Below are positions 1 through 48,231 of a DNA stretch of 48,231 nucleotides, in pieces. The stretch is from a virus. A program made the position numbers and the translations under genes. The stretch's first letter is position 1. Each line of letters starts with the position of its first letter. The stretch lies in IMG/VR virus record IMGVR_UViG_3300014962_000013, positions 1 to 48,231 of that record; one strand, written 5' to 3'. A model generated the notes under the pieces. The model was not told the origin of the DNA. It searched no databases and saw only the letters and a program-made list of their open reading frames with translations.

Positions 1-124
1 GTTGCTTCCTCTGCGCGGGGGTGGTGCCGCCCCAGACGCCGTACCGCTCGCCGTTGTCGAGTGCGTGGGCGAGCATGGCGTCGATCCGCCGCTCAACCCG
101 TCGGCATCCTGGACGGACGTTCAC
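1..124 (-). CDS. WhiB-like protein lacking the Cys cluster (partial at window edge)
   Basis: A GTG at 124 overlaps the stop of the lysozyme-like gene (GTGA), and 41 codons stay open to the window edge. The last visible residues, ALDNGERYGVWGGTTPAQRK, match the C-terminal part of WhiB-like proteins: the G-V-W-G-G turn followed by a basic DNA-contact tail. The four cysteines that normally bind the [4Fe-4S] cluster are missing: only one Cys (residue 7) is present, and the usual C-L-x-x-A-L is M-L-A-H-A-L. It may be a cluster-free WhiB derivative or a decayed remnant. If the window ends join, the frame continues for 11 more codons from 48231 and stops at 48199-48197, giving 52 residues. The family assignment is fairly firm; function is unknown. 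Confidence 0.7.
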   Translation of the reverse strand, partial: MNVRPGCRRVERRIDAMLAHALDNGERYGVWGGTTPAQRKQ

Positions 125-576
125 CGCAGTACCTCGCATCGGGAGCCGGCGAGCTTCCAGTGGAAGGAGCCGCCGCGCTCCATCACCTCGAACGCGCCCA
201 TGTCCTGGTACAGGCCGGGCCACTGCTGGATCGGGTGGCCGGACAGCCACACGCGCACGGTGCGGGCCTGCTTGTGCGTCGCGCCGAATCGGATGAGCCG
301 GTCGCGGACCATGTACGGCAGGCCGTGCCGCCAGTTCGCGGCGAACTGCCAGCGGCCGGCGTGGTTGCTGGCGTTTAGCGCGCCTGCGCCGGACTGCGGC
401 CGGTTGAGGGATGCGCCGGACTCCCGGTGGAGGACGCACTCGGCGAAAGCACGCCAGCGGGGAGGAGCTGATGAAGCGGCGCGCACCGCGCTGATGGAGC
501 GGGAAGGGCGCTGCACGCTCCACTCTCGATCATTTGTCGAAACTTCTACCGCGGCGGCAACGAGGACATCCAGCAT
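121..576 (-). CDS. Lysozyme-like/transglycosylase-like cell wall hydrolase
   Basis: The 151-residue product has a lysozyme-fold core resembling actinobacterial Rpf/transglycosylase-like domains. FAECVLHRES (residues 44-53) supplies candidate catalytic glutamates E46 and E52, followed by N-A-S-N-H-A-G-R-W-Q-F (68-78), which resembles the NxxGxxQF signature of these folds. There is no signal peptide, so export would need a holin or delivery in the virion. The start lies in TAATG with the upstream small membrane protein gene, behind a good Shine-Dalgarno (GGGGAGG), so the two are translationally coupled. It could be a second endolysin or a virion-associated enzyme; the M15-type peptidase at 23.1 kb is the other lytic enzyme. 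Confidence 0.65.
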   Translation of the reverse strand: MLDVLVAAAVEVSTNDREWSVQRPSRSISAVRAASSAPPRWRAFAECVLHRESGASLNRPQSGAGALNASNHAGRWQFAANWRHGLPYMVRDRLIRFGATHKQARTVRVWLSGHPIQQWPGLYQDMGAFEVMERGGSFHWKLAGSRCEVLR

Positions 577-767
577 TACTCGGGCCTCCCCTGCCGTTCA
601 GTCTCGAACGACCGTTCGGAGGCGAGTGCGCGCTTCAAGGCGATACGAAGATCCGCAATCGTGCATTCGGCACGGCGCTCCGCTCCATCGCGTCCCGCGA
701 GGAAGCCGATATAGGCGCATCCGATCCCGACAGCGATGACTGCGACAATCCACATGAGTGCGTTCAC
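576..767 (-). CDS. Small single-span membrane protein (holin-like)
   Basis: The 63-residue product has one hydrophobic segment (about residues 4-26, with A-V-I-A-V-G-I-G-C-A-Y-I-G-F-L-A-G) followed by a charged cytoplasmic-type tail. The GTG start overlaps the stop of the preceding small membrane gene (GTGA), and its TAA overlaps the start of the lysozyme-like gene. Position next to a cell-wall hydrolase suggests a holin or spanin-like helper, but there is no family signature and this is inference. Confidence 0.55.
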   Translation of the reverse strand: MNALMWIVAVIAVGIGCAYIGFLAGRDGAERRAECTIADLRIALKRALASERSFETERQGRPE

Positions 768-904
768 TTGAACCCCCTGCTATTGCGTTGAATCCATGCC
801 GTGCGATAGCGCTCTTCCTGTCGCCGGTTCGCCGCACGCTCGATGCTGGCCCACGCGAGGAATATCGCTGGCACTACGATGAAGACGGCGGCGATCCAGT
901 TCAT
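764..904 (-). CDS. Small membrane protein, 46 residues
   Basis: The reading frame starts at ATG 904, inside the stop of the HTH gene (ATGA), and ends in TGA at 766-764, inside the GTG start of the next membrane gene (GTGA). The product starts M-N-W-I-A-A-V-F-I-V-V-P-A-I-F-L-A-W, a clear transmembrane helix, followed by a strongly basic tail rich in Arg (R-R-Q-E-E-R-Y-R). Coupling on both sides argues that it is real. With the next gene it forms a tandem pair of small membrane proteins ahead of a lytic enzyme, as holin/anti-holin pairs are arranged. Its role is inferred. Confidence 0.6.
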   Translation of the reverse strand: MNWIAAVFIVVPAIFLAWASIERAANRRQEERYRTAWIQRNSRGFK

Positions 905-1122
905 GCCGACCTCTTGTGTGGCTTGAGTACCGATTCCTCGTTCACTCGGTTCAGATACGACTCCACGTCTTCGTGACGGAATCGGACCTGCCTCCCCACG
1001 CGCACGTGAGGGAACTTTCCTGACTCAATAGAGTCGTATAGCCAGCTCTTCGAGACCTGGAGCCACTCGCTCACTTCGTCTGCGTTAAGCAACCTGCGGC
1101 GACATTCGCATGCCAGTCCCAT
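901..1122 (-). CDS. Excisionase-like/MerR-type helix-turn-helix DNA-binding protein
   Basis: The 73-residue protein has a compact winged HTH: L-L-N-A-D-E-V-S-E-W-L-Q-V-S-K-S-W-L-Y-D (11-30), then a wing with R-V-G-R-Q-V-R-F-R (41-49) and D-V-E-S-Y-L. This is the layout of the HTH_17/excisionase family that bends or marks DNA. The start was placed at ATG 1122, which has the Shine-Dalgarno GGGGAG; an upstream ATG at 1185 is possible but less well served. No integrase is visible, so it may be a plain transcription factor rather than a recombination directionality factor. Confidence 0.75.
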   Translation of the reverse strand: MGLACECRRRLLNADEVSEWLQVSKSWLYDSIESGKFPHVRVGRQVRFRHEDVESYLNRVNEESVLKPHKRSA

Positions 1123-1202
1123 AACACTCCCCACTACGCTCCTATCAGCGATTTCCTGAGAATCCTCGCTGCGCCCGTCGAACATTTGCCGACGACATGC
1201 CC

Positions 1203-1529
1203 CTAATCGGCACTAGGCGACACTGAAGATCTCCTTTGCTCCCACCGCATTACCTGGAGAGCCGTCGCGCCCGGAGTCTGAATGGCCATCAGGGCGAAAC
1301 GCGCTCGGTCTTTCCTGTCGTGCATCCAGGAATGGCAGCGCTGGCATGTCGTGATGAGTGCATCAACTTCATGCACGCGCCGGCCGCCCATTCCGACCTT
1401 GTCCCCACCAAACTCAATGTGATGTATCTGGCGACCCACGCCTTGGTATCTGCCGCAGACACGGCAGACAAGACCGTCGCGTTCATCTACAGCACTACGC
1501 ACCCATCCGGGAATGTCATTGCGTGTCAC
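1203..1529 (-). CDS. HNH endonuclease
   Basis: The 108-residue protein has the layout of a zinc-stabilised HNH nuclease: C22-x2-C25, the catalytic H36-H37 pair in R-Q-I-H-H-I-E, and C62-x2-C65 followed by H70 (W-M-H). GTG 1529 overlaps the stop of the previous gene (GTGA). HNH proteins of phages often assist the terminase during packaging, but this one is far from the terminase and sits among early-type small genes. A role in DNA processing or as a free-standing nuclease is equally possible. Confidence 0.85.
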   Translation of the reverse strand: MTRNDIPGWVRSAVDERDGLVCRVCGRYQGVGRQIHHIEFGGDKVGMGGRRVHEVDALITTCQRCHSWMHDRKDRARFALMAIQTPGATALQVMRWEQRRSSVSPSAD

Positions 1530-1693
1530 GCGAACATGGTCTGCTCGGCCATGACCTTGATGCTGGCGGCGGTGCGCTGCAACTCGTCGGCTGCGATCAA
1601 GACCTCCATAGTCTGGCCTTCACAGTCGGCGGCTACGAGCTTCTCGTACGAGGAGAGCACCGAATCGATTCGATCCTGCATCTCATTCGCCAT
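1526..1693 (-). CDS. Hypothetical protein, 55 residues
   Basis: The small, mostly helical product (M-A-N-E-M-Q-D-R-I-D-S-V-L-S-S-Y) belongs to no recognised family. Start ATG 1693 was preferred over ATG 1717 because it follows G-G-T-G-G-A-A-G and overlaps the end of the 33-residue gene at 1683-1784. Its stop overlaps the HNH start. It looks like a small alpha-helical early protein; function is unknown. Confidence 0.5.
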   Translation of the reverse strand: MANEMQDRIDSVLSSYEKLVAADCEGQTMEVLIAADELQRTAASIKVMAEQTMFA

Positions 1694-1784
1694 CGTCTTC
1701 CACCACAATCGCGTCATCGAGCGTCATTGGCGTACCGAAGCGGGGATCGATACCGCCGGGATACTCCTCAATCGTCGTCGTCAT
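1683..1784 (-). CDS. Hypothetical small acidic protein, 33 residues
   Basis: The short frame from ATG 1784 to TGA 1685-1683 begins M-T-T-T-I-E-E-Y-P-G-G-I-D-P-R-F and ends acidic (V-V-E-D-D-G-E). It starts within the poly-Asp end of the upstream gene, in a different frame, and overlaps the start of the next. The codon pattern looks protein-like and the overlaps fit the coupled style of the region. It is too short to assign; moderate doubt remains. Confidence 0.4.
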   Translation of the reverse strand: MTTTIEEYPGGIDPRFGTPMTLDDAIVVEDDGE

Positions 1785-2037
1785 CGTCTTCCTCCTCGCT
1801 TATCGCGTCCTGGATCTCCTCGACAGTCATCGGGCTTACTGCGTCGTCAAGAACGTCGGTCAGTAGAGCCTCGATGGAGTCCTGCATCTCCTGCACCTCG
1901 TCCAGGTACTGGGAGTCCGAGTCGAGCGGGATATCCACGGCGTGATGGATCACAACGCCCGTTCGATACACCTCGTCGTAGTCGATCCGGACACCTACCT
2001 CATTGAAGGTGACCCGCTCCACGAAGCGCCGCGTCAT
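1768..2037 (-). CDS. Hypothetical protein with acidic C-terminal tail
   Basis: The 89-residue product begins M-T-R-R-F-V-E-R-V and ends in a run of glutamate and aspartate (E-E-E-D-D-D-D-D-D). The middle (E-V-Q-E-M-Q-D-S-I-E-A-L-L) is amphipathic helix. Start ATG 2037 overlaps the WhiB stop (ATGA). Strongly acidic small phage proteins often mimic DNA or inhibit host DNA-binding proteins, but nothing specific supports that here. Confidence 0.6.
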   Translation of the reverse strand: MTRRFVERVTFNEVGVRIDYDEVYRTGVVIHHAVDIPLDSDSQYLDEVQEMQDSIEALLTDVLDDAVSPMTVEEIQDAISEEEDDDDDD

Positions 2038-2333
2038 GCGACCATCTCCTCGCGCTCGATGAGCGCCTCGACGGCCACGTCCCACGGATCGGCCCCGGCA
2101 TGCACCTTCGGATGCAACTCGCGCCGCTCGTGAGCGGTGAACCCGGCCCAGATTCCGTCATAGCAGTTCGTCTCCAGCGCGAACGCCAGACACTTAACCC
2201 GCACGCGACAGCCACTGCACACGCTCCGCACCGTGCGAGCGACATAGCTCTCCGGAGTCTGCTCCGGGAAGTAGGTTTCCGGATCCATGCTGGCGCAGTC
2301 GGCCATGCCCTGCCATCCCCCATCGAGCTTCAC
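2034..2333 (-). CDS. WhiB-family transcription regulator
   Basis: The 99-residue protein has the full WhiB signature: C13, then C39-x2-C42-x5-C48 (V-C-S-G-C-R-V-R-V-K-C), which bind an oxygen/NO-sensitive [4Fe-4S] cluster in this family. These are followed by the turn G-I-W-A-G and T-A-H-E-R-R. WhiB proteins act on sigma factor region 4 and DNA to control actinobacterial development; phage copies can repress host whiB genes. GTG 2333 was chosen since it overlaps the upstream stop (GTGA) and has a GGAG Shine-Dalgarno. An extra C57 lies close to the turn. It is one of three WhiB-like genes in the window. Confidence 0.93.
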   Translation of the reverse strand: MKLDGGWQGMADCASMDPETYFPEQTPESYVARTVRSVCSGCRVRVKCLAFALETNCYDGIWAGFTAHERRELHPKVHAGADPWDVAVEALIEREEMVA

Positions 2334-2614
2334 GGCAGCACCGCCGTCTCCATGCCGTCCCATGGGGACAGTTCCACATCGATGGCCTTCAAGGTCTGGA
2401 TACGCTCCAGGCTCCCAGTCCGGTCATTCACCATGTGGGCAATGCCCGTTACGCGGCACTCCACGATCAGTCGAACGATCTCGTCGGTGTGCAGGACTGT
2501 GTTCTGGATGTCGAGTCCGAGGGTGCTGGACATGCGCACCTTGGTCGTCTCAACTGGCTTTCCCTCGAAAGCCGGGATCGGTGGGTACGCCGGGGGCTGT
2601 TCTGAGTAATCCAT
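2330..2614 (-). CDS. Hypothetical protein, 94 residues
   Basis: The product starts M-D-Y-S-E-Q-P-P-A-Y-P-P-I-P and continues with a small alpha/beta segment (T-D-E-I-V-R-L-I-V-E-C-R-V-T-G-I-A). No family is recognised. ATG 2614 has a good Shine-Dalgarno (GGAG) but lies 65 bases inside the upstream zinc-binding gene, a longer overlap than usual here. The stop overlaps the WhiB start, so it is co-translated with WhiB. Confidence 0.6.
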   Translation of the reverse strand: MDYSEQPPAYPPIPAFEGKPVETTKVRMSSTLGLDIQNTVLHTDEIVRLIVECRVTGIAHMVNDRTGSLERIQTLKAIDVELSPWDGMETAVLP

Positions 2615-2882
2615 GCTTATCCATCTCCATCGGGTGACGTCCGAATGCGCGCTTGCATGTCGGGCAGATGAACCACGTGTCGTTCGACAGGCGGTAAGTG
2701 GGCAACTGGTCTTTACGGGCCTGCTTCGCGTCCAGGCAGCACATCAGCGGGAGATAGCCGTAGGTGTATGGGGATTCCCGCCCAGCGGCGCACTCGTAGC
2801 ACCGAGTAGCGTGACCGCTCTTGTCGTGGCAGCGAATAGGCATTCCGCACGCACAGGGATGGAAGTGGACTTCGCTTGCCAT
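2550..2882 (-). CDS. Small Cys-rich zinc-binding protein
   Basis: The 110-residue product has several metal-ligand pairs: C10-x-C12, C28-x2-C31, C48-C49 and C73-x2-C76 (F-I-C-P-T-C-K-R-A-F-G), consistent with two treble-clef or zinc-ribbon modules. It starts at the ATG directly after the upstream TGA (TGAATG). Its last 22 residues overlap the next gene in another frame. Its partner, DNA or protein, is unknown. Confidence 0.6.
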   Translation of the reverse strand: MASEVHFHPCACGMPIRCHDKSGHATRCYECAAGRESPYTYGYLPLMCCLDAKQARKDQLPTYRLSNDTWFICPTCKRAFGRHPMEMDKHGLLRTAPGVPTDPGFRGKAS

Positions 2883-3296
2883 TCAGACCACGCCCAGCCT
2901 GCGTGCCGCTGCGAAGTCGTCCAGGGCCCGCTGGCGGCCCGCTCCCCTCGCCCGCAGGAGGCGATCAGCCCAGCCTCCTGGATCCCCCTTGGCTCGCTGC
3001 ACAGAGGCGATCTCCTGAATCTGTGCGTCTATGGCATCGGCGCGCTCAGTCACGGGCGCTAGCTCCAATGCCCGTTTGACGTGACTCATGACAGTCAGAG
3101 GGGCCACGCATCGGCGTTCCCGGCGCATGAGCTCGACCGCGAGTTCCAAATGAACCCACGAATACAACGCAGGGTCTTCGGAAATGCGCTTGTTGACTTT
3201 CGCCGCTTCTACCGTGCGCGCCTTCCACCCGCTTCCGGCGGGGGTCCAGCCCAGAACGTTCTCGACCCGCTGGACAAACTCAGTCGCCGTATGCAC
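2883..3296 (-). CDS. Hypothetical helical protein, 137 residues
   Basis: This Arg-, Ala- and Glu-rich helical protein contains E-L-A-V-E-L-M-R-R-E-R-R and an Arg-rich C-terminus (R-L-L-R-A-R-G-A-G-R-Q-R-A). No family is recognised. GTG 3296 is supported by GGCGGAG and overlaps the previous gene's end by 17 bases. It sits immediately downstream of the primase-helicase, so a replication-related role is possible but unproven. Confidence 0.6.
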   Translation of the reverse strand: MHTATEFVQRVENVLGWTPAGSGWKARTVEAAKVNKRISEDPALYSWVHLELAVELMRRERRCVAPLTVMSHVKRALELAPVTERADAIDAQIQEIASVQRAKGDPGGWADRLLRARGAGRQRALDDFAAARRLGVV

Positions 3297-3507
3297 GGGA
3301 CTCCGCCTTAACTAATGCCAGCTCAGAGCGAAAGGAACTGGCTCTGGTCATGAAGAACCGATCCACGGGGATCATGTGGCTCGGCTCTGACCTCACGCCA
3401 TTGATCGGAGGAGGATCCTGCTGGTAGTTGTGGAACACGATGAGTTCCTCCCCGCTGGAGGCGGCGATCTTGTTGGCTGCTGCCACCTTGTGGTCGTCAT
3501 ACGGCAT
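3280..3507 (-). CDS. Hypothetical protein, 75 residues
   Basis: The small basic product (M-P-Y-D-D-H-K-V-A-A-A-N-K-I-A) has no recognised domain. ATG 3507 follows a clear AGGAG Shine-Dalgarno located inside the end of the primase-helicase gene, and the coding regions overlap by 11 bases, so its translation is tied to that of the replication protein. Confidence 0.6.
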   Translation of the reverse strand: MPYDDHKVAAANKIAASSGEELIVFHNYQQDPPPINGVRSEPSHMIPVDRFFMTRASSFRSELALVKAESRAYGD

Positions 3508-5410
3508 GTGAGATCTCCTGCTGGATCGGCTGGGTGCGCTTCTTTAGGTAGGCGGAGTACGTGTAGCCACTGGCTGCCAAGTGGGCCTCGTCTCGGGCCG
3601 CTTTCGCCCAGCGGCTAGAGGCGTCGGTGATGACGAGCGACAGAACGCCCATTTGCAGGGAGGCGATTCGGTCGCGGTTGCCATGCCGGGACTTGAGGAT
3701 CTGCATTTTCAGAATCCCGGTGGGCTGGTCTGCGATCGTCAGGCCCTCGTCCGGGCGGAACACGCTGACCAGGAAGTCGGCGGTCTCCTCGACTACGCCG
3801 GAGTCTCGGGCGTCGGAGGCTTCGATGGGGCGTCCATCGTTTGTCCCGCGGTTCACCTGATGGGGGGCTATGACGACGAGGCGATGCTTCTTGGCCTCAG
3901 CCTTGAGCTGCATGACGGCGTTGGAGGTCTTCTCGTATGGGCTTCCGCCGCTGACTCCTCTGGCGTAGTAGCCCAGGTAGTCCACGAGCATTAGCCGGGG
4001 CCGGAGTCCCGTCTCATACTCAAACTCGTCAATGAGATGATCGAGGTCCCGCTCTGACAGTCGATTCTCGTCGCAGATCATGATGTTGCTCAATGCCGCG
4101 TCTACTTCGTCGTCTGTGGCGTGCGGATAGTAGAAGCGGTAGATGCGGCACATGCGCTCGTAGACTTCTTCGGCCGTCATCTCCAAGGTGATGAAGAGCA
4201 CGGGGTTGTGCCGGTTGTTGTAGGCGATGTTGCATAGGACGAGTGACTTGCCAACGCCCGTTCGCGCGAGAGGGATCATCACCTGTCCCGGTAGCAGCCC
4301 CGGAGTGATCCACGAGTCGAACTCGCTGAATCCAGTCTTCAAGCCGGATTGGTCCTGGCGTGAGCGCAGCCGTGACCCTGCCTCCGCGAGGGTTAGGAGT
4401 CGTCGGCCGGAGGCCGTGCGCACCATGCCCATTACGTCCTGCCATGTCAGGCCGTATGAGGTGGCGAGGCTCGTCCAGTCGATGTCTTTCGCGGCAAGGC
4501 CGTCCGCGATTGGCTGGGAAAGCAGTTCCTCAGGGTAGGTAAGGATGCGGGCACGGGGTCCGATCTGCTCGGCAAGCTTGTCTGCTGCCTTGCGTCCCGT
4601 TTCGTCAGGATCACATCCAATGAAGATGCGCTTGGCGTCCCGCAGGATGTGATCGGCGTCCTCCGGCCACGTATTCGCACCCGGAATAGCGCAGACTCGG
4701 AACCGCTGCGCCTTGTCGTCCCCCTTGGACAGCAACTCCGACACGATCATCGCGTCGAACTCGCCCTCGGTGAGGATTACGTCACTAGCGCCGCGAACGT
4801 CATCGGCTCCGAATAGGCGAACCCTGTCCCCCGTGGCCGTGTAGTAACGCCCATTTATGTCTTTGCCGCGTAGTTGTACGACTCGTCCATCTTGGAAGTA
4901 CGGAATGATGATTCGGTCGCTGTAGTAATCCCTGCCGTCCTTTCCGATGAGCCCCACGGCTTGCACCGCCTCACGCGGATACTTCGTGGAGAGTTCCCCC
5001 GATAGCGACCAGAGCCGTGGCACGTAGCCGATGCGCCGGGACACAATCGCCTCGGCGCTGAGGCCACGACGCTCCTCTAATAGGTATTCGAGGGCAACCT
5101 CGCTGTTGACGCACATTTCGTGGGCCAGACGAGATGCCGAGTCGAGTACCTCGTAACGGGAGACCCCGCCGACCTCTTCCGAAGTCTTCTTTGGATCGTC
5201 ACCGAAGTGCTTCTGTATGAGATAAGAGCCGCCATGCTCCAGGCAAACGAAACACTGCCAGAAGTTGGTCTGCCTATTGACGTATAGCTTGCGCTTGATC
5301 GAGGATGAAGATTCGCCACAGAAGAAGCACGGGTAGGCGATTTCATGTTCCCCGACTTGCTTGCCTCTCAGCCCTTTGCTGGCGAGATACGAGACGATGT
5401 CGAAGTCCAC
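3497..5410 (-). CDS. Bifunctional DNA primase-helicase (T7 gp4/DnaB type)
   Basis: The 637-residue replication protein has a zinc-binding primase module with C28-x2-C31 and C53-x2-C56. A Toprim segment follows: T-E-G-E-F-D (214-219) and G-C-D-P-D-E-T-G (265-272). The DnaB-type helicase has Walker A A-R-T-G-V-G-K-S (382-389), Walker B L-M-L-V-D-Y (473-478) and I-A-P-H-Q-V-N-R (514-521). The domain order is that of T7 gp4-like proteins, which prime the lagging strand and unwind the fork as a ring. The GTG start at 5410 follows AAGGA, which sits in the loop of a 5-bp hairpin. It is preceded by an SSB-like gene and a RecA-like ATPase gene. Confidence 0.93.
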   Translation of the reverse strand: MDFDIVSYLASKGLRGKQVGEHEIAYPCFFCGESSSSIKRKLYVNRQTNFWQCFVCLEHGGSYLIQKHFGDDPKKTSEEVGGVSRYEVLDSASRLAHEMCVNSEVALEYLLEERRGLSAEAIVSRRIGYVPRLWSLSGELSTKYPREAVQAVGLIGKDGRDYYSDRIIIPYFQDGRVVQLRGKDINGRYYTATGDRVRLFGADDVRGASDVILTEGEFDAMIVSELLSKGDDKAQRFRVCAIPGANTWPEDADHILRDAKRIFIGCDPDETGRKAADKLAEQIGPRARILTYPEELLSQPIADGLAAKDIDWTSLATSYGLTWQDVMGMVRTASGRRLLTLAEAGSRLRSRQDQSGLKTGFSEFDSWITPGLLPGQVMIPLARTGVGKSLVLCNIAYNNRHNPVLFITLEMTAEEVYERMCRIYRFYYPHATDDEVDAALSNIMICDENRLSERDLDHLIDEFEYETGLRPRLMLVDYLGYYARGVSGGSPYEKTSNAVMQLKAEAKKHRLVVIAPHQVNRGTNDGRPIEASDARDSGVVEETADFLVSVFRPDEGLTIADQPTGILKMQILKSRHGNRDRIASLQMGVLSLVITDASSRWAKAARDEAHLAASGYTYSAYLKKRTQPIQQEISHAV

Positions 5411-5424
5411 TGGTTCCTTCCAGT
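5409..5424 (-). promoter_or_regulatory. Hairpin exposing the primase-helicase Shine-Dalgarno in its loop
   Basis: On the leftward transcript ACTGG pairs with CCAGT around the loop AAGGAA, which contains the ribosome binding site; the second arm runs into the GTG start codon. A hairpin of this size could tune ribosome access or serve as a binding site for a translational repressor. The pairing is visible in the sequence; the regulatory role is inference. Confidence 0.4.
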
Positions 5425-5434
5425 TGGCAAGGGG

Positions 5435-5510
5435 GGCGGCGGGGCCGGTTGGGTGCGCCTTGAGGGAGAGGCCCGACCCCGCCGCCTGCGAGCCAGGGGG
5501 AGCGGCTCGC
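5435..5510 (-). terminator. Two GC-rich hairpins between the SSB-like and primase-helicase genes
   Basis: The 113-base gap holds no gene but is strongly structured. A 7-bp stem joins GCGAGCC (5488-5494) to GGCTCGC (5504-5510), and a perfect 10-bp stem joins GGCGGCGGGG (5435-5444) to CCCCGCCGCC (5477-5486). Neither is followed by a U-run on the leftward transcript, so attenuation or RNA-stability control is more likely than classical termination. Confidence 0.4.
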
Positions 5511-5523
5511 GACTATGGGGTGA

Positions 5524-5958
5524 CTAGAACGGGACGGTGTCCGGGCTGTTCAGCCGCGGAATAAGCGTGTCCACGTTCTCGTAGGTCTTGCCCTCGTTCT
5601 TGCCGGTTCCGGCCACATGGCGAACGGTCAGTTCGCACGGGAGGCCGACAAGGTCGTCGGTATCGAACTCGAATCCGACAGGAACCTCCTCATTCAGCAG
5701 CGCCTCGACCCACTGCCGGAAGGTGTTGTTCGGGTGACTGGTGATCTCAGCCCCAGTCTCGCCCTTGAGCTTGCGACCCGCATACTCGCCGTCAGTGACC
5801 TCGAACCACCAGACGAACTTGTCGAATGACTTGAACTCCCCGGACTTCTTGTCCGCGTATTCGATGGTGGACATGCTGATCTCGGCAAGTTTGGCCGGGA
5901 TGAAGGTGTCCTCGGGGACTGACTTGAAATCCGTCTCAGTGACGGTTACTCGTGCCAT
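5524..5958 (-). CDS. Single-stranded-DNA-binding-like protein
   Basis: This 144-residue, beta-rich, acidic protein has an OB-fold-like pattern (F-V-W-W-F-E-V-T-D-G-E-Y-A-G-R-K-L). It ends N-S-P-D-T-V-P-F, which resembles the acidic P-F tail that bacterial SSBs use to recruit replication partners. Gene order (RecA-like ATPase, SSB-like, primase-helicase) supports a role in coating single strands during replication and recombination. Start ATG 5958 follows a GGAG-type site. It could also be one of the phage DUF669-type proteins that occupy the same slot. Confidence 0.7.
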   Translation of the reverse strand: MARVTVTETDFKSVPEDTFIPAKLAEISMSTIEYADKKSGEFKSFDKFVWWFEVTDGEYAGRKLKGETGAEITSHPNNTFRQWVEALLNEEVPVGFEFDTDDLVGLPCELTVRHVAGTGKNEGKTYENVDTLIPRLNSPDTVPF

Positions 5959-5980
5959 GTGGCGCTCCTAAAGGTGGTTT

Positions 5981-7252
5981 CTACTTGGTGTTCTTGGCGA
6001 GCTGGTAGCAGTCGTCGCAGAGACGACGACGGAACTTGATGAATGAGAGCTTCACGAAATCGGGCGTGGCCTCAGACAGATCGGTTCCGCAATCGGCGCA
6101 ATGCGTGGCATCGCGGGGGTCTGTTACGGATGCCGGTGAAGGGGCTGGAGCCGGTTCGGCTTCCGGCGCAGGAGCCTCCACGACCGCTTCCGCTACCTCT
6201 TCCTGGATCTCCGTCTCAGGGGAGGCAACCGCAACCTCGGGCGCATCGACGAGCGCTGGCGCTGCCTTAGCGGCCTTGATGAGGGCGATGATGTCTGCCT
6301 TAAGCATGTTGCCGCGAACGTCGCAGCCGAGACTCTTGGCCTTCTCCACTAGATCCTGCTTGCTCAGTGCGCCGAGATCGTCGTCCTCGGGAATGTCTGG
6401 CAAGACGGCAACTGGACCTCCGTCCATAGGGGCAACCACGTTCTGGCTGGGCACGGGCGCGTCAGCGTCGGGCACTACCCCGATGTCCTCTCCGCGTCCG
6501 ATCTCCGCGGCCTTGGCCATGATCACGTCTAGAACCTGCGTGAAATCGCTCTCTTCGAAGGTGACGGGCATCCATGCGGGGGTGACACCCATGCGGTCCT
6601 TCAAGAACGGCCATTCGGGGGTCGCCTTGAATGTCAGGCCACGCCGTTCGACGCGCTCGCCGCCCTCTGCCTCCCAGTAGGTCCCAAGCCGTCCCACGAG
6701 ATCAAAGTCGTTGTAGATCGTGTCCTTAACTTTGCCATCTAGCTGGAGCGCGATATTCGTGGACTCCTCGCCGTTGGCGCTGCGGGAAGTGGACTGCTTG
6801 AAGTGGGACAGGACCAGGACGTTGTAGTCGAGATTGAGTAGGCGCGTCATGAGCATGTTCATGCGGGCATCGAGATATCCCCATGCCTCGTAGCCCTTGA
6901 ACTCCTGCGCCTGATTCTTGGTGATCCACTCGTCCTTGACGCTGCGCTGGTATCCGTCGATGGTGTCAATGACCACTGTCTGGTACTCACGCTCCGCCTT
7001 CGGGATGCGCTCCAGTCCCTTGAGGTAGGACAGGAGATCGAGCATGTCCTTGCTCGAATGGATCTCCACGTAGGGAACATGCCGGCTAGCCAGCGATGCA
7101 CGTCCGTTCTCGCAGTCGGCGTAGATCGGACGAGGCCAGGACGACCCCATGAGCGTTTTTCCGGCTCCAGGTGACCCAATGACGAGGGCTTGAATGTTGT
7201 GCTCACCGCTAATGAAGTCCTCGTAGCCGGTGCGCCTGATATGCAGTGCCAT
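5981..7252 (-). CDS. RecA-like ATPase (Sak4-type recombinase) with C-terminal zinc ribbon
   Basis: The 423-residue protein has a RecA/AAA_24 core with Walker A G-S-P-G-A-G-K-T (26-33), Walker B V-V-I-D-T-I-D (93-99) and sensor L-S-H-F-K (148-152). Such Sak4-like ATPases help single-strand annealing in phages. The tail is unusual: a SAP/HeH-like stretch (D-L-V-E-K-A-K-S-L-G), a long Ala/Pro/Glu linker, then C385-x2-C388 and C412-x2-C415. ATG 7252 was chosen because AGGAGG lies 10 bases upstream; ATG 7261 is too close to it. Neighbours are replication genes. Confidence 0.85.
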   Translation of the reverse strand: MALHIRRTGYEDFISGEHNIQALVIGSPGAGKTLMGSSWPRPIYADCENGRASLASRHVPYVEIHSSKDMLDLLSYLKGLERIPKAEREYQTVVIDTIDGYQRSVKDEWITKNQAQEFKGYEAWGYLDARMNMLMTRLLNLDYNVLVLSHFKQSTSRSANGEESTNIALQLDGKVKDTIYNDFDLVGRLGTYWEAEGGERVERRGLTFKATPEWPFLKDRMGVTPAWMPVTFEESDFTQVLDVIMAKAAEIGRGEDIGVVPDADAPVPSQNVVAPMDGGPVAVLPDIPEDDDLGALSKQDLVEKAKSLGCDVRGNMLKADIIALIKAAKAAPALVDAPEVAVASPETEIQEEVAEAVVEAPAPEAEPAPAPSPASVTDPRDATHCADCGTDLSEATPDFVKLSFIKFRRRLCDDCYQLAKNTK

Positions 7253-7266
7253 GTTGTACATGCCTC

Positions 7267-7584
7267 CTAGTGGCGATGGATGAGTGACTGCCAGACCCGC
7301 ACGGGACGGGCATGGCATTCCTTGCGAACGCTCGTGGTGTAGTCGTCTGTCGGCCGGATGTATCCACGCTTTGCGGCAGTGCGCATTACCGCACCCAGGG
7401 CGCGTGGTTCGTGGGTGCGCTCCTCATGTTGCTGGAGGCGTTCCCATACGTCGTCGGTGGTGAGCGTTTCCCGATCAGTCGCCAGTCGCATGACGACGAC
7501 CATCGTGCGGAGCTTCCAAGCCTTGTCGGCGTTTCGTTCGACCCGCTCTAGGGCGTCGTCGCGCGCCGCTCGTGCCTCATGCAC
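7267..7584 (-). CDS. Probable winged-helix DNA-binding protein
   Basis: The 105-residue protein has the pattern T-T-D-D-V-W-E-R-L, then P-R-A-L-G-A-V-M-R-T-A-A-K-R-G-Y-I and R-P-V-R-V-W-Q-S-L, recurrent in actinophage replication regions and fitting a winged helix. GTG 7584 follows GGAGGGGAC. It lies directly upstream of the RecA-like ATPase gene. The biochemical role is not known. Confidence 0.6.
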   Translation of the reverse strand: MHEARAARDDALERVERNADKAWKLRTMVVVMRLATDRETLTTDDVWERLQQHEERTHEPRALGAVMRTAAKRGYIRPTDDYTTSVRKECHARPVRVWQSLIHRH

Positions 7585-7605
7585 GTCCCCTCCATGAAAG
7601 GAAGT

Positions 7606-7623
7606 GGGAGCCCTATTGCTCCC
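7606..7623 (-). terminator. Hairpin in the gap between nuclease and winged-helix genes
   Basis: GGGAGC pairs with GCTCCC around a 6-base loop; on the leftward transcript the stem is followed by ACTTCCTTTC, a weak pyrimidine tail. The rest of the 113-base gap (7585-7697) shows no gene. A partial terminator is possible. Confidence 0.3.
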
Positions 7624-7697
7624 TGCCGATAGACGGTCGTTTGTCCTTCGAGTGGTGCTGGTGTTGCCTTGGCCCTATCGCCAAACGATCCGAATGC

Positions 7698-8558
7698 TCA
7701 CGCGAACGGATCGCCGTCTTTGTCGTCTAATCCCACTCCCGCGCAGTTCGGTCTATGTGGACAGAACTGACAGACCTCTCCCGATAGTGAAAGCGGGAAG
7801 GTCTCGGATCGGATCATGTTGACTACTTGCTGGGCCGCATACTTCAATGCGGCGTAATCGCGCTCTCCCCTATACCCCCCATCGTTTGCCTTGCCTTCAG
7901 ACAAATCAATCCAGTTGAACTTGCGAGGGGCTGTGGCGAAACGGCTCATCATCTCCACACCGGACTCCCCGAAGCCTGTGGTATGAAAACTCTCCCATCC
8001 TAGCCAGAATTCGGACTGTGTCGTGGCGTAGCAGTAAGCGGTCCCCTGCACGTTCCAGCGTAGGTAGGTCTTCTTCTTCCCGGTCTTCAAGTCGTCGGCG
8101 CACAGGATCAATCGCCGGCGATGCCGACGCGCCACGAGGCGGTCAATGGTGCCACCCAGGACAACGGTCGATCCATCGAGCGGGTCGATAACCCCATGAA
8201 GCGGAACCATAAATTCGTATTCGAGCGCCAGCAGCATGTCTTCGCTTAGAGCCAGCTCATCGAAGAATTGGCGTATCGCATTGCGGCCCTTGATGAGCAA
8301 GCTGCCATATGACTCGCGGGGCAGCCAGATGTCCACCGGCTCGCAAACTGCACTGATGTTCAGCGGGTGCCAGTAGAACTCGAATGTCTCCAGTGCTACA
8401 TCGACGCTTTTGCTGCGTGACCCGGCATGAATGGCGTGATGCACGACAGACCCGAATGCCGTGGCCGAGAGTTGCAGTCGCTTAGCGCCGTCGCGCTCCT
8501 GCTTCCATGCGTGCGCGCACCGTGTGAACGCCTGAATATCGCTCTGATGCAAGATCAT
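7698..8558 (-). CDS. Cas4/RecB-like PD-(D/E)XK exonuclease with iron-sulfur cysteines
   Basis: The 286-residue protein has nuclease residues in order: a His (H40 or H41) in G-S-V-V-H-H, D139 in G-T-I-D-R, and D156-x-K158 in A-D-D-L-K-T-G-K. Four cysteines are placed as in Cas4/AddB nucleases: C14 near the start and C263-x2-C266-x5-C272 at the end, so a [4Fe-4S] cluster is expected. Phage members act in recombination and end resection. ATG 8558 gives the usual start just ahead of the first Cys; a GTG at 8660 would add 34 residues without family support. No CRISPR array is present nearby. Confidence 0.85.
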   Translation of the reverse strand: MILHQSDIQAFTRCAHAWKQERDGAKRLQLSATAFGSVVHHAIHAGSRSKSVDVALETFEFYWHPLNISAVCEPVDIWLPRESYGSLLIKGRNAIRQFFDELALSEDMLLALEYEFMVPLHGVIDPLDGSTVVLGGTIDRLVARRHRRRLILCADDLKTGKKKTYLRWNVQGTAYCYATTQSEFWLGWESFHTTGFGESGVEMMSRFATAPRKFNWIDLSEGKANDGGYRGERDYAALKYAAQQVVNMIRSETFPLSLSGEVCQFCPHRPNCAGVGLDDKDGDPFA

Positions 8559-8693
8559 GTGCTGAAATCCCCCGTTGAACTCAACCCCAGGACGTTCCCC
8601 AATGTCGGTGAACGAACTGAAGTCAACATCCCCGCGTCGAACATATCGGGGGCGGAACACGGCGTGTCGAAGTAGCTTTTCTGCAACGTGAAA

Positions 8694-9797
8694 TCATGCG
8701 GTGCGAATAGTCGTTCCGTGATGGAAGGCGTTACCTATACGGACAGCATCAACAGTCATACCGCCAAGTGCGGCTACCCAGATTGACGATCCATCGGATG
8801 CGACAAACGCCTGCTGTCCAGCCACGACTCGCGTGGGTGCAGCGTCGATCAGGGCGTTCGTCCACGGCCCATTGAAAGCCTGTGCCCAACGGATACCGCC
8901 GAGCGAGTAGCCCTCCCCACCCCAGTTCTGCGTGATCTGGCCGGTGGTTACGACGTAACCGCTGCCCCGTGCGATAGATGTCGGGTAGCTGTAAGTGAGG
9001 TTCACCCCTGGTGCCACTTCGAGCGTGTCATCCATGAGGTCTTCGGTCCACGGTCCAGCGGCCGAAGCGGCATGGTGCAGCATGGGCAGTCCGTCATAAC
9101 TGGAGTACGCCCACGACCCGTCCGTATAGCCAGTGATGGTCATGGCGGTCGCGGATCCTGTTGTGTGGCTTGAATATCCGCTGCTCGGATAGGATGAAGC
9201 CGCCACAGCGAATCCAGTGAACGACCCATAGGACTCAGATGCCGTGCCCAGCATGTAGTAGGTACCGGCTTCGTATGCGATAGCAGTACAGGTACTCATC
9301 CCGGTGTAGGAATACACGTCCCACGTTGCGCCGTCTGTCACGGCAACGAGCGGAAAGTATGTGTAGTCGATGGGGTCCTGGTCAGTGCCCAGCAGGAACA
9401 CTCGGCCATTCGCCACCGATAGCCCACCTAGTCCATGCGCTGCGTCCCACGGAGTTACCTCCGACGACCATTCCCCGCCTGGAGTGCCCGCCGATAGGAG
9501 CAGGGTGTCGAATCCAGATGGCGATGGTTGCTGGCAGACGATGAGCCATTTGGTCCCGTCATAGACAGGGGAAATTTCCGCAAGGGAATCCGTGGCGACA
9601 GGGAGATACACAAGATTCCATGGCCCGTTGACAGGATCGTCAGTCCACCAGATGACGCTGTGGTAGATCGTGTAGCCGCCATACGGAACGTCGATCCACT
9701 CACCGATCTTCCCAAGTGCTACCCAGGTTCCCGCATGGGTGGCTATTGCACTGACGAGGCCGCCTAGTGAGACGGGAGGTCCGAACTCCAGCGCCAT
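8694..9797 (-). CDS. Beta-propeller-like minor tail/adhesin protein
   Basis: The 367-residue product is rich in Gly, Ser, Thr, Trp and Tyr, with repeated blade-like units (D-G-T-K-W-L-I-V, T-W-V-A-L-G, S-S-I-W-V-A-A-L-G-G), the look of a sialidase/BNR-type propeller. It is the last of the tail genes and its ATG overlaps the preceding stop (TGATG), so it is probably a virion tip or receptor-binding component. A protein of the same style is encoded on the other strand at 46.2-47.5 kb. The 135 bases downstream to the nuclease gene show no gene. Confidence 0.65.
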   Translation of the reverse strand: MALEFGPPVSLGGLVSAIATHAGTWVALGKIGEWIDVPYGGYTIYHSVIWWTDDPVNGPWNLVYLPVATDSLAEISPVYDGTKWLIVCQQPSPSGFDTLLLSAGTPGGEWSSEVTPWDAAHGLGGLSVANGRVFLLGTDQDPIDYTYFPLVAVTDGATWDVYSYTGMSTCTAIAYEAGTYYMLGTASESYGSFTGFAVAASSYPSSGYSSHTTGSATAMTITGYTDGSWAYSSYDGLPMLHHAASAAGPWTEDLMDDTLEVAPGVNLTYSYPTSIARGSGYVVTTGQITQNWGGEGYSLGGIRWAQAFNGPWTNALIDAAPTRVVAGQQAFVASDGSSIWVAALGGMTVDAVRIGNAFHHGTTIRTA

Positions 9798-10213
9798 CAC
9801 ATATCCAGGAGTTCACGATCCGAAACCGACGCACCCGACTCCGCGGTGCCAGCAACGTACTTAACGGCCATTTCCTGGAACCCGAAATGATGCTCGACGG
9901 GAACGTCGATACCCTGAACTACGACGTATACGCAGGCACCCGTATACGAACCCTGCTCGTCGCGAATCCACCTGTAGACGCCACCCGAACATACCGGGAA
10001 CTCAGTGTCCACCGCGCCCTCATCCACGTAGCAGCCGTATGCGACGGACGGTTCCTTGATAAAGGCGACACCGAAATTGATCGGGTCCTCGTAGGCTACT
10101 TGGCCTATGCCGCTTGTGGAGACGACGGTTGTGACCAGAGCTGACTGCACGGAGTTGGCCCGCACTTGCTCGATACGAGCCCTTCGATTCTCTTGCGCCG
10201 CAAACAGGCTCAC
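9797..10213 (-). CDS. Minor tail protein
   Basis: The product has 138 residues from GTG 10213, which overlaps the upstream stop (GTGA). After an N-terminal helix (N-R-R-A-R-I-E-Q-V-R-A) it is beta-rich, with F-I-K-E-P-S-V-A-Y-G-C-Y-V-D and G-G-V-Y-R-W-I-R-D, a pattern seen in small tail proteins of actinophages. Position between two tail proteins supports a structural role; the exact part is unknown. Confidence 0.6.
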   Translation of the reverse strand: MSLFAAQENRRARIEQVRANSVQSALVTTVVSTSGIGQVAYEDPINFGVAFIKEPSVAYGCYVDEGAVDTEFPVCSGGVYRWIRDEQGSYTGACVYVVVQGIDVPVEHHFGFQEMAVKYVAGTAESGASVSDRELLDM

Positions 10214-12357
10214 GGAAGCACCCCCATCGCCTTCAGATATGCCTTCGCCTCGATGCCCAGGTCGATTTCGGTGGTGGTCATCAACCGATCCGGCCACCCC
10301 AGCCATTCCAAGGTGAGCGCATAGGTCCATTTGCCCGATGCCGCATCCCAGCTGTCCCTGATCCCCGTCACATGGAACAGGTAGTTGATACCCGTAATCC
10401 GCTCTCTCACGATGACTTGGTCATCTAGCTGGATCGCGGGATTCCCAGGGATTTCCACTGGGACACTTCGCATGCGCATGGCCTGACGCACTGCAATGAG
10501 GCGGGACATGACGGTGACTTCCTTCTGGCTAGAGAAGTTGGCGTCCGTCCAGCCGGCGACTCTGCGCAAGTCCGTCTTCCAAGGGTTGTAGCCCTTCGCC
10601 ACGGCCTTGTACTTGCCGTTTGGATTGGCTACGAAGATCCTGTCGCGGCGGCTGCGACTCGACAGAGTTAGGGACGAGCTCAAGAGGTAGTCGCCGTCGC
10701 TGAGCGTGAGCACGTCGGTGGTTCGGGCTCCATCCCGCCAGTTCCCGAAGGTCCAGATGTTCGGCTGTCGGAAGACGGCGGCACCTGACTCGTCAACGAA
10801 GAATGTGAACGCGGCGATATCGCGGATGTACCGAATCCCGTCAATGACAGGCTTGTGATCCCACAGTTCCTGCTCCAGCTTTGTTCCTTCTTCACCGCCA
10901 ACGCCCATTTGCTGGATGTCTCCCCAGACCCTTCCCTTGCCCAGAACTGGGTCATTCGCGGTGAAGTTCAGGGACGTATCCGTGCCATCGGATGAGCGGA
11001 TCTTCGACCATTGCGAGGATGGCCAGTAGAAGCCGCACCATGCGAGCATGTGCTTCACGATGTCGGAGTAGTCGCTGTAGTTGCCTATGCCGCCGACTGT
11101 GCGCTGCTCGGTAGTGACCGTGGTGGCGACCTTCACTTCACGGAGCGCGCCCCGGAACGGGTAGGAGCCGACTCCCGAGTTCCACAGGCCATGAAGCGTG
11201 ACTCGAACCTTCTCCACGTTCTGGTATTGCCTGGGGAGGGCGAAGACCTTGGTCTTGCCCTTGCCGATTTTCCCGCGGCGTACGTACTTGATGCGAGTTC
11301 CCGCGTCGATCATGTTCGCGGTGTAGCCGACCTTCGCTCTCCCCTTCCACTGGCCCGCGACCATGACGGAGATGTAGACCTCGTAGGGTCCACCGAAAGC
11401 ACTTACTTTCACGCCCTGCACGTCGCCAGTAACGTCACCCTGGACCCATTCCCAAGCGGAAGACGATTTGGGCGACTTGTTTCCGACCGACAACCAGTGT
11501 GTCGATGTGTCTGCGTCGAATGCAGCGCGTCCATGGTGTCCGCGCACGCTTCCTGTGGAAGTGACGTATGCAGCGTTTCCATCCACTATTCCCGCACCAA
11601 TGTAGGGCTGACTGGAATCAGTGTCGTAGGTGGGTGAGCGTAGATCGGTGACGCCCGTGACGGCTGTGATTGTCTTTCCTCCGTGCATCTTCTCCCACAC
11701 CAGCGGGTACATGTCCCAGGGCACTACAGGGGGGAAGAGGACTGACTCCACGAGTTCCCGGCCCACGTCCCGGCATTCGAGCGTCAAGCTTCCATCCGGT
11801 GCCATCACCACATCGTCAATCAGCCACACCCCAGACTGATACATGTTGGGGTCCTTGTCGGCTGGCAGCGTCATATCTGCGCCGTAGCCCTCATAGGTTC
11901 GGACAATCCGGTCGGGGACTATCCACCCACGCCAGTCATTGGGCTCGTCCCCCCAGGGGTTTCCCACCTCGCCACGAGTATCGGTGAACCATCCGATGCG
12001 GTCATGGCCGTAGTCCCAAGTCTCTACCTCGGCACCCATGGGAAAGGCCACGGCATTCGTCAGGGCGATTGTTGCTGTCGCAGTGTCCTGATCGAGGCCG
12101 CGAGTGATCTCGATTTTCTCTATCCCTGGGAGTTCTCGCACGTATTCCTGTTGGCCGAAGACCAGGGAGGTACACATCTCGGTGCGCTCGACCGGCTCGT
12201 CATCGTCCTCGTCCTGGCTAGTGGGACGGACCATGCGAGTCACTGGGACCTTCAGATATTTCAACGGCTGTATCGTTGCCCGCATGCGCGGACGTCCAGT
12301 GCCGATCTTGTCGTCAGCTGCCCAGCGCTGCTGCGTGGAAGTAGTGGTAGTCCTCAT
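10210..12357 (-). CDS. Minor tail protein (large, tail-tip/baseplate type)
   Basis: The 715-residue mostly beta protein carries segments such as P-G-I-E-K-I-E-I-T-R-G-L-D-Q-D-T-A-T-A-T and S-L-T-L-E-C-R-D-V-G-R-E-L, as in hub-like minor tail proteins. ATG 12357 overlaps the upstream stop (ATGA). Its size and place downstream of the tape measure and two Dit-like proteins fit a tail-tip hub. A discoidin-like segment may be present around residues 270-340 (S-T-H-W-L-S-V-G-N-K), but that is tentative. Confidence 0.75.
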   Translation of the reverse strand: MRTTTTSTQQRWAADDKIGTGRPRMRATIQPLKYLKVPVTRMVRPTSQDEDDDEPVERTEMCTSLVFGQQEYVRELPGIEKIEITRGLDQDTATATIALTNAVAFPMGAEVETWDYGHDRIGWFTDTRGEVGNPWGDEPNDWRGWIVPDRIVRTYEGYGADMTLPADKDPNMYQSGVWLIDDVVMAPDGSLTLECRDVGRELVESVLFPPVVPWDMYPLVWEKMHGGKTITAVTGVTDLRSPTYDTDSSQPYIGAGIVDGNAAYVTSTGSVRGHHGRAAFDADTSTHWLSVGNKSPKSSSAWEWVQGDVTGDVQGVKVSAFGGPYEVYISVMVAGQWKGRAKVGYTANMIDAGTRIKYVRRGKIGKGKTKVFALPRQYQNVEKVRVTLHGLWNSGVGSYPFRGALREVKVATTVTTEQRTVGGIGNYSDYSDIVKHMLAWCGFYWPSSQWSKIRSSDGTDTSLNFTANDPVLGKGRVWGDIQQMGVGGEEGTKLEQELWDHKPVIDGIRYIRDIAAFTFFVDESGAAVFRQPNIWTFGNWRDGARTTDVLTLSDGDYLLSSSLTLSSRSRRDRIFVANPNGKYKAVAKGYNPWKTDLRRVAGWTDANFSSQKEVTVMSRLIAVRQAMRMRSVPVEIPGNPAIQLDDQVIVRERITGINYLFHVTGIRDSWDAASGKWTYALTLEWLGWPDRLMTTTEIDLGIEAKAYLKAMGVLP

Positions 12358-12728
12358 GCCGCTCCTCCATGCTGGATCACAAGTAGCGCCTTCGCCGTGT
12401 AATCGAGAAGCCACGGCTCCCGGCCCGATCTCCGATCCGAGAACTCGATGCCTATGGGAAGGATCGTGAATATCCGTTCAAGGTGATCGCATACCTCAAT
12501 GCGATGTGACCGGCGCATCCAGTCTGAAAGTGAGTCATGCATGGTCTGACCACGCGAGCGCCCCGCGAACGTCCACTCCGGGTACTGCGCTGGCTGCTTA
12601 GTGGTAGCGCTCGATCCCGGATGTGTAACGAGGAGACGCTGACTGTATGGCGTGCCCATTTCTCGCGGGTTGTGGGGGAAGGTATACACAGCCGAAGTGG
12701 TGAGGTCCGTGAATGTCCAGGCGCGCAT
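12354..12728 (-). CDS. Minor tail protein (Dit-like domain)
   Basis: The 124-residue protein has F-P-H-N-P-R-E-M near the start, then P-E-W-T-F-A-G and R-R-S-H-R-I-E-V-C-D-H. The same order of motifs occurs in the C-terminal part of the next upstream gene (F-P-I-N-P-S-S-M, V-E-W-S-F-E-G, L-G-R-R-F-Q-L-R-D-H), so the two share a domain. Start and stop overlap both neighbours (TAATG and ATGA). It is probably part of the tail-tip ring. Confidence 0.65.
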   Translation of the reverse strand: MRAWTFTDLTTSAVYTFPHNPREMGTPYSQRLLVTHPGSSATTKQPAQYPEWTFAGRSRGQTMHDSLSDWMRRSHRIEVCDHLERIFTILPIGIEFSDRRSGREPWLLDYTAKALLVIQHGGAA

Positions 12729-13876
12729 TAGCCCTCCTTCAGTCCGTAGACGAGGGCGCGAACGGTGTAGTTGTGTGCCCAGGGGTAGGAGAGAGCGCGC
12801 TTAGGGACGGGTTCGAATGCCGAGAATGTGACGATCCATACGCGGTTGCGATGGTCTCGTAGCTGGAATCGCCGGCCGAGACGTGCATAGGTGCGCAAAC
12901 CCTCGTAGTGGGCCTGCGTGAGGAGCGTTCCCTCAAATGACCATTCAACTGCCCTACTCTCCCCCTCCCAAATCACCGGGGCACTGTTCACTCCAACACG
13001 GTTCACGGTGGTGTAGAGCTTCGATCCAAACGGATCGGCCATGCTGGACGGGTTGATAGGGAACTCAAATGGGGCTAGGCCGCCAACCGCTTGATCGGTG
13101 AGCATCCATTTCACTACTGGGGCCGCTGAGGGGGTGATCGTCACATCCGCATCGGTTGGCGGTGTTGTTGGCGCTGACAGTATCGACAGGACGGAGAACA
13201 CGGCAGTCGCCACTCCATCGGCAGTCGCGGCACTGACGTAGTGCTGACCCACGGGGAGCACCGGCACTTCGACCAGGGAGGAGAAGCCCCCTTGGGCGTC
13301 AGATATCACATTCGCGCTAGGGCTAGATGACACCTGAATAGTGATGCTCGTTGCTGCGGGAAAGTTAGCTCCGGTCACAGTGACAAGGCCGGGAGATCGG
13401 TCACAATCCGTGGCCGCCAGTACCGCACCAGGAAGAGCGGCAACCTGAGTGGACATGCCGATCAGTGCGGGGGTGTCGGTCTGTAGGTGCAGGAGGGTCT
13501 GGCTATTGGTGGTGAAGGTGGCAGTCCCTCCCACCCATGTGCCGAGAAGTCGTCCCCCACTTGTTTGCGCGGACCATGAACTAGTGCCCACGTCTGTTAG
13601 GTCGGCAGTTATGGTCACCGGACTCGTGGTGTTGATGATCCAATAGGTGTCGGGAAGGACCGTGTCCCGCACGAAATAGTCCGGTGAAGTCGTAGCGTCG
13701 ATCACATACGGATTCCCCAGGGTCCCTTCAGCAAGGACTCCAACGGCTGGAGCTACGTCGGAGCCCTGGACGCCAAATGCCGCCGTATCTGCGTTGACCG
13801 CGACTGGATCAACAATGGAGACACTCGCGGCTCCTGAGGAAACCAGGATTTTGGCGGTGGCGGCGTTAACGTCCAT
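12728..13876 (-). CDS. Minor tail protein with Ig-like region and C-terminal Dit-like domain
   Basis: In this 382-residue protein the N-terminal half is Ser/Thr/Val-rich and contains an IPT/Ig-like stretch (G-L-V-T-V-T-G-A-N-F-P-A-A-T-S-I-T-I). The C-terminal ~120 residues repeat the domain of the next gene. The layout suggests a tail-tip ring protein that gained a surface-exposed Ig-type extension. It starts directly after the stop of the preceding small tail protein gene. Confidence 0.65.
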   Translation of the reverse strand: MDVNAATAKILVSSGAASVSIVDPVAVNADTAAFGVQGSDVAPAVGVLAEGTLGNPYVIDATTSPDYFVRDTVLPDTYWIINTTSPVTITADLTDVGTSSWSAQTSGGRLLGTWVGGTATFTTNSQTLLHLQTDTPALIGMSTQVAALPGAVLAATDCDRSPGLVTVTGANFPAATSITIQVSSSPSANVISDAQGGFSSLVEVPVLPVGQHYVSAATADGVATAVFSVLSILSAPTTPPTDADVTITPSAAPVVKWMLTDQAVGGLAPFEFPINPSSMADPFGSKLYTTVNRVGVNSAPVIWEGESRAVEWSFEGTLLTQAHYEGLRTYARLGRRFQLRDHRNRVWIVTFSAFEPVPKRALSYPWAHNYTVRALVYGLKEG

Positions 13877-14314
13877 TTAGGCGGAAACCGTGCCTTGGAT
13901 CAACCCCGTGACGGGCACAACGACGGTGAAGGATGAGCCCGAGACCGCCTGCGGAGTACCGAAGTTGACGTAGCACAGGAGAGGGCTTGTCGCGGGGCTG
14001 GCACCCTCCTTGTAGACAACTCCGAAGCAGACATCCGTCAACGTCGCGCCCACCCACTGGGGGTTGTCGCAGCCGAGAATGAGGGTATTGGAGGCGCCGT
14101 CGTAGCTGACGGTCTTGCCCGTCAGCTCAACGCCACCAGCCGTGTAGCCAGTACCGGCCACCTCCCCGATCACGTCGCCCCAGTTCGCATCGATGTCCTG
14201 GTTCGGGGCATAGGTGCTGTCGTGCAGGGCCATCTTGATGACGTCGGTCTCGTAACTCACAGCGCCAGCGAACAAGTTCGCCATGGCGCTTCCGTACACC
14301 AGTGCAATCGCCAT
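13877..14314 (-). CDS. Small structural protein (tail-associated)
   Basis: The 145-residue protein has a widespread phage pattern: Y-E-T-D-V-I-K-M-A-L-H-D-S-T-Y-A-P-N-Q-D, then G-E-V-A-G-T-G-Y-T-A-G-G and L-T-G-K-T-V-S-Y-D. Such proteins occur among head and tail structural genes of siphophages. It lies between the tape measure and the first minor tail protein, suggesting a virion component at the tail end. Confidence 0.7.
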   Translation of the reverse strand: MAIALVYGSAMANLFAGAVSYETDVIKMALHDSTYAPNQDIDANWGDVIGEVAGTGYTAGGVELTGKTVSYDGASNTLILGCDNPQWVGATLTDVCFGVVYKEGASPATSPLLCYVNFGTPQAVSGSSFTVVVPVTGLIQGTVSA

Positions 14315-14322
14315 GATTCCTC

Positions 14323-17300
14323 CTACTTGTTCTTCGTCGTTCCGGCTGTGGACAGGGCAACCGGCCCCAGGTACGTGGCCATGACTCGCTGGACCATCGC
14401 CACGTCGGTTCCGTCAATGCTGATCTGGACTGTCTGGCCCGCGGCATTGCCGGCCGCCAGACTGGCCGCCTGCATCTGGCCCTGAACGTATCGACGGGCC
14501 TCATACGGAGTAGGGACCTTGATATCCCCCAGATTCCATTGGCTGTTCATAGAATCCGTTGCCGACTTCAGCGCCTGATCGATCTGACGCATCTGCTCTT
14601 CCTGCTGACGGGTGCGGTCCTTCATCGCTGCGAAGCGGTCATGTTCCCGGCGTAGGTACCGGATATAGGCAGCATGGGAGATCTGGCCCATCTGGTCCTT
14701 GTACTGCATGTCCTGGAGGTTCTGACTGAATGCAGCGGACTCTGCCGCATTACGCGCCTGACGGACGTTCAGGCGGTCCTGAGCGATTACGTCCACTCCA
14801 GCACCCGCTGCACGGTCGCTAGCCAGTTTGCGGCGCGCATTCAGGAGATCAGCGCGAGCAGCGGAGACAGGGTCGGTCATGTCGATGGAGAGGCGATTCT
14901 GCGTATCCCGATACGCCAGGACAGCATCCCGCATGGCCGATTGTGCTTGGTAGAGGCTCGCCAATCTCTGGTAATACTCCACGGTCCCCTTGGTCTCCTT
15001 TCGGAGATCCTCCGTCGCCCCTGCAAGCTGAGCGCTAGCTTGCGCCATCTGACCGCCATCTCGTGCCGCGCCAGCAAGACGGCGGGCCTGCGCAATAGAC
15101 ATCTGCGATGCCTGTGGATCGAACTCCCCGTTCTGCTTGTAGACAACCCGACCTAGGGCCTCTGCTAGCGCCTTCTCCATGGCGGGAACGTCACCTACGG
15201 CCGCAACTACCGCATCGAGGCTGAGACCCATGGCGAGCAAGGTGTCGTATCGGGCGCGCTTTGCCTTCATTACGGCCTTGGCGTCCGCAATTGCCTGATC
15301 GACTTGCTCCTTGTTCCCTCGATTCAGGGCCTCAACGATGGCATCTGCGCTACCCGACTCAACTGCCTTGCCGGCGATCTTCGCGAATGCCCGATCAAGG
15401 ATCGCCTTCTGCTCCTTCTGGCTGTCTGTCCTCGATGCGCGAGCCCTCGCCCTTTCCTCTATCTGCTTTGCCTGCTCGTCTACGAGCTGCTTCTCGATGG
15501 CCTGAACATTCACCTGTAGCTGTGAGAAGTCAGAGCCCGGAGCCGCATTCGCGAGATTCGATTTGGCTCCTTCCAATGTCCGCTTAATCGCTGCGATCCG
15601 CGCCTTGGTAGAAGTCGAGGAGGAGAGGGTGCCCGACAGGAGGCTCTGCTGGAGTGACCCCAGGGCAATAGCCGCCTCCGTGCCGATAACCTGCTTGCCT
15701 CCACCAGCCGTGAAAAGCCCAGCCACGATTTCGTCGACCAAGGGTGTAGCGCCCGCACGCGCCGCCTTCAGATCTGTCCCCTTGGGAAGCAGACGAAGAA
15801 GGTTGGCGAGCATGATCTTCTTCACGCGCTCCAGCTCTGCCTTTGTGAGCGGGCGGCCGAGTCCGAAATACTCCTGCAAATTGGTGAGGATCTTCCCCTG
15901 CATGGCCGGATCCTGGACAAGGGATGTGAGAAGGTCCTGGAATCCGGTCGGGGACACCTCTCCCCCCCCAGCAGGCGCCACAGGGCCGGGGGCGGGACCG
16001 ACAACAGGTGGGATGCCCAGTGGTTGCGCAGGATTGATTCCTGGTCGGTCCAAGGGATTCACGGTGGGAGACAGTCCTGCCGCCTCCCGTGCCTGCTTAT
16101 CAGCTGCCTGGGCAGCAGCCGTGGACCCCTGAAGAGCGGCAAGAATCGCTTCTTCGGGGGTCAGGGTTTCACTGCGAGGCTTTCCAAGACTCAGCAGCAA
16201 TCCATTGACAGCGGCAAGCTGGACTGCGGCACTTGCTCCATTGGTCTCCATCTCCTGCATGCGCGCGCCGATGCTCTCGGCCGTCAGGGTCGTGACGTCC
16301 CCAAAAGCGGCAATCGCATTTGCCAGCGCCAGGATTTGACGCTCCTTACCGACCTTCAAAGACCACTGCTCCCAGGCATCGGCCTGGGCATTGATCTCCT
16401 GAACAATGCTTCCGCGACGAGATGAAGTGATGATCCCGCTTGGACCGCCCTGCTGCTCCTCCAGTGTTGCGGCCAGAGTCCGCAGGCTGGCGGGAAGATC
16501 CTTCATGTTCCCGGTCTTTGCCGAATCAGATACCAATGCCGTTGCGGCACTACGGGTGTCTGTCTGCTCCTGCAAAGCCGTCCTGACGCCATCGGCCAGC
16601 ATGTACGCGGCGGTGCCGAGCAGAATGGCAATACCGGGACCTCCACCAAGAGCGCCCATAGCGATACGACCCGCACCCGCCGCAGCCGACACTCCCGTCC
16701 CTACCTTGGATGCCACGTTGGACGCAGCGCTTATCGCGCTGCCCGCAAGGCCCGCTGCGCCCCCGGCCCTAGTGGCAGCGGCCGCCGATGCTCCAGCAAC
16801 GGCTATTTCCTCGCCCGCCAGAATCACGGCTTCTGCGTGCAGAGTGGCGGCGCGCGACAGCGCAGCTGTTGCTTCATTGGTCGCTGTGACGCGCGCCTGA
16901 TCTGCGCTAGCCTGCTTAGCGGTTCCCTCGTCAACAGCCGCCTTACGGGCAGTGTCGGCCGCGGTCAGTGCGCTCTGAAATCGCGTCCCCTGGAGCATCT
17001 GGGAGCCGAAGGCCTTGAACGGGGCAAGTCCACCAAGGGTGCTGAACGCCTTGATGAGGAGGCGCATTTCCACGGCAACCATCAGGATGCCGCTGTAACC
17101 GCCTATGCCGTTCGGGCTACCGGGAAGTCGGTCAAGAAGCCCCATGAGCTGATTGAAGATTTGCAGCATCCGATCGAGCGCCGTCAGTAGAGGCTCTACG
17201 ACCTTCAGCGTGATCGCGAAGGGCGCGAATATCTTGGACTGCGCAAGGCCGGTAGCGATGTTGTTGACGGTTCCCTGCATCATGCGCAGAGTGCCGACGA

Positions 17301-20139
17301 GGTCTTCGCTCTTCTGCTTGAACTCGTCCATACCGGCACCCGGCTTGAATGCCTTGTCCAGCATGTTCGGATCGAAGATCGCCTGATAGTTGTTGAACAG
17401 TGCAGCCAACTCGCGGGAGTTGCTTGGGCCACCGAGCTGAGCCAGCGTGATTTTGCGTAGTTCCGGGCTTGCCTGCTGGTATGCAGCAGCGATGCGTGCG
17501 ATCTGATCCCGTACCGAAGCGCTCGGGTCAATGGCCTGATCTCCGGTTAGGCCCATTTGCTGATTGATGCGGGCAATCACGCCTCGACCCGTCGTCCCCT
17601 GGAGGATCGAGAAGACGCGACTCAGGCGAGTGGCAACGGATTGGCCAGATTGATCGGTGCGTCCCTGAACGATTGAGACAGCCGCCGCTGCCTCGCGCAG
17701 GTTGAACCCCGCCTCATTGGCCGTCTGTGCGATGTTAGCCAAGCCCTGGGAAACCTGCTGCGGATCACCGCCGAGACGGTTCTTCGCGGACGAGATGGCA
17801 TCCACGACGGACTGGAGGCTGTCGGCCGTGAGGCCGAAGGCCGAGCCAATGGCCGTTACGTCGCCCGTAGCATCGGGGAGAGTCTTGCTCGTGATGAGCG
17901 AAATCTGCGTTGCCACGGATGCGACCGTTGATCCAACACGCTCCACCTCACTGACATCTGCCAGGTCCTGAGCGAACATACGGACGCCGCGGGCCGCGGA
18001 GTCCATCGCCTCGCCCACGTTGGATCCGGCGTACTTGGAGATGTTGGACAGGGTGTTGATGAATTCGACGCCTACATCGTTCGTGCCGCCCATGGCGATA
18101 CGCAGATCGCGCATCGAGTCAGACATGTTCTTCGCCTGCTCTAGGACATCACGCATGACTGCGCTGATGCCAAAGAGCACGTTATAGAGGGATCCGTACT
18201 TCAGTACGTTGCCAGCTGCGGTGCCCAGGTTGCCCAGCCAGTTCGGGTCGATACCGGCGCTGTGTGATCCGAAGCCGGATCCGGTCATGCCTCCGAGCAG
18301 TGAACCGAAGAAGGTGCGCTGCCCGTACCGCTGATTCCACTGGGCTTGATCGAACTGGGACATCGGTGCGCCGTTCATGGCGTACATGCCCTGCGGGATC
18401 TTCCGTCCCGATGGACTCACCGTGTCCTGGCTGACGAGGAATGCGCCATGCCGTGCCTCGATGAGGTTGGCGAGGCGCGATTCCTCCAATGCCAGTTTGT
18501 TGGCTTCGCGGGAAGCCTCCGCCATGGCCCTGGCGTATTCAGCCTGGGCTTTGGTGACCATGACGCCTTCGGCCTGGGCTTCCTTGTTCAGCTTCTCCTG
18601 AATATCAGCGGCAGCCTTGATGCGCTTGGCGTGCTCAGCCCGCGCATCCATCTCCACCTTGTGCATGGCGTCCGCGGATTCCTGCGTCGAGTACAGGTCG
18701 CGCAGTCGAACAGGGTTGCCGGGGTCCTGGGTGCGTGCAGCCCGGACAAGGTCTCCCGCTGGACCGGAGGCGATGTTCTGCTCCAGGGCCTTGGCGTACA
18801 GCTTTTCCATTGCTGATGTCTGAGACATCTCGGCAAAGGTGTAGTTGTTGCCCTCGGGGGACTGGCGAACGATTGACGAGATCAGGTCCCGGCGGCGCTG
18901 AGTATCCAGGCCCCGCTGGTACGTGCGCAGCTCTTCAGCGCGCTTGGCGCGCATGACCGGATCATTAGGATCGAGGAAGATCGCTTCGCCCTGCCGGCCG
19001 ATCTGGTAGACGTCCTGATTGGCTGACGTGCTGTCAATCCATACATTGCGACGGATCGGCTTGTAGGTCGGGTCGTTCTGTATCTGGTTGGCCTTGTCCT
19101 GCGCTCGCTTCAGAGAGTCGGCAGCAGCCTTCTGCGCATCCCTGAGAAGATCCGCGGCCTTGGTTGCTCCCTCGACTGCGGCAACCTCTCCCGCGAGTGC
19201 GTCACGGAGCTGGCGTTCGCGCTCCGTGGTCAACTCCGACGTAGGGGAAGCCGTAGAATACTTGTCGATGATGCGGTCTCTGCTGGGGTCGTACAGAGCG
19301 TTATAGCGGCCGATCTTGAATGGGAGACCCTGCTCCATGCCTGTCTTGGCATCCCTGGCAATGGTCATTCGAGAGACTTCCCCGGAAAGGCGGATTCCCT
19401 CGATCTCCTTTTCCAGTTGGCGCTTGTAGCGCTCTGTGCGCGGGTCGGGAACGATCTCCTGGTTATCCTCCCCCGACCCCTTGGTAATGGTCCCGACTCC
19501 GGTCAAGGCGATACGAGCGTTGTACATCTCATCAAGAGGTGTCCGAGCGCCGCCACTACCGAGAAACGTCTGAACCTGCGGGATGAGTTGGTCCTTGGTC
19601 ATCTTGGAGAAGCCAGGAACCTGAAGTTCTCGGGCGAGCCCCTGCAACTGCGCCTTCGTCATGTCGCGGAGACTGCTGAAGGTGGTGCCCAGGTACTCAC
19701 CGATGATCGTGTCGAAGTGCAAGCCCTTGACGATTGCCGAACCGGAGTTGCGCAGAGTGGCGGTCGCCTCAGCGGCCATCTGGTAACTGGTGCGCTGGAT
19801 GTGCTCCAGCATCTGCCGCTGACTTGCCCCCTGAAGGCCAGCAATGTCGTAGTTGAATCGCTGCTGGCCTGGGGAGACACCGGCCTTGGTCTGGGCATCA
19901 ACCTGCTGCTTGTGCTGCGCGATCAGTTCCTTCGTGAGCTGATCGCCACGGGCCTTGATCTCGTCCATCTTGCGTGCCCAGCGGTCGAATCCCGCCAGAT
20001 CGACGTTGCCCATCTTCAGTTCAGGAAGACCGCTGGCGAATGTCCGAGCGAGCTGCCCATAGGCCTTTTCGACCAGCGCTGCCAACTCAGGCAGGTTGGT
20101 CTGGCCGACTACGGCAAACGACTCGATGTTATCCACCAC
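14323..20139 (-). CDS. Tape measure protein
   Basis: At 1938 residues this is the largest gene of the window. The N-terminal third is charged helix; a TP901-type core lies near residues 700-1000 (S-D-S-M-R-D-L-R-I-A-M-G-G and Q-V-S-Q-G-L-A-N-I-A-Q-T-A). A hydrophobic patch is near 1160 (G-I-A-I-L-L-G-T-A-A-Y-M-L), a Pro/Gly-rich hinge near 1375, then long coiled coil. Tape measure proteins set tail length, roughly 1.5 angstrom per residue, which would give about 290 nm (estimate). GTG 20139 shares its first base with the stop of the frameshifted chaperone (TAGTG). A run of eight G (C on the + strand) lies near 15962. Confidence 0.95.
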   Translation of the reverse strand: MVDNIESFAVVGQTNLPELAALVEKAYGQLARTFASGLPELKMGNVDLAGFDRWARKMDEIKARGDQLTKELIAQHKQQVDAQTKAGVSPGQQRFNYDIAGLQGASQRQMLEHIQRTSYQMAAEATATLRNSGSAIVKGLHFDTIIGEYLGTTFSSLRDMTKAQLQGLARELQVPGFSKMTKDQLIPQVQTFLGSGGARTPLDEMYNARIALTGVGTITKGSGEDNQEIVPDPRTERYKRQLEKEIEGIRLSGEVSRMTIARDAKTGMEQGLPFKIGRYNALYDPSRDRIIDKYSTASPTSELTTERERQLRDALAGEVAAVEGATKAADLLRDAQKAAADSLKRAQDKANQIQNDPTYKPIRRNVWIDSTSANQDVYQIGRQGEAIFLDPNDPVMRAKRAEELRTYQRGLDTQRRRDLISSIVRQSPEGNNYTFAEMSQTSAMEKLYAKALEQNIASGPAGDLVRAARTQDPGNPVRLRDLYSTQESADAMHKVEMDARAEHAKRIKAAADIQEKLNKEAQAEGVMVTKAQAEYARAMAEASREANKLALEESRLANLIEARHGAFLVSQDTVSPSGRKIPQGMYAMNGAPMSQFDQAQWNQRYGQRTFFGSLLGGMTGSGFGSHSAGIDPNWLGNLGTAAGNVLKYGSLYNVLFGISAVMRDVLEQAKNMSDSMRDLRIAMGGTNDVGVEFINTLSNISKYAGSNVGEAMDSAARGVRMFAQDLADVSEVERVGSTVASVATQISLITSKTLPDATGDVTAIGSAFGLTADSLQSVVDAISSAKNRLGGDPQQVSQGLANIAQTANEAGFNLREAAAAVSIVQGRTDQSGQSVATRLSRVFSILQGTTGRGVIARINQQMGLTGDQAIDPSASVRDQIARIAAAYQQASPELRKITLAQLGGPSNSRELAALFNNYQAIFDPNMLDKAFKPGAGMDEFKQKSEDLVGTLRMMQGTVNNIATGLAQSKIFAPFAITLKVVEPLLTALDRMLQIFNQLMGLLDRLPGSPNGIGGYSGILMVAVEMRLLIKAFSTLGGLAPFKAFGSQMLQGTRFQSALTAADTARKAAVDEGTAKQASADQARVTATNEATAALSRAATLHAEAVILAGEEIAVAGASAAAATRAGGAAGLAGSAISAASNVASKVGTGVSAAAGAGRIAMGALGGGPGIAILLGTAAYMLADGVRTALQEQTDTRSAATALVSDSAKTGNMKDLPASLRTLAATLEEQQGGPSGIITSSRRGSIVQEINAQADAWEQWSLKVGKERQILALANAIAAFGDVTTLTAESIGARMQEMETNGASAAVQLAAVNGLLLSLGKPRSETLTPEEAILAALQGSTAAAQAADKQAREAAGLSPTVNPLDRPGINPAQPLGIPPVVGPAPGPVAPAGGGEVSPTGFQDLLTSLVQDPAMQGKILTNLQEYFGLGRPLTKAELERVKKIMLANLLRLLPKGTDLKAARAGATPLVDEIVAGLFTAGGGKQVIGTEAAIALGSLQQSLLSGTLSSSTSTKARIAAIKRTLEGAKSNLANAAPGSDFSQLQVNVQAIEKQLVDEQAKQIEERARARASRTDSQKEQKAILDRAFAKIAGKAVESGSADAIVEALNRGNKEQVDQAIADAKAVMKAKRARYDTLLAMGLSLDAVVAAVGDVPAMEKALAEALGRVVYKQNGEFDPQASQMSIAQARRLAGAARDGGQMAQASAQLAGATEDLRKETKGTVEYYQRLASLYQAQSAMRDAVLAYRDTQNRLSIDMTDPVSAARADLLNARRKLASDRAAGAGVDVIAQDRLNVRQARNAAESAAFSQNLQDMQYKDQMGQISHAAYIRYLRREHDRFAAMKDRTRQQEEQMRQIDQALKSATDSMNSQWNLGDIKVPTPYEARRYVQGQMQAASLAAGNAAGQTVQISIDGTDVAMVQRVMATYLGPVALSTAGTTKNK

Positions 20140-20459
20140 TACCTCCGCAAGCCGGCTGTGTACTCGTTCTGCATGAGGGGCACGTCATCGACGGGCTCCA
20201 TGGACGTTCCACTTCTCATGCGCTCAGCCACGACCTCGAAATGGTCGTTCAGGGCTTTTGCGTTGAGCCAAATCGACTCAGGCGGACGTTGCTCGTCCGT
20301 CAGTTCCATCCATCCCAGGACCGCCAGCGCCTGACTGACGGCTATAACCAGGAACCACGGGGCCTCCTGCGGATCCCGCGACGGATAGAGTGCATCTATC
20401 CCGCCACCCCGCTTGGCAGCCGAAACGAGTCGAATGAACTCGCCTGACTGCCCTAGGAT
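20139..20459 (-). CDS. Tail assembly chaperone extension (T-type, reached by -1 frameshift)
   Basis: This 106-codon frame has no good start of its own. It begins I-L-G-Q-S-G-E-F-I-R-L-V-S-A-A-K if ribosomes slip back one base on GGGAAAA (20465-20459) in the G-type gene. It ends with TAG at 20141-20139, touching the tape measure start. The fused product would have 357 residues. Coding character is clear (P-W-F-L-V-I-A-V-S-Q-A-L-A-V-L-G-W), and the arrangement matches the conserved GT fusion of siphophages. Confidence 0.85.
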   Translation of the reverse strand: MLGQSGEFIRLVSAAKRGGGIDALYPSRDPQEAPWFLVIAVSQALAVLGWMELTDEQRPPESIWLNAKALNDHFEVVAERMRSGTSMEPVDDVPLMQNEYTAGLRR

Positions 20460-21211
20460 TTTCCCTCGCGCTCCGTCATCTCCAGCCCAGCAAGAGCTGT
20501 GGCAATCACTTCCTGAAGATCCTCCGGCAAGTGGCGGATCTCATCCTTCTCCTCAAACACGCGAACGCGGTGGTCGCACGAACCGTGGTCCCAGCCGCCG
20601 TCCTTCTTCACCGCCGAGCAAATGCGGCAGGCGTACCACAGCTGCGTCATCCGGTACTCGAACATCCCAACCATGTTTCCGCGCTGCTCGATCCACCACG
20701 TGCGGTACTTCTCCCACAGGGCATCGTCGCTCATGCCCTCCATCTCCTGGCGGTCGATGCTGGTGATCACATCGAGCCTGCTGCCGATCTCGGTGGCGTA
20801 CTCGTCCATGAGGCGCATCAAGTAGTCGCGCTCTAGGTCAGTAGCGACCTGGGCCAGATCCGGGGAACGCTCGATCACATCGATCTTCTCGCGCCACTTC
20901 TCGTCAGCACGGAGTTCGTCAATGATCTCCAGGTACGCCTCGAATGAGGTGGACTCCATCATCAGGTTGATGATGTCTTCGCGGCCCGTCTCGGTGTACT
21001 GGGCGCGCATAATCGCCGCCTCGTTACCGTCCGGATCATCATTCAGAGCGAGGACAAGGCGAGAGCGTGCTGCCGCTGCATCGCTCGTGGCCTCCTGCCG
21101 CTCGAAAGCATTCATCGCCTGAAGCCACATGACCGTGCCGTCCGCGAGGACGAGTTCCTTGCCCCGCACGTACAGGTCTGACAGGCGTCGGTACGACGAG
21201 CGTGTAGTCAT
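20453..21211 (-). CDS. Tail assembly chaperone (G-type product)
   Basis: The 252-residue acidic helical protein lies directly upstream of the tape measure gene, the conserved place of the lambda G/GT chaperones that coat the tape measure before tail polymerisation. It ends M-T-E-R-E-G-K-S, and the slippery heptamer GGGAAAA falls four codons before the stop, in the right phase for -1 slippage. A Cys/His cluster (C-R-I-C-S, S-C-D-H) near the C-terminus may bind metal. Confidence 0.85.
   Translation of the reverse strand: MTTRSSYRRLSDLYVRGKELVLADGTVMWLQAMNAFERQEATSDAAAARSRLVLALNDDPDGNEAAIMRAQYTETGREDIINLMMESTSFEAYLEIIDELRADEKWREKIDVIERSPDLAQVATDLERDYLMRLMDEYATEIGSRLDVITSIDRQEMEGMSDDALWEKYRTWWIEQRGNMVGMFEYRMTQLWYACRICSAVKKDGGWDHGSCDHRVRVFEEKDEIRHLPEDLQEVIATALAGLEMTEREGKS
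20459..20465 (-). promoter_or_regulatory. Slippery heptamer GGGAAAA for -1 programmed frameshifting
   Basis: In the zero frame the codons read GAG GGA AAA TCC TAG, so G-GGA-AAA fits the X-XXY-YYZ rule exactly. After slippage the next codon is ATC and the frame stays open for 106 codons. The early stop of the zero frame six bases after the heptamer is typical of tail chaperone genes. Confidence 0.85.
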
Positions 21212-21278
21212 AGCGTTTCTCCCCTAGTCCACATCCAGTTCCATAGGGGATGTCGGTACTGCGAAGTCTGGAATGGCC

Positions 21279-21308
21279 GCACCCCCACCTCGCTGGAGAT
21301 GGGGGTGC
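21279..21308 (-). terminator. Nine-bp GC-rich hairpin ahead of the tail chaperone gene
   Basis: GCACCCCCA (21279-21287) pairs perfectly with TGGGGGTGC (21300-21308) around a 12-base loop, in the 151-base gap between the small protein gene ending at 21363 and the chaperone start. No U-run follows on the leftward transcript (GGCCATTCC), so it may attenuate or mark a processing site. A 24-codon frame with a GTG start inside the hairpin ends on the chaperone ATG; it is noted but not called. Confidence 0.45.
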
Positions 21309-21362
21309 TATGCCTGCCGCCGCTCGTGTCCGACAGGCTCCGCGCTTCCCAACGCGGCTAGT

Positions 21363-21566
21363 TCACAGTTCGGCCAAGTCATCCGGCAATCGCTCAATGC
21401 TGGCTGCGAAGCCCAGTGGAGGCCCCGGTTCGGGTGGGATGGGCTCATCTGGCATGAGGGCGACAGCTATCCCGGCACAAGCGGAGAGAAGCTTGTTCAT
21501 CTGCTTGAACGACAGTTTGTCATCGGTCTGGACTTCGACCATGCCTACCTTGACGCGAGTCGTCAT
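21363..21566 (-). CDS. Hypothetical protein, 67 residues
   Basis: The small product (M-T-T-R-V-K-V-G-M-V-E-V-Q-T-D-D-K) has a Pro-rich patch (P-D-E-P-I-P-P-E-P-G-P-P) near the C-terminus. Its ATG overlaps the preceding stop (ATGA). No family is recognised. It belongs to the accessory/lysis block rather than the tail genes. Confidence 0.55.
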   Translation of the reverse strand: MTTRVKVGMVEVQTDDKLSFKQMNKLLSACAGIAVALMPDEPIPPEPGPPLGFAASIERLPDDLAEL

Positions 21567-21799
21567 CGGACCATCCGGGCGATCCGCAGGTACGCCTCAC
21601 TGTCGTCGTAGTTGTCATCGTGGTACGGATCGACTTTCGATCTCGACCCCTTCAGCAGGACCATCATCCAAGCGACATCATGCGCTGTGAGCGTGATTCC
21701 CAGCCATGCCGACCACAGTCCCGCGATGCGGTCGTGGTTCGGGCGCGGGTCGCCGTAGTGTTGCCCGCGTTCCTCGATGAGTTCCTCCGGGCGATTCAC
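21563..21799 (-). CDS. DUF6378-type small phage protein
   Basis: The 78-residue protein follows the widespread phage pattern E-R-G-Q-H-Y-G-D-P-R-P-N-H, then L-W-S-A-W-L-G, D-V-A-W-M-M-V-L-L-K and H-D-D-N-Y-D-D. The conserved acidic residues and the helical character recall MazG-like folds, so nucleotide handling has been suggested for the family, but the function is not established. The start follows the metallophosphoesterase stop immediately. Confidence 0.75.
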   Translation of the reverse strand: MNRPEELIEERGQHYGDPRPNHDRIAGLWSAWLGITLTAHDVAWMMVLLKGSRSKVDPYHDDNYDDSEAYLRIARMVR

Positions 21800-22834
21800 C
21801 TAGTCCACCCAAACCTGATAGGCGCTGGTGACTCGGCCGGCGTCCGGGTCGATGAAGTGCAGGCGCTGGCTGGGAACGCCGCTGGCAGCCATGGAGTCCC
21901 GTGCATAGCGATTCTCGGACTCGATGCTGCCCGTCCAGTAGATGGCCCCCAGGCCGTCGCTGAGGGGCTCCTGGGCGTGCCGGTGATAGTGGCCTAGGTA
22001 GATGTCCTGAAACTCCCATCCGTAGGCTCCGGCCTTCCAGCGATTCCCTGCGCCCTGCCATGCACTAGGGCTGGCGAACCCAGCCCTACCGACCTCGTCC
22101 CCGTGCATGAGGAGAGCGCGGTAGTTGCCTATTTCGATCCGCTGGATGTCTTCCGGACATGGCAGCCAGTTCAGTCGATCCTGACCGGACGACAGGAGTA
22201 CCTGGCGGGCCAGCTCGTATGTCATGCGGTCGGCATTATCGGCCTTCGGTACGGCATCCCGCTTTGAACCGAGGCGGCCATGGTTTCCCCACTCGGATAC
22301 GACCGTGACCGTGTCGTACATGGCGAGAGCCCTGCGAACCGCCTCGACCAGCAGATTCCCTACCGAGACGAACTGCTCGAATAGGCTCGCCTCGATCTCG
22401 TATGGCTGGGTGGGGAAGTTGAAGATTCCCTCGATCATGTCCCCGCCGAACGCGATAGTGCATTCCCTAACGGGGTGATCGGCTCGCTGGATCTCAGTGA
22501 TGCGCTGAGCCTTGTCCACAAACCTGTGGACGCGCTCGTACATAACCTGTGGGTTGTATGACGGGGTCACCTTGAACCCCTGCCAGTCCGTCAGATGCCA
22601 CAACGCCACTTCGGTGCCTTTGCTACGGCGGTCGCGGGCTGGCTTCACTACAGGATCAAGGGGGGTCGTCAGGACAGCGTCCCTGCATGCCTCAATCGTA
22701 ACGGTGACGAGATGATCGCGGGCCGACTTCCACTTCGCAGTCTCCTGCTGAGATCTGCGCAGAGCATCTCGAAGACGTTCGATCTCGACCTGAGCCGCGA
22801 GAACTTCAGGCTGGAGACGCTCCGACAGGCTCAC
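21800..22834 (-). CDS. Calcineurin-like metallophosphoesterase
   Basis: The 344-residue protein has an N-terminal coiled coil (about 10-45), then metal-binding motifs in the expected order: T-D-W-Q (82-85), G-G-D-M-I-E-G (130-136), W-G-N-H-G-R (182-187), L-M-H-G-D-E (242-247) and G-H-Y-H-R-H near 283. Such enzymes cleave phosphodiester or phosphomonoester bonds with two metal ions; phage versions may be nucleases or act on signalling nucleotides. GTG 22834 was chosen for its GTGA overlap. It sits inside the tail gene order, next to lysis genes. Confidence 0.85.
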   Translation of the reverse strand: MSLSERLQPEVLAAQVEIERLRDALRRSQQETAKWKSARDHLVTVTIEACRDAVLTTPLDPVVKPARDRRSKGTEVALWHLTDWQGFKVTPSYNPQVMYERVHRFVDKAQRITEIQRADHPVRECTIAFGGDMIEGIFNFPTQPYEIEASLFEQFVSVGNLLVEAVRRALAMYDTVTVVSEWGNHGRLGSKRDAVPKADNADRMTYELARQVLLSSGQDRLNWLPCPEDIQRIEIGNYRALLMHGDEVGRAGFASPSAWQGAGNRWKAGAYGWEFQDIYLGHYHRHAQEPLSDGLGAIYWTGSIESENRYARDSMAASGVPSQRLHFIDPDAGRVTSAYQVWVD

Positions 22835-23064
22835 GAGCCCGCGCACTCCCTGGCGCGGTGCCTACGAACGGTCTCGGGCCGAATGTCATGGCCCTCCGAT
22901 GCAAGAGCGCGAGCGATAGCCGATGAAGTGACTCCCCCATCCGAGAGGGCGGCCTGGAGCGCCTTGGCATCGCCCTCAGGCAGGCCACTAATGAGAATGC
23001 AAAGAGTGCAACGAGGCCCATGCTTGCGTGATGCCTCGATCTTCAATGCCTCTGACAGCGACAT
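22831..23064 (-). CDS. Small HTH-like protein
   Basis: The 77-residue protein has C-T-L-C-I-L near residue 19, then V-T-S-S-A-I-A-R-A-L-A-S-E-G and P-E-T-V-R-R-H-R, reading as a helix-turn-helix that would recognise DNA. It is downstream of the peptidase gene and overlaps the metallophosphoesterase start. It could regulate the cassette or be a packaging-type accessory; neither is shown. Confidence 0.5.
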   Translation of the reverse strand: MSLSEALKIEASRKHGPRCTLCILISGLPEGDAKALQAALSDGGVTSSAIARALASEGHDIRPETVRRHRARECAGS

Positions 23065-23073
23065 TACCTCTCC

Positions 23074-23547
23074 TCAGACGCGGGGAATGGGTCGCCCTAG
23101 GCGGTACGACCAGCGGCGCTTCACCTTCGGCCGCCACGATGGGTCGGGGCGGTGACTGGCGAGGCCGTCCAACCGCTTATCGAAATCGACTGTCTGGATG
23201 CGAGCAAGAGGCGATAGCAGCCTGCCCCGCCCCAGCGGAACAGCGTGATAGTGCTCCGGCCACAGGCCGGTAATGGCACGGCGAAGCCAGCCGGCGAAAC
23301 CGGCCCGCTTCATCCAGTAGTCGAGGGTCTTCTTCTCGTCCTCCGTATATTGGCGCACGGAAAGATCGACGGCCTCCTCGTCGTGAGACCCAGCAGATGC
23401 AGCCACTCCCTTATGGAATGACCCCTGCCCAATGACCAGACTTAGGCCGGACATCTCCTCGACCCACTTGAGCTGCTCGACCATGGCGCGAGTGAAGGTG
23501 AAACCGCGCCAGTCGATGCGGTCATCCCATTTCTTGGTGACGGCCAT
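23074..23547 (-). CDS. Endolysin, M15-type zinc peptidase
   Basis: The 157-residue protein has the zinc-ligand pattern of D-Ala-D-Ala or L-Ala-D-Glu peptidases: G-S-H55-D-E-E-A-V-D61-L-S, then R-A-G-F-A-G-W-L-R and P-E-H99-Y-H101-A-V. These enzymes cut peptide cross-links in the cell wall from inside, after a holin opens the membrane. There is no signal peptide or wall-binding domain. Two membrane protein genes directly upstream make this the main lysis cassette, oddly placed between major tail protein and tail chaperone genes. Confidence 0.8.
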   Translation of the reverse strand: MAVTKKWDDRIDWRGFTFTRAMVEQLKWVEEMSGLSLVIGQGSFHKGVAASAGSHDEEAVDLSVRQYTEDEKKTLDYWMKRAGFAGWLRRAITGLWPEHYHAVPLGRGRLLSPLARIQTVDFDKRLDGLASHRPDPSWRPKVKRRWSYRLGRPIPRV

Positions 23548-23548
23548 G

Positions 23549-23806
23549 TCAGTCCTCCATCGAGGATCCGACCCCGAACTTGCGAGTCAGAGGCGTGACA
23601 TACATGGCGATCCACGACAGCAGGCCGCTGGCGGCAGTCACGAACGCGGCGTCCATGGCGGAGGTGGACTCCGCAGCCCAGTCAGCGTCGGTGACGCCAT
23701 GCTGGGTGATGACGACAGTCGCCACCGTCGCGACAAACGCCGCGACAGGAGTGATCACGACGAGGATGACCAAGTAGCGGCCCCATGCGGGCAGGCGATC
23801 AAGCAT
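23549..23806 (-). CDS. Putative holin with two membrane segments
   Basis: The 85-residue product starts at ATG 23806, behind GGAGGGAACGC. Two hydrophobic segments are present: Y-L-V-I-L-V-V-I-T-P-V-A-A-F-V-A-T-V near 11-32 and a second near 52-71 (A-A-F-V-T-A-A-S-G-L-L-S-W-I-A-M-Y-V). A charged C-terminus follows. Size, topology and a stop next to the endolysin start are typical of a class II holin. The start lies inside the end of the upstream membrane protein gene. Confidence 0.7.
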   Translation of the reverse strand: MLDRLPAWGRYLVILVVITPVAAFVATVATVVITQHGVTDADWAAESTSAMDAAFVTAASGLLSWIAMYVTPLTRKFGVGSSMED

Positions 23807-24224
23807 GCGTTCCCTCCTCCAAGTCCGATACGCGAGTGCGCGACGATCCATACGAGTGGCCGCCCTGCGTCTTTACGAGGGCAGTCACAAGATCCAGGAG
23901 TGAATCGAGACGGTTCTCGACGCGCTCCATTCGGTCTACGACGGAATCCGATGCTTCCTGGGCGGCCCTAGCAGCCTCCTGGGCTGCCCTTGCCTGACGT
24001 GCCGCGTCGGGAAGGGAGAGTCCACCATTAGCCCCCGGCTGCACGGGGGCAGTGCGGTCATCGACTCGTGTGGCGATAGCGGCCATTCGATGATCGAGCA
24101 GACGCCCAATCCATTTGCCCAGACCCCAGATGGCCAGCCACACGGGGATAACGGCTGCGACGATGATGCCTACATCGCTCATGTCGAAGCCGTTACCCGA
24201 CGTGTCGAAGAAGCTGGAGAACAT
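23799..24224 (-). CDS. Membrane protein of DUF2746 type (holin-like)
   Basis: The 141-residue protein has one transmembrane helix near 18-37 (G-I-I-V-A-A-V-I-P-V-W-L-A-I-W-G-L) and an Ala/Gln-rich coiled coil near 80-120 (R-A-A-Q-E-A-A-R-A-A-Q-E-A). This is the layout of DUF2746 proteins found in actinophage lysis cassettes. It is upstream of the second holin candidate and overlaps it by eight bases. Which of the two forms the lesion cannot be told from sequence. Confidence 0.7.
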   Translation of the reverse strand: MFSSFFDTSGNGFDMSDVGIIVAAVIPVWLAIWGLGKWIGRLLDHRMAAIATRVDDRTAPVQPGANGGLSLPDAARQARAAQEAARAAQEASDSVVDRMERVENRLDSLLDLVTALVKTQGGHSYGSSRTRVSDLEEGTHA

Positions 24225-24252
24225 GGATCACTACCCCGTTAGGGATGGTGAG

Positions 24253-25479
24253 TTAGTCCCACAGGCCCTTGAAGACACTCAGCGAGCCGGAGTCGGACTC
24301 CCAGTTCATGGTGAGCGTCATCTTCTGCTGCACACGGCCGGAGTAGCCGGGAACGGTGAAACGGGCGTCCGGGACATGCAGGGTCTTCAGGACCGAGCCG
24401 TCAGTCGGAGACTTCAGGTAGACCGTCAAGGCCAGCGGGGTCCGCTGAAGAGCGCCGATAGCCTCCGTGGTGGACGACACGCCCGTGATCGCACGGATCT
24501 TCGCCATGAGGTCTTCCGGGCCGGTCGGCTTGATGTCGATGGACCCCGACACGGTGGGGACATCGAAGTCCTGGGCGATAACGACCGAGGAACCGAGCTC
24601 CTCATCCTTGTCGAGCTGGACGCGCCACTCGGCGTTCAGTGACTGGATACCCGACCACTGGTTCGCGGGGGCGAGGCCACCGATGAAGACATCGATGTTG
24701 CGGCCGCGAATCGCCGCGGGACGTGTAGCCGAGTCGATCTCGTGCGATTCCTGCGGGTACGTGGCGACTACATCAGAGGTGTAGACGACGCGGACGGCGT
24801 CCGAGACTGCAACAGCATCGGTGATCGTGATGTCAACGGTCTTGGCGGCGCCAGTTCCGGTGACGGTCTCGGTGTAGTCAATGCCATAGCGCAGGCGGCG
24901 ACCCGAGACGAGGGAGACTGCCAGCGTGTAGCGGGTCACGTCGTCGCCCGCGTAGGGGTAGGCGGTGCTCGCAAGGTTGATGATCTGACCGGGAGTGCCG
25001 TCTCCTGGCGTGGTCTCCACGAACGAGGAGCCCGGATTCCAGTAGATCGAGTCACCGCGCAGGCTGGCCGACTGGGAGGCATTGTCCCGGATGCCGAAGC
25101 GGTAGGACATGGACTCCAGGGTCAGGAACGGCACCGCGACCGAGCCGAGGACGTTGTACGGGGAATCCGCGTTGCGGCCCGCCTTGAACTGGCTGATCGC
25201 ATCGAGCGGAAGCGAGCGGGACAGGTCGTACTCCGTGCCGACCGGATCGGTGGCGAAGTCGCTGCCGCACAGCATCGCCTCGATCTCCGCGGAGGCGTCG
25301 AGCGACTCCAGCGAGAAGGTGAGGTCGGGGGTGTCGAGGACTGAGCCAACCGACTTGTAGTTGCCCAGCTCGTAGATCTTCTCAGTCGGGATGTTCACCT
25401 GACCGGGGCCGGCGGTCTGAATCCGGTCGATGAGGACTGAGTTGCCGACGTGGATGAGGTCGCCGCCCTTGATGGCCAT
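24253..25479 (-). CDS. Major tail (tube) protein
   Basis: The 408-residue beta-rich protein starts M-A-I-K-G-G-D-L-I-H-V-G-N-S-V-L-I-D-R-I, with later P-T-V-S-G-S-I-D-I-K-P-T-G and V-P-G-Y-S-G-R-V-Q-Q-K-M-T-L-T. The pattern and place after connector genes and before chaperones/tape measure fit the tube subunit. The length, about twice a minimal tube protein, suggests an inserted or appended Ig-like domain (T-V-T-G-T-G-A-A-K-T-V-D-I-T) in the middle. Confidence 0.8.
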   Translation of the reverse strand: MAIKGGDLIHVGNSVLIDRIQTAGPGQVNIPTEKIYELGNYKSVGSVLDTPDLTFSLESLDASAEIEAMLCGSDFATDPVGTEYDLSRSLPLDAISQFKAGRNADSPYNVLGSVAVPFLTLESMSYRFGIRDNASQSASLRGDSIYWNPGSSFVETTPGDGTPGQIINLASTAYPYAGDDVTRYTLAVSLVSGRRLRYGIDYTETVTGTGAAKTVDITITDAVAVSDAVRVVYTSDVVATYPQESHEIDSATRPAAIRGRNIDVFIGGLAPANQWSGIQSLNAEWRVQLDKDEELGSSVVIAQDFDVPTVSGSIDIKPTGPEDLMAKIRAITGVSSTTEAIGALQRTPLALTVYLKSPTDGSVLKTLHVPDARFTVPGYSGRVQQKMTLTMNWESDSGSLSVFKGLWD

Positions 25480-25540
25480 GAATGTGCCCTTTCCGAAGAG
25501 GAACTAACCCGTCATCGGACACACGCAGGAGGAATGGCCG

Positions 25541-26584
25541 TTAGCGGCCCATTCTGCGCAGAGTGGCGTTGCTGAGGTGGTAGGCGGGGATCTCGAACTG
25601 CTTCCCGCGGAACCTTGTGCGGTACTTGAAGGTAGAGGTGATCTCTGCACTACCCACGTTACGACCCCTGCGCAACGGAAGGTCAATCCCCGCCTCACGA
25701 AGATGCTTCCGGTAGATGCTGATGACATCCCTGGTTTCGAGGCTCAGCATGGCGTTCTTCAGGTAGGCACGGGCCTTCACCCTGCGCCGTACTCGGAAAG
25801 TCCAGCCGCCACCGGCGTTGGATTCACGTGTTGACCCCGTCGCCTTTCCTCCGATTCCACCTCGGTAGTGGAATCCCACCGCCATGGCGGCCGAGTTGGC
25901 AACGTTCTTCCAGGACTTGAATGGCAGGCCGGTGCGGCGCGTCATCCTCTTGCCACCACCAGCGGTGTAGCGGTAGGGGCTACCCGCCAGTCTCTCGAAT
26001 CCGTGAGATCGGCCGATGGAGTTACGCGCCGCATACTGCGCCTGCACCGCCTGCGGCATTCGGCCTTTGGCCGCGAACTTGCCCGCGGCCGCTCTCTGGC
26101 GAGCCGCAGTAGCTCGCTCCCGGTTATACAGCTCGACCATCCTGCGCTGATTTCCGGGAGAGTTCATGTACCAGGACTTCGTCAACTGGAAGTTCTCATC
26201 CAGGAGGAAGGCGTTCTCCACGTCACCGACGAAGCCGCCGCCGCGCTCGATCACTCGCCAGTAGTCCTTGGCGTGGTGGCGCTCGAAAGTAGCGTCGTTG
26301 CCGACCCCCCACCAGTCGCCTTGCGGGGACATGCTGACGATTCGCTTATCGTTCAAGGCCGCCTGGATGCCCCACCCGCGGGCGAGTTCTGCTTGGGCGA
26401 CACGGCGACGTTTGGGCATGAGGCCCCGGTCCAGGTTGTCTGCTGCCGTGGACCGGACGTACTCGCCCATCTCCTTGTGGGCACTCCGAACAGCTCCCCT
26501 GGCCTTCTTCATCTCCCCCGATCTGCGCCTGAGCTGCTGGGCCAGGGCGCTGGAGTCGAAGCGAATTAGCAGGGTTTCAGCCAC
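25541..26584 (-). CDS. Head-tail/tail completion-type structural protein
   Basis: The 347-residue basic protein, rich in Arg and aromatic residues, includes R-G-G-G-F-V-G-D-V-E-N-A-F and F-K-Y-R-T-R-F-R-G-K-Q-F-E-I-P. Place between connector genes and the major tail protein is the slot of HK97 gp10-like proteins, but the length is more than twice usual, so the assignment is tentative. GTG 26584 is used; it overlaps the upstream stop region. Confidence 0.5.
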   Translation of the reverse strand: MAETLLIRFDSSALAQQLRRRSGEMKKARGAVRSAHKEMGEYVRSTAADNLDRGLMPKRRRVAQAELARGWGIQAALNDKRIVSMSPQGDWWGVGNDATFERHHAKDYWRVIERGGGFVGDVENAFLLDENFQLTKSWYMNSPGNQRRMVELYNRERATAARQRAAAGKFAAKGRMPQAVQAQYAARNSIGRSHGFERLAGSPYRYTAGGGKRMTRRTGLPFKSWKNVANSAAMAVGFHYRGGIGGKATGSTRESNAGGGWTFRVRRRVKARAYLKNAMLSLETRDVISIYRKHLREAGIDLPLRRGRNVGSAEITSTFKYRTRFRGKQFEIPAYHLSNATLRRMGR

Positions 26585-26849
26585 GGGAGAGTCGCGCAAC
26601 CTTGTCGTGCGTATCCACGATCAGGCGGATCGCCTCGTCGTTGACGATGGTCCCCGTCCCGATGGACGCCTTCAATGAGTCCAAGACAACGTCGTGGTAC
26701 TGACCGAGACTGGAGAGCACCTTCTCGCGCAGGGCGCGCTGCTCCTCCACACTCAGGCGGTGCCACCACGGGGACTGCTCGCAGTGGGACAAGATGCTGC
26801 CCACAGCCCGCTTACGTTGTTCCGCCAGAAGGCCGCGCACGAAGTCCAT
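26577..26849 (-). CDS. Hypothetical helical protein, 90 residues
   Basis: The small helical protein (L-L-A-E-Q-R-K-R-A-V-G-S, then L-S-V-E-E-Q-R-A-L-R-E-K-V-L) lies in the connector-to-tail block. No family is recognised. It may correspond to a small assembly factor; its stop lies just inside the next gene's start. Confidence 0.5.
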   Translation of the reverse strand: MDFVRGLLAEQRKRAVGSILSHCEQSPWWHRLSVEEQRALREKVLSSLGQYHDVVLDSLKASIGTGTIVNDEAIRLIVDTHDKVARLSRG

Positions 26850-26879
26850 GCGGGTGGATCGTCAAGCAGCGCCCCACAA

Positions 26880-27179
26880 CTACCGCAGGGCGATCATGTC
26901 CTCGATCTCATGCAGTTGCTCCAGTGCGGCCTCGAACTGATCGACCTTGTCCTCCAATGGAATCGACATGTCCATGCACAAGTCCAGGAGAGCAGCGAGT
27001 TTCGATCCCTTCGCTGGAACCGGGACGCTCTGGAGGTCGAGGGGTACGTCCATTTCCAGGCTGTGCTGCTTGAGAACCTCGTAGTCGTTCTTGCCTTCGC
27101 CGTGGTAGATCCGCGCCTCTACAGTGAACTCGACGGTCTCGTACATGGGGTTGTCCCAGCGAGTCCAGCGTCGGGTCAT
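26880..27179 (-). CDS. Hypothetical protein, 99 residues
   Basis: ATG 27179 overlaps the preceding stop (ATGA). The product starts M-T-R-R-W-T-R-W-D-N-P and ends in an acidic helix (L-E-D-K-V-D-Q-F-E-A-A-L-E-Q-L-H). It is found among head-tail joining genes; no domain is recognised. Confidence 0.55.
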   Translation of the reverse strand: MTRRWTRWDNPMYETVEFTVEARIYHGEGKNDYEVLKQHSLEMDVPLDLQSVPVPAKGSKLAALLDLCMDMSIPLEDKVDQFEAALEQLHEIEDMIALR

Positions 27180-27562
27180 GGTTTGCCTGCCTGCTGGAAG
27201 ATCAAAGCGTTCTGGCAAGCCCTCAGGATGCGGCGGGCGTCATCCACTCGGGTGACCATGTCGTCCAGGGGGCGAGTATCCCCGTCAGCGTCCTGCTGTA
27301 AAGCCTTGACAATCCCGAACCACAAGTGCGAAACGGCAGTGTGCCCAACTGGCTTCAATGTGAATGCCCGTTTCAATGGAGCATTGGCCGCCTGTTTGAG
27401 TAAACGAGCATTCAGGCGGATAGCGTCGTGGGTATAGGTGTGCATGCGCAGGGAGGTCTCCCCGCGCACCGTAACCATGACCGGCAACGTGTCGTCCTTG
27501 ACGATGTCCAGACCGGCGTAGGTACATGCAGCGCATTTCACGTCGCACGACATGTATTCCAT
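27176..27562 (-). CDS. Hypothetical protein, 128 residues
   Basis: The N-terminus has three Cys close together (S-C-D-V-K-C-A-A-C), a possible metal site; the rest is helical. Two copies of the palindrome-like motif (27362-27373 and 27402-27413) lie in its coding sequence. Function is unknown; the gene sits between the tail-terminator candidate and a small hypothetical gene. Confidence 0.5.
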   Translation of the reverse strand: MEYMSCDVKCAACTYAGLDIVKDDTLPVMVTVRGETSLRMHTYTHDAIRLNARLLKQAANAPLKRAFTLKPVGHTAVSHLWFGIVKALQQDADGDTRPLDDMVTRVDDARRILRACQNALIFQQAGKP

Positions 27563-27580
27563 ACGGGAATACTAAGCCCG

Positions 27581-28099
27581 TCAGTCGAACATCACCGTAT
27601 ATGTGTCGTCAGGCATCAAGACATTCAGACCGCACGTGACGACGCGCCACGTCCTGCGATCCGGAGCCGCGGCAGCGGGAGGGATCTCGATTGCCACCAC
27701 GTCGAACTCGATCCAATACCCATCTTGCATGACGCCAGCACTTGTCGTGCTGAAGTCCTTGACTGGGATACGGCGATTCTTTAGTAGGGTGCGGCAGTCG
27801 TCTGCCAGTGCCACAGAGATGGGAATGGACACACCGACTACGTCGATGAAGAGCTGCCACGTAGCCTGAATGAGCGCTCCGCCGAGTTCCTGGTCCTCAT
27901 CCTCGGAACTGTCCCCGAGTGTGACGGCAACGAAGTTCCCGGCCGGATCCACAGTCCCTTCTCCGAAGGGTTCAATAGACTGGACCTCTACCGCGGTTGT
28001 ACCGAAATTGACGGAATCCCCCGTCCAGCCAAGCGCCGCAAGTCCTGATTCCACGTACTGAACGACCGTTTGGTGAATATGTCGCGTCCGGTGTCTCAT
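27581..28099 (-). CDS. Tail terminator-like/neck protein
   Basis: The 172-residue alpha/beta protein contains V-Q-Y-V-E-S-G-L-A-A-L-G-W and W-Q-L-F-I-D-V-V-G-V-S-I-P-I-S-V-A. Third in the series after the capsid-side connector proteins, it holds the usual slot of the tail terminator that caps the tube and joins it to the head. Assignment is by position and general fold pattern only. The start follows a GAGGTG Shine-Dalgarno in the end of the previous gene. Confidence 0.5.
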   Translation of the reverse strand: MRHRTRHIHQTVVQYVESGLAALGWTGDSVNFGTTAVEVQSIEPFGEGTVDPAGNFVAVTLGDSSEDEDQELGGALIQATWQLFIDVVGVSIPISVALADDCRTLLKNRRIPVKDFSTTSAGVMQDGYWIEFDVVAIEIPPAAAAPDRRTWRVVTCGLNVLMPDDTYTVMFD

Positions 28100-28101
28100 C
28101 G

Positions 28102-28536
28102 TTATCGTTCACCTCGCGCCACGAATATCAGTGTGTGTATTCCAACGTCGAATAGGCCCATCGGGGGCTCTTCCTTGCGGAAGTCATAGCGATCCCCGCC
28201 ATAGACGCAGTACGAGCATCCGTCTACCAGCGCGAAATCGGCATCCAGGAGAAGCACTCGAAGAGTTCCTGCCGCAACGTAGCCGAAACGTTCATGCTCC
28301 CCAATGTCCCCGGCATGCTCGACGGCACACGACACGGTCACATAGGTATCGGGGGAATGGGTCGGGCGCTGCGCTGGGTCGAACGGTGTACCCGTGTCGT
28401 CTACTGGTGTCTCAGTCGTATCCGGGTGCGTGAAGTAGAACCGGATGAGATCGCCCACCGGGGCACCCATGCCCATAGCCATACGAATTCCATCGCGGAA
28501 TGATGCGGCGTCAAAGCCTGCATTCGTGCCGGCCAT
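28102..28536 (-). CDS. Head-tail stopper-like connector protein
   Basis: The 144-residue beta-rich protein ends P-P-M-G-L-F-D-V-G-I-H-T-L-I-F-V, with G-G-D-R-Y-D-F before it, resembling small neck proteins that close the portal channel. It lies between two other connector candidates. The call is by context. Confidence 0.5.
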   Translation of the reverse strand: MAGTNAGFDAASFRDGIRMAMGMGAPVGDLIRFYFTHPDTTETPVDDTGTPFDPAQRPTHSPDTYVTVSCAVEHAGDIGEHERFGYVAAGTLRVLLLDADFALVDGCSYCVYGGDRYDFRKEEPPMGLFDVGIHTLIFVARGER

Positions 28537-28539
28537 GGT

Positions 28540-29010
28540 CTAGATCCAGGACGGGACGCCAGCACCACGGGCAAGGTACTGGTCGGCCATGAAGAAGGCT
28601 CTCTGGCTGTTACCGCCGATGCCTTGAGATCGCAGCTCCTTCTTGCGCTCCTTCATCTGCTTCAGGAGTTCAACGAGACTGCTGGCGCTTTGATCCTCCT
28701 CGAATGTCACAGATCCCGCCTCATATCGCTTGTGTGTCTTGCGATTTCGGATCTCACTCATCAGCACCCTGGTGCTGGCGTAAATGACGACGAGCGCCTG
28801 TTCGGCACGACTCATGTCCTGGGCAACGATCCCGTCATCATTCGAGATGTAGGAGACAAAGAATCCATCGAGCTGAGCCTCCGCGAATCCATCCAGCAGA
28901 GTCATCGCGAGATCGTCGTTAGTGGACTCGGGAAAGACGGTCTCAAACGTTCCAGGAACGGCGACAGCCCGCTGAAGGGCGGGTACGAGGTCGGTCAGGT
29001 CAGTAGCCAC
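28540..29010 (-). CDS. Head-tail connector (adaptor-like) protein
   Basis: The 156-residue helical protein includes D-L-V-P-A-L-Q-R-A-V, L-D-G-F-A-E-A-Q-L-D-G-F and A-L-V-V-I-Y-A-S-T-R-V-L, resembling the helical adaptor that docks to the portal. It is the first gene of the connector series after the fibre block. Length and helical content support the call; position is unusual since adaptors normally follow the major capsid gene directly. Confidence 0.6.
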   Translation of the reverse strand: MATDLTDLVPALQRAVAVPGTFETVFPESTNDDLAMTLLDGFAEAQLDGFFVSYISNDDGIVAQDMSRAEQALVVIYASTRVLMSEIRNRKTHKRYEAGSVTFEEDQSASSLVELLKQMKERKKELRSQGIGGNSQRAFFMADQYLARGAGVPSWI

Positions 29011-29047
29011 CTTCTTCTATCGCCCTAGGGAGGTGAAGAAGTTCCTC

Positions 29048-29185
29048 TTAGAGCAGCGCTGGCGCGAAGGCCACGGTGGCGCACGAATCAATCGTGTTGT
29101 TTGAGGGCGGTGCCCCAGGGCGAGGATGCGAGCCAGTCGAGCATGTCAGCGCGGTCAGGGCCAGTCCGATGGCGGCGTACTCCAC
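29048..29185 (-). CDS. Hypothetical small protein, 45 residues
   Basis: GTG 29185 is preceded by GAGGAG at good spacing; TAA lies at 29050-29048. The product starts with a short hydrophobic stretch (M-E-Y-A-A-I-G-L-A-L-T-A-L-T-C) and continues Pro/Ser-rich. It could be a tiny exported or membrane peptide. Only the ribosome site and local coding look support it. Confidence 0.35.
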   Translation of the reverse strand: MEYAAIGLALTALTCSTGSHPRPGAPPSNNTIDSCATVAFAPALL

Positions 29186-29209
29186 TGCGTCTCCTCGGGG
29201 AATGGGGAA

Positions 29210-29232
29210 GCCCCCGCCGGATCGACGGGGGC
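29210..29232 (-). terminator. GC-rich hairpin after the small protein gene at 29247
   Basis: GCCCCCG (29210-29216) pairs with CGGGGGC (29226-29232). It lies 15 bases beyond the stop at 29247 on the leftward transcript and is followed by TTCCCCATTCCCC, a weak tail. It probably reduces rather than ends transcription, since connector genes follow. Confidence 0.4.
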
Positions 29233-29246
29233 CGGGGCGGTGCGGG

Positions 29247-29456
29247 CTACTCCGCGTCGGGGGTGATGACGGTCTCGCCGTCGACCACTTCCACGGTTCC
29301 GTTGGGAAGGGCGGAGTCGTCCCAGCCGAAGGCGATGGGGGCGATGCCGAGGAGGACGGGCTCGCCGAGGAGGACTCCGTTGACGGTGCAGCCCTTGCAG
29401 GCGGGGACGTAGCCGCCGTCGGTCTCGGTCAGTTGGGTGGAGCGGAGCAGGCCCAC
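29247..29456 (-). CDS. Hypothetical protein, 69 residues
   Basis: The small beta-rich product contains Y-V-P-A-C-K-G-C-T-V-N-G and ends V-V-D-G-E-T-V-I-T-P-D-A-E. GTG 29456 has the Shine-Dalgarno GGAGG located in the end of the LamG-domain gene. It closes the fibre block and may be a small virion or chaperone protein for it. Confidence 0.5.
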   Translation of the reverse strand: MGLLRSTQLTETDGGYVPACKGCTVNGVLLGEPVLLGIAPIAFGWDDSALPNGTVEVVDGETVITPDAE

Positions 29457-29458
29457 GG

Positions 29459-30967
29459 TCAGCCTCCGGCGGTGTAGTAGTCGGACAGGACTTTGATCTC
29501 GCGGGGAGTGAGGGCGCGACGGAACACGGCGGCGGCGATGAACTCCGCGTCGGCGTAGTCACCAGCTGCGCCGGATCGTCGCCCAATCCGCATCGGAAAC
29601 CGACTTCCCGCCATTGACTTGATGGTGGCGATGGATGTGGAAGTTCCGGCGCTGCCATTTACGAAGGCGTACATGGAATTGGTCAGGCGATTGACTACAA
29701 ATCCTTCTGCGTTAACCACTCCGTATGAGTACGTCGGCGTCGTGGCGAATGAACCGAATCCGGTTGTGCCGTCATTGACGTACACCCGTCTACTCGTCAC
29801 CGTGGCGTTGTTCTGGTAGTTCCACCCAATCCCGCCGTTGTCCACGTTTGTCTTGGCAACAATAATGGCGTTGCTTGCAGGCGTCGCCCACTGCCGCACC
29901 ACGGCCAGCACCGTGAATGAATCGCCCTGTGGGAAGTTGAGGAGCCCGTGCTGCCAGTTGCCCTGGCATTCGAGGTAGTCGTCGGTGCCGAGCAGGAAGC
30001 AGGCCCGTCCGCCTTTGCCTTTCGCGGGCATGGCGACGGTCTTGCGGCCACTGGCGCTGCGAACAATGCTGACGGTCTGCCCGGTGGTCGCGGTGAACGA
30101 CGTCGCCGCGCCGGTGGTGAGGGCGTCGCAGTCCACGTCGAGGACGGTGGTGCCGTCGATGCGTTCGATGACGCGGTAAATGCTTCCGGCAAAAGGATTA
30201 CCCGTGGTGTAGGCAAGATCGCCAACCCGCGCATTGACGCTTGGGATGGTAATCCCTGTAACCCCGGTGAATGACTCAGTGACGACGGTCGTCCACGATG
30301 TCGGCTCAACTCCTGACGCAGGAGCGGACTCAAAGGTGGCAACCGTGTTTGCGCCCGACGCATCCAGAGTGAAGCGCACCCACGTCATCCCGCCGGGAAG
30401 TGGATTCGTGGCGGCGGCAGCCGTCGTCCTCTGCGTATTGGTGCCGTCCATCCACTGCAATCGCGGTCTCACGTTGGACCCGGAACTCTGCATCACCGCA
30501 CCCATAAGCGCCGCCGCCCCAGACGCCCTGCTGTATAGCACTGAGGCTGCCTGTTGACCGTTGTTCACGAGTGCGGATACCTGCCAAGTTGACGCGGTCC
30601 CTGAACGGTTATCCGCGATGCTCAGGTAGTTGCTGCTGACCCCCGGCAGGTAGCAGTACCCCGTCTCCTCCGGCGCTAGAAACAGCGGGTCATTTGAGTT
30701 CGCCACCAGCGACGACCCCAGCCGCAGGTCCAGCAACTCACCCGCGACGCCGCGATTCCGCAGGAACCGCGACCCGTCGTACCACGCCGCATCCCACCAC
30801 CCGACCGCCGTCGCGAGGATCGACTCGGCCTCCGACGACGCACGGCCCACGACGCCCCTGGGCCACGGCACGCCCGTGCGGGCGGGCATGATCCCGGAAG
30901 GAAGCTGCCAGCCGTGAGGCGTGCGAGCGTGGTCGACGTCGGGCCAGCCCGAGACGGGGCGGTTCAT
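29459..30967 (-). CDS. LamG/concanavalin A-like minor tail or fibre protein
   Basis: The 502-residue protein starts at ATG 30967, which overlaps the preceding stop (TGATG). It has two jelly-roll-like stretches: around residues 110-250 (S-T-W-Q-V-S-A-L-V-N-N-G) and 330-490 (D-S-F-T-V-L-A-V-V-R-Q-W, then A-E-F-I-A-A-A-V-F-R-R-A-L-T-P-R-E-I), the latter typical of LamG-type carbohydrate-binding domains. The N-terminal coding part is markedly more GC-rich than the C-terminal part, suggesting domain shuffling. Likely a receptor-binding protein. Confidence 0.7.
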   Translation of the reverse strand: MNRPVSGWPDVDHARTPHGWQLPSGIMPARTGVPWPRGVVGRASSEAESILATAVGWWDAAWYDGSRFLRNRGVAGELLDLRLGSSLVANSNDPLFLAPEETGYCYLPGVSSNYLSIADNRSGTASTWQVSALVNNGQQAASVLYSRASGAAALMGAVMQSSGSNVRPRLQWMDGTNTQRTTAAAATNPLPGGMTWVRFTLDASGANTVATFESAPASGVEPTSWTTVVTESFTGVTGITIPSVNARVGDLAYTTGNPFAGSIYRVIERIDGTTVLDVDCDALTTGAATSFTATTGQTVSIVRSASGRKTVAMPAKGKGGRACFLLGTDDYLECQGNWQHGLLNFPQGDSFTVLAVVRQWATPASNAIIVAKTNVDNGGIGWNYQNNATVTSRRVYVNDGTTGFGSFATTPTYSYGVVNAEGFVVNRLTNSMYAFVNGSAGTSTSIATIKSMAGSRFPMRIGRRSGAAGDYADAEFIAAAVFRRALTPREIKVLSDYYTAGG

Positions 30968-31359
30968 CAGGTGAGGTCGCCGCCGAGGGCGAACACCTTC
31001 GTCGCCTGCGCGATCGACGTCGTCACTCCGAGCCGGTGCGCCGTGCCCGCGAGGATCAGGTTCTGGTACGTCGCCGTGTTGCGGTTGCCCTTCACCGTGT
31101 TCGACACCGTCGCCGCCGTGATCGCGATCTGGTCGAACAGCACCCACGTCGAGCCGGAATCCGTCGACAGGAACACATTCACCAGGGCGGCCGCCGACGT
31201 CGCCGAGCACTGCGCGTCGATCTCCAGCACGCGGGTCCCCGCGGCGACCCCGGCGAGGATCTCCGTGATCGTGCCCGTGCCGTCGAGGTTCGTGTTCGCG
31301 CTGGACAGGGATGCGACGCCGATGCGGGGTGTCGAGATGAAAGCGGGAGCGGTAGCCAT
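30967..31359 (-). CDS. Fibre/decoration-type structural protein, 130 residues
   Basis: The Ala/Thr-rich beta protein includes T-I-T-E-I-L-A-G-V-A-A-G-T-R-V-L-E-I and F-L-S-T-D-S-G-S-T-W-V-L-F, in a GC-rich stretch. It is similar in style to small virion proteins of actinophages. It couples to the LamG-domain gene. Function is unknown beyond likely surface location. Confidence 0.55.
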   Translation of the reverse strand: MATAPAFISTPRIGVASLSSANTNLDGTGTITEILAGVAAGTRVLEIDAQCSATSAAALVNVFLSTDSGSTWVLFDQIAITAATVSNTVKGNRNTATYQNLILAGTAHRLGVTTSIAQATKVFALGGDLT

Positions 31360-31368
31360 CGAGGTCTC

Positions 31369-31593
31369 CTAGACGTAGAACTGGTTGAGGTAGACGCGCA
31401 GCGCGCCCACGTTGGCGTCGTACTCGGTACCCGTCATCGCCGCGTAGGCAAGCGACGTCCAGGACGTCGATCCGTCACCGATCTTGATCTTCGTCGTATC
31501 CGTCTCAAGGCCGAGTTCCCCCGCAGCCAGAATCGGGTTACCGGCAGTCCACTGAGTCGCTGTCCCACGCCGCAACTGGATCTGAATGGTCAC
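31369..31593 (-). CDS. Tail fibre N-terminal-type protein (Mtd/hyaluronidase-like repeat)
   Basis: The 74-residue product shows the pattern I-Q-L-R-R-G-T-A-T-Q-W, L-A-A-G-E-L-G-L-E-T-D-T and K-I-G-D-G-S-T-S-W. This repeat is widespread at the N-terminus of phage fibres and hyaluronidases, where it helps attachment to the virion. Here it stands alone as a short gene, next to other fibre pieces, so the fibre may be built from separate chains or a longer gene has been split. Confidence 0.75.
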   Translation of the reverse strand: MTIQIQLRRGTATQWTAGNPILAAGELGLETDTTKIKIGDGSTSWTSLAYAAMTGTEYDANVGALRVYLNQFYV

Positions 31594-31949
31594 TACACGC
31601 CTCCTGCGTCAATCGCGGGGACTCCCCCATATGTGGAAGTCGGCAGCCCGCCATCCAGTTGTCCAACCGCAGCAGTTGATGCGGAACCGATCTCCACCCA
31701 GTACGAGTCGTAGTAGACGTAGATACGCCCCGTATCAGACTCGAACCACAGCTGCCCCGCCGTACCGGGCGACGGGGGGGTATCTGAGATGGTCGGCCCG
31801 CCAGATGATCCTCCGACCGCCGCCCAACTTGCCCCATCTGAAGTGAACAGAGTGTTCGACGTAGTGTTGTAGTAGATGGCACCAGCCACCCCCACCGCTG
31901 GAGCAGACGCGAGCGCAGGAGCACCGTTGGTGCCTAGTTGCTTGGGCAT
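31593..31949 (-). CDS. Fibre-associated small protein, 118 residues
   Basis: Contains G-A-I-Y-Y-N-T-T-S-N-T-L-F-T-S-D-G-A-S-W and G-Q-L-W-F-E-S-D-T-G-R-I-Y-V-Y-Y, two copies of a short Tyr/Trp motif common in phage fibre shafts. It overlaps the next gene by one base. Likely part of the fibre assembly. Confidence 0.65.
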   Translation of the reverse strand: MPKQLGTNGAPALASAPAVGVAGAIYYNTTSNTLFTSDGASWAAVGGSSGGPTISDTPPSPGTAGQLWFESDTGRIYVYYDSYWVEIGSASTAAVGQLDGGLPTSTYGGVPAIDAGGV

Positions 31950-31986
31950 CTACTCCCCTTCCAGAACACCCCGCATTCGGCGGGTC

Positions 31987-33858
31987 CTAGCCGTAAATGA
32001 CGAACCGCATCGTGTTCGCAGTCGGAGCGACAGCGAAGTTGAACGTCGTCACCGTTGTGGAAGTCTGGACAATGTCAACCTCGACCAGAGCATTCGTTGA
32101 CACCTCATACACCTGCGCCAGGACAAACTGATTGCCGAGGTTGTGGGTAATCGCAACGCTCGTAGCCGAAGCGTGGGTCGCGGTCGTGTACAGAAGCGGG
32201 ACATGGGCGTTGTTGCTTCCCGTCCGATTTACCGCGACCGTGTCAGCAGCGACAGCGATACCCGTACCAGCACCGACGTTGATGGTGTTTCCGGTCTTAG
32301 TGAGACCAGATCCCGCCGTCACGGAGCCAAGCCCAGTGAACTGCGTGAACGTCAATGCTGTGGTGCCGACAGTAATCGTGCCATCAGTTGTGAGAACCCA
32401 GCCGGAATCAGCATTCTCGGTTCCGACCTCAACAAAGACGGCCATTCCGGAAGTAACTTCACCACTGGCATCAGCATCAGTAGCGCGGGTTGGAGCACCG
32501 GATGCGTTGACCGTGTAGATGCCATTCTCAGAACCAGTCGCCTGATCCTTGATGAGGATGCGGTCGCCCGTAGCCAGGGTGATGCCATCTACTGTCTGGC
32601 CGTTCGCATACGCGGTCGCCAATGTTCCCGTTGCCGTGGTGGCAACACGCACACTGGGCTTCCAGTCGATTCCGACCGCTGCGGCATCCACATATGCCTT
32701 GTTTGCCGCGTCCGTTGAAGACGAAGGGGCGGCAACATTTGAGACGATCTGCGAACCCATCGACACGGTGGCCGTGGGGGCAGCGAGATCGCTCAGCTTG
32801 ATCAGGGAGTGAGCTGCCGCATCATGCGCGGGAAGTGAGTGGGAGTGATCCGAGCGTGCCAACGTCGTAGCGGAACCAGCGCTGTTTGCTCCACCGAACG
32901 TCATGCTGCTCGTCGGTGCGGCTACCGATACGTCGAACTTCACATCCGTCTGAGATGCGTTGTCCGCGGCTGTTGCGGTGGTGAAGGTGCCATTGATGAA
33001 GTTGAGTACGGAGCGCTGAGTAACGGCCGTTCCGTTGTTGGCCTTGACCGACGAGTAGAAAGACCCCGTAGCGCCGATCTGTACCCATGTGCCTGGAGAG
33101 CCGGCCGTAGTGCAGACCCACATGGCACCGTTCTGCGCCACCGCGAAGTCGCCCACAACGAATGTTCCTGTTGCCGGGGCACCGCTGGTGGTAGCGCCGA
33201 CGTAGCGAGACGCGGACGTGGCCCCCGTAAGCCCAGACGCAACCAGGGCGGTGCCGGTGAACGTACCGCCGACACTGGAGGAGCCAGTCCCGGTCAGGTT
33301 GATCGTGTTGTTGCCGGTGATAGCACCGTTGAAGGCGTTGGTGCTAGTCCACGTGTTGGCAGACCCGAGTAGGTAGGAGCCAACACGGGACCACGTCCCC
33401 GGCGAACCGCCCGCGGTGCAGATCCAGAGGTCCCCGCCGGTCGTAACTACGAAGTCACCTGTGGAGAAAGTTCCGGTGGCCGGAGCACCCGAGGCCGTGC
33501 CGCCCGCATAGCGCGTAGCGGTGGCTGATCCAGTCAGGCCAGCCGGGGCGAAAACCGTAGCCGCGAATGATCCACCGACACTTGAAGCGCCCGTACCCGT
33601 GAGGGCGATAGTGCCGTTGCCGAGAATGTTCGCATTGACCGTCTGGTTCGCAGTCCAGGTATTGGCCTGTCCCTTCAGCCACACCGGATCCAATTCGACC
33701 CAGGCGGAGCCGCTGTAAATGCGGGGACGGGCCAGCGCCGTGTCGTAGTAGATCTGCCCCGTTGCCGGGGTGGATGGTGCCGTCGCGAGATTCTGAAGCG
33801 CCGCATTCTGAAGCTCAAGCCTGTTGAGATCAATGGGGGTCAGGAACTTGCGCGCCAT
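31987..33858 (-). CDS. Tail fibre protein with repeated shaft units
   Basis: The 623-residue protein starts M-A-R-K-F-L-T-P-I-D-L-N-R-L-E-L. Two near-repeats are obvious: A-S-R-Y-V-G-A-T-T-S-G-A-P-A-T-G-T-F and A-T-R-Y-A-G-G-T-A-S-G-A-P-A-T-G-T-F. A fibre segment S-S-S-T-D-A-A-N-K-A-Y-V-D-A follows, and the end has the I-T-H-N-L-G pattern of fibre tips. It is the largest gene of the fibre block. ATG 33858 was chosen over the adjacent GTG 33861. Confidence 0.8.
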   Translation of the reverse strand: MARKFLTPIDLNRLELQNAALQNLATAPSTPATGQIYYDTALARPRIYSGSAWVELDPVWLKGQANTWTANQTVNANILGNGTIALTGTGASSVGGSFAATVFAPAGLTGSATATRYAGGTASGAPATGTFSTGDFVVTTGGDLWICTAGGSPGTWSRVGSYLLGSANTWTSTNAFNGAITGNNTINLTGTGSSSVGGTFTGTALVASGLTGATSASRYVGATTSGAPATGTFVVGDFAVAQNGAMWVCTTAGSPGTWVQIGATGSFYSSVKANNGTAVTQRSVLNFINGTFTTATAADNASQTDVKFDVSVAAPTSSMTFGGANSAGSATTLARSDHSHSLPAHDAAAHSLIKLSDLAAPTATVSMGSQIVSNVAAPSSSTDAANKAYVDAAAVGIDWKPSVRVATTATGTLATAYANGQTVDGITLATGDRILIKDQATGSENGIYTVNASGAPTRATDADASGEVTSGMAVFVEVGTENADSGWVLTTDGTITVGTTALTFTQFTGLGSVTAGSGLTKTGNTINVGAGTGIAVAADTVAVNRTGSNNAHVPLLYTTATHASATSVAITHNLGNQFVLAQVYEVSTNALVEVDIVQTSTTVTTFNFAVAPTANTMRFVIYG

Positions 33859-33867
33859 CACACTCTC

Positions 33868-34203
33868 CTAGGACAGGTACGCCACGCCAGAAAACGCCGA
33901 CGTGAACGTAAGAGTTATCGAACTGGCGGAGTCATAAACGATTTCACCCTCGACGCTGCTGCCAGCGGAGTCGAGGACCGTGACGTTTGGGTACGTAGCC
34001 AGCGGATGATCCACGACCCACACGGCAGATGGCGTTCCCTGCGTATGTGTGTAGCCACCTCCAGGTAGACCCTGAGGGCCAGGGGGGCCGGGAGGGCCTT
34101 GCAGTCCCCGGCTGGGTAGCTCGATTAGCACCGGCGCAGACTCCACCAACACCTCATTGGTGATGGGCTCGACGGTCACCTCCCACACGGGAACATCAGT
34201 CAC
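33868..34203 (-). CDS. Short fibre protein with collagen-like segment
   Basis: The 111-residue product starts at GTG 34203 (GTGA overlap). A short Gly-X-Y segment (G-L-Q-G-P-P-G-P-P-G-P-Q-G-L-P-G) is followed by a tip-like domain: D-H-P-L-A-T-Y-P-N-V-T-V-L-D-S-A-G. Collagen-type triplets trimerise phage fibres, so a trimeric rod with a terminal head is expected. Confidence 0.8.
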   Translation of the reverse strand: MTDVPVWEVTVEPITNEVLVESAPVLIELPSRGLQGPPGPPGPQGLPGGGYTHTQGTPSAVWVVDHPLATYPNVTVLDSAGSSVEGEIVYDSASSITLTFTSAFSGVAYLS

Positions 34204-34601
34204 GGGGTAACCCTCTTCCACAGGACCCAATCCCCCACGACCAGCGGATGCTCGGCCCCGCCGGGTTCCTCGATAACGAGATCCAGCTTTCCTGAACGCG
34301 CAGTGATTGCTTCCGTCACCTCATCGGGAATGACCGCGGTTACACGAGTTCCAATCTGCGCTCCCGAAAGGGCATCGTTCGCCACTGAGAAAGTCACAGA
34401 CCCGGAAGTAGAGTCCGCCGAGGCGAGGAGGGCGTTACCGTACTTGTCCGTCAGGCCAAAGCGCGCCTTGTACCCCGTAGCATCCATCAGCCCCTTGTGG
34501 ACAGCATTGAACTCCAGGGTGCGCCCCTGAAAGACAAGAAGCGTCACTGACCCGTCGCTGTTTACAACGAGCGGATTATTCGGAGTTGGGGTGGTGGCCA
34601 T
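34200..34601 (-). CDS. Beta-rich fibre/baseplate-type protein, 133 residues
   Basis: Contains V-F-Q-G-R-T-L-E-F-N-A-V, G-Y-K-A-R-F-G-L-T-D-K-Y-G and L-D-L-V-I-E-E-P-G-G-A-E, reminiscent of the N-terminal BppU-type domain that anchors fibres. It is directly upstream of the collagen-like fibre gene and coupled to it (GTGA). The anchor role is inferred. Confidence 0.55.
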   Translation of the reverse strand: MATTPTPNNPLVVNSDGSVTLLVFQGRTLEFNAVHKGLMDATGYKARFGLTDKYGNALLASADSTSGSVTFSVANDALSGAQIGTRVTAVIPDEVTEAITARSGKLDLVIEEPGGAEHPLVVGDWVLWKRVTP

Positions 34602-34618
34602 ATCCCTAAAATCGGCAT

Positions 34619-34849
34619 CTACTCGCCGGAAATGGGTTCATCGGGAGCATGGTCGGATACCTGAATCGATGCCTTGTACGTCAGCGGTAGCTGGCCCAGC
34701 GGGGTATCGAAGTTCATCCCCTGAATCGAGCCGTCCTCCGTCGTGAAAGTGGCGTATACCGTCACCGACAGCACGCCGTTCTCGACGTGAAGCGACTGGA
34801 CAAGACCCAAGTCGATTCCCAAGTCGGTGAGAATCTGGATGGGATCCAT
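34619..34849 (-). CDS. Hypothetical protein, 76 residues
   Basis: The small beta-rich protein (L-S-V-T-V-Y-A-T-F-T-T-E-D-G-S) overlaps the upstream stop (TGATG). No family is recognised. By position it is part of the fibre block. Confidence 0.5.
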   Translation of the reverse strand: MDPIQILTDLGIDLGLVQSLHVENGVLSVTVYATFTTEDGSIQGMNFDTPLGQLPLTYKASIQVSDHAPDEPISGE

Positions 34850-35361
34850 CAGTTCACCACGAATCCAGAGATGCGCTCTCCCGCATCTATCATGGCCTGA
34901 ACGGTGCGCTGGGTTCCTCCAACGCGATAACGCTCGTCAACAAGGTCACGAACGAATGTGAAACGGGCATTTGTAGCCTTCTTCTCCGCCAGGGAGAGGA
35001 CTCGGCGCACCATGACCTCTGATTCCAGGCCGGCTACAGCCTCCTCGAAGGCGTCGTCATCATCCAGACCGATAATGTCCACTAGGTCGGCGTCAGTCAT
35101 CGAGGCCACGCCCTTGGCGTCCCCCTGCACGCAATGGAGCATCCCGTTGCTGAACGGATCCAGATGCAGGTTCTCATCCAGGATTGCATCCTGGTTGAAG
35201 CGCCGCTCCTCGACTGTGAGCTGAATGCGCTTAGATCCGCTTCCCCCTACCCGCTGGGAGCGCCAGCCGCCATTGCGCTGGTCGCGGACCTTCACGTAGA
35301 CCGAGGATGCGGTTGCCGCTTCCCAGATCTCCACCTTGGTCATTTCCTTCAAGTCACTCAT
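34849..35361 (-). CDS. Hypothetical protein, 170 residues
   Basis: ATG 35361 follows the strong Shine-Dalgarno GGAGGATC. The product has R-N-G-G-W-R-S-Q-R-V-G-G-S-G-S-K-R-I near residue 30 and a helical acidic C-terminal half (D-D-D-D-A-F-E-E-A-V-A-G-L). It is the first gene after the major capsid protein, past two strong hairpins. A perfect AAAYG-N2-CRTTT motif (34961-34972) lies within it. Function unknown. Confidence 0.55.
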   Translation of the reverse strand: MSDLKEMTKVEIWEAATASSVYVKVRDQRNGGWRSQRVGGSGSKRIQLTVEERRFNQDAILDENLHLDPFSNGMLHCVQGDAKGVASMTDADLVDIIGLDDDDAFEEAVAGLESEVMVRRVLSLAEKKATNARFTFVRDLVDERYRVGGTQRTVQAMIDAGERISGFVVN

Positions 35362-35420
35362 GGTGATCCTCCTCCAGTTCCAGTTGCCTGCTCTTCGGTA
35401 CACAGCCAAGGAAATGGCAC

Positions 35421-35446
35421 GGCCCCCCAGCCGACTCTGGGGGGCC
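35421..35446. terminator. Perfect 10-bp GC hairpin downstream of the major capsid gene
   Basis: GGCCCCCCAG (35421-35430) pairs exactly with CTGGGGGGCC (35437-35446) around a 6-base loop. There is no clear U-run. Together with the hairpin at 35561 it lies in the 244-base gap 35362-35605, which shows no convincing gene; a short frame ending near 35478 (V-E-E-Y-A-G-K) is noted only. Probable attenuator or RNA processing signal. Confidence 0.55.
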
Positions 35447-35560
35447 GCTCACACCACCGAAGGAACAGGGCGTCTACTTGCCCGCATATTCCTCGACCGT
35501 GGTGGGGAAGGAAGTCAGCATTTCCTCTTCGGCTCCATATCCAATCCCTCCCCAAATGAC

Positions 35561-35594
35561 GAAGAGGGGGCCTCCTGTAGGAGACCCCCTCTTC
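35561..35594. terminator. Strong 10-bp hairpin 12 bases after the major capsid stop
   Basis: GAAGAGGGGG (35561-35570) pairs with CCCCCTCTTC (35585-35594), with an inner CTCC/GGAG stem. Placement right after the most highly needed virion gene suggests partial termination, giving excess capsid message over the downstream genes. A clear U-tail is absent, so efficiency is uncertain. Confidence 0.6.
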
Positions 35595-35605
35595 ACTTGG
35601 GTGCC

Positions 35606-36574
35606 CTAGGCAGTGGTGTCGATGAATCGACGCGACTGCTCCGGGTGGTTGACCAGACCGCCAATGTCGCGGCGCGCACGGTAGTGCTGGTAGTCAACGG
35701 TATTCTCGCTCCACGTCTTGACCTGGAGCGGCCCGAAGATGCCGACCTTGCCGACCGTGCCGCCGAACACCCACAGCTCGTTGGCCGGGAAGTAGGACTC
35801 CCCATCCTCGTCTGCGAAGTTCTGGATCTGCACGATGTTGCAGCCCTTGTAGGTGCCGAGGCGACCGCGCAGGCGGATCTCCTCCAGAGCCTCGTTGGCG
35901 AAGCCACCGAAGTCAGAGATCTGATCCACCATGGACGCACGGCCCGCGATGGTGACCGGCACGGGGCCGGAGCCATCGGGACGGATAGCGTCCTTGACCT
36001 CACGGATCATCGTGTCCAGGTCAGTCTTGTCCAGGCCCGCGCCAGAGGCGTAGTAGTCGGAGCTGGAGGGGACGGCCGACTGGAGCAGCGTGAACACACG
36101 ACGGTTCATCTCAGCGGTCAGGCGCGAACCACCCAGGCTGACCAGATCCGCGATGGTGGCGGAGAAGCCGGCACGCAGCTTGTCCTCCATCTCCGAGACA
36201 TGGAAGCCGAGGGTGTCCCGCGGGACCTCCCACTGCTCGGTGCGCAGCTGGGTCTCATCGATGTAGCCACCGCGAGCGGTGTAGTACACCTTGAGGCCCC
36301 GACGCTCACGCAGGATCAGGCGGTCGAACTCACCGACGACCTGAGTCTGAATGTACGTCTGAAACAGCGACTGGTTGATGAACCCGTAGTCGAGGTAGTC
36401 CGCGATGTCCTGCGCAACCTGACGATGCCACGCCGGGTTGTCCCAGTTCTCGCGGGCCTCCTCATCGAGGGCCTTGGCGATCTCACGGAACTCGTCCGCT
36501 GCGCCCGCGTCACGCCCGAAGGAGTCAACGCGGCCCTTGTGCTCGATGAGCGTCTTAGCAGTAGTCGTAGCCAT
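35606..36574 (-). CDS. Major capsid protein
   Basis: The 322-residue protein includes F-G-R-D-A-G-A-A-D-E-F-R-E, D-T-L-G-F-H-V-S-E-M-E-D-K-L and T-A-E-M-N-R-R-V-F-T-L-L-Q-S-A, and a C-terminal beta part (F-G-P-L-Q-V-K-T-W-S-E-N-T). Position after protease, scaffold and decoration genes, an ATG behind GAAAGGAG, and a strong hairpin downstream all fit the main shell protein. HK97 fold is presumed. There is no separate N-terminal delta domain; scaffolding is a separate gene. Confidence 0.85.
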   Translation of the reverse strand: MATTTAKTLIEHKGRVDSFGRDAGAADEFREIAKALDEEARENWDNPAWHRQVAQDIADYLDYGFINQSLFQTYIQTQVVGEFDRLILRERRGLKVYYTARGGYIDETQLRTEQWEVPRDTLGFHVSEMEDKLRAGFSATIADLVSLGGSRLTAEMNRRVFTLLQSAVPSSSDYYASGAGLDKTDLDTMIREVKDAIRPDGSGPVPVTIAGRASMVDQISDFGGFANEALEEIRLRGRLGTYKGCNIVQIQNFADEDGESYFPANELWVFGGTVGKVGIFGPLQVKTWSENTVDYQHYRARRDIGGLVNHPEQSRRFIDTTA

Positions 36575-36587
36575 GATTCACTCCTTT

Positions 36588-37115
36588 CTAGGCGTAGAGG
36601 ACGATCTCGACGCGATTGGCCGAGGGGGTGTGGACGACCTTGGCGAACGGGGTCTCGCCCGCTGCGACAACGTCGAACTTGGTGCCGTCCCAGAAGAGGT
36701 CGTCACCGACCGCCGGGGAACCGGCGAACATGGTCACCGCGGAGATCTGACGGCCATCGGCGCGAGAGACAGCCGGAGTGTTAGCGAGCCACACCTTGAC
36801 GCCCGCACCGCCGGTAATGACCGACAGGCGATTGCCCTTGGTGGTGCCGATCTGGAACGAGTCCATCGCGTATGCGTCCGACTCGTAGATCGACCGCTCG
36901 AAGTCCAGCTCCTGAATGAGCAGACCGCAGTAGCCAGCCACCGGGGCTGCCTCTGCCGCGCCTGCCTTCATGAAGGCCGGATCGGCTGCATCGACCTCAA
37001 CGACGGTGCCCTGGAGGAGCGTCTCACCGACCGGAGTGCGGAAGCGGCCCTCGGTCCACCGCACCGACTCGTCGGAACGAAGGAACCCGAAGTTCAGTCC
37101 GTAATTGCTTGCCAT
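36588..37115 (-). CDS. Capsid decoration/head-stabilising protein
   Basis: The 175-residue beta-rich protein has V-A-G-Y-C-G-L-L-I-Q-E-L-D-F-E-R-S-I and I-T-G-G-A-G-V-K-V-W-L-A-N-T-P. It sits between scaffold and major capsid genes, the normal slot of capsid decoration proteins that sit on the shell after expansion. Confidence 0.65.
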   Translation of the reverse strand: MASNYGLNFGFLRSDESVRWTEGRFRTPVGETLLQGTVVEVDAADPAFMKAGAAEAAPVAGYCGLLIQELDFERSIYESDAYAMDSFQIGTTKGNRLSVITGGAGVKVWLANTPAVSRADGRQISAVTMFAGSPAVGDDLFWDGTKFDVVAAGETPFAKVVHTPSANRVEIVLYA

Positions 37116-37130
37116 GGTTGCCTCCCTTCC

Positions 37131-37763
37131 TTACTTGTCGCCGCGCAGATGCGCGAAGAACGAGCCGACCTGGGATCCCTGGCCAGCGGGCTTGACATCG
37201 CTGCCACCGCGGAAGGCGGCAGTCTCGGGGACGACACCCTTGGCGGGCTTCGTGGCGGTCAGGTCCGCGAGCGCAGTCTCGAACGCCGTGTCATCCATCG
37301 AGGCCCAGCGCGAAGCGCGCTCGGCGGTGAAGTAGTCGTCGGGGAGATGGTCGGCAGCAGCCTTCATCGCCTTGACGCGGTCCTCCGTGCGGGATTCGAT
37401 CTCCGCCTTCTCGGCCAGTTCGGCCTTGAAGCCGTCGAACTCGGCCTGCACGGCGTCGCGCTCACCAACGAGCGCCGCCTTCTCGGCCTCAAGAACGTCC
37501 ACGCGGCCCTGAAGGTCGGCCTTCTCAGTGAGAAGCGCCTCCTTCTCGGATGCGATCTCGGCGGTCTCCCGCCGCACCGCATCCGTGAGCAGCGCGAAGT
37601 GCTCGGCCTCAGTGAACGTGCGGGTTTCCGCGGTATCGGCCACTGTGTCCTCCTTCGCTGTCTCAGCGGTTGCGGCGAGACACATCGGACAGTCATCGTG
37701 AGACGCCCCCGGAGGCATGTGCTCCAAGAGGGCGTCGTGAAGACTGCGCGCTGTTCCCGCCAT
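37131..37763 (-). CDS. Capsid scaffolding protein
   Basis: The 210-residue acidic protein has a long central coiled coil (about 60-130: E-K-E-A-L-L-T-E-K-A-D-L-Q-G-R-V-D-V-L-E-A) and a short basic end (F-F-A-H-L-R-G-D-K) likely to touch the capsid. An H-D-D-C-P-M-C motif lies near the start. Position between protease and capsid genes is standard. The 54-base upstream gap holds an operator-like palindrome. Confidence 0.85.
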   Translation of the reverse strand: MAGTARSLHDALLEHMPPGASHDDCPMCLAATAETAKEDTVADTAETRTFTEAEHFALLTDAVRRETAEIASEKEALLTEKADLQGRVDVLEAEKAALVGERDAVQAEFDGFKAELAEKAEIESRTEDRVKAMKAAADHLPDDYFTAERASRWASMDDTAFETALADLTATKPAKGVVPETAAFRGGSDVKPAGQGSQVGSFFAHLRGDK

Positions 37764-37800
37764 GACGCTCTTGCATCGGAAGCGTTTAGGAGGAAATGCG

Positions 37801-37812
37801 AAACGAGCATTA
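37801..37812. promoter_or_regulatory. Operator-like palindrome AAACGAGCATTA upstream of the scaffold gene
   Basis: This one-mismatch copy of AAAYG-N2-CRTTT lies in a non-coding gap (37764-37817). The surrounding 16 bases, GCGAAACGAGCATTAG, occur again in opposite orientation at the terL start (42629-42644). A regulatory role at the head of the capsid genes is inferred. Confidence 0.4.
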
Positions 37813-37817
37813 GCCGA

Positions 37818-38882
37818 CTACATGGCTGCGACGACGGCTTCCATGAGGGACTCCCACTGGGCTGCACTCATGCCGTGAATGTTCGCGTCATGGGACTCTT
37901 CTGCGGCCTTAACCACTGCCGCACTGGCGCCAGACCATCCGGGACGAACGGGTGGAACGATGACCGCTCCCCCCAAGAAGGATGGGTTGACGAGGCGGCG
38001 CACACTGGAGCGCTCCTGGATGTGAGTGCATGCCGTGGTCGGCTGCGTGACGGCCTGGAGGTAGTTGAATGACTCTCCGCATCCGTTATCACCAGCGCAC
38101 TGGATCTTCTCGGCCACACACTCCATCGAGTAGTAGAGGTTGCCGCTATCGCTCGCCCGCTGCACTTCGGCTGCCTCGTCTGGGTAGATCCACTTCCAGA
38201 TCGCTGCGGTAGCTGCGATGAATGGGCGTTCAAGAGCGGCGTGCTGAGCGAAGTCCTCGCGGACGAGACGGGCGTCAGCGATGGTTCCAATGACGCGACG
38301 GGACTCATGCAGCCAGTTCAACGGGCCATGCTTGATACCTACTTCACCGAACTCCAGATCCCCCGTGGACCAGAACGCACCGTTGCTATTGGCCTGCTCG
38401 GCCTCCACGAAGCGCCCCTGGATCCACTGAAAATACGGATTTGCCTCCGAAGCCTGCTGCCACTTGGCGGCTACCTCAGCTGGAATGTCTGCGAGTGCTC
38501 TGGCCGGGGCAGTGATCGTGATGCGTCCAGATACCTCGGTTACTATGGAATCCCCCAGCGCCCATGCCTTTACGCGCTTGGGGGCCTTCCCAGTCCACTT
38601 GTGGTCTTCGGCGTACTTTGCGGCACCGGGGACGTTGCGGTACAGGGCGCGCTGATAGGCCAGCGCTGATTTATGGGATTTGAAGGTGGCCTTCGTCTCC
38701 CCGATGTTGTTGATGACAACCCACTTGTTGCCCCGCTTCATGATCTTGTACGGGGCGTGCATGGCCGCTGATTCAAGGCCATCCAGCATGGCCTCCAGTG
38801 CCGCCGACTGGATCTCCTCGACCGCTGCGTCCGCGTCGTAGGTGGCGCGCAGTCGGCGCTCCAGGTCAAGGTCCCAGGTCAC
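37818..38882 (-). CDS. Capsid maturation protease
   Basis: The 354-residue protein contains R-F-V-E-A-E-Q-A-N-S-N-G-A-F-W-S, then I-K-H-G-P-L-N-W-L-H-E-S-R-R-V-I-G, the pattern of actinophage prohead proteases with His and Ser candidates for catalysis. An N-terminal motif, Y-K-I-M-K-R-G-N-K-W-V-V-I-N (45-58), is a small beta domain often joined to head proteins. GTG 38882 overlaps the portal stop (GTGA). The C-terminal third has four cysteines (M-E-C-V-A, I-Q-C-A-G-D-N-G-C) that may bind metal. Confidence 0.8.
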   Translation of the reverse strand: MTWDLDLERRLRATYDADAAVEEIQSAALEAMLDGLESAAMHAPYKIMKRGNKWVVINNIGETKATFKSHKSALAYQRALYRNVPGAAKYAEDHKWTGKAPKRVKAWALGDSIVTEVSGRITITAPARALADIPAEVAAKWQQASEANPYFQWIQGRFVEAEQANSNGAFWSTGDLEFGEVGIKHGPLNWLHESRRVIGTIADARLVREDFAQHAALERPFIAATAAIWKWIYPDEAAEVQRASDSGNLYYSMECVAEKIQCAGDNGCGESFNYLQAVTQPTTACTHIQERSSVRRLVNPSFLGGAVIVPPVRPGWSGASAAVVKAAEESHDANIHGMSAAQWESLMEAVVAAM

Positions 38883-40582
38883 TGCTGCCCCCTTGCGACA
38901 TTGCTGCCGGATCGTGGTTTCGCTGTCGTGGCGTTCATCGGAGAATCGCCGCCACCAACGGGGCGGCCACCCTGCCCACCGCTGGTCTGCGGGCTAGTGG
39001 GATCCCCCTGTGGGGCGGCGCTGAAGGGGATGCGCGTCTTGAACACGTCGTCGTAGATGTCTGCTTCGACCTCCATACGCATGGCTTCTGTGCCCTGGTC
39101 GAGACCGACGTATTCCAGAATCGTCTCGCGGGAGATGTCGCGCTGGGTGCGCAGGCCCAGTATCGCCTGCATGAGGCTCGCCTCCCAGTCGAGAGCGATG
39201 TTTCGAGGCGTGTACACGAGGCTGGGGGCATCCTCGAAGATCCCGGCGTTCCGCGGATCGTCCACCACAGCCCTTGAAATGGTCGTTTCGAGATATCGAC
39301 GGAGCATGTGCCGGCGGTTCTCCATAGCCCTGGCCACGGATCGTGCGATGGAGACATTGGTCTCCTTCGTAGAGCCCATCGTCAACATGCCCAGGAGGCG
39401 GGCCATGATGCGTCCGTCCACCACGTCGTACTTCTCGCGATTCAGGGTGAGATCCGCCTTTGGGGCGATGATCTCAATGCTCAGCCGATGGTCGGAGATG
39501 ATGATGGGCACCTTGGCGATGAAGGAATAGTTCTCCTTCAAGTGGGCGATCTCTTCCGGCTGCGCCGGCTCCTCCTTGGAGCCCTTCTTGACAAGCAGGA
39601 TGTAGTTGGCGCTGCCCACGAGAGCGGCGCGGTCAGCTGCCATGAGCTGCCGCTTCATGTCCAGAACACCGAAGACGCTCTTCAGTCGAACGTCCGCGAA
39701 GCGCTCATAGTCGGCCTTCGTGGAAGTGTGGCGGTTCACGTACTGCGGATTAAGCAGCATGAGGCGGTCCACATCGACGCCCAGTTGGACGAGGCTGGTC
39801 CGCTCGGATCCCTGGGGCTCATACTTGCCCAAGAAGAACATCTCGTAAACAGGGTCGAACTTCTCCCCGTCTGCGATGGCGGCGTAGTAGCCGATCTCCC
39901 AGTCGCTGGCCTGCCACGCGAGAAGTTCCTGTCCCATCGGCCCTACGCCTACAGGGACCACCTTCATGGGGTCGAGGACGCGGATCGAGGTGGGAGCCCA
40001 GACGCGGTACTTCTTCTTCCGCTTCACGCCCTTGCGGCGTTGTCCATTCTGGTCATAGGGGGAAGCTGCGACCCACTCCTCCATGCCCGTGGCTGGGTCG
40101 ATCTTCTTCTCGCGAATCGGATTGCGCCCACGGACTGTGAACTCGTGCCATCCCCATACTGTCGCAGTGATCACCTGACTGTAGGTGTACTCCTCGCGCC
40201 ACATCGTGCGCACGACCGCATCCAGGTTCAAGGTGCGATTCAGCTGGTTGAACACATCAGCGTCGTCCGGATTCTCGGACTCCCACTTGACGCCCTGGAA
40301 CGCGAACGCCTCCGTGGTCTCGGCCACCCCAGAGACGATGTCGTCGTTTCGGACGGCGGATCGGGCGGCCCGCATCTCCGCGTAGGGATTGTCGGACGGC
40401 GTATAGGCACCACGATCGAACATGCTGGTCTTGCCGGCCGAGGCGCGAAGATTGTCTACCCACCCGGAGAGGGCGCGGGCGATCTGTCGGAACTCGGTGC
40501 TGGCAGTTATCAGATCGGTGGACATCCCCGACTGATTCCACACCGGCATCTCGATATCGGAGGAGACCTCGATCTCGTTCAC
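38879..40582 (-). CDS. Portal protein
   Basis: The 567-residue protein has the portal pattern: D-D-I-V-S-G-V-A-E-T-T-E-A-F-A-F near 80, Q-L-N-R-T-L-N-L-D-A-V-V near 115, and a long stem/crown helix region near 380-460 (S-I-A-R-S-V-A-R-A-M-E-N-R-R). It forms the dodecameric ring for DNA passage at one capsid vertex. The gene overlaps both neighbours by four bases and lies between a small terminase-side gene and the protease, as expected. Confidence 0.9.
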   Translation of the reverse strand: MNEIEVSSDIEMPVWNQSGMSTDLITASTEFRQIARALSGWVDNLRASAGKTSMFDRGAYTPSDNPYAEMRAARSAVRNDDIVSGVAETTEAFAFQGVKWESENPDDADVFNQLNRTLNLDAVVRTMWREEYTYSQVITATVWGWHEFTVRGRNPIREKKIDPATGMEEWVAASPYDQNGQRRKGVKRKKKYRVWAPTSIRVLDPMKVVPVGVGPMGQELLAWQASDWEIGYYAAIADGEKFDPVYEMFFLGKYEPQGSERTSLVQLGVDVDRLMLLNPQYVNRHTSTKADYERFADVRLKSVFGVLDMKRQLMAADRAALVGSANYILLVKKGSKEEPAQPEEIAHLKENYSFIAKVPIIISDHRLSIEIIAPKADLTLNREKYDVVDGRIMARLLGMLTMGSTKETNVSIARSVARAMENRRHMLRRYLETTISRAVVDDPRNAGIFEDAPSLVYTPRNIALDWEASLMQAILGLRTQRDISRETILEYVGLDQGTEAMRMEVEADIYDDVFKTRIPFSAAPQGDPTSPQTSGGQGGRPVGGGDSPMNATTAKPRSGSNVARGQQ

Positions 40583-40974
40583 TTCATCAACTCCAGGTCT
40601 TGGCGTCTGATTTCCACGGTGCGGCTGGCGAGCCGGAACTGCCGGTCAAGCTCCTCCAGCATCGGGTTCACTTGCATGGTGCGAATCTGCTTGTACGTGC
40701 GGTCCCGCGACTCGATGCGATGCAGATGCACCCACAGCTCTGTAAGTCGGGCCGACATGGCTGATACTTCCCGCATGACCTGATCTGGCTCGGAGTTCCA
40801 GAATCCCCGGATCGTCTGAAGCATCAAGTCGAGTTCGTCCTCGATGTGCTCCCGTGACGGCAGTTGGCGGCGGCTCTCGCTTACGGCCTCTTCACTGGGA
40901 GCGGAGTCAACAAATCCGCCCTCAGTGCTCCCCTTTACGACAAGCCTGTACGAACCAGTTCCATCTCCATCCAT
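40579..40974 (-). CDS. Hypothetical protein between terminase and portal, 131 residues
   Basis: This helical charged protein (S-R-E-H-I-E-D-E-L-D-L-M-L-Q-T-I, then L-W-V-H-L-H-R-I-E-S-R-D) has no recognised family. The stop overlaps the portal start (ATGA). No clear Shine-Dalgarno precedes ATG 40974, so a later start is possible. Confidence 0.55.
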   Translation of the reverse strand: MDGDGTGSYRLVVKGSTEGGFVDSAPSEEAVSESRRQLPSREHIEDELDLMLQTIRGFWNSEPDQVMREVSAMSARLTELWVHLHRIESRDRTYKQIRTMQVNPMLEELDRQFRLASRTVEIRRQDLELMK

Positions 40975-41005
40975 GTGCCTGAATCGGCAGACAAGGTGGA
41001 AGAAC

Positions 41006-42628
41006 TCAAAATGATCCGATGAACTGATCCAGTACGGGACGGCTCACTGTCTTCGCATTCAGCATGGCGTCAATAGCCGATAGTCGCTTCGCTGCAATGG
41101 CCATTTTTCCAGCGTCCAGGGTGTGGTACTTGCCTGCGGAGAAGTTCTTCTTCCCGTATGGGTTGCCTGCGGATTTCACCACCGTGTAGTTCTGGCCTTG
41201 CCACTCCTGGAGAAGCTCCCCGTCGAATGGGAGTGTCAGCCCCTTGGCGTCAACGATCTCACGCAGGGCATCAGAGGAGAACTCCACGATGTTGCGCTCG
41301 ATCTTCAAATCCTCCTGAGTCTCGCCCTTCTCCAGGGGACGATCCTCGAAGCCAATGACGTACTTCGCGGAGAAGTTGTACCCCTTCATGCGGTCCCGGT
41401 ACCTGCCTTCCAGCGCCTGCCACAGTGGGAACCCGACGCCGGTACGGTCGATACCGAACGTTTGGAGCTTCGGACCATATGAAGCGAACAGGTGTTCAAT
41501 GACTTCCTGCTGCTGGAGTACGGGGATGCGCTGCAAATGGACCCGCAAGAGCAGATCCAAATGTTCCTTCGCACCCCCAGCGCGCTGACCGAACACGAGG
41601 ATTTCGCTTGGATGATTGGTGACGCCAACGTCCATTCCGGCGTAGTAGGCGGAGTACCCCTTCGGAGCCCCCGACCACCCATGTTTGTGTGTTCCGGGGA
41701 TGTATAGATGATTCAGGATCGAACTGTCCTCTGGAACATCCTCTGCATTGATCGAGGCGTGCAGGTAGACATCGGTGTTGTACTCACTGCCCGAATCCTT
41801 GTCCACAGATGCCATGAGGCGTGCCAGAACGAACAGTGGGCTGGAAGCGTCACCGTGCTCGCCGTAGATGTTGCGCTTGTAGTCGGGCGACTGGCGTGAT
41901 CCGCCGTAGATGATGGTCTTCTCGTCGCGCTCGGCGGAAGTCCATGTCACCTTCTGCATCGCCATGGGGCGGTGGACAGTCCACTCGGTGTTCTCGTTCA
42001 TGGTGATCTCGTAGAAACGGTCGCGCACGCCTCGCGGGACACCATGGCAGCGCCAGGATGCCCCCGGTAGACCGCGGTTCAACGTCTCAACAATCTCGAT
42101 CCAGCCGGCCAGTGGGTAGTCCTGCGCCTCATCGAGTTCGATTTTGATGACGTGCTGGCCCTTCACGCCCTTCCCATCCCTCTGTGGGAGGCGCGACACG
42201 ATCTTCGCGTCATTGAGGAATGTGCATTCCCAATGTGGAGAGCGCATGACTCCCCGACTTCTTCCCCTTGGGCGCATCTCCATGGTGAGCCAATACCTGT
42301 CGAGGCGTTCCTCGATCTTCGCAGTCAGCGGCTTCAAGTGGTTGAGTTCGGGCGCAGTGAGGAGAAGGTGCTGGCCGGGGTAGTTGAAGGCAAATGCGAA
42401 GGCTCGCATGGTGATTCCAACTGTCTTTCCTAGCGCTCTCGCACCCTGCTCGACTTGGTACATGTCCTCGCAGGAGTACATCTCCCACTGGAATGGCCAC
42501 GCCCGATACCGGCCTGACTCGCTCTCCTCGTCCTCCCATAGGAACTCAGCGATATCCAATCCAGACTCGTCCGAGAGGATGGCGTAAAGGTACTTCTCCT
42601 CCTCATCGGGCTCGATCAGAAGACTCAT
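41006..42628 (-). CDS. terL: Terminase large subunit
   Basis: The 540-residue packaging motor has ATPase motifs A-R-A-L-G-K-T (63-69, a variant Walker A) and I-E-L-D-E-A-Q-D (163-170, Walker B plus catalytic Glu). The RNase H-like nuclease has Asp residues at D333 (A-G-M-D-V-G), D394 (F-G-I-D-R-T) and D505 (H-T-L-D-A-G). It cuts concatemers and pumps DNA into the prohead through the portal. ATG 42628 overlaps the HTH gene stop. Confidence 0.95.
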   Translation of the reverse strand: MSLLIEPDEEEKYLYAILSDESGLDIAEFLWEDEESESGRYRAWPFQWEMYSCEDMYQVEQGARALGKTVGITMRAFAFAFNYPGQHLLLTAPELNHLKPLTAKIEERLDRYWLTMEMRPRGRSRGVMRSPHWECTFLNDAKIVSRLPQRDGKGVKGQHVIKIELDEAQDYPLAGWIEIVETLNRGLPGASWRCHGVPRGVRDRFYEITMNENTEWTVHRPMAMQKVTWTSAERDEKTIIYGGSRQSPDYKRNIYGEHGDASSPLFVLARLMASVDKDSGSEYNTDVYLHASINAEDVPEDSSILNHLYIPGTHKHGWSGAPKGYSAYYAGMDVGVTNHPSEILVFGQRAGGAKEHLDLLLRVHLQRIPVLQQQEVIEHLFASYGPKLQTFGIDRTGVGFPLWQALEGRYRDRMKGYNFSAKYVIGFEDRPLEKGETQEDLKIERNIVEFSSDALREIVDAKGLTLPFDGELLQEWQGQNYTVVKSAGNPYGKKNFSAGKYHTLDAGKMAIAAKRLSAIDAMLNAKTVSRPVLDQFIGSF

Positions 42629-43119
42629 CTAATGCTCGTTTCGCGGGCGATGCGCTTCACTGCCGCGACACTGAGGTTCGGGGCATTCAAGTACGCCTGC
42701 GAGACGAGTTCCCCCAGCTTTGTAGCCCTCCACTCCAGGAAGAATGCTGGGGATACCCCGGCAGCCTTGGCGGCCATCTCCATGGTGCGCATATCCGGTC
42801 GGGCCGCTCCCGTGAGCAGTTTGGATAGCTGCGACTGCGAGACGTGCATGCGGGGTGCGAAATCTACCTGCCTCTCCCCATCCATAACGTCCGCGAGAGC
42901 GTCACAGAATGGCTGCGCGCTGAAGCGCTCCGGGTAGATGGCTGCAAGCAGGTCGTCCATTCCGATGGCCGCCGGTTTAGGTCGGCGGCCTACTCGTGGA
43001 GCCGCGTCAGCCTGCATGATCTTCACGACATCAGAGAGGATTCGATAAACCACATCTGGGTTGTTCTCGATGGCGTCTGCCCACTGGTCGATTCCGTGAG
43101 CCTGCTCGACCGGGTTCAT
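42625..43119 (-). CDS. XRE-type HTH protein, small terminase candidate
   Basis: The 164-residue protein has the HTH M-H-V-S-Q-S-Q-L-S-K-L-L-T-G in its middle, followed by R-T-M-E-M-A-A-K-A-A-G-V-S-P-A-F-F-L-E-W-R, the shape of an XRE/lambda-repressor-like domain. Placed directly before terL, it may be the DNA-recognition terminase subunit. A transcription factor role is the alternative. ATG 43119 was chosen for its ATGA overlap. Confidence 0.6.
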   Translation of the reverse strand: MNPVEQAHGIDQWADAIENNPDVVYRILSDVVKIMQADAAPRVGRRPKPAAIGMDDLLAAIYPERFSAQPFCDALADVMDGERQVDFAPRMHVSQSQLSKLLTGAARPDMRTMEMAAKAAGVSPAFFLEWRATKLGELVSQAYLNAPNLSVAAVKRIARETSIR

Positions 43120-43781
43120 CGCGCCCACATCTTCTGCTGATTGGCAATGAAGTAGGCATCGATTTCACTGTATTCGGGGATCATCGTCTCCCGGATCCAG
43201 GACACGATTTCCTTCTCGTCTTCAAATCCCAGCTTCTTGCGCTCCTCGGGATCGCTGCGGTCGTAGGAGCCGACGATGTCGGATAGTTCATTCATCAGCA
43301 CCAGGGCAGCCCTCAACTGGTTCTCGCGGTGGATGCCGAACTCTTTTGCCCTCCTCTTCAGGTCGTCCCAGCGGTCGGAGACTGATGTAGCTGACGCATC
43401 CCTGGACTTCTTGCTCAACCCCATCTGCTCTTTGAGGCGGTTGATCGAATCGGTCTGGTCTTTCAGCTTCTTGGCGATCTCGTTCTCATTGACGAGGGAG
43501 TTCTCGTAGTCCACTCCAGCCAGAAGCCACTGGTTCCACCGAAACTGGAGGAGTTCCAGTTGCAGGAGTCGGTCCAGATCCTGAACGTCGGTGTTCTCTG
43601 TGAAGCGAGTCTCTTCCAGGTAGCGGTCTCTCGACTCGTTGAACCAGTCCGCTTCCTGCTGAGTCATGACGCGGGCCACTGCGCCCGACACCAAGGTCAC
43701 TTCGATCAGCTGAGCAGCGGCCGAGTTCGTTCCATATCCATACGGGGTAGTCACGTCCACATATTCGGAGGGGGAATACAA
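43116..43781 (-). CDS. Second small terminase/packaging candidate with coiled coil
   Basis: This 221-residue helical protein has D-L-D-R-L-L-Q-L-E-L-L-Q-F-R-W near 68, then L-K-E-Q-M-G-L-S-K-K-S-R-D and L-K-R-R-A-K-E-F-G-I-H-R, a pattern seen in actinophage proteins preceding terL. It may form the oligomeric small subunit ring, with the HTH protein as a separate regulator, or the reverse. The call is by context. Confidence 0.55.
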   Translation of the reverse strand: MYSPSEYVDVTTPYGYGTNSAAAQLIEVTLVSGAVARVMTQQEADWFNESRDRYLEETRFTENTDVQDLDRLLQLELLQFRWNQWLLAGVDYENSLVNENEIAKKLKDQTDSINRLKEQMGLSKKSRDASATSVSDRWDDLKRRAKEFGIHRENQLRAALVLMNELSDIVGSYDRSDPEERKKLGFEDEKEIVSWIRETMIPEYSEIDAYFIANQQKMWAR

Positions 43782-44210
43782 CTAATGCTGGAGACTCGCC
43801 ACTTCGATCAAAGCACCGGGATTATCGAGGGTGTACTGCTTCACGGCAGCAACTCGCACCACCTGGGAGTCATCCCCCCATACCTTCGCCTGAGTCAAGG
43901 CATCCAGCGTCGAGCGCAGGCACTTGTCTGTATCGGGGAATCGTGGATAGTCCGGGGCGGAATCCTTGAGGGTTCCGTCGCTGCGTAGATGCGACTTCGG
44001 GCGGGGCAGGTAGAAGGCGACCGTCACGTCCACGGGTCCTTCAAGCATCGTGTCAGCAAAGCCATGCTGGGCTGCCGCAGCTGCGACCGCATCACGCCAG
44101 GGCTTCACCTTCTTGCTGGACTCCACGAGAACGACACGGTCACTGTTCTTCAGGCGGAACGGCGTCTTGCTTCCCTGCGGTGCGGGGATTCCCGGAGCGA
44201 AGAAGATCAT
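43782..44210 (-). CDS. RusA-like Holliday junction resolvase
   Basis: The 142-residue protein has the RusA order: P-G-I-P-A-P-Q-G-S-K at the start, Y-L-P-R-P-K-S-H (67-74), catalytic-type P-D93-T-D95-K-C-L-R-S-T-L-D-A-L, V-W-G-D113-D114-S-Q-V-V, and K124. RusA enzymes cut four-way junctions with a pair of metal ions. It is first in the leftward unit that leads to the terminase genes, fitting a role in trimming branched DNA before packaging. The start lies 8 bases from the first operator-like palindrome. Confidence 0.88.
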   Translation of the reverse strand: MIFFAPGIPAPQGSKTPFRLKNSDRVVLVESSKKVKPWRDAVAAAAAQHGFADTMLEGPVDVTVAFYLPRPKSHLRSDGTLKDSAPDYPRFPDTDKCLRSTLDALTQAKVWGDDSQVVRVAAVKQYTLDNPGALIEVASLQH

Positions 44211-44217
44211 GCTCTGT

Positions 44218-44320
44218 GAACGTCCGTTTTGATGAACTAATGCAAATCCATCTACATAAATGGACGTTTCAGCGACACATTCCTACAAAATGTCCATTTG
44301 AATGAATAGAACGTTCATTT
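44218..44320. promoter_or_regulatory. Cluster of four operator-like palindromes upstream of the RusA/terminase operon
   Basis: Four 12-bp sites of form AAAYG-N2-CRTTT occur in about 100 non-coding bases: GAACGTCCGTTT (44218), AAATGGACGTTT (44258), AAATGTCCATTT (44288) and GAACGTTCATTT (44309). Two are exact, two have one mismatch. They lie where the promoter of the leftward late operon should be. A dimeric repressor or activator site is the natural reading; the protein is unknown. No clear -35/-10 pair was found. Confidence 0.6.
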
Positions 44321-44367
44321 AAGAAAAGAGGGTCTGAAAGACCCGAAAGCCAGGGAAAGCGCTGGCT
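44321..44367 (-). terminator. Rho-independent terminator after the sigma factor gene, with tandem hairpin
   Basis: On the leftward strand GGGTCT pairs with AGACCC around a 3-base loop (44330-44344) and is followed by TCTTTTCTT (44329-44321), a typical terminator. Just before it a second stem pairs AGCCAG with CTGGCT (44348-44367). It would end the sigma factor transcript before the operator cluster. Confidence 0.7.
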
Positions 44368-44491
44368 CGTTCTCCACCCTGCTCCTATACCCGCAGGGCT
44401 CCTTTGAGGGTAGCAGACCAGTCAATAGGACACTTGTGGCGTTTAGTGGAGCCAAATGCAGTTTCCGCTCAAAACACCAATTTAGACTCGA

Positions 44492-44515
44492 AAACGTCTA
44501 TCTAAATGTCCATTT
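44492..44515. promoter_or_regulatory. Tandem operator-like sites downstream of the sigma factor gene
   Basis: A degenerate copy, AAACGTCTATCT (44492-44503), abuts an exact AAATGTCCATTT (44504-44515). A similar degenerate sequence, AAACGACAATCT, lies upstream of the sigma gene near 45323. The rest of the non-coding stretch 44368-44536 is AT-richer than its surroundings; it has one small stem (CCCTGC/GCAGGG near 44380) and no gene. Confidence 0.45.
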
Positions 44516-44536
44516 GAGGCAAAAATGTGATGCAGA

Positions 44537-45295
44537 TCACCGCAACACGGCCATGCGTTCCCGCAGCAGCAAAACGATGTCCGCGTACATGGCGCATACC
44601 TTCGATCCATTCATGTCTAGGAGTCGCGCTATCTCGCGCAGCTTCATCCCGTCCACGTAGTAGTGCCACACAATCCGCTGCTCGATCTCCGGCAGCCACG
44701 AGATCGCCTCGGCCAGCGTGTTACGCAGCACTCCCTCTTCTGCGTCGAGTGCGTGATCGGACTCCCTTGATGGCTCCCGGTATTGGCTGTTGTCAGCGTC
44801 CGGGTCGATGATCATTGCGAAGGAGTCCACCTGTGAAGCGTGTGCATCTGACCTTGCTCGATGCACCATTGTCACCTCGATGTCCATGAGGTCAGCGATC
44901 TCGCTGTCGGATGGCTCGCGACCCAGTTTGCGGCGCAGTTCTTCGGTCGCCACCTCTACTTCACGGGCAGCAGATCGCACCGACCTGGGTGCCCAGTCCA
45001 GGCTGCGAAGCTCGTCGAGAATCGATCCGCGGATCCGCTGCGATCCGAATGTCTCGAACTTTGTTCCCAGGTCTGGGTCGTAGCGGTCAATGGCTTCCAT
45101 TAGGCCGAATACCCCGTAGGAGAACAGTTCATTGCGGTCCACAAACGGCGGCAGGCCGGCTCCGACTACTCCGGCGATGTAGCGGACCAGCGGTAGGTAC
45201 TGCTCGACCAGCTGATTTCGGATCTGCACGTTGCGCGTCTGGCGGTACTCGACCCACAAGTCCATGCTGCACCAATCCGGCGCACCCAAATACAT
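44537..45295 (-). CDS. WhiG/FliA-type sigma factor
   Basis: The 252-residue protein has region 2 (about 13-105: L-P-L-V-R-Y-I-A-G, F-S-Y-G-V-F-G-L-M-E-A-I-D-R-Y-D, F-G-S-Q-R-I-R-G-S-I-L-D-E-L-R-S-L-D-W). Region 3 has P-R-S-V-R-S-A-A-R and E-P-S-D-S-E-I-A-D-L. Region 4 (about 195-245) has L-P-E-I-E-Q-R-I-V-W-H-Y-Y and L-R-E-I-A-R-L-L-D. L-R-S-L-D-W-A-P-R-S-V-R is the hallmark of motility/sporulation sigma factors. It probably redirects host RNA polymerase to late phage promoters. A start at ATG 45265 is also possible. It is divergent from the rightward operon. Confidence 0.9.
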   Translation of the reverse strand: MYLGAPDWCSMDLWVEYRQTRNVQIRNQLVEQYLPLVRYIAGVVGAGLPPFVDRNELFSYGVFGLMEAIDRYDPDLGTKFETFGSQRIRGSILDELRSLDWAPRSVRSAAREVEVATEELRRKLGREPSDSEIADLMDIEVTMVHRARSDAHASQVDSFAMIIDPDADNSQYREPSRESDHALDAEEGVLRNTLAEAISWLPEIEQRIVWHYYVDGMKLREIARLLDMNGSKVCAMYADIVLLLRERMAVLR

Positions 45296-45388
45296 TGTCT
45301 TTCATCGAAAACCATTGGCACTAAACGACAATCTACGTATTCCAAGCGCGAATATGTCTTATGAATTCGCGTCAGTCGAAGCGAACCC
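45296..45388. promoter_or_regulatory. Divergent intergenic region between sigma factor gene and rightward operon
   Basis: The 93 AT-rich bases separate opposite coding directions and must hold at least one promoter each way. A weak rightward candidate is TTGGCA (45315-45320), 17 bases, TATTCC (45338-45343). AAACGACAATCT near 45323 resembles the degenerate site at 44492. None of this is strong enough to fix a start of transcription. Confidence 0.4.
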
Positions 45389-45640
45389 ATGCACATGGAG
45401 GCCGTTTCCCGAATTGGGACCCTTACGAAGATCACCGACCCGATGATGCAGCGTGTCAGGGCGACCGTCGCCCAGTACGCACACGATGACCGGGAGGCGC
45501 GCGACTTCATGGACATGTTGACGCCAGATCTCTGGCGTTGCGCAATCTGCAAACGTGTCTTCGTAGTCCAGTCGCTCGCCCGCTCATGCGAGAAGGGACA
45601 TTCAGATGGACGTGGTACTGGGGCCGGGAGCCCGCGGTAG
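45389..45640 (+). CDS. Small zinc-binding protein
   Basis: The 83-residue product has C51-x2-C54 (W-R-C-A-I-C-K-R-V-F) and C67-E-K-G-H71, a CCCH-type metal site, after an amphipathic helix (R-V-R-A-T-V-A-Q-Y-A-H-D-D-R-E-A-R). It is the first gene of the rightward operon. ATG 45389 follows a weak GAAG; ATG 45395 is possible. Regulator or inhibitor of a host protein are plausible but unproven roles. Confidence 0.55.
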   Translation: MHMEAVSRIGTLTKITDPMMQRVRATVAQYAHDDREARDFMDMLTPDLWRCAICKRVFVVQSLARSCEKGHSDGRGTGAGSPR

Positions 45641-45734
45641 CGAGCCTGCGCAGCCGGCAGTCGAGGAAATCATGGAGCCGGTAGTCGAGGCTGTCGAAGA
45701 GGTCGAGGACGAGGAACTGGAGGACGACGAATGA
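45606..45734 (+). CDS. Small highly acidic protein, 42 residues
   Basis: ATG 45606 follows AAGGGAC and TGA overlaps the next ATG (ATGA). Nearly half of the last 25 residues are Glu or Asp (E-E-V-E-D-E-E-L-E-D-D-E). Such peptides can mimic DNA or shield basic proteins. It overlaps the end of the zinc-binding gene by 35 bases in another frame. Confidence 0.5.
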   Translation: MDVVLGPGARGSEPAQPAVEEIMEPVVEAVEEVEDEELEDDE

Positions 45735-46012
45735 TCAAGGACACCGACGCACTTCTGGGAGCTGTCCCGGCACAGTGGATGCCGGAGAATCAGAACCCCA
45801 ACGTCGCCTACCGCATAAATGAGCAGACGGGTGAGCGCACTCCCCTGGCTGGGGCGACCGCTGAGGAGCCGAAGAAGAAGCGCGGCCGTCCGCGCAAGGA
45901 CGCAGCCGTCGAGGCCCCCGAGCCCGAGGCAATCGTTGAAATGCCCGTTCATGAGGATGCTCCCGTCCCCCTTAGTGACGAGGAAGTAGCACTCCTGGCC
46001 GAGGAGTCCTGA
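45731..46012 (+). CDS. Protein with AT-hook motif
   Basis: In this 93-residue product K-K-K-R-G-R-P-R-K-D near residue 50 is a textbook AT-hook, which binds the minor groove of AT-rich DNA. The C-terminal part is acidic and Pro-rich. AT-rich stretches in this GC-rich genome are concentrated in the regulatory regions at 44.2-45.4 kb, so self-regulation is conceivable. AT-hooks also occur in nucleoid-associated proteins of actinobacteria such as Lsr2. Confidence 0.7.
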   Translation: MIKDTDALLGAVPAQWMPENQNPNVAYRINEQTGERTPLAGATAEEPKKKRGRPRKDAAVEAPEPEAIVEMPVHEDAPVPLSDEEVALLAEES

Positions 46013-46233
46013 TGGAGTTCGGCAGCTCCCAGCACAAGGGCGTCATACCCTCCGGCGAACACGCCGGCCTAGAGGCGACCTTCATCGGTATCGAATTCGA
46101 CGGAGGCCGTCGATTCGAGCACTGGGAGCTGCCGAACGGCGAACGGATCACCCTCACAAGCCAGCTCACTGAGCAGGCGAGTGCAGTAGACGTGCCCCGT
46201 GAACTCGGAGTAGCCCGCCCGCAAGGCGCATAG
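46012..46233 (+). CDS. Hypothetical protein, 73 residues
   Basis: A compact beta-rich product: G-L-E-A-T-F-I-G-I-E-F-D-G-G-R-R-F and W-E-L-P-N-G-E-R-I-T-L. The start overlaps the AT-hook gene stop (TGATG). No family is recognised. Confidence 0.55.
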   Translation: MEFGSSQHKGVIPSGEHAGLEATFIGIEFDGGRRFEHWELPNGERITLTSQLTEQASAVDVPRELGVARPQGA

Positions 46234-46241
46234 GGGCATCC

Positions 46242-47450
46242 ATGGTCGACTACTCGACTTGGACGACATACAACCTGGACGCCACAGGGTCATATCCAGG
46301 TCCCTCTTACGCCTCATACATCGACGGTGAATGGATTGTCGCCGGATCCGGCAGCAGCTCCACCGTAAAGGCATGGGCAACCACCTCTCCGGAAACTCCG
46401 GCGACATGGTCGTCCGCCACGGTTGGTCCGACCAACGGCCTAACAATGATGCCGACGCTGACCAGCGGAGTCTTCAAGGCAGACGGCTCCTACCACCTGG
46501 GCTACATGGCGAATACCTCTCCACTATCCACCTCCTACGAGTACCTGCTAGGCGCGGCAAGCACCCCTACGGGGACATGGTCAGTTCAATCCGCATTCAC
46601 CGCCCCTAAGTCATCCATCTATGTGCCGTCCTACGCGAATGGCTATTACGTCTTCTCGGGGAATCGCGTTGTCTCGGGGAGCAATCGCGGAACTCTCAAG
46701 TTCGCCACGACTCCAACGGGAACTTGGACGCAAGTAGACATCGGCTCTACCGCTGTATTCGGGTACGACGATCTCTATGGCGAGATTGGTCCAGCAGTAG
46801 TATTTCAAGGCGGCTACTACTACGGGCTAGCCGTGTCCCTTGTCGGATCAACAGGTACAGGGTCCGGGTCGTACCGCCGCTGGAGCATCTGGCGATCAGC
46901 GAGTCTGGCATCCGGCTGGACGATGGTTTTCAACTTCCCTTTCACGGCGTCAACCCAGCACGATGCACGCTACCTACGCTGGCATGGCGACAAGTGGACA
47001 GTATTCGGCGGCCCGCAGGTTTCCTACGCCGACGGTGCATCAACCATCTACTCATCTCCAGATGGCACCACCTGGACTGCGGAGTCGACGCTTCCCACTG
47101 GGAGATCCCCTTACAGCATCGCCTACGGAAGTGGGCACTGGGTCATCTCCGGAAACTACTTCACCAGCAGCAGCTTCGGGTCGGCAACAGTCGGCTACGC
47201 GACCAGCCTCTCCGGGCCCTGGACATGGACAGGATCAAGCGGTCGCGGCCTAGACATCGGATACAACGCCGGCGTGTTCATGTTCACCCGCACATCCACC
47301 AGTGGTCCGCGGATCTCCTACCTCACCGCCAGCCCGCCAATCCTCATGAATCTCGACTCCCCCGGAATCTTCAGCCTCGCGGGCGGGGACCTCCAGCCTT
47401 CCGGGCCGGCATTAGTCACAGGATCAAACACGCGGGTGTTCTGGAAATAG
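46242..47450 (+). CDS. Beta-propeller-like protein on the rightward strand
   Basis: The 402-residue product has repeating units with a Gly-x-Trp and Tyr/Trp ladder (I-D-G-E-W-I-V-A-G-S-G, A-N-G-Y-Y-V-F-S-G-N, W-H-G-D-K-W-T-V-F-G-G, G-S-G-H-W-V-I-S-G-N). Five or more blades look likely. It resembles the tail-end propeller protein at 8.7-9.8 kb in style. No signal peptide is seen. Being in an early-type operon rather than the tail block is odd; it may be a detached receptor-binding or host-surface protein. Confidence 0.6.
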   Translation: MVDYSTWTTYNLDATGSYPGPSYASYIDGEWIVAGSGSSSTVKAWATTSPETPATWSSATVGPTNGLTMMPTLTSGVFKADGSYHLGYMANTSPLSTSYEYLLGAASTPTGTWSVQSAFTAPKSSIYVPSYANGYYVFSGNRVVSGSNRGTLKFATTPTGTWTQVDIGSTAVFGYDDLYGEIGPAVVFQGGYYYGLAVSLVGSTGTGSGSYRRWSIWRSASLASGWTMVFNFPFTASTQHDARYLRWHGDKWTVFGGPQVSYADGASTIYSSPDGTTWTAESTLPTGRSPYSIAYGSGHWVISGNYFTSSSFGSATVGYATSLSGPWTWTGSSGRGLDIGYNAGVFMFTRTSTSGPRISYLTASPPILMNLDSPGIFSLAGGDLQPSGPALVTGSNTRVFWK

Positions 47451-47468
47451 ACCTGTCGAAACACCCAC

Positions 47469-47690
47469 ATGACATGGCGCGATAACGCAGTCTGCATCGA
47501 CTACGACCCCGAGATCTTCTTCCCCAAACGCAGCTCGCGCCACTACGTGGAAGACGTGGCCTACGCCAAGAGCATCTGCGCCCAATGCCCCGTCACACAG
47601 CAATGCCTCCAAGAAGGCAGGAACATCGGGCGATCCGGGTACTACGGAATCCGTGGCGGCCTCACCGCCGACGAGCGCCACCGCCGATGA
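47469..47690 (+). CDS. WhiB-family regulator (second complete copy)
   Basis: The 73-residue protein has C9, then C37-x2-C40-x5-C46 (S-I-C-A-Q-C-P-V-T-Q-Q-C), the iron-sulfur ligands of the family, and G-I-R-G-G-L-T-A-D-E-R in place of the usual G-V-W-G-G turn (Trp to Arg). ATG 47469 has no clear Shine-Dalgarno. Its TGA stop (47688-47690) is followed in the same frame by a coding-like Cys-rich stretch, so a longer readthrough product is possible. Confidence 0.92.
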   Translation: MTWRDNAVCIDYDPEIFFPKRSSRHYVEDVAYAKSICAQCPVTQQCLQEGRNIGRSGYYGIRGGLTADERHRR

Positions 47691-47813
47691 CCTTGGATCC
47701 CCTGCCCAGACGAGTGCGACGACTACGTCTGCACCGACCACCAGAAGCACGTCGCAGACTGCCCATGCCCGCCCATCGAGGAATGGGCCGAACAGGGAAA
47801 GTGGCCCTACTAG
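47691..47813 (+). CDS. Cys-rich coding stretch in frame after the WhiB TGA (readthrough extension or gene lacking a start)
   Basis: Directly after the WhiB stop, and in its frame, 40 codons read P-W-I-P-C-P-D-E-C-D-D-Y and H-V-A-D-C-P-C-P-P-I-E-E-W, ending TAG at 47811-47813. The codon pattern and the Cys-x-Cys-Pro-Pro motif look like a real small phage protein, yet there is no ATG, GTG or TTG in this frame after the TGA. Options: UGA readthrough (context CGA-UGA-CCU), a recent nonsense mutation splitting a fused gene, a rare start codon such as ATC, or a sequencing error. Confidence 0.5.
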   Translation, partial: PWIPCPDECDDYVCTDHQKHVADCPCPPIEEWAEQGKWPY

Positions 47814-48124
47814 GTAAACAGGTGTTTGCGGAGCAGGGATGCCCGCTCAGGAGCAGACAGCAGCCGCTCGGGAATCACCCACAGCTTGCACACCGCATCC
47901 GGGGAGATGTCACCGTCCACGACCTCGCATGAGCGCGGCCCCTCGAACATGATGCAGTTCGCGCACAGCATCCCCTCCTTGCCGAAAGGGGACGGGGAGA
48001 CATAGTGCGCGCCGTCATTGCCGGTCGTCTTGTCGAACTTCCCGAACTGCTTCGCCACACCGACCAGGGCATACTCCAGCGCCACCTGACGGGGGTTGCA
48101 GCCATTCATCTCATCCACGCTCAT
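47810..48124 (-). CDS. Small Cys-motif protein, 104 residues
   Basis: Contains C54-x2-C57 (L-C-A-N-C-I-M-F), C66 and C79 (V-C-K-L-W-V-I-P), the spacing of small four-Cys proteins found in actinophages, often near head genes. ATG 48124 was chosen; ATG 48178 would add 18 weakly protein-like residues. Its stop overlaps that of the opposite-strand gene. If the window ends join, it is the last gene of the leftward unit; an exact operator-like palindrome lies upstream at 48187. Confidence 0.6.
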   Translation of the reverse strand: MSVDEMNGCNPRQVALEYALVGVAKQFGKFDKTTGNDGAHYVSPSPFGKEGMLCANCIMFEGPRSCEVVDGDISPDAVCKLWVIPERLLSAPERASLLRKHLFT

Positions 48125-48186
48125 GGACAGACTTCGACCATTTAGCACGCCAAACGCTCCCAACGGCGCACTCAGCACTGCTTTTC

Positions 48187-48198
48187 AAATGCTCATTT
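48187..48198. promoter_or_regulatory. Exact palindrome AAATGCTCATTT near the right end
   Basis: This perfect AAAYG-N2-CRTTT copy lies between the putative end of the Cys-less WhiB-like gene (stop at 48199-48197) and the last leftward gene. It would be well placed to control a promoter for that gene. Confidence 0.5.
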
Positions 48199-48231
48199 AG
48201 GCGCGCATCTTGCGGGTGGCCCCTCGTGCGC
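48197..48231 (-). CDS. Putative C-terminal end of the Cys-less WhiB-like gene across the window junction
   Basis: Joining position 1 to position 48231 continues the frame of the gene at 1-124 as R-A-R-G-A-T-R-K-M-R-A followed by TAA at 48199-48197. A short basic tail directly after the GVWGG turn is what WhiB-like proteins usually have. This is the reason to think the window ends are adjacent in a circular or cos-joined genome. The call depends wholly on that junction and is inference. Confidence 0.5.
   Translation of the reverse strand, partial: ARGATRKMRA

Follow-up and report, generated by a model that had tools for sequence, protein, structure and literature searches.

A FliA/WhiG-family sigma factor with an altered -35 recognition helix next to the late operon of an uncultured phage

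Organization of the locus

The window analyzed here is the whole 48,231-nucleotide stretch of the viral record IMGVR_UViG_3300014962_000013. On its minus strand, at 44537..45295, it carries a gene for a FliA/WhiG-family RNA polymerase sigma factor of 252 aa, or of 242 aa if a later ATG at 45265 is used, which was assigned through TIGR02479, Pfam, and AlphaFold. The initial annotation recognized a WhiG/FliA-type sigma from its hallmark motif, and this identification holds up well: LRSLDWAPRSVR is present exactly, and the protein scores 203.4 bits on TIGR02479 (FliA_WhiG) against a curated cut-off of 189.6. On the narrower WhiG equivalog, NF004935, it reaches 216.6 bits vs. a cut-off of 343. Pfam sigma regions 2, 3, and 4 follow one another in order (2e-12, 4e-9, and 2e-8), and the family matches of both the sigma and the WhiB proteins of this virus are all far above chance. 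AlphaFold predicts a sigma-70 fold (pLDDT 85.5) for which the best genuine PDB relative in Foldseek is WhiG (6PFV), and identity to Streptomyces venezuelae WhiG is approximately 40%. WhiG is itself a flagellar-type sigma with a role in sporulation in Streptomyces (PMC8325347), and as such, a WhiG/FliA motif alone is no sign of development.

The three segments of the window with the highest AT content flank the sigma gene. The region after its stop codon, 44325..44536 (-), is predicted to form a structured RNA (fold z-score -2.93) ending in a terminator; an Rfam search of this region matched no known RNA family. The terminator itself is an intrinsic-terminator-like hairpin at 44330..44344 (-), made up of 6 pairs followed by TCTTTTCTTA, and it stands between the sigma gene and a putative late promoter/operator region at 44211..44329 (-). 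This region, at 36% GC vs. 61%, is richer in AT than any other 119-nt stretch of the window and contains four copies of the palindrome AAAYGNNCRTTT. This 12-bp sequence occurs at 24 dispersed sites in the window, where 1.3 would be expected, with a cluster around the sigma gene and many copies lying inside genes. As a dispersed palindrome, it is new. The late operon opens directly beyond this region with a RusA-like Holliday-junction resolvase (43782..44210, minus strand; PF05866, 3.7e-18). Further along the same strand are a helix-turn-helix protein (42625..43119; HTH_3) and, immediately after it, the large terminase subunit, TerL (41006..42628; phrog_5909; GX15bay TerL, 38.5%). The position of the helix-turn-helix protein directly before TerL is conserved in most relatives, and it is probably the small terminase, TerS.

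WhiB-like genes

Two WhiB proteins had been claimed for this genome, and both are confirmed, each with four cluster cysteines in a Cys...CxxCx5C arrangement. The WhiB1-like protein at 47469..47690 (+) matches PF02467 at 3e-17. When aligned to WhiB1 (6ONO), it retains the Trp and the Phe-Phe pair, but its GVWGG turn reads GIRGG, with Arg replacing the Trp of the turn. The protein at 2034..2363 (-) matches PF02467 at 3.4e-18, above the Pfam cut-off, and with its G[VI]WGG-type turn it belongs to the Wbl family; alignment to WhiB (8DY7) gives a GIWAG turn with the Trp in place and YF instead of FF. A third, Cys-less WhiB-like gene had also been proposed at the left edge. This gene (1..124, minus strand) is real and lacks the cluster cysteines, but it does contain one Cys, located off the cluster positions, and it matches PF02467 only in part. 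It runs off the edge as a WhiB-like C-terminal half whose match is limited to profile positions ~40 to 63, which hold the GVWGG turn (E 7e-6). On a circular contig, the gene would read on in frame as far as a stop at 48197 and yield a 52-aa product (Pfam E 9e-7) with no Fe-S half at all.

WhiB genes are found in 24% of actinophage genomes, 182 of which carry two copies (PMC8612146). The genome also encodes a small AT-hook protein (45731..46012, plus strand; KKKRGRPRKDA), whose match to PF02178 (E 0.015) is below the cut-off. It lies on the same strand as the WhiB gene at 47469.

The DNA-reading helix of the sigma factor

The recognition helix of region 4.2, residues 228 to 240, is encoded at 44576..44614 (-), as placed by alignment to bacterial homologues. 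Here MNGSKVCAMYADI replaces VTESRV[SC]Q[IL]HTKA, and of the five helix positions at which at least 33 of 34 bacterial homologues agree, four differ and one is kept. Where the bacterial proteins have the signature TESRV[SC]Q[IL]H, the phage sigma reads NGSKVCAMY; this signature was derived here from the alignment and is outside the curated definition, and its loss therefore bears on what the protein does and not on the family it belongs to. In sigma-2, 16 of the 18 residues conserved at the same level are retained. The altered helix is still predicted to be well folded. Most related phage sigmas retain the usual -35 helix, which makes the altered helix a feature of this one genome that could in principle reflect functional decay; the recognition-helix residues are lost only here and, in part, in contig L089.

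The flagellar/WhiG-type motif TAAA-N15-GCCGATAA occurs in the window at 2 sites with no more than two mismatches, vs. 2.9 expected, which is no excess. Some related loci show a slight excess of the motif, as do some loci without a sigma. With the -35 helix off the FliA/WhiG signature and no enrichment of canonical promoters within the window, use of the host WhiG regulon by the phage is unlikely. The same two results speak against the idea, raised from the gene content, that the host WhiG/WhiB sporulation cascade is the target. No promoter motif was found for the phage sigma, and the link between this protein and the late genes therefore depends on position.

Relatives and gene order

Relatives were found via the large terminase, which yielded 37 viral contigs; the 20 contigs of at least 30 kb were used for counts. 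A FliA/WhiG-type sigma is present in 10 of these 20, and an alignment-based sigma search returned 18 close relatives, making the sigma a trait of the lineage and not of a single genome. The alignment was required, as a peptide scan using the phage sigma sequence alone found no viral relative. In most related phages, the sigma precedes the terminase and structural genes and shares their strand. Among the other contigs in which both the sigma and TerL could be placed, 9 of 13 show this order; in contig L085, the sigma comes after the replication genes. Most related phage sigmas sit on long branches apart from the bacterial clades, and the tree did not resolve a single clade of all phage sigmas. 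Recent capture of a host whiG gene was rejected on the basis of a best bacterial identity of 41 to 43%, a long branch, and the absence of a bacterial sister; the underlying scan of bacterial genomes for sigma homologues was built on a two-sequence alignment.

The virus presumably infects an actinobacterium. Near-identity searches of phage records gave no match, and tblastn of GenBank with the phage sigma or WhiG (1e-5) returned no phage record naming an actinobacterial host among the matches listed by name, which covered all but four weaker ones. Human-fecal "Bacteriophage sp." GenBank scaffolds that match FliA appear to be contaminating bacterial sequence and were left out of the phage counts. 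No terminase-related prophage was found in 397 Actinomycetota genomes and 4 others, in a search run without a positive control.

The sigma and the WhiB proteins occur independently of each other. WhiB genes occur in 3 of the 10 sigma-bearing contigs of at least 30 kb vs. 2 of the 10 without a sigma (p = 1), and of 16 further contigs with a sigma, just one has WhiB; a co-inherited module was rejected on these counts. WhiG-like and WhiB-like genes found together should thus not be taken as a developmental module.

Proposed function

Given what the computation shows of the family, the fold, the changes in the helix, the conservation within the lineage, and the gene order, it seems reasonably probable that the sigma redirects host core RNA polymerase to phage middle or late promoters, with the WhiB proteins acting separately. 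The -10-reading, core-binding half of the protein (sigma-2) is essentially FliA/WhiG-like, while the rewritten helix would call for a phage-specific -35 element or for a helper at that position, and the host flagellar/WhiG regulon would be largely ignored. Encoded where the replication module meets the late operon, the sigma would activate the RusA/TerS/TerL operon. The WhiB proteins are a separate, ordinary actinophage feature and would act on region 4 of the principal host sigma (SigA/HrdB). As for the earlier proposal that the phage runs its own late transcription with a sigma-WhiB pair, the first half is what suits the sigma best, and it is the pairing that lacks support. A more specific circuit can be put forward only tentatively, in which a late promoter is fired by a re-specified FliA/WhiG-type sigma and held by a phage-specific palindromic operator that is also scattered approximately 20 times over the genome, so that the sigma and a putative operator-binding protein gate late transcription. 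Such a circuit is not known to have been described in actinophages. Phage sigmas can be dispensable, as phage SP10 without its sporulation-like sigma is still virulent (PMC9429907).

Alternatively, the sigma may join or hijack the host FliA/WhiG regulon for sporulation or motility, escape the anti-sigma RsiG, and alter host development to the benefit of the phage, as sigma-F-like Bacillus phage sigmas can. There is precedent in ELDg169 of phage Eldridge, which activates sporulation genes and reduces spore yield (PMC9429907), and both the resemblance to WhiG and the near-intact sigma-2 are compatible with such a role. WhiG residues K57, G61, and R62 touch c-di-GMP in the RsiG complex (PMC8325347); the phage sigma has R, G, and V, retaining only the G, which would loosen RsiG control. 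However, these contacts are also lost in related phages and their loss is not specific, and the -35 signature fixed in bacterial FliA/WhiG is gone, leaving this explanation unlikely. A sigma that binds core polymerase with no useful promoter recognition, only sequestering core or a host anti-sigma, or that is simply decaying, would fit the long branch and the loss of recognition-helix residues almost solely in this genome. The reading frame is intact, though, the fold confident, and sigma-2 well conserved, and the changes, instead of being evenly spread, fall mainly in the DNA-reading helix, so we regard this as quite improbable.

The degenerate -35 helix makes a helper conceivable, and since the genome encodes three WhiB-like proteins as well as an AT-hook protein, at least one phage WhiB could dock onto the phage sigma at region 4 and provide the -35 contact that the sigma lacks, yielding phage-only promoters. 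WhiB proteins bind region 4 of sigma-A via its His516, and the mutation H516A abolishes Wbl binding (PMC10245118). This His was confirmed in SigA/HrdB, but the phage sigma has a Glu aligned to it. Loss of the turn Trp in the Wbl protein likewise abolishes sigma-A binding (PMC10245118), and it is this Trp that is Arg in the WhiB at 47469. Together with the scarcity of WhiB genes among sigma-bearing relatives, these substitutions make a sigma-WhiB pair highly improbable.

Comparison with known systems

The closest solved relative of the phage sigma by sequence and fold is WhiG of Streptomyces, whose structure includes RsiG (6PFV). The two share the sigma-2/3/4 order and DELRxLDWxPRSVR, but the phage protein is only 40% identical, falls below the equivalog cut-off, has a rewritten -35 helix, and differs at two of the three residues that contact c-di-GMP. 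FliA (sigma-28) of motile bacteria belongs to the same TIGR02479 family, yet region 4.2 is different in the phage sigma and flagellar promoters are not enriched in the window. The palindromes recall the stoperators of the cluster A mycobacteriophage L5 (PMC9283540), in that more than 20 short sites are dispersed and cluster at a promoter-like region. The L5 sites are asymmetric, transcription-oriented 13-mers bound by a monomer, whereas AAAYGNNCRTTT is a 12-bp palindrome. Like WhiBTM4 and other actinophage WhiB-like proteins (PMC8612146), those of this virus fall in a four-Cys family frequent in actinophages, and they differ in their GIRGG and GIWAG turns and in one C-terminal-half mini-protein.

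Phage sporulation-like sigmas have been reported only from Bacillota phages (PMC9429907). Eldridge g169, SP10 g120, and Goe3 g157 are likewise phage-borne kin of host developmental sigmas, but of the SigF/SigG type, while here a FliA/WhiG type is found in a WhiB-bearing phage. A FliA/WhiG-type sigma in uncultured phages, some of them WhiB-bearing and presumably infecting actinobacteria, adds a second group to the host developmental sigmas that phages have taken over, and the natural rewrite of a -35 helix on a near-intact sigma-2 is well suited to testing how phage sigmas come by promoters of their own.

Sigma factor identity and promoter recognition

The presence of both a sigma factor and WhiB genes in the window is confirmed: the sigma gene (44537-45295, minus strand), two complete WhiB genes (2034-2363, minus; 47469-47690, plus) and a partial WhiB gene at the left edge (1-124, minus) were all found where the initial annotation had placed them. 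The main interest lies in the first of these, a FliA/WhiG sigma factor of phage lineage whose -35 helix has been rewritten. The protein exceeds the curated FliA/WhiG family cut-off (203.4 vs 189.6 bits) and falls short of the WhiG equivalog cut-off (216.6 vs 343 bits). It shares about 40% identity with S. venezuelae WhiG, and the best experimentally solved PDB relative of its AlphaFold model (mean pLDDT 85.5) is WhiG 6PFV. Its description as a FliA/WhiG-family sigma is therefore correct; identity as WhiG proper is not established.

Positions were counted as conserved if at least 33 of 34 bacterial FliA/WhiG sequences share them. By this measure the window sigma retains 16 of 18 in sigma-2, 5 of 5 in sigma-3 and 6 of 8 in sigma-4 outside the recognition helix. 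Within the region 4.2 recognition helix (residues 228-240) only 1 of 5 is kept, the changes being E to G, R to K, Q to A and H to Y. Four or five of these helix positions are kept in 15 of 16 other phage sigmas, with the related locus L089 keeping two. The rewritten helix retains a high-confidence AlphaFold prediction. As region 4.2 determines -35 specificity, these changes probably alter -35 specificity in the window sigma, with -10 reading kept. The window shows no enrichment of the flagellar/WhiG promoter. In WhiG, c-di-GMP is contacted by K57, G61, and R62 (PMC8325347); the phage sigma carries R, G, and V at these positions, making control by RsiG doubtful.

Relatives and origin

A terminase search identified 37 viral contigs and GX15bay as relatives. 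A FliA/WhiG-type sigma is present in half (10/20) of the terminase-related records of at least 30 kb, eight scoring above the cut-off, one split over two frames and one weak. Scanning 2.9 million viral contigs with the sigma alignment returned 18 close and 6 distant relatives. Among the matches listed at 1e-5 with the window sigma or WhiG as query, none was a GenBank phage record that names an actinobacterial host. In the maximum-likelihood tree the majority of phage sigmas have long branches. The window sigma, at 2.24 changes per column, has one of the longest and no bacterial sister; the nearest bacterial sequence is 41% identical. For these reasons the gene looks like an old phage gene, and fresh capture of a host sigma is disfavoured. 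A second, distant phage sigma group (L102-L107) has a DW[AV]TRTLRSKSKKLKDAGQDEG-like motif and only 23-24% identity to the window sigma. A short ORF weakly similar to sigma region 3 occurs in several related phages that lack a complete FliA/WhiG sigma (L056-L058); its pattern ARQSLY..KRDGI..AI..L....GRAPS..E(I/V)AEV.D.S.ATLH.Y is conserved between contigs.

Gene order and contig ends

Sigma and TerL were both placed in 13 other sigma-bearing contigs, and in 9 of them sigma has g59-TerS-TerL downstream on its own strand. In the related locus L085 sigma follows Sak4, DnaB, and HNH genes. Along the minus strand of the window, sigma is followed by a terminator-like hairpin (44344-44330, minus) separating it from the late operon, a 119-nt AT-rich region (36% GC, four palindromes), RusA (43782-44210), g59, a probable TerS (42625-43119), TerL (41006-42628), and structural genes. 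The three stretches with the lowest GC content anywhere in the window lie beside the sigma gene. Together, gene order and low-GC flanks make a phage middle/late sigma, with a putative promoter, the best reading.

The stretch 44325-44536, which separates sigma from the late operon, is a predicted structured RNA (z -2.9) with a terminator at its end; an Rfam search with it gave no match. Divergent from sigma, a small ORF (45389-45640) encodes a zinc-finger-like CxxC...C...H pattern and could be a regulator or chance. A small AT-hook protein (KKKRGRPRKDA; 45731-46012) shares its strand with the WhiB gene at 47469. Two large W/G-repeat-rich proteins, distant from each other in the genome (46242-47450 and 8694-9797), are possibly of beta-propeller or receptor type; searches of Pfam and PHROG gave no significant match for the former.

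The window (48,231 bases) is an entire IMG/VR record and is classified as linear. Joining its ends closes the left-edge WhiB-like ORF in frame (1-124 plus 48197-48231): the ORF gains 11 codons and a basic tail and reaches a stop at 48197, directly before a perfect palindrome. The product would be a 52-aa mini-protein corresponding to the WhiB C-terminal half, and the junction places sigma downstream of replication/HNH genes, as in L085. The in-frame join suggests a possible complete genome in circularly permuted form, and only suggests it, since the record has no end repeat.

Sigma and WhiB as probably separate elements

The proposal that sigma and WhiB form a developmental set is not supported. 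WhiB occurs in 3 of 10 sigma-bearing and 2 of 10 sigma-less records (Fisher p = 1; relatedness among some of these 20 records and the fragmentary state of many make the effective n smaller) and in 1 of 16 further sigma-bearing contigs, so that nothing points to an association among the compared records. WhiB genes are common in actinophages, being found in 24% of 2,951 genomes, with two copies in 182 phages (PMC8612146). Structures show aromatic residues of Wbl proteins holding sigma-A region 4, and binding is lost with sigma-A H516A or with WhiB3 F31A, F32A or W76A (PMC10245118). The SigA/HrdB sequence was confirmed at the H516 place; the phage sigma has Glu at the aligned position, and bacterial FliA/WhiG proteins also lack His there. 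The WhiB at 47469 keeps the Trp and Phe-Phe, with the turn Trp replaced by Arg. In the WhiB at 2034 the turn Trp is retained and Tyr-Phe stands in place of Phe-Phe. Given this Glu and the aligned aromatic residues, the host principal sigma would be the better candidate partner if the window WhiBs bind a sigma in the known mode. A tested precedent is the TM4 WhiB, which represses host whiB2 (as cited in PMC8612146).

A dispersed palindrome

Among gapped 10-mers in the window, AACGNCCATTT ranks first (8 occurrences vs 0.03 expected). It belongs to the palindrome AAAYGNNCRTTT, which occurs at 24 sites when up to one mismatch is allowed; an order-2 Markov model predicts 1.3. Sites span 3066 to 48198 and cluster at 44218-44320 and 44504. 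The motif was first spotted beside sigma, so the cluster there is not independent evidence; independent evidence comes from the copies inside genes and from the unbiased ranking. The excess of the asymmetric form survives comparison with synonymous-codon shuffles (24 vs 10.1, sd 1.4), and 13 loci from related phages show no enrichment of this form. AAAYGNNCRTTT represents a new family of sites, putatively operator- or stoperator-like. It resembles the L5 operators and stoperators in the number and spread of its sites, but the L5 sites are asymmetric (PMC9283540), whereas that of the window is palindromic.
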